Assembly: GCA_025935415.1 (NCBI GenBank)
Contig: JAICVI010000003.1
Coordinates: 1-44,783, forward strand
DNA from: Chloroflexota bacterium
Lineage (GTDB): Bacteria; Chloroflexota; Limnocylindria; Limnocylindrales; CSP1-4
DNA length: 44,783 nt
Direction: 5' to 3'
Shown: one piece after another, positions 1-44,783 of the stretch
Layout: each line of letters opens with the position of its first letter
Position numbering within the stretch: position 1 is the first letter of the stretch
Position numbers and translations under genes: made by a program
The notes under the pieces: generated by a model
Databases searched by the model: none
What the model was told of the DNA's origin: nothing
Seen by the model: only the letters and a program-made list of their open reading frames with translations

Positions 1-821
1 ATCGAGCCGCCGATGACGATCCGATGGGGGTTGAACGTGTTGACGTAGCCGACGCACGCCGCGGCGAGCGCGCGGCGGGCTCGCCCCATGACCTGGATGC
101 AGGCGGCATCACCGGCGAGCGCGCCCTCGGCCACCTCCTTTGCCGAGAGCTCGTCCACGCCGCCGAGCCGTGCCGCCTCGGCGGTGAGGTACGGCGAGCG
201 GCCGGCCGCGACGAGGGCGCGGGCCTCGCGGGCGAGCGAGACCCCGGCGGCGATCGCTTCGACGTGGCCCGTGCCACCACAGCCGCAGCGAGGCCCGTCC
301 ATCTCGACGACCACGTGGCCGAGCTCGCCGGCGAAGCCGTCGGGACCATGGAGGATCTCGCCGCCGGTGACGATCGACCCGCCGATGCCCGTCGACACGG
401 TCAGGTAGATGAAGTCGTGGAAGCCGCGCGCCGCCCCGAACTCGTGCTCGCCGAGGGCCGCGACGTTGGTGTCCCGGTCAAGGAAGGCCGGGAGCCGCTC
501 GGCGGTCTGGAGCGCCTCGGCGAGGGCGATGTCGCGAAACTGCGGGCCGAGGTTCGGGGGTTCGACGACGAGGCCGCGCACCGGGTCGACCGGACCGGGC
601 GACGAGATTCCGATCCCCGCGAGCTCCGTCGCGACGGCTGCCGGGGCACCCTCACGCGCCTGCCGTGCCACGGCGCGACAGGCCTCGACGACCGCCTGGG
701 GGCCGGCATCGGACGGTGTCGGGCGTTCCGTGCGCGCGATCCGGGTACCGTCGGGCAGGACGACCGCGGCGCGGATGCGCGTGCCGCCAAGATCGACTGC
801 GATGACGGGTCGGGAGGACAG
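1..821 (-). CDS. ROK family sugar kinase / regulator (partial, C-terminus runs off the window)
   Basis: Minus-strand translation gives VIAVDLGGTRIRAAVV near the N-terminus, then a GPDGFAGELGHVVVEMDGPRCGCGGTGHVE ROK signature with CGCGG metal-site cysteines. Start codon unclear: no in-frame ATG/GTG/TTG before the upstream stop. Confidence 0.85.
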   Translation of the reverse strand, partial: MSSRPVIAVDLGGTRIRAAVVLPDGTRIARTERPTPSDAGPQAVVEACRAVARQAREGAPAAVATELAGIGISSPGPVDPVRGLVVEPPNLGPQFRDIALAEALQTAERLPAFLDRDTNVAALGEHEFGAARGFHDFIYLTVSTGIGGSIVTGGEILHGPDGFAGELGHVVVEMDGPRCGCGGTGHVEAIAAGVSLAREARALVAAGRSPYLTAEAARLGGVDELSAKEVAEGALAGDAACIQVMGRARRALAAACVGYVNTFNPHRIVIGGS

Positions 822-941
822 GGGCGGAACCTCGGAGGGAGGGGACGCTTTTGATCGTGAAAGGCGGCAAAAGTCTACCAGCCGACCTCGCCCAGGCCCT
901 TCGAGGTCGCACGAATAGCGTTACAGGTCCGGAGAATCCAA

Positions 942-969
942 GACCCCCGCCGGTCGCCCGGCGGGGGTC
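942..969 (-). terminator. Intrinsic-terminator-like hairpin (12-bp perfect stem, 4-nt loop)
   Basis: gacccccgccgg-tcgc-ccggcgggggtc, immediately 3' of the small zinc-ribbon gene on the minus strand. Confidence 0.6.
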
Positions 970-991
970 CAAGGTGCCTGATGAGGAAGGG

Positions 992-1132
992 CTAGCCGCC
1001 GATCTTGAACACCTTGGTCCCGCACTTGGGACAGGTGCCCTGGAGGGCCTTCTTGCCGTTCTTCATCGTGATCTGCTGCGGGTTCTGGACTTCGACCTTC
1101 ATCTTGTCCTTGACGCAGTAGGCCATCGCCAT
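992..1132 (-). CDS. 46-aa zinc-ribbon-like protein, DUF5679-like
   Basis: MAMAYCVKDKMKVEVQNPQQITMKNGKKALQGTCPKCGTKVFKIGG; Cys and CPKCG motifs; followed by a hairpin terminator. Below the size cutoff of the ORF track. Confidence 0.8.
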   Translation of the reverse strand: MAMAYCVKDKMKVEVQNPQQITMKNGKKALQGTCPKCGTKVFKIGG

Positions 1133-1183
1133 GGGTTCAGGTCCTCCCCAAACTCCCGTGTGCCGCGAGCTCAGTGCTCGAGG

Positions 1184-2035
1184 TCACGTCGCGCTCAAGA
1201 GTCCGAGCGACGGTCGCCAGCGTTCCGTCGCCGCTTCCTGCTTCCGGCGGTCCATGTCCGCGAGGATCCGGAGGCTTTCCAGTCCCGTCGCCACGCAGGC
1301 AGCTTCCGCCGCATCCTTGGCGTCCCCGGTCACGAAGTCGCCCGTGGATCGCTGCGCGTAGACCGCACAGACGACCCCCGCCCGACATCGCGCCAGACTC
1401 GCCAGCACGAGCAACGCCGAGGCTTCCATCTCGAAGTTCATGACGCGCTGGCGCGCCATGTCCTCGGCGAGGTCAGGGTATCGAATGGGAAGTTGCGGGA
1501 TCGGGCGTCCCTGCGCTCCGTAGAAGCCGGGTGCCGTGGCCGTCAGACCCACGTGATACCGATGTCCGAGCCGGTCCGCCGCCTCGATGAGCGCGACGAC
1601 GGCCTCGTAGTCAGCCACGGCGGGATAGCCGTCGTGGACGAACCAGCTGGTGGTGGTTTCGAGCCGCACCGCGCCCGTGGAGATCACGAGATCCCCGAGG
1701 CCCATCTCCGGCTGGAGCCCACCACAGGAGCCGACGCGGATGATCGTCGGCCGATTCGTGATGGCGAGGATCTCGGCCATCGCGATCTCGACGTTGTCCG
1801 TGCCGATTCCTGTCGACACGATCGACACACGCTGGCCACGGTACGTGCCGGTGACCGACGCGAATTCACGATGCCGGCGCTCGAGCTCGACGTCGTCGAG
1901 CATCCGGGCGATGCGGGACGTCCGATCGGGGTCGCCGGGGAGGAGGAGGTACTCGGCCAGCTCGCCGGGGCCGAGATCGATGTGGTACTGCCGCTCCCCT
2001 GTCGGGAGCGCGACGCGGTGGTCCGCGTTCGGCAA
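1184..2035 (-). CDS. Nucleoside phosphorylase (uridine phosphorylase-like, PNP_UDP_1 family)
   Basis: LLPGDPDRTSRIA, STGIGTDNVEIAMAE, RVGSCGGLQPEMGLGDLVIS, MNFEMEASALLVLA motifs. Confidence 0.88.
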   Translation of the reverse strand: MPNADHRVALPTGERQYHIDLGPGELAEYLLLPGDPDRTSRIARMLDDVELERRHREFASVTGTYRGQRVSIVSTGIGTDNVEIAMAEILAITNRPTIIRVGSCGGLQPEMGLGDLVISTGAVRLETTTSWFVHDGYPAVADYEAVVALIEAADRLGHRYHVGLTATAPGFYGAQGRPIPQLPIRYPDLAEDMARQRVMNFEMEASALLVLASLARCRAGVVCAVYAQRSTGDFVTGDAKDAAEAACVATGLESLRILADMDRRKQEAATERWRPSLGLLSAT

Positions 2036-2123
2036 GAGCCCGTTCTCCTCCTCGTTCGCCCGCGGCTGCGGAACTCGGGCAAGCGTAGGCGTGGCTTCGA
2101 ACGAGCGTCAAGCGGATTCGTGC

Positions 2124-5100
2124 TCAGCCCACGCTCAGGCCACGCTCCCGACCCGATCCTTCCGGGAAGCTCGAGGGCGACCCAGGTGACGGCTCTGGTG
2201 ACGGCCCCGGTGCCGGTCCCGACTCCGTCGCGGCTTCCGTGCTCGCGGTCCGCTCCGCGCTTCGCGAGGCTGGCACGGCGGCGGGCTGCGCCCGCAAGGT
2301 CGCCAGGCGACCCACCACGACGGCCCGCAGGCGCCGGCGGAGGAGGCGTCGCCGAAGCAGTGTGACGGCCACGGAGGCGAGGGTCAGCAGGGCCATCGCC
2401 AGGACGCTCGTGGGCGCCATCGACGGGCCGAGGAGCGTCGAATCCGCCGTGAGGGCGGCTGCCGCCCCGTTGGGGCTCGAGATCGGTCCCAGGATTGGCG
2501 CATCCCCGATGGGCAGCCCCTGGCCAAGGCTGCCGACCCGCAGGAGCGACCCGTCGTCGCCAACGACCACGATCGCGCTTCCGTCGACGAGCTCGACGGT
2601 GCCCGTGGCGGCGACCGCCTCACCTTCCCGGAGGTGCCCGAGCAGCGACGTCATGTCTCCCTGGAGCACGACGTGGGCGAGGGCCGTGCCGTCGTCCAGG
2701 TCGAAGCCGTCGTCCGTCACGCTCGCAACCAGCCCACCGACGCGCACTCGAGCGCCAACGTGCTCCGAGAGGGTGGCGAGATCGGTATCCGGCGTGATGT
2801 CCGCCGCGCCCACCGCGCCGCTGTCTCCCCCAGTCGAGGTGCCCGCCGAACCGCCGTTTGACGCAGCGCCGAGAGCGGCACCGGGCATGCCGTTCCCGGC
2901 TGGCCCGATCGCCACGTCGGCAGCGCTGCGCGGCAGGATCGCGAACCGCCGATCGCTGGCCGTCGGATAGGGGCGCTTGACGATGCCGATCACCGTGATC
3001 CGGCGCCCCGCGAGGATCGCGGTCGATGGAATCCCCGCCCCCGCCTGACCCTGAACGGCGACCTTCGTGCCATCGGCGATCGTGACGTCCGCGCGCCAGC
3101 GATCGCCAAGCCGCTCGACCTTCAGGACCGTGCCCGAAAGGCGCACGAGTGCCCATTCGTCGCGTTCGGCCGGGCCACGGCTCAACGCCTGCGGTGTGAC
3201 CGACCCCGTCCCGAGGGAGCCGATGCTCGTTGCCCCGAGCCGCGGCGCGCCCCACGCAGTGCCCGTCTTGCCAGTGACCCAGACCCGCGTGCCCGCCGCC
3301 GGCGCGTTCGAGCCAGATGGAATAAGGACCTCGATGCCGCCGCTCGGATCCTGCACGACGATCCGCCTGCCGCTCGAGTCGAGCAGTGAGGAGCCCGCAG
3401 TCACCGTCGCCTCGATCGTGAGCGTCGTCCCTTCGGGAGCAGCGAGCGCCGTGGAGACCGGCACGACACCCGGGCCGCCACTCGTCCCCGGCGCACCGCT
3501 CGATCCCGGCGCCGTGCTGGCGCCCGGCACCGGCGCACCGGCGATCGCGACGACATCGGCGCGATCTCGCAGGTGGAGTCGATAGCCATCCAGGGCGCCC
3601 TTTCGCGAGGCACGCTGCCCGACGATGCCGGTCAGGCGATAGGCGTGGCCCTTCACGAGGGCGCTCGCGGCGATGCCGCTCGAGCCGTCCGCGATCACGC
3701 GGAACGTCTTGCCGTCCGCGTCGGTGAAATCGATCGACAGGTCGCCGCTCGTGCCCTTCTGTGGATTCGCGACCGCCGTGCCGCCGATCTCGGCCAGCCG
3801 GCCCTCCGTCGCCTCACCGAGCTGGGCCGCGGTGAGCTTGCTGGGTGCGGGGAGGCTGCCCTGGCCAGTGACCTTGAAGCCGGCGGCGGCGGGTCGGAGC
3901 TCCAGCTGGCCGTACGGGTCTGCGAGCAGGCCGCGCACCAGCAGCGTCGTGCCTCGCGCTGGCGCGGCCACGCCGTCCGGAAGCCGCACGGCGATCCCGC
4001 CCGTGCCATCCGCGATCGACAGGACCGGCGGGGAGCCGAGGCGTCCGGCCTCCGCCGTGACCACGCCGGCGACGGAGACGGTGATCCCGACGGGCGCTCC
4101 ACGCGCCTCCACGATCGAGAGCACCGGCGGTGACGTCGGGCCCGGCATGCTCGTCGGCGCAGGCGTCGGCGTCGGGCCCGGTGTGCGCGTGGGCGTCGGG
4201 GTCGCGTTCGGGGTTCGCGTCGGCGAAACCGTGGGAGCGGCGGTGGGCGTTGACGTTGGTGCGGGCGTTGGCGTCGGCGTGACCGACGGGCTCGGGGTGG
4301 CCGTCGGCGTCGGGGTCGTCGTCGGCGTCGGCGTCGGCAGGATCCCGAAGTCGCTCTCCTCCGTCGCGTGCAGGCGATAGCCGGACAGCCCCGTTCCGGT
4401 GCTGTCACGCTGGCCGATCGGGCCGACGGCCACGACGGAGGTGCCGGACGGCACGGATTGCCCGCCGAGTGCGTCGGGACCGACGATCACGCGAATCGCG
4501 CCGGAGCCGTCATCGACCATCAGCCCGAGGCCGTCGGACATGTCGGTCGGTGATCCGACCGTGATTCCCTGCACGATGGCTCGCCAGCCCTCCTGGAGCT
4601 CGCCGATGGCCCCGGTCTGGAGCTCCCAGGGCGACGGGCGTTCCTGTTCGCCGAGACCGACGATGTCAGCAGTGGCGACGCGCAGCGTCCGTTCCGCAAA
4701 GCGCTCGTCGAGCGTGCCCTGCACGACCACCAGCGTGTCGGCGGGGAGCCCGTCCGTGACTGCGACATCGAGGTACAGCGCGATCCCGCCGGTGCCGTCC
4801 TGGATGAAAGCCTTGCGTCCGCTCTCGAGGGCGCCGAGGTGCGTCGTCAGGACCCCGGATACCCGGACGGTCGAGCCGTCGGCAAGGCCGCGGGCCTCGG
4901 CGATGGCGCTGATGGGGAGCGGCGTCGCGGTCGGGGCCGGACTGGGCGTCGGTGAAGGTGTTGGAACGGGCGTCGGAGCGAGCGTCGCTACCGGCGTGGC
5001 GGTCGGCGTGGGCGACGGCGTCTGCGTCGCCTCGGGCGTGGGCGTAGGCGTGGCCGTTGCGGCAGGCGTCGGTTCGACGGTCGGCATCGCTGTGGGCGCG

Positions 5101-5948
5101 GGCGGCTCCGTGGACCCAGCAGTCGGTTCCGGCGTCGGGGCCTCGGTCGGCGAGATCGTCGGCGCCGGCGACGCCGACTCGCCCGGGCTCGCGGAGGGTC
5201 CAGGCGTGGGCGATGGCACGGCGCTCGCGGACGCGTCGGGCGTCGCCGAAGGGCTCGGCGTGGCCGTCGGGCCAGGAGTGGCACTTGGCGCGGGAACGGG
5301 CGGCGCGGCCACCGACTGCGGGTTGGGCGCAGCCTGGGTGAACCAATCCTGGGCATTGTCGTTGGTGTCGATCGTGTTTCCGGCGGCGCCACCCGGCTTC
5401 CGCTCGATGCTGGAACCCGCAGCTGGCGCCCCTATGGCCGTGCCCTCGACGAAGGTGTTCGTGGCGTCGCCCCAGCCGACGGCATCGACCGGGGCACCGC
5501 CGATCACACGCAGCACGATGGCCCCACCAGTGGCGGCGAAGCCGCCGCTGTACGTCGCGTCCGCGATCGGGGCGTAGATGCCGGCCGCGTTCGCGACGAC
5601 GAGGTGGCGCCCCGAATCGAGCAGCAGCGTCGAGGCCCAAGACACCTTGCGGGTTACGGTGCTCCCGGTGGAGGTTGCGTAGACCAGCTCGAGCCCTGCG
5701 AGGTCGACGGGCGCGGTTCCAACGTTGGCGATCTCCGCGAACTCGTCCGATGCCGATGCGCCGCCGGTCTGGACCTCCGACACCAGCAGTGTCGAGACCG
5801 GCCAGCCAACCGGCACCAGGGCCGCATCGACCGCGCCGGTGCGATCGGGCACGGCACCAAGGGCGACCCCGCCCAGCGCAAGCACGAAGAACAGCGCAGC
5901 GAGGGGCGCAACGCGTCGCTCCACGATCGACCTCCGGGCGGGAGCCAT
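2124..5948 (-). CDS. Large surface protein: signal peptide, lamin-tail domain, PT-rich linkers, repeated OB-fold-like domains, C-terminal TM anchor
   Basis: 1274 aa; [37 protein letters not shown] (lamin-tail type); recurring VRVSGVLTT...[12 protein letters not shown] / VSVAGVVTA...[12 protein letters not shown] / IEATVTAG...[12 protein letters not shown] modules; (PTPT)n linkers; C-terminal hydrophobic segment followed by [10 protein letters not shown]. Confidence 0.75.
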
Positions 5949-6119
5949 CGAGGCCGGGCGGGACGGCCCGCGAGTTGTACCCGCCGGCGCTCACCGCCGG
6001 CGTAACTCCCGCTTCCGCCGCGCTTACCCGGCGCTTATCCGGCGATGCACTGCCGATCACCGGGCGCGTACGATTCGCCACCCCGGTGCCGAAGACGCCG
6101 GTCCAGCCAAGGAGGCAGC

Positions 6120-6848
6120 GTGGCCCGCGTCAAGCAGACCGATCGTGCCGAGGCGCGCCGGCGGTATCGCCAGGCGACCAGCCAGGAGGCCGCGATCGAC
6201 GGCGCCGCGGACGACGCGCCTGCCGAGCCCGGCGACGGGAAGGCAGAAGCCGCCAGGGCCGGCCGGCCCACCAAGTCGACCGCAGGCAAGCCGGCCGGCG
6301 CGAAGCAGCAGCCGGCGGCGCGCCCGGGCATCACGACCGCGTTCCGTGCCGCCTACCACCCTGCGCATTTCCGCGAGGACTTCGCGGCCCTGCCCGGGCT
6401 CCTTCGCCACTACGCGTTCTTCGTCCCCGTGGCGATGATCGTGGTCGGAACCGTCGTCGCCTCGATCTTCTTCAACTACACCGGTGGTCAGTTCGCCTGG
6501 CAGATCCTGGTCTCGCCGGGGAGCGGCTTCGGGCTTCCGCAGCTGGTGACGGGGTTCTTCGCGCCGCGGGCCAGCTACATGCTGGGCTTCATCGTGAGCG
6601 TCATCCAGGGCATCGCCGCCACGATCTTCCTGCTGGCACTGTCGGATCGCCTCGGTCACCCGTTTCCGAGCGACCAGATCCCGGGCCTCCTGCTCCAGGC
6701 CTTCGTCGCCGGCCCGGTCAGCGGCACGCTCTTCGCCGCGGCCGCCGCGTGGTACCGCCGCTTCCTCGCCCTCTCGGGCCCGAAGCGAACCGCCGCGAAC
6801 ACCCGAAGCCAGTCGCGCTCCGCGAGTCGAGGTGGCTCTCGCCGCTAG
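6120..6848 (+). CDS. Hypothetical membrane protein with charged N-terminal region
   Basis: GTG start preceded by aaggaggcagc SD (MARVKQTDRAEARRRYR...); several TM segments (YAFFVPVAMIVVGTVVASIFF etc.). Confidence 0.65.
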   Translation: MARVKQTDRAEARRRYRQATSQEAAIDGAADDAPAEPGDGKAEAARAGRPTKSTAGKPAGAKQQPAARPGITTAFRAAYHPAHFREDFAALPGLLRHYAFFVPVAMIVVGTVVASIFFNYTGGQFAWQILVSPGSGFGLPQLVTGFFAPRASYMLGFIVSVIQGIAATIFLLALSDRLGHPFPSDQIPGLLLQAFVAGPVSGTLFAAAAAWYRRFLALSGPKRTAANTRSQSRSASRGGSRR

Positions 6849-6872
6849 CCGGGCGCGAGCCCGCTTGATCGC

Positions 6873-9800
6873 CTACCCCAGGCGCCGCATGCCGGCGTGC
6901 CCCAGCTGCCGAACCCCGGTCGGTGATTCGGGGCCTCCGGCGCGCTCGGCGACCGTCGTGAGCGGCACGATCTCGTGTGCCACCACGTTGACCACGTTCG
7001 ATTCTCGCTGGAGCTCGCCGTCCACGAGCAGCAGTGCATGTCGCCGCACCACCCCGCGCAACCGTGCCCAGGTGTCCGGCCAGAGCGTGACGTTGACCAT
7101 CCCGGTTTCGTCCTCGAGGGCCAGGAAGACCGTGCCCTTGGCCGTCATCGGGTGCTGGCGCGTCACGACCAGCCCGCCCAGGCGAACCTTTCCCGGCCGT
7201 CGATCGGCGAGGGCACCGTTCGGGACCGCCCCCAATCGATCGAGGGCCTCCCGGAACAGCCCGACGACCTGCCGCCTGGCATCCAATCCGACCACCGCGT
7301 AGGCGTCGCCGAGCCGTTCCGATTCGGTGATCGCCGGCAGGTTCGGGGCCTCCGTGGCGGGAAGTCGCAGGTCCATCGGCCGGCCCGCGGCGGGTGAGCG
7401 CTTGCCGGCAACCGACCGGGTCGCCCGAACGCTCGCTTCGCTCGCGACGCGTCGCGATGTCGTCGTCGACGAGAAGCCGCGTCCGCGCACCGTTCCCGCG
7501 ACCTCTCGGAGCTGCCACAGGAGCTCGCGCCGGGGCCGTCCCAGCGAGTCCAGCGCGCCGGTCCGGATGAGCCGCTCGATCGTCTCCTCGGGCAGCCCCG
7601 TCCGCTCGACCACGTCCGCGAGGGACACGTACGGCCCGCGCTCGAGCTCCCGGTCGAGGAGCTCCTCGTGCTGCTCGCCGATGCCCTTCACCAGCTGCAG
7701 CCCGAGTCGCACGCCCCAGCCCGTCGCGCTCTCCGCGGCCCACTGCTCCCGCGAGATTCGGCTCGGGACTACGCACGCGGAGGACGCGACCGGCACGGGC
7801 CGCTCGTCGATGCCGCAGCCTTCCGGCAACGGCTCTCCCTCCCCCGAGCCGTCGCCGATCGCCCAGCCCGGTCGCCCGACCCACTCCGTGGTGGTCTTGT
7901 AGGTCGAGGCGTTGAGGTCGACCGGCAGCACCGCGACCCCGTGGCGCTTGGCGTCGTTGACGAGCACCTCGACCGGGTAGAAGCCCATCGGCTGCGCGTT
8001 GATGAGCCCGACGAGGAACTGCGCCGGGTAGAACAGCTTGAGGAACGAGGACTCGTAGGCCGTCCGCGCGAAGGCCGCCGCGTGGGACTTCGCGAAGCCG
8101 AACGACGCGAATGCCGAGACCTGGCGGAACAGCTCCTCGGCGACCTCCGCGGTCATTCCCGGTTGTCGCATGCAGCCATCAAAGAACCGCTGGTGGAGCT
8201 TCTCCATCTCGCGGTTCGAGCGCCACGTGCCCATCGCCCGCCGGAACCCGTCCGATTCCGCGGGCGAGAAGCCCGCGACCTCGATCGCGATCCGCATGAC
8301 CTGCTCCTGGTAGAGGATCACGCCCATCGAGTCGCGCAGCACCGGCTCCAGGCTCGGGTGGAGGTACTCGACCGGCTCGAGGCCCTGCTTCCGCCGCAGG
8401 TACGGGTGAACGGCGTTGCCCTGGATCGGTCCCGGCCGGATGATCGCGACCTCCACGACCAGATCGTCGAGCGAGCTCGGCTTCGACTTCGGCAGTGTCT
8501 GCATCTGGGCCCGGCTCTCGACCTGGAAGACCCCGACCGTGTCGGCCGCCTGGAGCATCTCGAAGACCTCCGGGACCTGCTCGGGGATCGAGTCGAGGAC
8601 GACGCAGGCGCCGCAGTCGTGCTCGATCAGCTGGACGGTCTCGTCGATCGCGGCGAGCATCCCGAGCCCGAGGAGGTCCAGCTTGATGAGCTTCAGCTCC
8701 TCGACGTCGCGCTTGTCGAACTGGACGACGACGCGGTCCTGCATGGTCGCCCGCTCCAGCGGCGCGATGTCGATCAGCGGCGCCGCGGTCACGAGCATGC
8801 CGCCGCTGTGGATGCTGAGGTGGCGGGGAAAGCCGTCGATCCGGGCGCAGAACTCCAGCCAGCGCTCCCAATCGGACATGCCCTTCGTGGAGCCACCGCG
8901 GGTCTGGGCCGGCGGCTCCGGCTCGATTCTCGCCACCGAGCTGTGTGGATCTGCTCGCCCGACGCGATCCACGCCAATCCCGCCGCGGATGCTGTCCGGC
9001 TGCGGCCAGTAGTACGGCCGCCCGAGCCGGTCGGTCGATTGGTCCGTCCGGCGCGGCTCCGTCTCCGGCATACCGCTCTCGGGGTCGATGCGCCGCCCCT
9101 CCACCAGCGCCGGCGCGACCTCGAGATCGGCGACCTGCTGCCCGCTCGTTCCATCAGCCGCGCTCGTTCCATCAGCCGCGCTCGTTCCATCAGCCGCGCT
9201 CGTTCCATCAGCCGCGCTCGTTCCTCGCCAGCCGCCGGCACCTCCGCGCTGATACCCGGTCCCGCGGCCCGCCCGCAGCCACGCGACGCTCGCGGGCGTG
9301 TCGCCGGGCCCGCCCTCGTCATCCCCGCGGCCTCCGGGCCGGATCGCCGGCGGCGACTCCGGCGCCTCCTCCCACATCCCCGAGCTGCTCGGCCCCACGA
9401 GGGCAAGTGGCGCGCGTTCGTGCCAGATGTTCCTGGGGGGAACGTTAGAAGCGGGAGCTGCTTCGCCGGACGCCGTCGTGCTCGATTCGATGACGGGATC
9501 CGTCCCGTCACACGCTTGTGCCGGGACGAACGGTGGTTCGGCGTCGGCGTCGAAGCCGCCCGTAGGCCTCCCGCCGGTGGCTGACGTTCCCGCAGGGAAC
9601 ATCTGAAACATTCCGGCGCCCGCGGGGCTCCTCCCCACGACGCTGGCGCCCGCGGGGCTCCTCCCCACGACGCTGGCGTCCGCGGAGCTGCCGTCCGCGG
9701 AGCTGGCGTCCGCGGAGCTGGCGTCCGCGGAGCTGCCGTCGGCTGACTCCTTCGCCGTCGCCTCTCCCAGCCACGCGAAGGGGCGTGGCGCATGCGGATC

Positions 9801-11813
9801 AGGGAGCTTCGGGGCCTGCTTCCAGGGCGGGACCTTGCCAACGAGGGGCATGCGCTTGTTGGCCTGGCCGAGCCCGTCGACGAGCTCGGCACCGACGGGC
9901 GCGGGCGACGAGTCGGCGAGCCGCCGAGCGTCCTCCGGGCGCGCGATGCGGCCGTTCCCCGCTTCGTCCGCGCCGGCGGTTCGAACCCGGCCGCCGCGAG
10001 CGTGGTTGAGCTGTCCCATGCCGTCGACGAGCCCGCGAGCGGCGGCCTCGGACGCAGCGGCCCGGACCGCGTCCCCGGCGACCGCGGCGGCATCGGCGAT
10101 CGCGACCCCATCGCCCTCGCCCGGCCGGCGGAAGAACTCGGCGAAGCCGCCGTCGGCCTCGAGGTCGCGCCGAACCATCACGGAGTCATAGGTCTCGAGC
10201 GCCTTGGCCACGCGATCCACCAGCGGCCGTGGGAAGCCGAGTGCATAGCCGACCTCCCGGACCGCCGATCGGGCCCGGTAGGTCACGAGGTTGCAGACCA
10301 TCCCGGTGTGCTCGGGGCCGTAGCGGTTGTAGATGTACTGGATGACCTCCTCGCGGCGCTCGGACGAGAAGTCGATGTCGACGTCCGGGTAGGTCGTGCG
10401 GCCCTCGTTGATGAAGCGCTCGAACAGGAGGTTGTGGGCGATCGGCTCCACCCGGCTGATCCCGAGCGTGTACGACACGATCGAGCTCGTCGCGCTGCCA
10501 CGGCCCTGCGCCGGGATGCCCTGGTCCTTCGCGAATCGCATCAGGTCCCAGCAGATCAGGAAGAACTCGGCGAGCCCCGCCCGCTCGATGACCCCGAGCT
10601 CGTGCGCCAGACGCTGCATGACCTCCGCGGTCAAGGGGTGATAGCGGCGCCGGGCGCCCTCCCAGCAGAGCGAGGACAGGTACGAGAACGGCGTCTCGCC
10701 GTTCGGGACCGGGAAGCCCGGGAAGCGGTACTGCTCGAACCCGAGGTCGACGGTGCACGATGCGGCGATCTCGCCGGACCTGGCGATGCCCTCGGCCCAG
10801 GCGCGAGCCACGCGATTACCGGGGACGGTCGACTCGATCGGGACGGTCGCCTCGATCGGGCCGATCGCGACACCCGGCGGCAGCGCGGCCAGCTCGGCGG
10901 CCGACTTCAGGTACGACTCCGAGTCGGGGCGGCGGAGCGAGCCCAGCGTCTCGAGCGTCCGGCCATGGAAGATCCCGGTGAGGACGTCGTGGAGCTCGCG
11001 GTCCTCCGGACGGGCGTAGTGGACGTCGTTCGTGACGACGACCGGGAGGCCGAGGTCGTCGGCGAGGGCCACGTGCTCGGCGACGAGCCAGTCGTCGTCG
11101 GGGAGCAGGTGGTGGGAGAGCTCGATGTCGAGCGTGCCGTAGGTACGCGCAAGGCGCGTGGCCGCGACCCTCGCCCCCTCGCGATCCCCGACGAGCAGGC
11201 GCCGCGCGACCTCGCCTTCGCGGCCGCCCGAGAGGGCGATGAGGCCCTCGCTGTGCTGCTCGAGCAGCGCCTGGGTGAACCGCGGCACGCGCTTGGTCCC
11301 GTCGAGATTCGCGCGGGAGACGAGCCGGCACAGGCTCCGGTAGCCACTGGCGTCGCGTGCCAGCAGGACGAGGTGCGGGCCACGCTGCCGCTCCCCGATG
11401 CCCCGCAGGTCCTCCTTCACCGTGGCGCGATGGCCCGGCAGGCGGGCACGTTCCGGGCGCGGGCGGGAAGGCAGGCCCTCGCTCGCGAGCGGCAGCTCGA
11501 GGCTCGCACCTCCCTGCCCCCGCCGGGTTCGCGGCCGGCGCCGCGCCGGGACCACGATGCCGCCCGGGTCGGGAGCGGCCGCGTCCTGGAGCTCGATCTC
11601 GATCCCGATGACAGGACGCACCCCGACCGCCGCCGCGGCGGTGGCAAAGCGCACCACGCCGTAGAGCCCGTCGTGGTCCGTGACGGCCAGCCCGGAGAGG
11701 CCCAGCTCGGCCGCCCGCTCGACCATGTCCTCGACCGGCGAGGCCCCGTGCAGGAACGAGAAGTTGGAGTGGCTGTGGAGCTCGGCGTAGGCAGGTGGTG
11801 TGGTCGATGGCAT
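6873..11813 (-). CDS. dnaE2: Error-prone DNA polymerase III alpha subunit (DnaE2/ImuC) with a large internal insertion
   Basis: PHP N-terminus (AELHSHSNFSFLHGASPVEDMVERAAELGLSGLAVTDHDGLYG); catalytic YPDVDIDF and LIKLDLLGLGML; PRHLSIHSGGM; QEQVMRIAIEVAGFSPAESDGFRRAMGTWRS; C-terminal OB domain. 1646 aa. Confidence 0.93.
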   Translation of the reverse strand: MPSTTPPAYAELHSHSNFSFLHGASPVEDMVERAAELGLSGLAVTDHDGLYGVVRFATAAAAVGVRPVIGIEIELQDAAAPDPGGIVVPARRRPRTRRGQGGASLELPLASEGLPSRPRPERARLPGHRATVKEDLRGIGERQRGPHLVLLARDASGYRSLCRLVSRANLDGTKRVPRFTQALLEQHSEGLIALSGGREGEVARRLLVGDREGARVAATRLARTYGTLDIELSHHLLPDDDWLVAEHVALADDLGLPVVVTNDVHYARPEDRELHDVLTGIFHGRTLETLGSLRRPDSESYLKSAAELAALPPGVAIGPIEATVPIESTVPGNRVARAWAEGIARSGEIAASCTVDLGFEQYRFPGFPVPNGETPFSYLSSLCWEGARRRYHPLTAEVMQRLAHELGVIERAGLAEFFLICWDLMRFAKDQGIPAQGRGSATSSIVSYTLGISRVEPIAHNLLFERFINEGRTTYPDVDIDFSSERREEVIQYIYNRYGPEHTGMVCNLVTYRARSAVREVGYALGFPRPLVDRVAKALETYDSVMVRRDLEADGGFAEFFRRPGEGDGVAIADAAAVAGDAVRAAASEAAARGLVDGMGQLNHARGGRVRTAGADEAGNGRIARPEDARRLADSSPAPVGAELVDGLGQANKRMPLVGKVPPWKQAPKLPDPHAPRPFAWLGEATAKESADGSSADASSADASSADGSSADASVVGRSPAGASVVGRSPAGAGMFQMFPAGTSATGGRPTGGFDADAEPPFVPAQACDGTDPVIESSTTASGEAAPASNVPPRNIWHERAPLALVGPSSSGMWEEAPESPPAIRPGGRGDDEGGPGDTPASVAWLRAGRGTGYQRGGAGGWRGTSAADGTSAADGTSAADGTSAADGTSGQQVADLEVAPALVEGRRIDPESGMPETEPRRTDQSTDRLGRPYYWPQPDSIRGGIGVDRVGRADPHSSVARIEPEPPAQTRGGSTKGMSDWERWLEFCARIDGFPRHLSIHSGGMLVTAAPLIDIAPLERATMQDRVVVQFDKRDVEELKLIKLDLLGLGMLAAIDETVQLIEHDCGACVVLDSIPEQVPEVFEMLQAADTVGVFQVESRAQMQTLPKSKPSSLDDLVVEVAIIRPGPIQGNAVHPYLRRKQGLEPVEYLHPSLEPVLRDSMGVILYQEQVMRIAIEVAGFSPAESDGFRRAMGTWRSNREMEKLHQRFFDGCMRQPGMTAEVAEELFRQVSAFASFGFAKSHAAAFARTAYESSFLKLFYPAQFLVGLINAQPMGFYPVEVLVNDAKRHGVAVLPVDLNASTYKTTTEWVGRPGWAIGDGSGEGEPLPEGCGIDERPVPVASSACVVPSRISREQWAAESATGWGVRLGLQLVKGIGEQHEELLDRELERGPYVSLADVVERTGLPEETIERLIRTGALDSLGRPRRELLWQLREVAGTVRGRGFSSTTTSRRVASEASVRATRSVAGKRSPAAGRPMDLRLPATEAPNLPAITESERLGDAYAVVGLDARRQVVGLFREALDRLGAVPNGALADRRPGKVRLGGLVVTRQHPMTAKGTVFLALEDETGMVNVTLWPDTWARLRGVVRRHALLLVDGELQRESNVVNVVAHEIVPLTTVAERAGGPESPTGVRQLGHAGMRRLG
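9143..9224. repeat. Tandem repeat, 18-bp unit, ~4.5 copies (encodes GTSAAD repeats in DnaE2)
   Basis: cgctcgttccatcagccg repeated exactly at 9143, 9161, 9179 and 9197, plus a partial copy. Confidence 0.97.
9615..9734. repeat. Compound tandem repeat: 2x30-bp unit then 4x15-bp unit (encodes SVVGRSPAGA and SADAS/SADGS)
   Basis: ggcgcccgcggggctcctccccacgacgct x2 (9615, 9645), then g[g/c]cgtccgcggagct x4 (9675, 9690, 9705, 9720). Confidence 0.97.
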
Positions 11814-11874
11814 GGCGCCCGTCCCGCGGATTCCAGGGGCTGAGGGGGTCTGAAAGGGAGCTGGAGGGCTGGTA

Positions 11875-11897
11875 ACTATAGAACAAATGTTCTATCC
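11875..11897 (-). promoter_or_regulatory. SOS (LexA) box abutting a -10-like hexamer upstream of dnaE2
   Basis: GAACAAATGTTC at 11881-11892 within TAGAACAAATGTTCTA. On the minus strand TATAGT (11875-11880) directly follows the box. Confidence 0.85.
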
Positions 11898-11940
11898 TGC
11901 GACCACGCAACAGATTGCCGGGTCGTGGCGTCTGAAGCGC

Positions 11941-12060
11941 GTGGAAGTCGACCAGCGCAGTTGGGCCGCCGTCTTGACGAGGACAGTCGTGATGCTGAGC
12001 GTCGCGATCCTCCTCATCCTCGTCCTCCTCCCGGCGGCCCTCGCAGCGAGCAGTCGATAG
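11941..12060 (+). CDS. Putative small single-TM peptide next to the SOS box (39 aa from GTG; 22 aa from ATG at 11992; 57 aa from ATG at 11887)
   Basis: VEVDQRSWAAVLTRTVVMLSVAILLILVLLPAALAASSR*; one hydrophobic helix; SOS box upstream and hairpin terminator downstream on the same strand. Start uncertain. Confidence 0.35.
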   Translation: MEVDQRSWAAVLTRTVVMLSVAILLILVLLPAALAASSR

Positions 12061-12162
12061 CCACAGGGGAACCGGGGCGTCACCCGGAACCCGGCGAGGG
12101 CGGGCGCAAGCCAGCCATCGACCGATCGACTGCCTGGTGAGCGGGCAGCTGATCGAAGGCCA

Positions 12163-12196
12163 GGGACCCCGTCGCTTCTGGGGGCGACGGGGTCCC
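12163..12196 (+). terminator. Intrinsic-terminator-like hairpin (13-bp perfect stem, 8-nt loop)
   Basis: gggaccccgtcgc-ttctgggg-gcgacggggtccc. Confidence 0.55.
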
Positions 12197-12199
12197 GGC

Positions 12200-12745
12200 A
12201 TGTCCGGCCCTACCATCGGCCGCGTGGATCGCCTTCGGGCCGGGGTGCTGCTGACGATCGTCCTCGTGGCGGGCTGCTCGTCCCCTGCCACGACCAAGCC
12301 GCCAGGCGCGACCTTCGCCGGTGCGACGTCGACCCCGGCTGCCGTCGCCCCGAGCCTCGACATCGAGCAGCCCGGACTCACCCCATCGACCGGCCAGACG
12401 GACACCGACTGGGGGTCGATCTGGAACGACCTCCCGCCGGGCTTCCCGCTGCCGCCGGGCGGCGAGCCCCTCGAGTCCGGCGCGGGGCCCGTCACTGCCG
12501 CCTGGACGATCGCGTCGGGCGCAGCCGCAGACCCGCTCGCGGTCGCGCAGCGCTACGTCGATGCCTTCTCCGCGGCGGGCTATGGCGGCGGGCGCGACGG
12601 CCCGCTCGAGGATGGTTCGTACACCGCGTGGGCATCGAGCGGCTACGGCTGCGACATGCTGGTCACGGCGATGCCGCGTGGCGAGGACACGCTCGTGACC
12701 GTGCTCTACGGCGCGGGCTGCCCGTTCAGCTGGCCGGAGCCCTGA
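12200..12745 (+). CDS. Putative lipoprotein of unknown function
   Basis: MSGPTIGRVDRLRAGVLLTIVLVAGCSS with lipobox LVAGC, then a Pro/Thr-rich region and a compact domain. The ORF-track start at 12137 runs through the hairpin, so 12200 or GTG 12224 is preferred. Confidence 0.6.
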   Translation: MSGPTIGRVDRLRAGVLLTIVLVAGCSSPATTKPPGATFAGATSTPAAVAPSLDIEQPGLTPSTGQTDTDWGSIWNDLPPGFPLPPGGEPLESGAGPVTAAWTIASGAAADPLAVAQRYVDAFSAAGYGGGRDGPLEDGSYTAWASSGYGCDMLVTAMPRGEDTLVTVLYGAGCPFSWPEP

Positions 12746-12759
12746 GGGGAGCGAGCGCC

Positions 12760-13002
12760 TCAGTCGTAGAGGCGCTCGAGGTGCCACGAGCCGGTGGTCC
12801 GGTCGCAGTAGATGAGGGCCAGCCAACGCTCGCCGACGACCTTGTAGTAATCCCGGGCGATCGGCTCTCGCCACCAGGACTCCTCGACCCGCCAGCGATT
12901 GCAGACCTCGACCCGCTCGCGGCGGCCGTTCCAGGCCATCACGAGGTTGCCGTCGTCGAACTCCACGGAGATCTCCGGGTGGGCGCGGAGCAGGCGGGTC
13001 AC
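12760..13002 (-). CDS. DUF6504-like small protein of the imuB/dnaE2 neighbourhood
   Basis: 80 aa MTRLLRAHPEISVEFDDGNLVMAWNGRRERVEVCNRWRVEESWWREPIARDYYKVVGERWLALIYCDRTTGSWHLERLYD; start overlaps the imuB stop. Confidence 0.65.
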   Translation of the reverse strand: MTRLLRAHPEISVEFDDGNLVMAWNGRRERVEVCNRWRVEESWWREPIARDYYKVVGERWLALIYCDRTTGSWHLERLYD

Positions 13003-14288
13003 CGCGTGGCTCCGGGGCCCGTGACGGTCGCGGCACGGGAGCGAGATTCGGCGCTCACGTCACGGAAGGCCCAGCGATGCTCGGGCAGGGGCGCCTCGGG
13101 ATCGAGGACCTCGATCCGCCGGATCTTCTCGTCGCCGTAGGTCAGGGCGAGGCGCGCGAGCTGCCACGCGAGCCGCGCGCCGTGGAGGGCCTGGGGCACG
13201 AACAGCGGCAGCTGCTGGCCGACCGCCGGTGTCGCGCCGGAGAGCTCCAGCTCCAGCCGGGTGACGGCGGCAGGCGGCGGGGTTCGCTCGAGCTTGGCGA
13301 GGAGCAGGCGCTCGATGGCCTCGGCGTCGGCGGTCGGCTCGGGGAAACGGGTCTCGACGGCGAGCTGGTCCGGCGTGCCCGCGCGCGCGAAGGCGAGGTC
13401 CAGCTCCAGCCGGAGGCGGCCCTGCTCCGCCGCAAGGCCCCGTGCGGCGAGGCTCGCACCGAGGGCCACGGCAAGCCGGCGGAGCACGAACCGGATCGCC
13501 TCCAGCTCGGCGACGGCGGGCTCGATGGGCAGGCCCAGGACGAGGCGCTCCGGCGCGCGGCGGGGCCGGAATGGCTCCAGCTCCTCGCCACGGGAGCGAG
13601 ACCCGATCCTCCGGCCCTCCTCGCCGAACCGTGCCACCAGCGCCGAAGCGGCCAGCTCCGCGACCTGGCCGATCTCTCGCAGCCCGAACCGGCGCAGCCG
13701 GGCGCGGACGTCCGGCTCGGCCGAGAGCAGCGACGCTGGAAGGGGAGCGAGGAATCTCGCTTCCGCACCCGGCGGCACGGAGATGAGCTCCCCCGGCTTC
13801 GCGGCGAGGGCCGCCACGGTCGCCGCGAAGCGGGTGCCGGCGATCCCTGCGCGCGGCCGGCCGGCGAGCGGCTCCTCGAGCGCCGCGCCGATGCGCCCGG
13901 CCATGACCGGCTCGGGACCCCAGAGGCCCTCGAGCCCGTCGACCTGGGCCTCCAGCAGCCCGAATGAAACGTCGGTCGGATCGGACGTGCCGGCGACCGC
14001 CGGGCTGAACCCGGCGAGCCGCTCGAAGGCCGCCTCGAGCTCGTCCCGATCAGCCTCGGGCTGCGGGTCGAAGAAGGTCGCCTCGGGTGCCAGCCGATGG
14101 GCCGACCCGAGCGGCATCCCGCGCCGGACGCCGAGCGCCCGCGCGGCGGGGTCCGCGTCGAGCACGGTCCCGGTCGACCACGGCTTCCCGCCGAGCACCA
14201 CCGGCCCCGCCGGCCACGAGCCGGAGGGCAGGCGTCGCCGCGCGAGATCGAGGAGGAGATGTTGGCGATGGAGATGAAGGAGTCGCAT
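12999..14288 (-). CDS. imuB: ImuB-like Y-family polymerase homologue, probably catalytically inactive
   Basis: MRLLHLHRQHLLLDLARR... lacks the Y-family HIDMDxFFA-type acidic motif; Y-family-like architecture; QQLPLF beta-clamp-binding motif near the C-terminus; imuA upstream and DUF6504-like gene downstream. Confidence 0.85.
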   Translation of the reverse strand: MRLLHLHRQHLLLDLARRRLPSGSWPAGPVVLGGKPWSTGTVLDADPAARALGVRRGMPLGSAHRLAPEATFFDPQPEADRDELEAAFERLAGFSPAVAGTSDPTDVSFGLLEAQVDGLEGLWGPEPVMAGRIGAALEEPLAGRPRAGIAGTRFAATVAALAAKPGELISVPPGAEARFLAPLPASLLSAEPDVRARLRRFGLREIGQVAELAASALVARFGEEGRRIGSRSRGEELEPFRPRRAPERLVLGLPIEPAVAELEAIRFVLRRLAVALGASLAARGLAAEQGRLRLELDLAFARAGTPDQLAVETRFPEPTADAEAIERLLLAKLERTPPPAAVTRLELELSGATPAVGQQLPLFVPQALHGARLAWQLARLALTYGDEKIRRIEVLDPEAPLPEHRWAFRDVSAESRSRAATVTGPGATR

Positions 14289-14378
14289 CGATCGTTTTCC
14301 CGGGCACTGGGACAACGGGGGCTGGGGCGGTTGGTTGATCTCGCCGTTTCGCTGCGTTGCGACCGTCGTCGGGCTTGT

Positions 14379-15473
14379 TCACGTACGCGACGTACGCTCG
14401 CGCGCCCGTCTCGGCCGCGCCTTGCGCGCCCGTCTCGCCGCGCCTTGCGCTCCAGCCAGCTGAACCAACCGCGGTTCCGACGTGGCCTCGGCGAGGAGCT
14501 CGGGGTGGCGGAGGCAGGCGTCGCGCTCTCCGCCGTCGGCGTAGAGGATCCGCAGCGTCGCCCGCCGCCCTGGTGGGCCGGCGCGATTGCGCGCGACGAC
14601 CACCTCCGTTCTCTGGCCGACGACGTCTCGACCGAGCCGGATCCACGACCGACGCGAGAGCTCGAGGCGGATCCCGGTCGCCTCGCCGATCGCGCCATCG
14701 AGGCTCCCGGAGCGTCCGCTCGGTGGCTCCAGCACGACGAGGCTGATCCCGGCTCGCCGCGCGAGCGCCGCAAGCCGTCCGAGTCGATCGCCGAATCTCG
14801 CCCCCGTGACGCTGGTCTCCTTGCCACTGCTCGCCTTGCCGCTGCGCTCCTTGCCGCTGCTCGCCTTGCCGCTGCTCGCCTTGCCGCTGCTCGCCTTGGC
14901 GCGACGCGCCTCGATGGGCAGGTCGATGACCAGCAGGTCCACGGCGCGTCCCGCGAGCAGCGCGCCGGCGATGGCGAGCCCTTCCTCCGGGTCCGCCGGC
15001 GTCAGCACGACCAGCCACTCCGGCTTGACGCCGCGCGCCACCGCCTCGACCGGATCGAGCGCCGCCGCGAGGTCGAGCCACGCGACGATCGAGCCCGCCG
15101 CCTGGGCGGCCGCGACCAACCGCAGCGCCAGCGTGGTCCGCCCGCTCGAGACCTCGCCGCGGACCGCGAGCCCCATGCCGCGAGGCAGGCCACCGGGGCC
15201 GAGGATCGCATCGAGCTCGGCGAAGCCGGTCGAATGCACCCGATCGTGATCGATCGACCGGTCGATCGCAGGGCTGCCCGCGGGGCCGCGCTCCGGATCC
15301 GCATCCGGGCTTTCAACCGGCACCGTCGCGAGCGCGCCGATCACCTCGCCGGCAAATCGATCGCCCGCGAACCGGCTCGATCCCCGCTCGCCTGTGAACC
15401 CGGGCGCCGCCGCACCCCAGCGCGAGCGAAGGGTCGCCAGCGCGGCGGTGAGGTCGGGAGAGGGAGCAGCCAT
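14379..15473 (-). CDS. imuA: ImuA-like RecA-fold protein
   Basis: STGFAELDAILGPGGLPRGMGLAVRGEVSSGRTTLALRLVAAAQAAG (Walker A-like region), VDLLVIDLP, LARRAGISLVVLEPP; position upstream of imuB. Confidence 0.8.
   Translation of the reverse strand: MAAPSPDLTAALATLRSRWGAAAPGFTGERGSSRFAGDRFAGEVIGALATVPVESPDADPERGPAGSPAIDRSIDHDRVHSTGFAELDAILGPGGLPRGMGLAVRGEVSSGRTTLALRLVAAAQAAGSIVAWLDLAAALDPVEAVARGVKPEWLVVLTPADPEEGLAIAGALLAGRAVDLLVIDLPIEARRAKASSGKASSGKASSGKERSGKASSGKETSVTGARFGDRLGRLAALARRAGISLVVLEPPSGRSGSLDGAIGEATGIRLELSRRSWIRLGRDVVGQRTEVVVARNRAGPPGRRATLRILYADGGERDACLRHPELLAEATSEPRLVQLAGAQGAARRARKARPRRARERTSRT
14816..14899. repeat. Tandem repeat, 15-bp unit, ~5.5 copies inside imuA (encodes ASSGK-type repeats)
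   Basis: tcgccttgccgctgc and near-identical copies; protein KASSGKASSGKASSGKERSGKASSGKE. Confidence 0.95.
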
Positions 15474-15479
15474 ACCTGC

Positions 15480-15508
15480 AGTATCGAACAGATGTTCGAA
15501 TGAATCAA
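15480..15508 (-). promoter_or_regulatory. imuA promoter: TTGATT-17-GATACT with a perfect SOS box filling most of the spacer
   Basis: GAACAGATGTTC 15486-15497 (TCGAACAGATGTTCGA); minus strand -35 TTGATT (15503-15508), -10 GATACT (15480-15485), ATG at 15473. Confidence 0.85.
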
Positions 15509-15792
15509 GACCCCGGTGCCTTCTCGGAGCGCTGTGCTCTCCTCACCCCGGCCACTCCCGTCCGATTCCGTCAAATCACCACCCCATGACCCTTCGCCAC
15601 CGAATCGCTGCCAGAACCTTCGCTCCATGACCACATGACAACAACCACGTCCAGCCCCACGCTCAACTCGCCGCGGGAGCGCTGACCAACAGTCACGGGA
15701 TGGAGATCTGACAGATTCCGCGGGCCAGCCGTCCAGAGGAAGCGTCGCGGGTGGCGCGCCATGACTCTGACGAGACGCGCGCCCCAGCCGGG

Positions 15793-15877
15793 CCGGAGGC
15801 AAGGCCGGGGCCCGGGCCGGAGGCAAGGCCGGGGCCGGAGGCAAGGCCGGGGCCTGGGCCGGAGGCAAGCCAGGGCC
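15793..15877. repeat. G/C-rich direct repeats (ccggaggcaagg core, 4 copies at 24/18/24-bp spacing)
   Basis: Core begins at 15793, 15817, 15835 and 15859, in the imuA-tRNA intergenic region. Confidence 0.9.
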
Positions 15878-15966
15878 AGACGCGACACCCGGATGCAGCC
15901 CCCAGAGGTCCGCCGACCCGGTGGTAGACTCCGGAACCGCTCGGGGCCACGCTCCGACGCGCCCGT

Positions 15967-16042
15967 GGGGATGTAGCTCAGCTGGGAGAGCACCGCGTTC
16001 GCATCGCGGGGGTCAGGGGTTCGAGTCCCCTCATCTCCACCA
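15967..16042 (+). tRNA. tRNA-Ala (anticodon CGC)
   Basis: Cloverleaf: GGGGATG acceptor, GCTC/GAGC D-stem, CCGCG-TTCGCAT-CGCGG anticodon arm, GGGGTTCGAGTCCCC T-arm, encoded CCA. Confidence 0.95.
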
Positions 16043-16137
16043 CTGCCCCACCCGTGACCTTCGTACCGTTGCCCTGAGGCCCCACGCCGTCGACCCTTCC
16101 GGGTGCGGGGACTTCCCGCGCTGTCGGGAGGCCGCCC

Positions 16138-17154
16138 ATGCCCCAGGGCCTCGATCAGGATCTCGTCCTCGTCGCCGAGGACGACGCCTCCAACCGCGCC
16201 CTGCTCTCGCGCCTCCTGGAGCGCGCCGGCTACCGCTCCATCTCCGTCGCCGATGGCCGGGACGCGATCAAGGCCGCGGTGGACGAGGCGCCGAACCTGG
16301 TCCTCCTCGATGTCGGCCTGCCGGGCCTCAACGGGCTCGATGTCTGTCGCCGCCTCCGCGCCGACCCTCGCACCGTCGCCCTCCCGATCATCCTCGTCAC
16401 CGGCCAGACCGCGTCACGTGACGTCGTCGCCGGGCTCGATGCCGGCGCCGACGACTTCGTCCGCAAGCCCTACGACGAGGCCGAGCTGATGGCCCGCATC
16501 CGCAGCGTCATGCGCCTCGCGCGCGTGACCGCCGAGATGGTCGGTGCGCATGGCGTCATCGCCGCGCTCGCGAATGCCGTCGAGGCAAAGGACGCCTCCA
16601 CGGAGCTGCACTGCCAGCGCCTTGCCGGGCTCGCCCACCAGCTGGGCATGTCCGCCGGCCTCGAGCCGGCCAGCCTGAAGGGGCTCGTGTTCGGCGCCCT
16701 CCTGCACGACATCGGCAAGATCGGCGTTTCGGACGCGATCCTCAACAAGCCCGGGCCGCTGAGCCGCGAGGAGTGGGCCGAGATGCGCCTCCATCCGCTC
16801 ATCGGCGAGCGCATCTGCGAACCCCTCGCGACCGCGTCGCAGTTCTCATCGATCGTTCGGCACCACCACGAGCGCTGGGACGGCGCCGGCTATCCGGACG
16901 GGCTCCGAGGCGAGCGAATCCCCATGGGCGCGCGGATCGTCGGGCTCGTCGATGCGTTCGACGCGATCATCCACGAGCGGCCCTACCGCCCCGCACGATC
17001 GGTCGAGGAAGGCGTCGAGGAGCTGAAGCGCGAGGCCGGCTCGCAGTTCGACCCCGACCTGGTCCGGCTGTTCCTGCCGATGGTCGAGCAGGAGCACCAG
17101 GAGATCCGCACCCCGGCCGTCCGGGCCCTCGAGGCGCTGCGCGCAGCGGTCTGA
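16138..17154 (+). CDS. Response regulator with HD-GYP output domain (c-di-GMP phosphodiesterase type)
   Basis: REC domain (VAEDDASNRALL, LVLLDVGLPG, DDFVRKPYD); HD-GYP motifs ALLHDIGKIG and HHERWDGAGYPDGL. Confidence 0.93.
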   Translation: MPQGLDQDLVLVAEDDASNRALLSRLLERAGYRSISVADGRDAIKAAVDEAPNLVLLDVGLPGLNGLDVCRRLRADPRTVALPIILVTGQTASRDVVAGLDAGADDFVRKPYDEAELMARIRSVMRLARVTAEMVGAHGVIAALANAVEAKDASTELHCQRLAGLAHQLGMSAGLEPASLKGLVFGALLHDIGKIGVSDAILNKPGPLSREEWAEMRLHPLIGERICEPLATASQFSSIVRHHHERWDGAGYPDGLRGERIPMGARIVGLVDAFDAIIHERPYRPARSVEEGVEELKREAGSQFDPDLVRLFLPMVEQEHQEIRTPAVRALEALRAAV

Positions 17155-17158
17155 CGAG

Positions 17159-19714
17159 ATGACCCTCGACACCCTGCTCAGCGCCGCACTCGACCTGGCC
17201 TTCTTCGCGGTCTTCGCCCTCAGCCTCGTCGACTGGGTCCGTCACCGCGGCGCGATCCGTCGAGCCGTGGTCCTGGGCTTTGCGAGCACCTCGATCGTGC
17301 TCGGTGCGCCGCTGGTCGCACGGGTGCTGCCATCGATGGCCGGCGCCATCAACGCGCTCATCGTGCCGGCGCTGCTCGCACAGCCGCTCCTCGCCCTGTG
17401 GCTCGTCAGCTACATGCGCAGGATCCCGCGGGCAGTCCTCGGCGCAACGACGCTCGCGTTCGTGGTGCTCACCGCCGGCCTGTTCCTGCTCGCCTCCGGA
17501 GGCGTCGAGCCTCGCTCGCCAGCCGTCGTGGCCTACGCCCTCGCCGCGCTCGCCTATTTCGCCCTCGTCGACGGCGCCGCCGCGATCGGCTTCGCGCTGG
17601 CGGCGCGCGGGCGTGCCGGGGCATCGCGATCACGCCTGCTCACGGCGGCCCTGGCGACAGCCCTCCTGGGTCTGGCCGTCGTCCTGCTGCTCGGTGGCGG
17701 GGTCCTCACCGCACCCGGCTCGGATGCCGCAATTGCCTCCGGCGTCATGGTCCGCGTCATCGCCCTGCTGGCCGCGCTCGGCTACCTCGCCGCGTTCGCG
17801 CCGCCGCGGGCGCTCCGGCGGTTCAGCCAGCAGGTCATCGCCTATGACTTCATCCGGAACCTGAACGCGATGCCGTCCGGGGCGGACGTGGAGAGCATCT
17901 GGCGCCTCCTCGAGTCGACGGTCGAGCGCGCCTCGGGCGCCACCCGTGTCGCCGTGGTCGAGCATCCGGCCGTGACCTCGGAGGTCGCCGCGTCGGTTCC
18001 CACGGTCGCGGCCGCCCGAACGGTCTCGGTGCCATTCGACTCCGCGCGCTGGCCCGACGCCCGACTCGAGCTCGACCTGCCCCGCCATTCGCTCTTCGTC
18101 GAGGACGACCTCGAGCTCACCGGGCTGCTCCTCGATCGCAGCGTGCGGGCCGCCGAACGTGAGGCCTTCCTGGTCGAGCGCGAGCACCTCATCACCGAGC
18201 TCCGCGCGGCGAGCGCCGCCAAGAGCGACTTCCTCGCCGCCATGAGCCACGAGCTCCGCACGCCGCTCAACGCGATCATCGGCTTCTCGGAGCTCCTCAC
18301 CGAGGACGGACCCGATGCCGCCGACCCGGAGACGGTCGTGAGCTACGCCGGCCACATCCACGGCTCCGGGCTGCACCTGCTCGAGCTCGTCAACGACGTC
18401 CTCGACCTCGCCCGGGTGGAGGCTGGCCGCCTCGACCTCAAGCCGGTCCCCGTGGACCTCGGGGCGCTCATCGCCCAGACGGTCGCCGCGGTGCGGCCGC
18501 TCGCCGACGAGAAGCACCTCAGCGTCGTCCAGGACCTGGAGGACGTCACGATCGACGCGGACCCACCGCGGGTGCGCCAGATCGTGCTGAACCTGCTCTC
18601 CAACGCCATAAAGTTCACGGGCGACGGGGGTGAGATTCGAATCTCGCTCGCGACCGACGACAACGGCGCCGCGCAGCTCCGCGTGGCCGACACGGGACGC
18701 GGCATCGCCGCGGGGGACCTTGACCGCATCTTCGAGGCCTTTCAGCAGGGCAGCGAGGACGCGATGACGCCGCACCACGAGGGCACGGGCCTGGGGCTCG
18801 CGCTCACCCGACAGCTCGTCGAGGCGCACGGCGGCACCGTCAGGGTCACCTCGGAGATCGGCGTGGGCAGCGAGTTCAGCGTCACCCTGCCCGCGCAGGG
18901 TCTCGCCGAGGTGACCGACGCCGCGCGGCCGCCTGCGATCCCGACCGATCGGCCCAGCGTGCTCGTCATCGAGGACGACCATGCCGCGCAGGAGCTGCTG
19001 CGCCGGCACCTCGAGGGCGCGGGCTACGCCGTCGTCACCACGTCGAGCGGCAAGCAGGGCCTCGCCTGGATGGCGGAGATCCGCCCCGACGCGGTGCTGC
19101 TGGACATCCTGCTGCCCGACCTGGATGGCTGGGAGATCCTGCAGCGCGCCAAGAGCGACCCGACGACGCGGTCGATCCCGATCATGGTCGTCTCGATCGT
19201 CGACGATCGACAGCTTGGCCTCGCCCTCGGCGCGGTCGACTACTTCGTCAAGCCCGTCTCCCGCGAGCTGCTGCTCGAGGCGCTCGGTCGCCTGACCTTC
19301 ACGACGAAGGTCCAGACGCGAACGGTCACGGCGCTCGTCATCGATGCCGACCCCGAGGCGGCTGCCCGCTACCGGGAGATCCTCGAGCCGGATGGCTTCC
19401 GGGTCATCGACGCCGTCACCGGCGCCGATGGGCGACGTCGCGCCGCCGATGAGCAGCCCGACCTGATCCTGCTCGACGCGCTGCTGCCGGACATCCATGG
19501 CTTCGAGCTGGCCAACGAGCTCCACCACGACCCGGCGACCGCCACGATCCCGATCTGGCTCACGACGCCGGCGGGCCTCGAGCCCGAGGCGAAGCTCCAG
19601 CTCAACGGCACCGTACAGGGCATCCTCGAGCGGGGCGACGAAGCCCTCGCGGCCCTCCGCAAGTGGCTGGAGACGCCGACGCGCGTCCCCGGGCTGAACA
19701 AGGTTCGGGCATGA
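17159..19714 (+). CDS. Membrane hybrid histidine kinase with two C-terminal receiver domains (second degenerate)
   Basis: N-terminal TM segments; SDFLAAMSHELRTPLNAIIGFSELL H-box; HATPase NLLSNAIKF, DTGRGIA, GTGLGLALTRQLVEAHGG; REC1 with ..DYFVKPVS; REC2 without the conserved Lys. Confidence 0.93.
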   Translation: MTLDTLLSAALDLAFFAVFALSLVDWVRHRGAIRRAVVLGFASTSIVLGAPLVARVLPSMAGAINALIVPALLAQPLLALWLVSYMRRIPRAVLGATTLAFVVLTAGLFLLASGGVEPRSPAVVAYALAALAYFALVDGAAAIGFALAARGRAGASRSRLLTAALATALLGLAVVLLLGGGVLTAPGSDAAIASGVMVRVIALLAALGYLAAFAPPRALRRFSQQVIAYDFIRNLNAMPSGADVESIWRLLESTVERASGATRVAVVEHPAVTSEVAASVPTVAAARTVSVPFDSARWPDARLELDLPRHSLFVEDDLELTGLLLDRSVRAAEREAFLVEREHLITELRAASAAKSDFLAAMSHELRTPLNAIIGFSELLTEDGPDAADPETVVSYAGHIHGSGLHLLELVNDVLDLARVEAGRLDLKPVPVDLGALIAQTVAAVRPLADEKHLSVVQDLEDVTIDADPPRVRQIVLNLLSNAIKFTGDGGEIRISLATDDNGAAQLRVADTGRGIAAGDLDRIFEAFQQGSEDAMTPHHEGTGLGLALTRQLVEAHGGTVRVTSEIGVGSEFSVTLPAQGLAEVTDAARPPAIPTDRPSVLVIEDDHAAQELLRRHLEGAGYAVVTTSSGKQGLAWMAEIRPDAVLLDILLPDLDGWEILQRAKSDPTTRSIPIMVVSIVDDRQLGLALGAVDYFVKPVSRELLLEALGRLTFTTKVQTRTVTALVIDADPEAAARYREILEPDGFRVIDAVTGADGRRRAADEQPDLILLDALLPDIHGFELANELHHDPATATIPIWLTTPAGLEPEAKLQLNGTVQGILERGDEALAALRKWLETPTRVPGLNKVRA

Positions 19715-20127
19715 CCGCGCTGCCGCGGGGCCACGGGCCGCTGCTCCTGGCCGTCGAGGACGAGCCGCGGAACGCCGCGCTCCTCGAGGCGATCCTCGGG
19801 CGGGCCGGGTATCGCCTGTACGTCGCGACCGGGGTCGAAGAGGCCCGGGCGTTTCTTGCCCAGGAGACGCCCGCGATGGTCCTTCTCGATCGCCATCTCC
19901 CGGACGGCGACGGTCTCGACCTCATCCCCGAGATCCGCGGCGACGATCGACTGGGGGACGTTCCGATCCTGCTCGTGAGCGCAAGCGTGCTTCCGCGCGA
20001 CGTCCAGGTCGCGATGGATGCGGGCGCCGACGGCTTCCTCGCCAAGCCGGTCCGCGTGAAGCCCCTGGTCGAGGAGGTCCGGCGGCTGCTGGACGCGGGC
20101 GCGGTGGCGCCGAAACTGGCAGACTAG
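19711..20127 (+). CDS. Single-domain response regulator
   Basis: ATGA overlap with the kinase stop; LLAVEDEPRNAALL, MVLLDRHLPDGDG, DGFLAKPV. Confidence 0.9.
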   Translation: MTALPRGHGPLLLAVEDEPRNAALLEAILGRAGYRLYVATGVEEARAFLAQETPAMVLLDRHLPDGDGLDLIPEIRGDDRLGDVPILLVSASVLPRDVQVAMDAGADGFLAKPVRVKPLVEEVRRLLDAGAVAPKLAD

Positions 20128-20171
20128 CCGCCGCCCCGGCTCGGCCATGCCGGCCGGGAGTGAAGCCACGT

Positions 20172-20256
20172 GGGTCGGTTGGGCAGGTGGTGAGCCCAAG
20201 GGTCTGTAAAACCCTCGTCTTCGACTGTGGCAGTTCGATTCTGCCCCGGCCCACCA
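20172..20256 (+). tRNA. tRNA-Tyr (anticodon GTA), type II with long variable arm
   Basis: GGGTCGG/CCGGCCC acceptor; AGGGT-CTGTAAA-ACCCT anticodon arm; variable arm with GTC-TTC-GAC; GGCAG-TTCGATT-CTGCC T-arm; encoded CCA. Confidence 0.93.
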
Positions 20257-20313
20257 ACCGCTTCCGCCGCGCAGCGTCCTTCCCCTTGGACCGAGACGGT
20301 CCTTCCCCGGCGC

Positions 20314-20368
20314 GATCTGGCGATGCGGTCGGGTGCGATTTTGTGTGATCTGGTGCGGTCGGGTGCGG
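20314..20368. repeat. Direct repeat gatctgg(cga)tgcggtcgggtgcg upstream of a surface-protein gene
   Basis: Copies at 20314-20336 and 20348-20368. Confidence 0.8.
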
Positions 20369-20534
20369 TACGGTGATGTCGCAAGGAGTACCTGTCGAGG
20401 TGGGACCTCCGGGTTGACGACACGCACCGGCCCGGCGGCGACAGTCTCTTCACCTTGCGCGCACGTGCCCGCTCGCAGGGAGGGACTCATAACCGGCCCG
20501 TTCGGGCCGCGCAGCGGAAGGACAGAAGCAAGAG

Positions 20535-21332
20535 ATGAACGCGCGCAACCGGCTGGCAGCGCTGCTGGCCGCAGGATCCCTGGTGATGGCGGTCGCCGCC
20601 GTGGCATCGGCTGGCTCCCCGACCTACAGCGTCACGGTGACGAAGTCGGCGACCCCGGCGAACGTCCCGAGCGGCGGCGGCACCGTGGTCTACACGGTCG
20701 CGGTGCAGGCGACGGGCTCAGGCTTCTTCGGCACCGTTTCCGTCGACGACGGGATGGCCGGTTGCACCCTCGGCGCGCCGAGCGGCGATACCGACTCCGA
20801 TGGCAACCTGGACCCCGGCGAGACCTGGTCGTACAGCTGCTCGGTCAACGGCGTGATGCCCGGTGCCCAGAACACGGCCTCCGTGAACGCCTGCCACAAC
20901 AGCAGTGGCGCCTGCAACCAGAGCACCCATGACGCCACCGCCACCAGCAACACGGTCACGATCGGCCAGGGTCCGGACATCACCGCGGCCCCGACAACGG
21001 AGCCGTCTGCGGTGCCCACGGCGGTTCCCACCGCGGTCCCCACGGCCGTCCCGACCGCCGTCCCGACCGCCGTCCCGACCGCGGTTCCCTCCGCCCCCGT
21101 CGTGACGGAGCCGCCGACTTCCGCGGCCGTTCCGACGCCGTCCGCCAACCCGACTGCCGACGTCGGGGACGACGTGGACGCGACGCTGCCCAGCAGCGAC
21201 ACGGCCATCGGTGGCGGCGCCACGCAGCCGCCGGATCGCAGCTGGATGCTGGTCATCGCGCTCGGCATGCTGCTCGCGAGCATCATCGTGATGAACCCGT
21301 CACGGACCGTCCGCGAGGACGAGCGCCGGTAA
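20535..21332 (+). CDS. Secreted/anchored surface protein with DUF11-like domain, (VPTA)n spacer and C-terminal TM
   Basis: Signal peptide; YSVTVTKSATPANVPSGGGTVVYTVAVQATG...DTDSDGNLDPGETWSYSC; PTAVPTAVPTAVPTAVP; WMLVIALGMLLASIIVM. Confidence 0.72.
   Translation: MNARNRLAALLAAGSLVMAVAAVASAGSPTYSVTVTKSATPANVPSGGGTVVYTVAVQATGSGFFGTVSVDDGMAGCTLGAPSGDTDSDGNLDPGETWSYSCSVNGVMPGAQNTASVNACHNSSGACNQSTHDATATSNTVTIGQGPDITAAPTTEPSAVPTAVPTAVPTAVPTAVPTAVPTAVPSAPVVTEPPTSAAVPTPSANPTADVGDDVDATLPSSDTAIGGGATQPPDRSWMLVIALGMLLASIIVMNPSRTVREDERR
21012..21089. repeat. 12-bp degenerate tandem repeat encoding (VPTA)n
   Basis: gt[c/t]cc[c/g]ac[c/g]gc[c/g]-type units in register with codons. Confidence 0.9.
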
Positions 21333-21350
21333 CGTCCCTTCCGCGAGCAC

Positions 21351-21381
21351 CGAAAGGCCCGGGTTGAACCCGGGCCTTTCG
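21351..21381. terminator. Bidirectional intrinsic-terminator-like hairpin between convergent genes
   Basis: cgaaaggcccggg-ttgaa-cccgggcctttcg, 13-bp perfect stem. Confidence 0.75.
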
Positions 21382-21386
21382 CCGTT

Positions 21387-22208
21387 TCAGCCGCTGGCGG
21401 GCACGTCGAGCGCGGCGTGGAGGGCGAACGAGTTCCTGCGGAGCCAGGCCCGATCCGCGAGGTGGGTGGGGCGGCGTGACGCCACCATCTCCCAGAACGC
21501 GGGCCCGTGGCCGAAGACCCGAAGGTGCGCCAGCTCGTGGACCACGACGGTTTCCAGCGATGCCGGCGGCGCGAGCACGAGCCGCCACGACAACATCAGC
21601 CGGCCCTTCCGCGACGCGCTCCCCCAGCGGCTCCTGGGGTCGCGGATGTCGACCTTCACCGCGTGCACCCCGATGGCCGCGGCATGCGCAACCACGGATG
21701 CGTCGATCGCCTCGCGTGCCCGCTCCCGGAACCAGGCCGTCAGGATCCGGTCGACGCCGCGGCGTTCTCGCGCGGTGATGCGGACGAGCAGCTCCGGCTC
21801 GCCCGCGGTCGCGACCGCCTCGACCGTCGTTCGGACCGGTGCCAGCGCCGTCGGGGCGGCAGCAATCACCCGGACACGATGCAGCTCGCCGCGGTAGGGC
21901 ACCAGCCCGCCCTCGCGAGCGCCGCCGCGGGCCGTGGCGGCGGCTTGATCCCGCTCGAGGGCCTCCAGGTGCCGGACGAGCCAGGCCTCCCGCTCGCGCA
22001 GGAACGCCTCGATGCGAGGCTCGGGGTTTGCCCAACCACGACGCGTCGCGGGCGGAACCGAGACGACCACACCGTCGCGCGGATCGATCGTGACCCGGAG
22101 GCCGCGAGAGCGCGCCGAGCGACGTAGGCGATACTCGACCGATCGTCGGGCTAGCCGGATGGCGCGCGCCGGCTCCGGCTGGAGGGGTTGGACATCCGGA
22201 TGTCGCAT
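21387..22208 (-). CDS. YgjP/DUF45-type metallopeptidase (SprT-like fold)
   Basis: RSRWGSASRKGRLMLSWRL and VVVHELAHLRVFGHGPAFWEMV (HExxH plus downstream His). Confidence 0.85.
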   Translation of the reverse strand: MRHPDVQPLQPEPARAIRLARRSVEYRLRRSARSRGLRVTIDPRDGVVVSVPPATRRGWANPEPRIEAFLREREAWLVRHLEALERDQAAATARGGAREGGLVPYRGELHRVRVIAAAPTALAPVRTTVEAVATAGEPELLVRITARERRGVDRILTAWFRERAREAIDASVVAHAAAIGVHAVKVDIRDPRSRWGSASRKGRLMLSWRLVLAPPASLETVVVHELAHLRVFGHGPAFWEMVASRRPTHLADRAWLRRNSFALHAALDVPASG

Positions 22209-22219
22209 CTGGAGACATC

Positions 22220-23374
22220 GTGACAGGGCAGCGGCCCTCGCGGCACGCCGAGGAGGACCCGCGGCGAGGCGCACTGCCCGTCGCGGAGCGACGCACCGAC
22301 GGCGGCGCAGACCGCGGCGCGCAGCTTGAGGAGCTGTCCGTCCACGCGGTGATCCGGCCTCGCGGCGGCCGTCTCGGCGGGTCGAGCGTGGTGGCGATCC
22401 TTGCCCTGGTCGCGCTGCTGGCAGCCGGATTCGGCGTCCTCGGAGGCCGTCCCCAGCCGTCCCTGCCCGGCATCGCGGCGTCCCTGCTGCCCAGCCTGCT
22501 CGCCAACGGAACCAACGCGCCAGCCGCGTCGCCGGCGCGAACGCCGTCGGTAACCCCCGCGTCGGCCTGCGGAGCGCTTCCCCGAGACGGGCCACCCGGG
22601 GTCATGCTCACCGTCGGCGATCACCTCATGGCCGGCCAGGTCTCGGCCATCGACGACCCGAACGCGACGCCCGGGCCGCATCGCGAGCCCATCGAGATCC
22701 CGGCGGACGCAACGGCCGATCTGCGGATTGCGGCAGGCGCCTGCGCAACCAGCTGGCACATCGCCGTCTGGTCTCCATCCGACGGCCAGCTCTACCCGGT
22801 CGACGTCGTGTCGAATCCGGACCGGGACCCGGCGGTCGCCCTGCAGAACGAGTTCTCCCTGGTCCTCGCGCCGTTCCGCACCATCATCGCCGAACAGCTC
22901 GAGCTGCATGCCGAGCTCCAGGTTGGGGACCGGGACATCCTGGCCCGCTGGCCGATCCGGGTCCTGCCATTCGATCGACCCCAGCCGCGCCTCCGGATCA
23001 GCCGGAACCAGGTCATCCCGCTGGTCGAGGGCTGCGACGTCGTGCTGACCTTCGGCAACGGCTACGAGGAGCCGATGGCCTGCAGCGACGACCTCAGCGC
23101 GGAGCTGCCGCCGGCGACGCGGGTGGCGCCCGGAACCGAGATGTCGCTGGACTTCGACGGCTGGTCGATCGGTGACACGATCGCCTACTGCGGGTCGAGC
23201 CTGGAGCTCGCATTCGTCCTGCGGTCGGCTCCGGGCTGCGAGCAGCATCCGCCACACGGGCGCTTCTTCCACGCGCCCGAGGCGGGCGATTGGACGATCG
23301 CCCTGGGCGCCTGCGCGATCAACGCCGGCAACAGGATCTGCGGGACCTGGTTCGTCGACCTCGACACCCGCTAG
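22220..23374 (+). CDS. Hypothetical membrane-anchored extracytoplasmic protein
   Basis: One TM near the N-terminus (SSVVAILALVALLAAGFGVL), then a Cys-containing extracellular region; divergent from the metallopeptidase. Confidence 0.6.
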   Translation: MTGQRPSRHAEEDPRRGALPVAERRTDGGADRGAQLEELSVHAVIRPRGGRLGGSSVVAILALVALLAAGFGVLGGRPQPSLPGIAASLLPSLLANGTNAPAASPARTPSVTPASACGALPRDGPPGVMLTVGDHLMAGQVSAIDDPNATPGPHREPIEIPADATADLRIAAGACATSWHIAVWSPSDGQLYPVDVVSNPDRDPAVALQNEFSLVLAPFRTIIAEQLELHAELQVGDRDILARWPIRVLPFDRPQPRLRISRNQVIPLVEGCDVVLTFGNGYEEPMACSDDLSAELPPATRVAPGTEMSLDFDGWSIGDTIAYCGSSLELAFVLRSAPGCEQHPPHGRFFHAPEAGDWTIALGACAINAGNRICGTWFVDLDTR

Positions 23375-23403
23375 CGCCGACGCAGCGGCGCGCCGCCGGG
23401 ACC

Positions 23404-25311
23404 TCAGCCCTCGGCGATGACCCCGATCGAGACGCGGAAACCGGCCCGCCGCTGGAGCGGCGGCATGGCCGTCGACTGCCCGACAGGGCCGGAGGCGTCG
23501 AAGACCTTGCTCCACTCCTCGTTGAAGATGTCGAAGTCGGCCGAGTCCCGCAGCGACCAGTTCGCCCAGACGACCTTGTCGATCGAGGAGCCGGCCTCCT
23601 CCAGGCGCGCCTTGAGGTTCTCGAGGCACTGCCGGGCGTGCTCCTTGACGCCACCGGGCACGACGCGCTTGCCGTCCGCATCGACCGGCCCGACCGCCGA
23701 GATGTAGACCATGCCACCCGCCCGCGTGGCCTTGCCGCGACCCATCGCGAGGACAGACGGCGGCACCGCGTCCGCGTCCTTGAGCCCGAAGCGGCCCTTG
23801 AGCGTCCGGGTGGGCTTGTCCGGGTCTTCCGGCGGAATCCCGAACTCGCCCTTGGGGAGCTCCACCCCCGCCCGCGCGAACTGGCCCATGAACGTGGGCC
23901 GGACGCCGGTGGGGGCCAGATCGCCCTGGATCTTGCCGTCGACGACCGCGGTCTGCTGGTAGGTGAAGATGTCCTGGGTCAGGATCTCGTCGTCCTCGAT
24001 CCCGTAGACCTCGGTGATGTTCGTGACCTTGCGCGAGCCGTCCTTGAGCCGCGCGGTGTGGACGATGAGGTCGACCGCCGACGCGATCTGCTCGCGGATC
24101 GCGCGGAGCGGCAGCTCGTAGCCGGTCATGAGGACCATCGTCTCGAGGCGTCGGAGCATGTCCTTCGGCGTGTTCGCGTGGCCCGTTGAGAGCGAGCCGT
24201 CCTGGCCGGTGGTCATCGCCTGGAGCATGTCCAGGGCCTCGCCCGAGCGACACTCGCCGACGATGATCCGGTCGGGGCGCATGTGCATGGCGTTGCGCAG
24301 GAGGTCGCGGATCGTGATCTCGCCCTGGCCCTCGATGTTGGCCGGGCGCGCCTCCAGCGTGATCACGTGCTCCTGGCGCAGCTGCAGCTCGGCCGCGTCC
24401 TCGATGGTGACGATCCGCTCGTCGTTCGGGATGAACGACGAGACGACGTTCAGGAAGGTCGTCTTGCCGGAGCCCGTGCCACCGGACACGAAGATGTTCA
24501 GCCGCGCCGCCACGCACGACCGCAGGAACTCGAACATCTCCGGGGTCGCCGTCCCGAAGGAAATCAGGTTGTCGACCGTGTAGGGCGTCTTCGAGAACTT
24601 CCGGACGGTGATGACCGGGCCGATCAGCGAGAGCGGCGCGATGATCGCGTTGACGCGCGAGCCGTCGGGCAGGCGGGCGTCGACGCGCGGGCTCGTCTCG
24701 TCGATGCGCCGCCCCAGCGGGGTGATGATCCGGTCGATGATCCGGAGGACGTGCTCCTCGTTCAGGAACGCGGTGTCGACCTTCAGGATCTTGCCCTTGC
24801 GCTCGATGTAGATGTGATCGGGGCCATTGACCATGACCTCGGTGATGGTCGGGTCGTTGAGGAGCGGCTCGAGGGGCCCGAAGCCCGTGATCTCGTGGAT
24901 CATCTCCTCGACGAGGCGGACGCGCTCGTCCCGGGTGACGGCGAAGTTGTTCGCCTCGATGACCCGGTCGACGATGCCCTCGATCTTCGTCCTGGTGTCG
25001 GTCGCCGTGCCGTCGAGGAGCGTGTCGAAGGCGTTGATGACCTCGCCCTGCATCTTGATGCGGAGGTCGTGGATCATCTCCTCGCGAGCGACGGTCCTCG
25101 GGCCCGAGGGCTTGACGGGCTTGGCCTCGGGGATGATCGCGGGGAGATTCGAGCCTGGCGGCGCGTCGGGAAGCGCCGCCGCCCCATTGCCGGACGCATT
25201 GGCCGAGGCATTGGCCGACACATTGGCCGACTCGGCGGGTCGGGTGGCGGTGCCGGCCGCGGCGGCCTCAGCCTCCTGGGCCGCCTTGAGCTGCCGTTCG
25301 AGCAGCGACAT
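23404..25311 (-). CDS. CpaF/TadA-type secretion ATPase with C-terminal RidA (YjgF)-like domain
   Basis: ATPase: FVSGGTGSGKTTFLNVVSSFI (Walker A), NDERIVTIEDAAELQL, RPDRIIVGECRSGEALDMLQAMTTGQDGSLSTGHAN. C-terminal ~110 aa: GGMVYISAVGPVDADGKRV...CLENLKARLEEAGSSIDKVVWANWSLRDSADFDIFNEEWSKVF. Start set at MSLLERQL; ORF extends to 25506. Confidence 0.9.
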   Translation of the reverse strand: MSLLERQLKAAQEAEAAAAGTATRPAESANVSANASANASGNGAAALPDAPPGSNLPAIIPEAKPVKPSGPRTVAREEMIHDLRIKMQGEVINAFDTLLDGTATDTRTKIEGIVDRVIEANNFAVTRDERVRLVEEMIHEITGFGPLEPLLNDPTITEVMVNGPDHIYIERKGKILKVDTAFLNEEHVLRIIDRIITPLGRRIDETSPRVDARLPDGSRVNAIIAPLSLIGPVITVRKFSKTPYTVDNLISFGTATPEMFEFLRSCVAARLNIFVSGGTGSGKTTFLNVVSSFIPNDERIVTIEDAAELQLRQEHVITLEARPANIEGQGEITIRDLLRNAMHMRPDRIIVGECRSGEALDMLQAMTTGQDGSLSTGHANTPKDMLRRLETMVLMTGYELPLRAIREQIASAVDLIVHTARLKDGSRKVTNITEVYGIEDDEILTQDIFTYQQTAVVDGKIQGDLAPTGVRPTFMGQFARAGVELPKGEFGIPPEDPDKPTRTLKGRFGLKDADAVPPSVLAMGRGKATRAGGMVYISAVGPVDADGKRVVPGGVKEHARQCLENLKARLEEAGSSIDKVVWANWSLRDSADFDIFNEEWSKVFDASGPVGQSTAMPPLQRRAGFRVSIGVIAEG

Positions 25312-25893
25312 CGACTCTTTCGACTCCCCCGCCTGCGGAGCGCCTCGACGCGAGCTTTGATCCGTCTGATCTTCGCGCTCGGTCCCGATCGGGATCAACC
25401 GTCCGAAGAACGCGCTGAGAATACATGCCGCCGCCCGGGCTCCCGTTCCAATCGGAAGTACTACGGGCGATGCGCCGCGGCGGCGGCTTCGCGGGACGGC
25501 ACGCACCGGCGTGCTCGTTGGGGTGTCGATCAGGGGCGGCGTGCATCCGCCTCGCGAGCGCTTCCGTCATCTACCAGCCCCCGCGGTATTGGACTGGCCG
25601 AAGGACCTCGTGGCGGGCTTCGCGGGCGGCGCCGGCGTCGGGTCGAGCGTGGGCGGATGCCCGGAACGCCCTCGGCGCCCCGCGCAGTCTCGTCCTGTAC
25701 CGCGCCCGGCGGTAGACGGAGGAGACCGGCCGCCCAAAGGCCCGCTGTACGGCCAGGGCCGATATTCGGAGGCAAGTGCCCCGCCGGTCGGAGCCACATG
25801 TGGCCACGGAATGCCATCCGGCATGCCCGCACCACGATTGCCGGCCGCCGTGGAGCGAGGAACGGGCCTTTGCTATGCTCCGCGCTCCGGCAT

Positions 25894-25969
<76 letters not shown>

Positions 25970-26087
25970 ACTTCCAGCGCCGGCACAGAAGAGGCGGAAC
26001 CGACGAAGGTGCAGAACCAGATCGCGGCCCTCGCGCTTACCACCGGGTAGCCCGGCGCACGAAGGTGCGTCAGAGCTGCCCTTGCAA

Positions 26088-26114
26088 CCCCTTGCCGATC
26101 GGCGAGGGGTTTTT
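26088..26114 (+). terminator. Intrinsic terminator with T-tract
   Basis: ccccttgccg-at-cggcgagggg followed by ttttt. Confidence 0.7.
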
Positions 26115-26147
26115 GGTTGGGCGCGAGCCCCGGCGGCGGCGCCAATG

Positions 26148-26205
26148 GGGCGCACCCGAGCGGCGCACTCGACGGCGCACCCGAGCAGCGCACCCGAGCA
26201 GCGGC
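26148..26205. repeat. Short imperfect tandem repeat (ggcgcacccgagc-type, ~4 copies) upstream of leuS
   Basis: ggcgcacccgagc / ggcgcactcgac / ggcgcacccgagca / gcgcacccgagca. Confidence 0.8.
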
Positions 26206-26264
26206 GTTGGCGGAGCCCGCAGCCGCCGTCACACTTGCACCACGCGACGATAGGAGCCACGACC

Positions 26265-28838
26265 GTGACCCAGACCGAAGACCCGAAGGAGCGGACCAGG
26301 ATCGAGCGGTATGACGCCGCCGCGATCGAGCCGCGCTGGCAGGCGCGCTGGGACGAGCTCGGGCTCTACAAGACCGACCTGACCGACACCCGCAAGCGCT
26401 ACTACCTGCTGACGATGTACCCGTACCCGTCGGGCGACCTGCACATCGGCCATTGGTACATCAAGACCCCGACGGACGCGATCGCGCGGTTCCACCGGAT
26501 GCACGGCGAGAACGTCTTCCTGCCGATCGGGTTCGACGCCTTCGGGCTGCCGGCCGAGAACGCGGCCATCAAGAACAAGATCAACCCGCGCGACTGGACG
26601 ATGAAGAACATCGAGAACATGCGCCGCCAGCTGCGGAGCATGGGCGCGACGTTCGACTGGGATTCCGAGGTCGTGACCGCCGACCCCGACTACTACAAGT
26701 GGAACCAGTGGTTCTTCCTGCAGTTTTACAAGGCCGGCCTCGCCTACCGCACGAAGTCCGCGGTCGACTGGTGCCCGAACGACGGGACGCTGGCGCGCGA
26801 GCAGGTCGAAGGCACGGAGCGGCGCTGCTGGCGCTGCGGCGCCAAGGTCGAGAAACGCGACCTGGACCAGTGGTACCTGCGCGTGACGAAGTACGCCGAC
26901 GAGCTGCTCGACTTCAGCGAGATCCGCTTCCCGGATCCGATCCGGATCCAGCAGACGAACTGGATCGGGCGGTCGGAGGGCGCGGAGGTGGTGTTCGAGG
27001 TCGCCCGTGATGGCGGTGGCGAGGACATCCGCGTCTTCACGACCCGGCCGGACACGCTCTTCGGCGCGACGTTCATGGTCCTGGCGCCCGAGCACCCGCT
27101 GGTCGGCTCGCTGACGGCCCCGGAGCGGAAGGCCGAGGTCGAGGCCTACGTCGCCCGAGCCCAGGAGCAGACCGAGATCGAGCGGATGTCGACCGACCGC
27201 GAGAAGACCGGTGTGGCGATCGGTGCCGACGCGATCAACCCGGTCAACGGCGAGCGGATCCCGATCTTCGTCGCGGACTACGTCCTGGGCGGCTACGGGA
27301 CCGGCGCGATCATGGCCGTGCCCGCGCACGACGAGCGCGACTTCGCGTTCGCGAAGCGGTTCGGCCTGCCCATCCGCCAGGTCGTCGCATCTGCGGCGGC
27401 CTCGGCTGCCGGCGCCGCTTCGGGCACCGCGGGCGAGCCCATCGAGGCGGCCTACGTCGCGCACTCCGATGGCGAGGTCCTGGTCAACAGCGGTGAGTAC
27501 TCGGGGCTGCCCGCAGACGAGGGTGGCCGGCGGATCGTCGCCTGGCTGGCGGAGCGCGGGAAGGGCAAGAAGGCGGTGACGTACCGGTTACGCGACTGGC
27601 TGATCAGCCGCCAGCGCTACTGGGGCACGCCCATCCCGATCATCTACTGCGATGTCCACGGGGTCGTGCCGGTGCCGGAGGAAGACCTGCCGGTTCGATT
27701 GCCCGACACGGTCGACTACGCGGGCAGCGGCGTGAACCCGCTGACCCGCGACGAGGCCTTCCTGAACGTCACCTGTCCGATCGGCGGCGAGCCGGCGCGA
27801 CGCGAGACGGACACGATGGACACGTTCATGGACTCGTCCTGGTACTGGTATCGCTACCTGTCGCCGGACAAGCCCGACGGCCCCATCGACCTCGACCTGA
27901 CCGAGGGCTGGACCCCCGTCGAGCAGTACACGGGTGGCGCCGAACACGCGGTCATGCACCTGCTCTATGCGCGCGAGTTCACGAAGATGATTCGCGACCT
28001 CGGGATGATCCAGCAGAACGAGCCGTGGCGGCGCGTGTTCAACCAGGGCCAGATCCTGGGCATGGACGGCGAACGGATGTCCAAGTCGCGGGGCAACACG
28101 CAGGACCCGGACGAGCTCGTCTCGAAGTACGGGGCGGACACCGTTCGCCTGTTCCTGATGTTCATGGGCCCGTGGGACCAGGGCGGGCCGTGGAGCCCGA
28201 CCGGAATCGGTGGCGTGCATCGCTTCCTGAGCCGTGTCTGGGCTCTGGCGCTGGACCCGCACTTCCGCGAGCCGGGTGATCCATCGTCCGGCACGTTGCC
28301 CGACGGGCAGGACGAGGGCACGGCCCGAGCTGCGCTGCGAGCGGCCGCGCACAAGACGCTGCGCGACGTGACGGTCGACTACGAGCACTTCCACTTCAAC
28401 ACGATGGTCGCGAAGCTCATGGAGCTCACGAACACGCTGTTCCGATATCGAGGCTCCCCGATCGCGGGCGGCTCCGAGTGGGACGAAGCCGTCGGGATGC
28501 TGCTGCAGATGCTGGCGCCGGCGGCGCCGCACATCACCGAGGAGCTGTGGGCACGAAGGCTCGCCGCTCGCGGCGAGGAATGGTCATCGATTCACGCGTC
28601 GCGCTGGCCCGAGGTCGATCAGTCGGCGGTCGTCGAGTCGACGCGCGAGATTCCGGTGCAGATCAACGGCAAGGTCCGCGACCGGGTCACGGTGCCGGCG
28701 GACGCCTCCGCGGCCGCGGTCCAGACGGCGGTGCTGGCGTCACCGCGGATCAAGGAGCTGCTCGCGGGACGCACGCCGGACCGGGTCATCCAGGCGGGTG
28801 GCGGAAAGCTCGTCAATCTGGTCGTCCGCGACGGCTGA
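26265..28838 (+). CDS. leuS: Leucyl-tRNA synthetase
   Basis: MYPYPSGDLHIGHWY, GFDAFGLPAENAAIK, CP1 editing region, ERMSKSRGNTQDPDELVSKYGADTVRLFLMFMGPW. GTG start with taggag SD. Confidence 0.97.
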   Translation: MTQTEDPKERTRIERYDAAAIEPRWQARWDELGLYKTDLTDTRKRYYLLTMYPYPSGDLHIGHWYIKTPTDAIARFHRMHGENVFLPIGFDAFGLPAENAAIKNKINPRDWTMKNIENMRRQLRSMGATFDWDSEVVTADPDYYKWNQWFFLQFYKAGLAYRTKSAVDWCPNDGTLAREQVEGTERRCWRCGAKVEKRDLDQWYLRVTKYADELLDFSEIRFPDPIRIQQTNWIGRSEGAEVVFEVARDGGGEDIRVFTTRPDTLFGATFMVLAPEHPLVGSLTAPERKAEVEAYVARAQEQTEIERMSTDREKTGVAIGADAINPVNGERIPIFVADYVLGGYGTGAIMAVPAHDERDFAFAKRFGLPIRQVVASAAASAAGAASGTAGEPIEAAYVAHSDGEVLVNSGEYSGLPADEGGRRIVAWLAERGKGKKAVTYRLRDWLISRQRYWGTPIPIIYCDVHGVVPVPEEDLPVRLPDTVDYAGSGVNPLTRDEAFLNVTCPIGGEPARRETDTMDTFMDSSWYWYRYLSPDKPDGPIDLDLTEGWTPVEQYTGGAEHAVMHLLYAREFTKMIRDLGMIQQNEPWRRVFNQGQILGMDGERMSKSRGNTQDPDELVSKYGADTVRLFLMFMGPWDQGGPWSPTGIGGVHRFLSRVWALALDPHFREPGDPSSGTLPDGQDEGTARAALRAAAHKTLRDVTVDYEHFHFNTMVAKLMELTNTLFRYRGSPIAGGSEWDEAVGMLLQMLAPAAPHITEELWARRLAARGEEWSSIHASRWPEVDQSAVVESTREIPVQINGKVRDRVTVPADASAAAVQTAVLASPRIKELLAGRTPDRVIQAGGGKLVNLVVRDG

Positions 28839-29046
28839 GCCCCTGGATGCCCGTGCATTCGATGCAATGTTGCGACCGAACAACGATGGGACGGCGCCGT
28901 CGCTGCGCAGCCCAGGCCGGTCTGATGAGTGATCGGAGCAGCCTGTCGAGGGAAGCAACCGTTGCGTCCCCGAATCGAGCTCCTGCGGAAGGTTCGCGGT
29001 CGCACTCCCGTCCGAAGATTGCATCTGCTGCAAGGCGAGCCAATCG

Positions 29047-29403
29047 ATGAGGTTCGACTCCTGGGACGAGAACCTCGCCTCGCACACGCCCGAGGTGCGG
29101 GCGGCGGCCCGCGCCCTCGAGACGATCATCCGCGATGAGCTGCCCGACGTGGTCGTCCAGTACGACCCCGGCAACGGACTCCTTGCCTTCGGCCGCTCGA
29201 TGAAGATGCGCGACCTGCTCTTTGCGCTGATCCCGCACGCCGGGTGGGTGAACCTCCAGCTCGCCGATGGCGCCGCGCTCCCGAACCCCGATGGGCTCAT
29301 CGAGGGCACGGGCAAGAAGATTCGCCACATCAAGGTGCGGTCTCCGAAGGCCGCGGAGGACGATCGCCTCCGGGCCGCGATCCGAGGCCAGCTGGCTCGC
29401 TAG
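29047..29403 (+). CDS. DUF1801-like protein
   Basis: 118 aa; AARALETIIRDELPDVVVQYDPGNGLLAFG ... IRHIKVRSPKAAEDDRLRAAI. Confidence 0.65.
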   Translation: MRFDSWDENLASHTPEVRAAARALETIIRDELPDVVVQYDPGNGLLAFGRSMKMRDLLFALIPHAGWVNLQLADGAALPNPDGLIEGTGKKIRHIKVRSPKAAEDDRLRAAIRGQLAR

Positions 29404-29413
29404 CTCCGCGCGG

Positions 29414-30049
29414 CTAGTTCGGGCGCGGGTGCTTCGCCTCGTGCTCCTCGGCTTCCTTGAGGCGGGCGCGGTAGCGCGCCGCCTTCGCCTGGTTGCCGCA
29501 GGAGCGCATGTCGCACCAGCGGCGCCGGCCGGTCGGCGAGGAGTCGAAGAACGCCCACCGGCAACGGTCGTTCGCGCAGACGCGGAGGCGCTCGGGACGC
29601 CCGGTGGCCAGCTCTTCGATGATCGCCTCGGCGATCAGGGCGAGCGCGTCGTCGACGGGCGTCTCGGCGTGGCGGTGGCCGATGCGGAGGGCGGTGCCGT
29701 CGAGCTCGATGCGCGTCGGGCGGCGCTGCTCGAGGACGGCGTTCACGAGGTGGACCGCGTCGGCGTCCGGTGGCCGGCCTTCGACGACCGAGTCGACGAT
29801 CTCGCGCAGCGCGCTGCGGACACGCCGGATCCGCGCGAGGTCAGTGTCGAGGAGCGCGATCCCGGCGTCGGGATGCACGAGCTCGTGCTCGAGGAACCAC
29901 ATCGCGGCGTCCGCTGGACTCTCGAGGTGCTCGTCGCGCAGGTGCTGCTCGTCCGTTCGGCCGTGGCCGGGGTGGAGCGTGTTGAGGAAGTCGAGGGCCG
30001 ACTCCAGATCGATGCCGTGCGAGTGCTCGGCGGGGGAGATGTTGCCCAT
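29414..30049 (-). CDS. CGNR zinc-finger (ABATE-type) putative transcriptional regulator
   Basis: C-terminal CANDRCRWAFFDSSPTGRRRWCDMRSCGNQAKAARYRAR. Confidence 0.85.
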   Translation of the reverse strand: MGNISPAEHSHGIDLESALDFLNTLHPGHGRTDEQHLRDEHLESPADAAMWFLEHELVHPDAGIALLDTDLARIRRVRSALREIVDSVVEGRPPDADAVHLVNAVLEQRRPTRIELDGTALRIGHRHAETPVDDALALIAEAIIEELATGRPERLRVCANDRCRWAFFDSSPTGRRRWCDMRSCGNQAKAARYRARLKEAEEHEAKHPRPN

Positions 30050-30073
30050 GTGGTTAGCGTCCCGTTTCCATGT

Positions 30074-30160
30074 CGATAACCACTCTACAGCGGTTGACAG
30101 GTTACGCGCAAGAGGGTAATGTACACACCGTAACCAATGAAGCCATAGAAACGGGTTACG
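30074..30160. promoter_or_regulatory. Divergent promoter/operator region: TTGACA-17-TAATGT (+) with repeated GGTTACG/CGTAACC sites
   Basis: -35 TTGACA 30094-30099, -10 TAATGT 30117-30122; GGTTACG 30100-30106, CGTAACC 30129-30135, GGTTACG 30154-30160, CGATAACC 30074-30081. Confidence 0.75.
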
Positions 30161-30181
30161 GACCAGGGAAGGAGGCCACCG

Positions 30182-30298
30182 ATGGCGCTCTTGATCGAAA
30201 TCGCTCTGCCGCTTGCGCTGTTCGCGATCCTCGCGATCGCCGCCATGTCGTGGGGCGCCGATTCCCGTCCGAGCCTGGGCGACGACCACGCCCGGTAG
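30182..30298 (+). CDS. 38-aa membrane peptide
   Basis: MALLIEIALPLALFAILAIAAMSWGADSRPSLGDDHAR; SD aaggagg upstream; downstream of the TTGACA promoter. Confidence 0.7.
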   Translation: MALLIEIALPLALFAILAIAAMSWGADSRPSLGDDHAR

Positions 30299-30311
30299 GA
30301 GACCCGACCAC

Positions 30312-30563
30312 ATGCAGCACCAGAACACGGAGTTTCTTCCCATGCACGCATTCGCGCCGTACCTTCTCGCAATCCATCAGCGAGACCTGCTCCAGGAGGC
30401 CGAGAGCACGCGGCGAGCGCGCCTCGCGGCGGCCGCCCAGCGCGGCGTCCCGGCTTGGCGCCGGGGCCTCGGCGGATTCCTCGCCCTTGCCGCCCGATCA
30501 GTCGATCCGACCATCGGCGAGCGCCAGGGGAAGGGCCGCGGCGCACGAGCCATGGCTGCCTAG
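30312..30563 (+). CDS. Small basic protein of unknown function
   Basis: MQHQNTEFLPMHAFAPYLLAIHQRDLLQEAESTRRARLAAAAQRG...; SD taggag overlaps the preceding stop. Confidence 0.6.
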   Translation: MQHQNTEFLPMHAFAPYLLAIHQRDLLQEAESTRRARLAAAAQRGVPAWRRGLGGFLALAARSVDPTIGERQGKGRGARAMAA

Positions 30564-30949
30564 CCTCCCGGCATGACAACCGAACACGAGGGCTCACCCG
30601 CTCCTCCAGGCGGGCGCGATGCCGCCGCCTGAGGCCCCGATCACTCGACACCGTCGATGACGATCGGGGCTTCTCGATTCCCCTTCTGGTGCGTTCCCGC
30701 CGGTCAGATAAGCCGCAGATAAGCGGGCGCCGGTAGGTTTCGCATCGACGCCTCGACCGACGAAGTGCCCCGACGGCCGAGGCGTTCACTTTCCGGCCCG
30801 CCGAGTCGCCCGCCGCCACCCCGTCGAGCAGCTGGACGAGCCGCCCGCCGAACCATCCCGCTGTACCTCGTGAGCCCCCGCCCGCCGGCAACGAACCGAG
30901 CCCGCAGCAGTCGCCGGATCCCGCCCGTAGCCGCCGGATCGAGGCAGCC

Positions 30950-31735
30950 ATGGAGCAATCGACGCCAGCGTGGCGCGTCTTCGACGACCCTGCGGCGAGC
31001 GGCGCCGCCGGTGCCCCGCCGGGGCAGGCCGGGGTGCCCGGCGATCAGACCCTGGGCCCGGTCGCGCTCGCGTCCCCGAATGTCCTGCTCGCGCTGGCGG
31101 CACTCGTGGGCGCCGTGTTGATCGGCGGCGTCGCGTTCGCCCTGGCGATCAGTGGGTCCGGAGACGGCGCCGTCCTCGGGCCGCCCACCCAGACAGCGGC
31201 CGGGCCAGTGGAGAGTGCTGCGACGCCGGCCGCTGGGGAGCTCGTGGTCGATGTGGGCGGCGCGGTCGCACAGCCGGGCCTGTACCACCTGCCTGCGGGA
31301 TCGCGGGTCGGTGACGCGGTCGACGCCGCGGGCGGATTTGGTCCCCGCGTGGACGTGGGTCGCGTCGGGCGGGAGCTCAATCTCGCCGCGGCGCTGACGG
31401 ACGGGCAGCAGATCCGGGTGGCGTCGCGGGACGATCCGCCACCAGCGGCGGGCGGCAGCGGAGCCGGGAACGGCAATGGCGCGGGCACCGGTGGCTCCGG
31501 GACGAGCGGATCCGGCGGTCAGATCGGGTCTGGACCCGGCGGCGGGCTGGTCGACCTGAACACCGCGACGCAGTCGGAGCTGGAGGCGCTGCCAGGGATC
31601 GGGCCAGTGACCGCCACGAAGATCATCGCCGCCCGGGAGTCGGCGCCCTTCAAGGCGGTCGAAGACCTTCGCGAGCGCGGCCTCGTGGGCGAGAAGACCT
31701 TCGGGGACCTCAAGGCGCTCGTCACGGTCGACTGA
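30950..31735 (+). CDS. comEA: Competence protein ComEA (SLBB + helix-hairpin-helix)
   Basis: VVDVGGAVAQPGLYHLPAGSRVGDAVDAAGGF; VDLNTATQSELEALPGIGPVTATKIIAARE; followed by comEC. Confidence 0.9.
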   Translation: MEQSTPAWRVFDDPAASGAAGAPPGQAGVPGDQTLGPVALASPNVLLALAALVGAVLIGGVAFALAISGSGDGAVLGPPTQTAAGPVESAATPAAGELVVDVGGAVAQPGLYHLPAGSRVGDAVDAAGGFGPRVDVGRVGRELNLAAALTDGQQIRVASRDDPPPAAGGSGAGNGNGAGTGGSGTSGSGGQIGSGPGGGLVDLNTATQSELEALPGIGPVTATKIIAARESAPFKAVEDLRERGLVGEKTFGDLKALVTVD

Positions 31736-31738
31736 GCC

Positions 31739-34496
31739 ATGCCTCGACCAGCCTGGCTGGCAATCGGGGCCACGGCCGCGAGCCTCCTCCTCGGGGTCCT
31801 GCCGGAGGGCGTCGTGCTGCTCGGTGGCCCCATGCTGCTGCTTGTCGCAGTCGCGGCGCGTGCGGCGGGTCGCCCGGCGCTCGCGCGGCGAGCCGGCGTG
31901 CTCGCGCTGGGCATCCTCGCGATCAGCCTGCGAGCCGCGGCGGCGGGTACGCCGGTCGCTCCGTCAGGAGCGGTCCCGACGGGCGATGGGCCCTGGAGCG
32001 GCGCCGTCGAGACAGTCGGCTCACCACGTGATGGGACGCGTCCCGCGACGCTGCTGCTCGAGGTCGAGGGCGGCGTGGCCGTGCGAGTTGCGGCGACGTT
32101 GCCCTGGTATCCCGCCATCGTCCCCGGCGACCGGATCGAGGTCGCCGGGCGGATCCGGCCGCCGCCGCAAGACGACTATGGCGACTACCTCGCCAAGATC
32201 GGGGCGGTCGGCACGCTCCGCGCGGACACCCTGGACCTGCTGCCCCCCAGCGGCTCGCTCGATCGACCCCTGGAGGGCTTCCGCCGCGCCGCGGCGGCCG
32301 GCCTCGACCGGTCCATGCCGGAGCCGGAGTCAGGGCTCGCGGCGGGCGTGCTGATCGGGCTGCGCGATCGTGTCGACCGCGACCTCGCCAATGCCTTCAC
32401 GATCGCCGGCGCGAGCCACGTCGTCGCGATCTCCGGCTGGAACATCGCGATCGTCGCGTCGACCCTCGGAGCGCTCGCCGGCGGGCTGCGCCGGCGCCGG
32501 CGCGCGATCCTCACCGCGCTCGCGATCATCGTCTACGTCGCGTTCGTGGGGCCGTCGCCGTCCGTCGTTCGTGCCGGCGTGATGGCGGGTGTCGCGCTGC
32601 TCGCCCGCGAGCTCGGGCGGCCGGGAACCGCGGCCGCCGCGCTCGGCTGGGCGGTCACGCTGCTCCTGCTGCTCGACCCGGCCTGGGTCTCCGACGCCGG
32701 CTTTCGCCTGTCGGTCCTGGCCACCGCCGGCATCATCGCGTGGGGCACGGGTCTCACCGAGCGGCTGGCCGGCGCGAGGCCTTCGCGGCCGCGTCGATGG
32801 GTTGCGGAGATCCTCGGCGTGTCGTTCGCGGCACAGGCGGCCACGATGCCGGTCGTGCTGTCGATGTTCGGGCGGCTGTCGCTCGTGGCGCCGGCCGTGA
32901 ACCTGCTCGTCGTGCCGCTGGTTCCGCCCGCAATGGCCGCCGGGGCGTTGTCAATGGTCGTGGGAATGCTCGCGGCCGCCGGCGTCCCGCCCGTCGTGGC
33001 CACGGTGGTCGGGCTGCCCGCGTGGGTCCTGTACGCGGCGATGGTCGCCACGGTCCGTATCGGCGCCGGGCTGCCGCTCGCCAGCCTCGAGCTCGTCCCG
33101 CCGTGGGACACGATCGCCGCGGTCGTCTCCCTCGGCCTCATCGTCGCGGGCGCGCGGTGGGGCGATGCTTGGCTTGTGCGGGTACGTGGGCTTCGCGCCG
33201 TCGCGGGCTCGTCCGCAGCCTCACGCGACGGCCCGCGTGTGGCTGCGGACAGCAGCCCTGCGCGAGCCGGCAAAGGTCGCGCGCCGAGGCCGGCTCGCGC
33301 CGTCCGCATCGCCGCGGCTGGCCTCGCGATGGCGATTGCCGGGCTCGCCCTCGTGCTCGTGCATCGGCCGGACGGCCTCACGCGCGTCGTGGTGCTCGAT
33401 GTCGGGCAGGGCGACGGAATCCTGGTGGAGGGCAGTCGCGGCGGCCGTCTCGTGGTCGACGGAGGCCCCGATCCCTCAAGGCTCCTGTTGGCGTTGGACG
33501 AGCGACTGCCGCCGTGGGACCGCCGCATCGATGTGCTCATCCTCAGCCATCCCCACGAGGATCACGTCGCCGGGCTCGGCCTGCTCCTCGAGCGCTACCG
33601 GGTGGGGCGGGTCTACGAGCCCGGCATGATCGGTCCCGGTCCGGGCTACGAGCAATGGGCAAAGGACCTCGCCGCGCTCGGCACGCCGCACGGGCGCCTC
33701 CAGACGGGCGATCGACTGACGCTTGACACGATCCACTTTCGCGTCCTCTGGCCGGACGCCGCCAGGGTGCCCGAGCACCCGCCGGATGGCGGCACCTCGA
33801 TCAACAACGTCTCGATCGTCCTGCTGGGCGAGGTGGGGTCGCAGCGCTTCCTGCTCATGGGCGACGTCGAGGAGGGCGTCGACCCGGAGCTGCTGGCGCG
33901 AGGGATTCCGAGCGTGGACATGCTCAAGGTCGCGCACCACGGCTCCAGGACCGCCTCCACGGAACCGTTCCTGGAGGCGGCGCGACCCAAGGTCGCCGTG
34001 GTCTCCGCCGGCGCCGGGAACCCGTACGGCCATCCGGCGCCCTCCACGATCCAGCGCCTCGCCGCGATCGCCGGCAGGACGTACCGAACCGACACGAACG
34101 GCACGGTCGAGGTGACCTTCACGGGCCAGACGCTCCGGGTCTCGACCAGCGGGCCGCGAGCGCTGCCGACGCAGAGGGCGACAGCGGGTCGGGCTGCGAC
34201 GCCCGGCGTGCCTGGCGGTCCGCCCGTGTTCGGCGCGCCTGGCGCGGCTGGGGGGTCGGCCGCGCGGGCCGGGCCGGTCCAGCTCGTCGCGACCCCGGCG
34301 CCGGCGCTGGCCTTCCTGTGCGGCGTTCCGCCGCCGGCCGACCACCTCGGCCCGATCCTGCCGCCGGAGGCGCCCGAAGCGGCGCCGGAGCCCCACGTCG
34401 CGTTCGGCGCGGTGGCGTCCGAGGCGGCCGGCCGGGGTTTACCGAGGCTGGGCCGGATTCCGGTTCTGGCGGGCGGGGGCGGGAGCGGGCACGTGA
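31739..34496 (+). CDS. comEC: Competence protein ComEC/Rec2 (3' boundary uncertain; frame stays open to 35176)
   Basis: GASHVVAISGWNIAIVA competence domain; metallo-beta-lactamase domain VVVLDVGQGDGILVE, LSHPHEDHVAGLGLLL, VDMLKVAHHGSRT. Confidence 0.85.
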
Positions 34497-34520
34497 TCGC
34501 CCTCGCCTACCATCGGTTGG

Positions 34521-35597
34521 ATGTCGATGGAGCGGGCCGCGCCGATCTCGCAGGGCCGCGGGAGCGCTCCCCTCGCCTACGTCTGGGGCGACGACGCGTT
34601 CGGGCTCGAGGCGGCGGTGGAGGCGTTTCGAAAGGACCCCGCGCGCTTCCCGGGTGGGCCGCCGGATCGCTGGCGGCCGGAGGAGCGAGCCGAGTCAGGC
34701 CGCCTCCTGGGCGAGATTCGCGAGCGACTCGGAACGGGCACGATGTTCGGCGCCGGCAGCGTCGCGATCGTCTCCGGAATCGGCGCGCTGGTCCGCAGCA
34801 CGGCCGGGAGGGATGCACTCGCGGCGATTCTCGCAACCGTGGCGCCGGGCAACGGGCTGGCGATCGTCGAGGAGACCGAGTCGACCGCGCGCGAGGCACC
34901 GAGCAAGGTCGCCGCGGAGGCGATCCGTGCCGCGGGGGGCCTCGTCCAGCAGGTCAAGGCGCCACTGCAGGGAGCGCTGTCGGCCTGGATCGACTCGCGG
35001 GCCCGAGAGCGCGGGATCAAGCTCGGTCCAGGCGCGGCCCAGGAGCTGGCGACGCGGATCGGCGGTTTCATCCGCGAGGGCGACGTCGAGCGCCAGCAGC
35101 AGGGCCGTATCGCCGTGATGGAGCTCGAGAAGCTGGCCCTGCGGCACGCCGACGGTGGCCCGATCACCACCGATGACGTTCGAGCGCTCGTCTCCGAGGC
35201 CGTCCCGGGGTCCGTCTGGTCGTTCGTCGACGCGGTCGGGATGCGCCAGCGTGCTCGCGCACTGGAGCTCCTCGAGCGGCTGATCGAGGACAAGCCCGCC
35301 CCGGTGCTCCTCGCCGTTCTGCATCGACGGATCCGCGAGCTGATCGAGGTCCACGACCGACTGGAGCGCGGCGAGATGCCTGGCTCCCTCGTCCGGTCGA
35401 TGCGGCTCGTGCCGTTTCGCGCGGAGACGCTCGCGCGTCAGGCCAAGGGCTGGTCGGCCGCGGAGCTCGATGGCGCGCTGGAGGGGCTCGTGGACCTCGA
35501 CGCGCAGGTGAAGGGCGTCGGCGGAAGGCGCTCGACGGACGCGCGCGATCGCCTGGCCTTCGATCTCTGGATCACGGATCGCGTCGCGCCCACCTGA
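34521..35597 (+). CDS. holA: DNA polymerase III subunit delta
   Basis: PLAYVWGDDAFGLEAAVEAF...; delta-subunit-like helical C-terminus (VWSFVDAVGMRQRARALELLERLIEDKPAPVLLAVLHRRIREL); follows comEA-comEC, as is common. Confidence 0.88.
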   Translation: MSMERAAPISQGRGSAPLAYVWGDDAFGLEAAVEAFRKDPARFPGGPPDRWRPEERAESGRLLGEIRERLGTGTMFGAGSVAIVSGIGALVRSTAGRDALAAILATVAPGNGLAIVEETESTAREAPSKVAAEAIRAAGGLVQQVKAPLQGALSAWIDSRARERGIKLGPGAAQELATRIGGFIREGDVERQQQGRIAVMELEKLALRHADGGPITTDDVRALVSEAVPGSVWSFVDAVGMRQRARALELLERLIEDKPAPVLLAVLHRRIRELIEVHDRLERGEMPGSLVRSMRLVPFRAETLARQAKGWSAAELDGALEGLVDLDAQVKGVGGRRSTDARDRLAFDLWITDRVAPT

Positions 35598-35603
35598 CGC
35601 GCG

Positions 35604-35852
35604 CTACGTGGACCAGGCGCGCTCCTGGAGGACGACGTCGCTCTCGATCGCGAACGTGCACCGGCCGCTCCCGAGATCGAGCAGCTCGATGAGGTCGGGA
35701 TCGATGTAGAGCTGGTGGCAATCGGCACACAGCCCCCCGGGGATGCCGAAGCAGAGCCGCTCGCTCTGGTCGGGCAGCCGGAAGGTCGCATCGAACCGGG
35801 TGCTGATCAGCAGCCGGGTGCATGCGGGGCAGCGGTCGCGGCCGGTTGACAT
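35604..35852 (-). CDS. Zinc-ribbon-like small protein
   Basis: 82 aa with CPAC and CADC motifs. Confidence 0.6.
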   Translation of the reverse strand: MSTGRDRCPACTRLLISTRFDATFRLPDQSERLCFGIPGGLCADCHQLYIDPDLIELLDLGSGRCTFAIESDVVLQERAWST

Positions 35853-35898
35853 GCCACGATGCTGCGGCTCGCCCCGTTCCGCCTATATGACCCTTCGG

Positions 35899-35917
35899 TA
35901 CGGGGCGACCCCGTACG
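35899..35917 (-). terminator. Hairpin terminator downstream of rsfS
   Basis: gtacgggg-cga-ccccgtac. Confidence 0.5.
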
Positions 35918-35939
35918 GCCGACGGGTGCCGCGGACGAG

Positions 35940-36365
35940 CTACTGCACTCGCAGGATCGTCTTGGCCTCGTGCCAGTGCTTCTCGAGCGAGTAGTAGTCA
36001 CGCTCGGGTGGCGTGAAGATGTGGACGACGACCGACCCGAAGTCGACCAGCACCCAGTGCGACGACGCCGTCCCCTCGCGCCCGAACGCATGGACCTTCT
36101 CGTCGCGCATCCCGGAGACGATGCCATCCGCGATCGCGTCGAGCTGCCGCTCCGAGCCGCCCGAGGCGATCACGAAGTAGTCGGCCACGGTGGTGAGACC
36201 CGTGAGGTCCAGCACCGCGATGTCCGCGGCCTTCTTGTCCTCGGCCAGCTCGACGATGCGCCGGGCGAGGTCGAGGGCCGGCATCTCCGGCGGTGGTGCG
36301 GCGGCGGCCGACTTCGCGGAAGAGCGATTCGGCAATCCCTTGGGGTTGCGGGCGAGGTCGGTCAC
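35940..36365 (-). CDS. rsfS: Ribosome silencing factor RsfS
   Basis: LARRIVELAEDKKAADIAVLDLTGLTTVADYFVIASGGSERQLDAIADGI ... GREGTASSHWVLVDFGSVVVHIFTPPERDYYSLEKHW. Confidence 0.93.
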   Translation of the reverse strand: MTDLARNPKGLPNRSSAKSAAAAPPPEMPALDLARRIVELAEDKKAADIAVLDLTGLTTVADYFVIASGGSERQLDAIADGIVSGMRDEKVHAFGREGTASSHWVLVDFGSVVVHIFTPPERDYYSLEKHWHEAKTILRVQ

Positions 36366-36985
36366 TGGGCGGGGAGCCTCCTGTAGAGCTCGTGTTGCGC
36401 GATGTATGCCCCGACTGCCGCGGGGACGAGGTAGCGAATGGATCGCCCGGCGGCCACGCGGCCCCGAAGCGCGGTCGACGACAGCCCGAGTCGCGGCCCC
36501 TCCAGGAAGTCGACCCGATCTTCCCGTCCCGGGAACGCCTCGGCGAGCCACGCCGGGTCCGGCGCAGGGTAGCCCTCGCGGGGCACCACCGCCACCCGGG
36601 CCGCCTCGAACAGGCGCTCGGGCTCGTGCCACGTCGGCAGCTCACCGAAGGTCTCGGCCGACACGATCAGGTGGAGGGTCGCCTCCGGAAGGGCTCGCGC
36701 CAGGGCCTCTACGGTGTCGACGGTGAAGGACGGGCCGTTCCGATCGATCTCGATCGTCGACAGCTCGAAGGCAGGGTTGTCGGCAATCGCCCGTTCGACC
36801 ATGGCGACACGGTGGGCCACCGCCGTGACGGAGCCCGGCAGCTTGTGCGGCGGCTGGCCGGCAGGAATGAACAGCACGCGGTCGAGCGACAGCGCCTCTC
36901 GCGCCTCCTCGGCGACGGCAAGATGGCCGACATGGATGGGATCGAACGTCCCGCCCATGATCCCGATGGCCTCGGCGGCGGTCAT
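36362..36985 (-). CDS. nadD: Nicotinate-nucleotide adenylyltransferase
   Basis: IGIMGGTFDPIHVGHLAVAEEAREAL, FIPAGQPPHK, GLSSTALRGRVAAGRSIRYLVPAAVGAYI. Confidence 0.95.
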   Translation of the reverse strand: MTAAEAIGIMGGTFDPIHVGHLAVAEEAREALSLDRVLFIPAGQPPHKLPGSVTAVAHRVAMVERAIADNPAFELSTIEIDRNGPSFTVDTVEALARALPEATLHLIVSAETFGELPTWHEPERLFEAARVAVVPREGYPAPDPAWLAEAFPGREDRVDFLEGPRLGLSSTALRGRVAAGRSIRYLVPAAVGAYIAQHELYRRLPAQ

Positions 36986-36995
36986 CCGGCTTCGC

Positions 36996-38306
36996 TCAAC
37001 GACCGACCGCCCAGGGCTCGGCCTCCCACTCGAGCTCGACGGCGCCGATTCGCACCGTGTCGCCGGCACGTGCCCCCGCCTTGCGAAGGGCCTCCTCGGC
37101 CCCGAGCCGCTCGAGGTCGCGCTGGAACCGCTCGGCCGATTCCTCGACCTCGAAGTCGGTCTGCGCGGCCAGTCGCTCGATCCGCCGGCCCGCGACGCGG
37201 AACGCGCCATCGGGTTCCACCGAGACCGAGACCCGGTTGGGGTCGGCATCGAGTCGATGCACGACGACGCCCGCGGGATCCGGCGGCGTCCCGAGCTCCT
37301 CGGCGGAGGGCAGCAGCGCCGCCAGCGCGCGGCGGAATGCGGCGATTCCCTCCCCCGTCGACGCCGAGATGGCGACCACGGCAAGCTTCTCGCGCTGGCG
37401 GGCCGCGCGGAAGGCGGGCCACACCTCGGCTGCCGAAGGCAGGTCGAGCTTGTTGAAGGCGACGAGCATCGGCTTCTCGAGCAGCGCCGGGTCGTGCGCC
37501 CGCAGCTCGTCCCGGATCACGTCGAAGTCCCAGGCCGGGTCCCGCGACGAGCCGTCGACGACGTGGACGAGCACGCGCGTCCGCTCGACATGGCGAAGGA
37601 AGGCGTGCCCCAGGCCGGCCCCATCGCTCGCGCCCTCGATCAGGCCGGGAACGTCCGCGATCGTCGGTCGCCGCAGGTCCCCCGCCCCGACGGAATCGGA
37701 GAGGTCCATGACCCCGAGGTTCGGCTCCAGCGTCGTGAAGGGGTAGTCGGCGATCTTCGGCTTCGCTGCCGTCAGGGCCGCGAGCAGCGTCGACTTGCCC
37801 GCGTTGGGCAACCCCACGAGCCCGATGTCGGCGATCAGCCGGAGCTCGAGGCGGACCCAGCGCTCCTCGCCCGGCTCGCCCTTCTGGGCGTGCTTGGGGG
37901 CCTGGTGGGTCGATGTCGCGAAATGGGTGTTCCCGAGCCCGCCACGACCGCCGCGCGCGACCATCGCCTCCTGCCCCGTGGCAACGAGGTCGGCCACGAG
38001 CTCGCCGGTCGCGTCGTCGTAGATCGCGGTGCCGGGCGGGACCTCGAGGTAGAGGTCGTCTCCGGCCTTGCCGTGCCGGCGGGCTCGGGTCCCGTTGCCG
38101 CCGCCCGCCGCGCGGAAGTGGTGCTTGTGCTGGAAATCACGGAGCGTTGTCTGTCCGGCGTCAACCCTCAGGTGGATCGAGCCGCCACGGCCACCGTCGC
38201 CGCCATCGGGGCCCCCTCGCGGCACGTGGGCCTCGCGACGGAACGTGGACGCGCCCCCGCCGCCGTCGCCGGCCTTGACGAAGATCTTGACGCGATCGAG
38301 GAACAT
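36996..38306 (-). CDS. obgE: GTPase Obg/CgtA
   Basis: Obg Gly-rich N-domain; GLPNAGKSTLLAALTAAKPKIADYPFTTLEPNLGV; C-terminal OCT-like domain. Confidence 0.96.
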   Translation of the reverse strand: MFLDRVKIFVKAGDGGGGASTFRREAHVPRGGPDGGDGGRGGSIHLRVDAGQTTLRDFQHKHHFRAAGGGNGTRARRHGKAGDDLYLEVPPGTAIYDDATGELVADLVATGQEAMVARGGRGGLGNTHFATSTHQAPKHAQKGEPGEERWVRLELRLIADIGLVGLPNAGKSTLLAALTAAKPKIADYPFTTLEPNLGVMDLSDSVGAGDLRRPTIADVPGLIEGASDGAGLGHAFLRHVERTRVLVHVVDGSSRDPAWDFDVIRDELRAHDPALLEKPMLVAFNKLDLPSAAEVWPAFRAARQREKLAVVAISASTGEGIAAFRRALAALLPSAEELGTPPDPAGVVVHRLDADPNRVSVSVEPDGAFRVAGRRIERLAAQTDFEVEESAERFQRDLERLGAEEALRKAGARAGDTVRIGAVELEWEAEPWAVGR

Positions 38307-38361
38307 GCCCGGCTATGGTCGCATGCGGGTCACCGGGATCCGGCCCGGCAGCCGAGTCCGC

Positions 38362-39840
38362 TCAGTAATAGCGGAGGGGGTTCACCCGGTACGAGCCGCT
38401 CTCCCACGGCTTCCCGACCCAGACCTCGAAGTGATCGTGCGGCCCCGTCGCCCACCCGGACTGCCCGATGCGGCCGATCCGCTGGCCCTTCGAGACCGTC
38501 TGCCCCGCCGACACGAGCACGGCCGACATGTGGTGGTGGGCACTGTAGATCCCGCCGCCGTGGTTGATCCAGACCTGGTACCCGCCACCGTTGTCCTTCC
38601 AGCCCGCGAAGATCACCACGCCGTCGCGCGGCGACACGATCGCGCTGCCGTAGTCGTGGGCGATGTCCACGCCGTAGTGGCCGTAGTGGAAGCCCTGGCT
38701 GATGTAGCCGCCCGGAACCGGCCAGGCCCACGAGCCACCCGTCGGCACGAACGGACAGCTGCAGCTGCTGCCGCCGCCGTTGTCCCGCGGTGTCGGCTTC
38801 GGCGTTGGCTTCGCGGTCGGGAGCGGCGCGCCCTCGGCACCTGGAAGCACGAGGACCTGTCCGACGATGAGGTTGGGGTCCTCGAGGTCATTCGTGGCGA
38901 TGATGTCCGCGACCGTGATCTTGTTCGCCGCGGCCACCGAGTCGAGCGTGTCGCCGGCCTTGACGGTCACCACCAGCCCGTTGACCGGCGGGATGATCAG
39001 GTCGCGACCGGTCTTGAGCGAGTCCGTCGACGTCAGCTTGTTCGCCCACCAGACCGTCATCATCGAGACGCCGAAACGGCTCGCGATGCCGGTGATCGTG
39101 TCGCCGTCCTTGACGGTGTAGTGCCGGAGCATGCCGACGGACGTCTGGACGGTGGTATCGACGGCGACGGGCTTGTAGAACGTGCCATCGTCCACGGCCG
39201 CGGCTTCGACGGTCGGATCCTGGAGGGCGCCCGGGTCTTCCGCCGCGTCGATGAACGGATCGGCATGGCCGCCGATGGCGAGACGAGCGCCACCCTGGTC
39301 TGCCTGCACGCCGCCCTGCGCGGCCTGCGCGGTCCCAACCGTGGGCGCCGGCGCGAGGCTGACGCCTGCGGCCGCGAGGACGATGAGGGCGATGACGAGC
39401 GGCAGGGCTCGATCGGAGGTGAACCGCAGGACCATGTGCCGTCGGTACAGCCGGCGACGTGCCGATGACCTCGGTCGTGCGGCGGTCGCCGCCCGCTCCA
39501 TGGCGTGATCGAGGTTCCGGCGAGCCGCGACCGCGGCGCGCTGCTGCGCGCGGGGGGTCGCGGTCATGAGATCGGCGCACAGGCGCGCGACGCCGATGGC
39601 TCGGCGGTGAGCGCCTCGTGCGGCCTGTTCGCGATTCGGTTCGATCGCCTCACTCCCCGGGCGATCGAGCCGCTCAGAGCGGTTGCGCGTCAATCCACGC
39701 ACGACGCCGCTCACGGCATTCAGCAATACGTTCTCCTGGCGGGACGGTCCGTGCGCGGCGGAACGCGCGGGTTTGCGTGGGTCAGGACCGTCGGCGGGTC
39801 GCGATCTTGAGCTGGGGTCTCGCTTCGCGGCCGAGTCCAC
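38362..39840 (-). CDS. M23-family peptidase with two LysM domains (start uncertain)
   Basis: Two LysM motifs (HYTVKDGDTITGIASRFGVSMMTV; VVTVKAGDTLDSVAAANKITVADII); M23 region HYGVDIAHDYG ... YSAHHHMSAVLVSAGQTVSKGQRIG ... GPHDHFEVW. Confidence 0.9.
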   Translation of the reverse strand: MDSAAKRDPSSRSRPADGPDPRKPARSAAHGPSRQENVLLNAVSGVVRGLTRNRSERLDRPGSEAIEPNREQAARGAHRRAIGVARLCADLMTATPRAQQRAAVAARRNLDHAMERAATAARPRSSARRRLYRRHMVLRFTSDRALPLVIALIVLAAAGVSLAPAPTVGTAQAAQGGVQADQGGARLAIGGHADPFIDAAEDPGALQDPTVEAAAVDDGTFYKPVAVDTTVQTSVGMLRHYTVKDGDTITGIASRFGVSMMTVWWANKLTSTDSLKTGRDLIIPPVNGLVVTVKAGDTLDSVAAANKITVADIIATNDLEDPNLIVGQVLVLPGAEGAPLPTAKPTPKPTPRDNGGGSSCSCPFVPTGGSWAWPVPGGYISQGFHYGHYGVDIAHDYGSAIVSPRDGVVIFAGWKDNGGGYQVWINHGGGIYSAHHHMSAVLVSAGQTVSKGQRIGRIGQSGWATGPHDHFEVWVGKPWESGSYRVNPLRYY

Positions 39841-39976
39841 TCCTCCGCGGACTACGACGTTGCAGGGACCTTATCACGCTCGAGGTCGACGCGCCAAACC
39901 GCCTATCGGGTACCGATTCGCTGCCAGAAGGCCCGTGCGGCCTGGCACCACGCCCGGGCGCGCCCGGGCGGCACGG

Positions 39977-41449
39977 TCAGGAGTCGAGGCTCTTGGTCAG
40001 GCCGCCCAGGAACTGGACGTTCGTGTCGGTCTTGGCGAGCCGGTTGAGCAGCAGCTCGATGCCCTCGTTGGTCCCGACCGCCGAGAGCATCCGGCGCATC
40101 GTCCAGACCATCTTCAGCGTGCCGTCCTCGAGGAGCAGCTCCTCGCGCCGGGTACCGGACCGCATGACGTCGATCGACGGGAAGATCCGCTTCTCGGCGA
40201 GCTTGCGGTCGAGGATGAGCTCCGAGTTGCCGGTGCCCTTGAACTCCTCGTAGATCACGTCGTCCATCCGCGAGCCCGTGTCGATGAGGCAGGTCCCGAT
40301 GATCGTCAGCGAGCCGCCCTCCTCGATCTTCCGCGCGGCGCCGAAGAAGCGCTTGGGCGGGTAGAGGGCGATCGGATCGATGCCGCCGGAGAGCGTCCGG
40401 CCCGACGGCGGGAGCGCCAGGTTGTAGGCGCGGGCGAGCCGGGTGATGGAGTCCAGGAGGATCACGACGTCCCTGCCGGTCTCGACCTGGCGCTTCGCGA
40501 TCTCGAGGGCCATCTCGGCAACGTGGGTGTGATTCTCGGTGGGCTCGTCGAAGGTCGAGGAGATGACCTCGCCCTTGACGCTCCGGCGCATGTCCGTGAC
40601 CTCCTCCGGCCGCTCGCCGATGAGGGCGACCATGAGGAGGATGTCGGGGTAGTTCGCGCTGATCCCGTTGGCGATGGCCTTCAGGAGCATCGTCTTGCCG
40701 GCCTTCGGCGGGCTGACGATCAGGGCACGCTGGCCCTTGCCGATCGGGTTCACGAGGTTGACGAGCCGCTGGCTCAGGTTCTTCGGGTCGCTCTCGAGGT
40801 TGATGAGCTCGTCCGGGTGGACCGGCGTGAGGTCGTTGAAGACCGGGCGCCGCCGGGCCGTCTCGATGTCGACGCCGTTGACGCTGTCGACCCGGAGCAG
40901 GCCCCAGTACTTCTCCTGCTCCCGCGGGGCGCGGACGGCGCCGGCGACGCGATCGCCGATCCGGAGGCCGAAGCGACGGACCTGGCTGGAGGAGACGTAG
41001 ACATCGTCGGGGCTCGGCAGGAGGCCGTGGCGGCGCATGAAGCCGTAGCCCTCGTCGACGATGTCGAGGATGCCGCTCGCGTAGTCGAGGCCGGCGCGCT
41101 CCGTCTGCTCCTTGAGGATCGCGTCGACGAGATCTTCCTTGCGGTCGTCGGAGCGAGAGTCGAGCTCCAGCTCGCGCCCGACCTGGCGCAGCTCGGCGAC
41201 GCTCATCTCGCGGAGATCGGCGACGTCGAGGTCGTTGCGCTCGCGCGCGGCCTCGAGCTCCTGCTGCTCCTCGTACTCGGTCACGGGGGCGCGACCGTTG
41301 CCACCCATCTGGCCGCCGCGCCGGCGGGGACGACGATTGGTGCGCATGGTTCGCTGATCTGGAGCTGGCATCTGGGTAGGGTTCACCTGCTGGGCAAGGA
41401 TGGGCTTCGAAGGAAGCGCCGACCGAATGTGGGTTCGCCCACGACACAA
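39977..41449 (-). CDS. rho: Transcription termination factor Rho (true start probably 41347-41371)
   Basis: [97 protein letters not shown]. Confidence 0.97.
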
Positions 41450-41548
41450 CGGGTCCGCGCGCGGACCGGGGTGGGGATGTGGTGAGAATACGGCGCGGCC
41501 GGGGCGGCGTCAATCAATCGCGCGACGCGTGCGTACCATTCGCCGGCC

Positions 41549-42517
41549 ATGCCGATCGACATCCGACCCATCGAACCGACCGACCACCCGGAAGCCGCAG
41601 CACTGCTCGCGGATCGCCACCGGCGCCACCGCCTCGTGGAGCCGCTGCTCGACCCAGCCTACGAAGCCCCCGCTGCCGCGCTGGCCGAGATCGCGTTGCT
41701 GCTTGCGGGCGATGAGGCCGCGGGCTGGGCGGCACGCCGGGATGGCGCGCTCGTCGGCTACCTCATCGGCACGTCGAAGACGGACGCGACCTGGGGCAGG
41801 AACGTCTGGGTCGACCCGGCCGGCCACGCCGCGGCGGACCCCTCGGTCGTCCGGGCGCTGTACGCCGTGGCCGCCGACGCCTGGGCCAGGGAAGAGCGAT
41901 TCAACCAGCACGTCCTGGTCCCGGCCTCCGATGTCGATCTGGTGGATGCCTGGTTCGCCCTCGACTTCGGGCAGCAGCACCTCCACGCCGTACGGGAGAA
42001 CCCGCCGGCCGACCTCGGCGTCGTCCCGCGGACCGAGCTGCGCATCCGTCGGGCGACCCGCGCCGACATCCCGGTCCTCGCGGAGCTGGAGCTCGTGCTC
42101 CCGCAGCACATGGTCGGGGCCCCGGTGTTCTCCAAGCTGCCGCTGCAGCCGATCGAGGAGGTCCGCGAGGAGATCGAGGGCGACTTCGACGACCCCAGGT
42201 ACACCTGGCTCGTCGCGGAGCACGAAGGCAACGTCGTGGGCGACGCCATCGGGCTCTCGGTCGAGCATTCGTCAGGAAACTCCAGCCTCATCCGGCCCGC
42301 GAGCGCAGGCTTCCTCGGGTACGCGGCGGTGCTCCCCGAAGCGCGCGGCCTTGGCGTGGGTCGAGCGCTCGGCGAGGCGGTCATGGCGTGGTCGCGGGAT
42401 GCCGGATACGGCGCGGTCACCACGGACTGGCGCTCGACCAACACGGAAGCCGACCGAACGTGGCGCGCACTCGGGTTTCGACCGACGTTCCGTCGCCTGC
42501 ACCGCATGATCGCCTAG
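41549..42517 (+). CDS. Tandem GNAT acetyltransferase
   Basis: 322 aa; C-terminal GNAT core GYAAVLPEARGLGVGRALGEAVMAWSRDAGYGAVTTDWRSTN; similar N-terminal half. Confidence 0.85.
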   Translation: MPIDIRPIEPTDHPEAAALLADRHRRHRLVEPLLDPAYEAPAAALAEIALLLAGDEAAGWAARRDGALVGYLIGTSKTDATWGRNVWVDPAGHAAADPSVVRALYAVAADAWAREERFNQHVLVPASDVDLVDAWFALDFGQQHLHAVRENPPADLGVVPRTELRIRRATRADIPVLAELELVLPQHMVGAPVFSKLPLQPIEEVREEIEGDFDDPRYTWLVAEHEGNVVGDAIGLSVEHSSGNSSLIRPASAGFLGYAAVLPEARGLGVGRALGEAVMAWSRDAGYGAVTTDWRSTNTEADRTWRALGFRPTFRRLHRMIA

Positions 42518-42518
42518 C

Positions 42519-42539
42519 GCGCCCCCGCAGCAGGGGCGC
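42519..42539 (+). terminator. Terminator-like hairpin between convergent genes
   Basis: gcgcccc-cgcagca-ggggcgc. Confidence 0.5.
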
Positions 42540-42570
42540 CGAGCCTCGGAGCCCGGCCGGCGCGGGCCGG

Positions 42571-43263
42571 TCAGCTCTCCTTCTTGGCCGCTCCGGACTT
42601 GGCGCTTGCATCGGCGGCGGCGCGGGCCGCCTCCCAGTCCTTCTTGAACTGGACGATGCCCTTGTCGGTCAGGGGGTGGCTGGCCATCTGCTGGAAGATC
42701 TTGAACGGCAGCGTGGCGATGTGCGAGCCGGCGAGCGCGGCATCGGTGACGTGGCGCGGGTGCCGGACCGACGCGGTCAGGACCTCGGTCTCGAGCTCAT
42801 GGATCGTGACGATCTCGACCAGCTCGCGGATGACGGTCATGCCCTCCTCGTTGATGTCGTCGAGGCGGCCGACGAACGGCGAGAGCAGCGACGCGCCCGC
42901 CTTTGCGGCGAGGAGGCCCTGGTTGGCCGAGAAGATCAAGGTGCAGTTGGTCCGGATGCCCTCGGCCCGGAAGCGGCTCATCGCCTCGAGGCCGTTCTCG
43001 GACATCGGCACCTTGACGTAGACGTTGTCCGCGAGCTTGGCGAAGTGGCGGCCCTCCTTGAGCATCCCCTCGACGTCGTCCGCCACGACCTCCGCGGACA
43101 CCGGGCCCTTCGTGATCCCGCAGATCAGCTTGATGACCTCGTCGTAGGTCATGCCCTGTGTCTTGCCGAACAGCGTCGGGTTGGTGGTGACGCCGTCGAG
43201 CACGCCCCAGGCATTGACGGTCCGGATCTCTTGGATGTCGGCGGTATCGAGGAAGAGCTTCAT
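42571..43263 (-). CDS. Transaldolase / fructose-6-phosphate aldolase family protein
   Basis: MKLFLDTADIQEIRTVNAWGVLDGVTTNPTLFGK; VYVKVPMSENGLEAMSRFRAEGIRTNCTLIFSANQ; SPFVGRLDDI. Confidence 0.95.
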   Translation of the reverse strand: MKLFLDTADIQEIRTVNAWGVLDGVTTNPTLFGKTQGMTYDEVIKLICGITKGPVSAEVVADDVEGMLKEGRHFAKLADNVYVKVPMSENGLEAMSRFRAEGIRTNCTLIFSANQGLLAAKAGASLLSPFVGRLDDINEEGMTVIRELVEIVTIHELETEVLTASVRHPRHVTDAALAGSHIATLPFKIFQQMASHPLTDKGIVQFKKDWEAARAAADASAKSGAAKKES

Positions 43264-43385
43264 GGGTGCGCTCCGAGGTGCTGGTGGGCGGGGTGTGGTG
43301 GCCCGATTCTAGGCCGCGCCGCGCCAAAGGCCCTCGTTGCAGCCCGCCGATCGAGTGCCAAGCACACGACGGACGGGAGAGATCG

Positions 43386-44783
<1,398 letters not shown>

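Follow-up and report, generated by a model that had tools for sequence, protein, structure and literature searches.

A predicted operator of ABATE/CGNR regulators, and a small membrane peptide as its putative output in Chloroflexota

Introduction

Proteins with ABATE and CGNR zinc-finger domains have been called "putative stress-induced regulators" on the basis of one structure, and the family is little studied. Divergent, self-regulated one-component repressors of the TetR or MarR type are a known arrangement. Bacteria also have small single-helix membrane proteins with regulatory roles, such as AcrZ, MgtS, and KdpF. The CGNR protein Jann_2411 (PDB:3h0n) is reported to be a likely dimer whose zinc finger is predicted to bind DNA (PMC2954205). 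The B. pertussis CGNR gene bp3097 is listed as up, along with mod genes, in a phase of suspected cysteine starvation (PMC9976334); we do not count this as evidence.

Here we examine a CGNR gene from an assembly of Chloroflexota (Limnocylindrales; GCA_025935415.1, contig JAICVI010000003.1, positions 1 to 44,783; "the window" is this whole stretch of 44,783 nucleotides). A preliminary description of the window had noticed a CGNR gene divergent from two small ORFs, with copies of GGTTACG in between, and had proposed that the CGNR protein binds these copies in a compact self-regulated module. Comparisons of sequences support this reading. A broader and more novel reading, to which we give a probability of about 65%, is that ABATE/CGNR regulators from at least four phyla share an operator code and that a membrane peptide with a GxDSR tail is a new output in Chloroflexota, placed under CGNR, GntR, MocR-type, or LysR regulators.

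A CGNR gene next to two small genes

The genes and nearby features are as follows.

29414..30049, minus strand: gene of a candidate repressor, 211 aa, from the ABATE/CGNR zinc-finger regulators (Pfam, phmmer, AlphaFold model)
30170..30175, plus strand: Shine-Dalgarno sequence AGGAGG of ORF A (sequence)
30182..30298, plus strand: ORF A, a 38-aa single-helix membrane peptide with the tail WGADSRPSLGDDHAR (homologues by profile)
30342..30563, plus strand: ORF B, a small basic helical protein of 73 aa; the longest frame starts at 30312 and has 83 aa (relatives; model)
30631..30673, plus strand: stable hairpin 3' of ORF B, a possible transcript end (MFE -28.4 kcal/mol, z -4.3)

The identity of the regulator was upheld by Pfam, with matches well above the curated cut-offs to ABATE (3.5e-20, 73.4 bits; cut-off 24.4) and, at the C-terminus, to zf-CGNR (1.6e-18, 66.6 bits; cut-off 24). 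The protein is also similar in sequence to 3h0n (phmmer 1.8e-7), which is the only significant fold match in the PDB to its AlphaFold model (E 4.6e-8, TM 0.58/0.65). The zinc-binding cysteines (C158, C163, C179, and C184), along with G185 and N186, are invariant in our alignment (A2). The CGNR-type helix motif reads CGNQ in the window.

In the window's subfamily, HxH precedes the LDFLNT motif of ABATE (30017-30025, minus strand, in the window), and a GHRH motif lies further along. As a speculation, these motifs hint at a site for a metal or a similar ligand. We did not adopt heme sensing because the similarity to AppA/SCHIC is weak (Pfam E 0.017, PDB E 0.14) and the AlphaFold model has no fold match to AppA/SCHIC.

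Both small genes are present as well. ORF A was found as described, with a good Shine-Dalgarno sequence. Its family has one membrane helix followed by GxDSR, in which G and R are invariant and D and S nearly so. Position 2 is often acidic and an arginine often follows the helix, which suggests an N-out/C-in topology. By profile, 92 of 177 genomes from the class and 76 of 301 from the phylum have homologues; tblastn gave no match to the peptide on plasmids. ORF B had been described as a basic protein of 84 aa. The small basic ORF is there, but we read its length as 83 aa, and the product probably has 73 aa and starts at 30342, because the alignment of its relatives begins at Met11, which is nearly invariant. 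The predicted model of ORF B has two helices, and most close pairs of ORF B genes have an excess of third-position changes. Neither ORF has a credible match in Pfam or NCBIfam. The hairpin beyond ORF B was missed by the intrinsic-terminator scan because it has no T-run.

Two inverted repeats around the promoters

GGTTACG occurs five times in the window, as compared to 0.96 expected, and none of 100 shuffles reached five. The copies at 30100 (plus), 30129-30135 (minus), and 30154 (plus) and the related CGATAACC at 30074 are where the preliminary description had placed them. What it had overlooked is that they resolve into two inverted repeats with the same spacer, TAACC-N18-GGTTA: CGATAACC supplies the partner half-site for the copy at 30100, and the copies at 30129 (inverted) and 30154 make up the other repeat.

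30077..30104, unstranded: predicted operator A, a TAACC-N18-GGTTA inverted repeat that spans the divergent promoter region (sequence)
30131..30158, unstranded: predicted operator B, again an inverted repeat TAACC-N18-GGTTA, at the expected start and leader of the small-gene transcript (sequence)
30094..30122, plus strand: small-gene promoter, TTGACA at 30094-30099, 17 bp, TAATGT at 30117-30122 (sequence)
30082..30111, minus strand: probable overlapping CGNR promoter, TTGCGC at about 30111-30106 and TGTAGA/TAGAGT at about 30089-30082 (from conserved blocks)

The right half-site of operator A is immediately 3' of the -35 box, inside the 17-bp spacer. The preliminary description had called this promoter strong. 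TTGACA-17-TAATGT, with GGTTACG directly after a perfect -35, is indeed present, but the strength is not established, as TAATGT shares just 3 of 6 bases with TATAAT and no promoter was called by the sigma-70 scan. The leftward promoter is probable, given blocks (GCGCAAG and TCTAtA) that are conserved in the family; the f4 loci, which are more distant, do not share these blocks.

Two other features of this region were seen. An inverted repeat of 8 bp, distinct from those above, flanks the promoter region with CCGTTTCC/CCCGTTTC and GAAACGGG (about 30062-30069 and 30148-30155). Also, the CGNR leader in the window (30047-30072) contains an additional segment, in which an ATG...TAA frame of 5 codons directly precedes the start. 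Close relatives lack this segment, and their ATG nearly adjoins the -10.

Conservation in the window's genus and family

The preliminary description had made its reading depend on conservation of the motif and of the small ORFs beside CGNR homologues. Both are conserved in the window's family, where the peptide recurs with a CGNR gene divergent from it and a small basic ORF 3' of it. A search for the promoter-operator core in some 85,000 species genomes gave 29 loci, of which 27 are from Chloroflexota (Limnocylindrales) and 2 are labelled as Gammaproteobacteria.

Among 30 promoter-aligned loci from Chloroflexota, a set that was partly selected with a pattern containing one half-site of operator A, 27 have operator A at a constant position with respect to the -35. 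(That pattern contained neither the remaining three half-sites nor the spacings.) Operator B is present in 25 of the 30, at 31-37 bp from the start of the -35, and in these 25 it ends 12-26 bp before the start codon of the peptide. The relatives keep TTGACA at the -35 and the TA of the -10.

In the window's genus, TAACC-N18-GGTTA is present twice in exact form at the CGNR locus of all 10 genomes with a match to ABATE and is missing from the 5 genomes without one, with the caveat that metagenome-assembled genomes (MAGs) are incomplete. A reversed control pattern is nearly absent from the genus. Across the family, 11 of the 13 extra operator matches that we inspected fall within long open frames. 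We therefore take the regulon to be probably local and rejected a broad CGNR regulon.

Sites beside CGNR genes in other groups

ABATE/CGNR proteins are widespread, with occurrences in 76 of 251 sampled genomes of Chloroflexota and in 202 plasmid records. The preliminary description had suggested a comparative search for motif pairs upstream of CGNR homologues, and such pairs do lie beside CGNR genes across the phylum, and in other phyla with different targets. In Chloroflexota outside the window's class, the site is present at 34 of 56 CGNR genes (shuffles: mean 0.07, maximum 2), and at 29 of these 34 it occurs at least twice. The spacing between half-sites peaks sharply at 17-18 bp. The divergent genes at these loci include EamA-like transporters, hydrolases, and small basic ORFs.

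On plasmids of Pantoea and Duffyella, the N18/N19 pair lies beside a CGNR gene with a divergent alpha/beta hydrolase. A plasmid record from Alicyclobacillus has the N19 form twice, with a divergent NTF2-like gene. TAACG-N18-CGTTA is found beside CGNR genes on three rhizobial plasmids (the target is EamA) and in a plasmid record from Mycolicibacterium (the target is a carboxymuconolactone decarboxylase). At CGNR genes from Streptomyces, Rhodococcus, and Sphingomonas, repeats of TCACC/GAACC/AAACC/TAACC with N9 take the place of N18.

The operator code that forms part of the broader reading would thus comprise inverted repeats whose half-sites have a core like ACC/GGT. The TAACC-N17-19-GGTTA form is often present twice, the rhizobia and Mycolicibacterium have TAACG-N18-CGTTA, and Streptomyces, Rhodococcus, and Sphingomonas have the N9 form. 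The strict site is missing at about 40% of the CGNR genes in the phylum, and with the N9 relatives elsewhere, this indicates that the rule is not universal.

Two side observations concern these sites. N9-spaced ACC/GGT inverted repeats lie near the starts of actinobacterial and Sphingomonas CGNR genes (loci L259, L260, L262, L263, L268, and L271), and these may be a second spacing class. Two MAG contigs labelled as Gammaproteobacteria (L054 and L077) have N19 operators between CGNR and hydrolase- or dehalogenase-like genes.

Does the site go with the regulator or with the peptide?

The peptide is not always next to a CGNR gene. In the sampled peptide loci, the divergent regulator is CGNR at 47 distinct loci, a GntR protein of about 335 aa at 28, a MocR-type GntR-aminotransferase at 6, and LysR at 3, with 6 rows unassigned. 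(These classes were set by sequence motif, and the GntR, MocR, and LysR types were confirmed with Pfam on six representatives.) TAAC[CT]-N17-19-[AG]GTTA is upstream at 43 of the 47 CGNR loci versus none of the 37 GntR, MocR, or LysR loci (Fisher P = 1e-19, which is inflated because related loci are not independent samples). This implies that the operator follows the regulator rather than the peptide. The GntR, MocR, and LysR loci have conserved motifs of their own. ORF B is likewise restricted: it is present in 32 of 48 CGNR-linked peptide rows versus 0 of 37 with the other regulators. Together with the sites in other groups, the comparisons show the predicted operator tracking the CGNR gene across differing targets and phyla.

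Other peptide loci have features of their own. A hairpin of 32-33 bp, GTCAGCCCGCGGCCTGCGCGCCACGGGCTGAC, is nearly identical 3' of GntR-linked peptide genes in many species (loci L015, L017, L022, L025, L027, L029, L030, L130, L133, L134, L142, L144, and L147); its conservation is unusually high for a terminator. At one locus outside the class (L301), a relative of the peptide is divergent from a magnesium-chelatase-like ATPase gene and has no regulator there.

Proposed mechanism and alternatives

From the genes, the repeats, and the conservation of the repeats, all of which can be read in the sequence, we infer binding and repression by CGNR. The locus is most likely a locally acting, self-repressing switch, as far as regulator, operators, and repression are concerned. 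The CGNR protein, probably as a dimer, would bind both repeats between its own gene and the small-gene operon and would contact half-sites that are about two helical turns apart. Operator A would overlap the probable leftward promoter as well as the spacer between the rightward -35 and -10, while operator B would cover the rightward transcript start and leader. Since the operators lie over the promoters, bound CGNR should block both, giving repression of itself and of its target. A signal sensed by the ABATE domain may then release CGNR, and the output would be the GxDSR membrane peptide and the small basic helical protein.

At the same sites, CGNR could instead activate or have a dual role, and two operators between divergent genes would also fit a dual regulator. 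But a half-site within the 17-bp spacer and an operator over the start and leader normally block the polymerase, and the perfect -35 suggests that an activator is unnecessary, so we consider this unlikely. (With its ordinary length of 17 bp, the spacer led us to reject MerR-like activation.) The link between the array and CGNR is a comparative one, which leaves room for another widely conserved factor as the binder, with CGNR as a mere neighbour. This is very unlikely, as the site stays with CGNR genes in different phyla and beside different targets, and none of the 37 peptide loci with another regulator has it.

Other alternatives to the self-repressing switch concern its output. A small hydrophobic peptide with a small basic partner under apparently tight control might be a toxin-antitoxin-like or self-toxic unit that CGNR silences; this would change the output and not the regulation. 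However, a toxin is paired with its antitoxin, and ORF B is missing at every one of the 37 peptide loci with other regulators. Also, the peptide retains its specific GxDSR tail. We find this quite unlikely. As the frames are very short and belong to no Pfam family, it might be the transcript itself that matters. The conservation of amino acids across more than 90 genomes, the Shine-Dalgarno sites, and the third-position changes in ORF B make this very improbable. As for what the peptide and ORF B do, our weak and rather doubtful guess is that under stress they serve at the membrane as a small subunit with an accessory or regulatory role.

Comparison with known systems

The regulator family and the divergent autorepressor layout are already known. 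In contrast, we found no description of the CGNR operator or of the GxDSR peptide family in the open-access literature, and TAACC-N18-GGTTA seems to be the first DNA-binding site to be predicted for the ABATE/CGNR family. A predicted operator with a defined half-site, spacing, and position enables the prediction of targets and direct binding tests in culturable genera, for instance Pantoea, Rhizobium, and Alicyclobacillus.

The window's protein shares both domains (PF07336 and PF11706), the zinc-finger cysteines, a CGNR-type motif, and the fold with Jann_2411 and its family. Its subfamily differs in the His-rich N-terminus (HxH before LExALDFLNT) and the GHRH motif. As in TetR- and MarR-type one-component repressors, the regulator is divergent from its target over a shared promoter region, conserved inverted repeats overlap the promoters, and the regulon is probably local. 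Unlike those repressors, the window's CGNR protein has a treble-clef zinc finger instead of a helix-turn-helix, and its half-sites have a long N18 spacer and form two tandem operators.

ORF A resembles AcrZ, MgtS, and KdpF in its size (about 30-50 aa), its single membrane helix, and its conditional expression, which for ORF A is a prediction. It differs from them in having no detectable sequence family, a conserved GxDSR tail, and paralogues beside four unrelated types of regulator. One peptide family under four such regulators points to a recurrent and probably conditionally expressed output.
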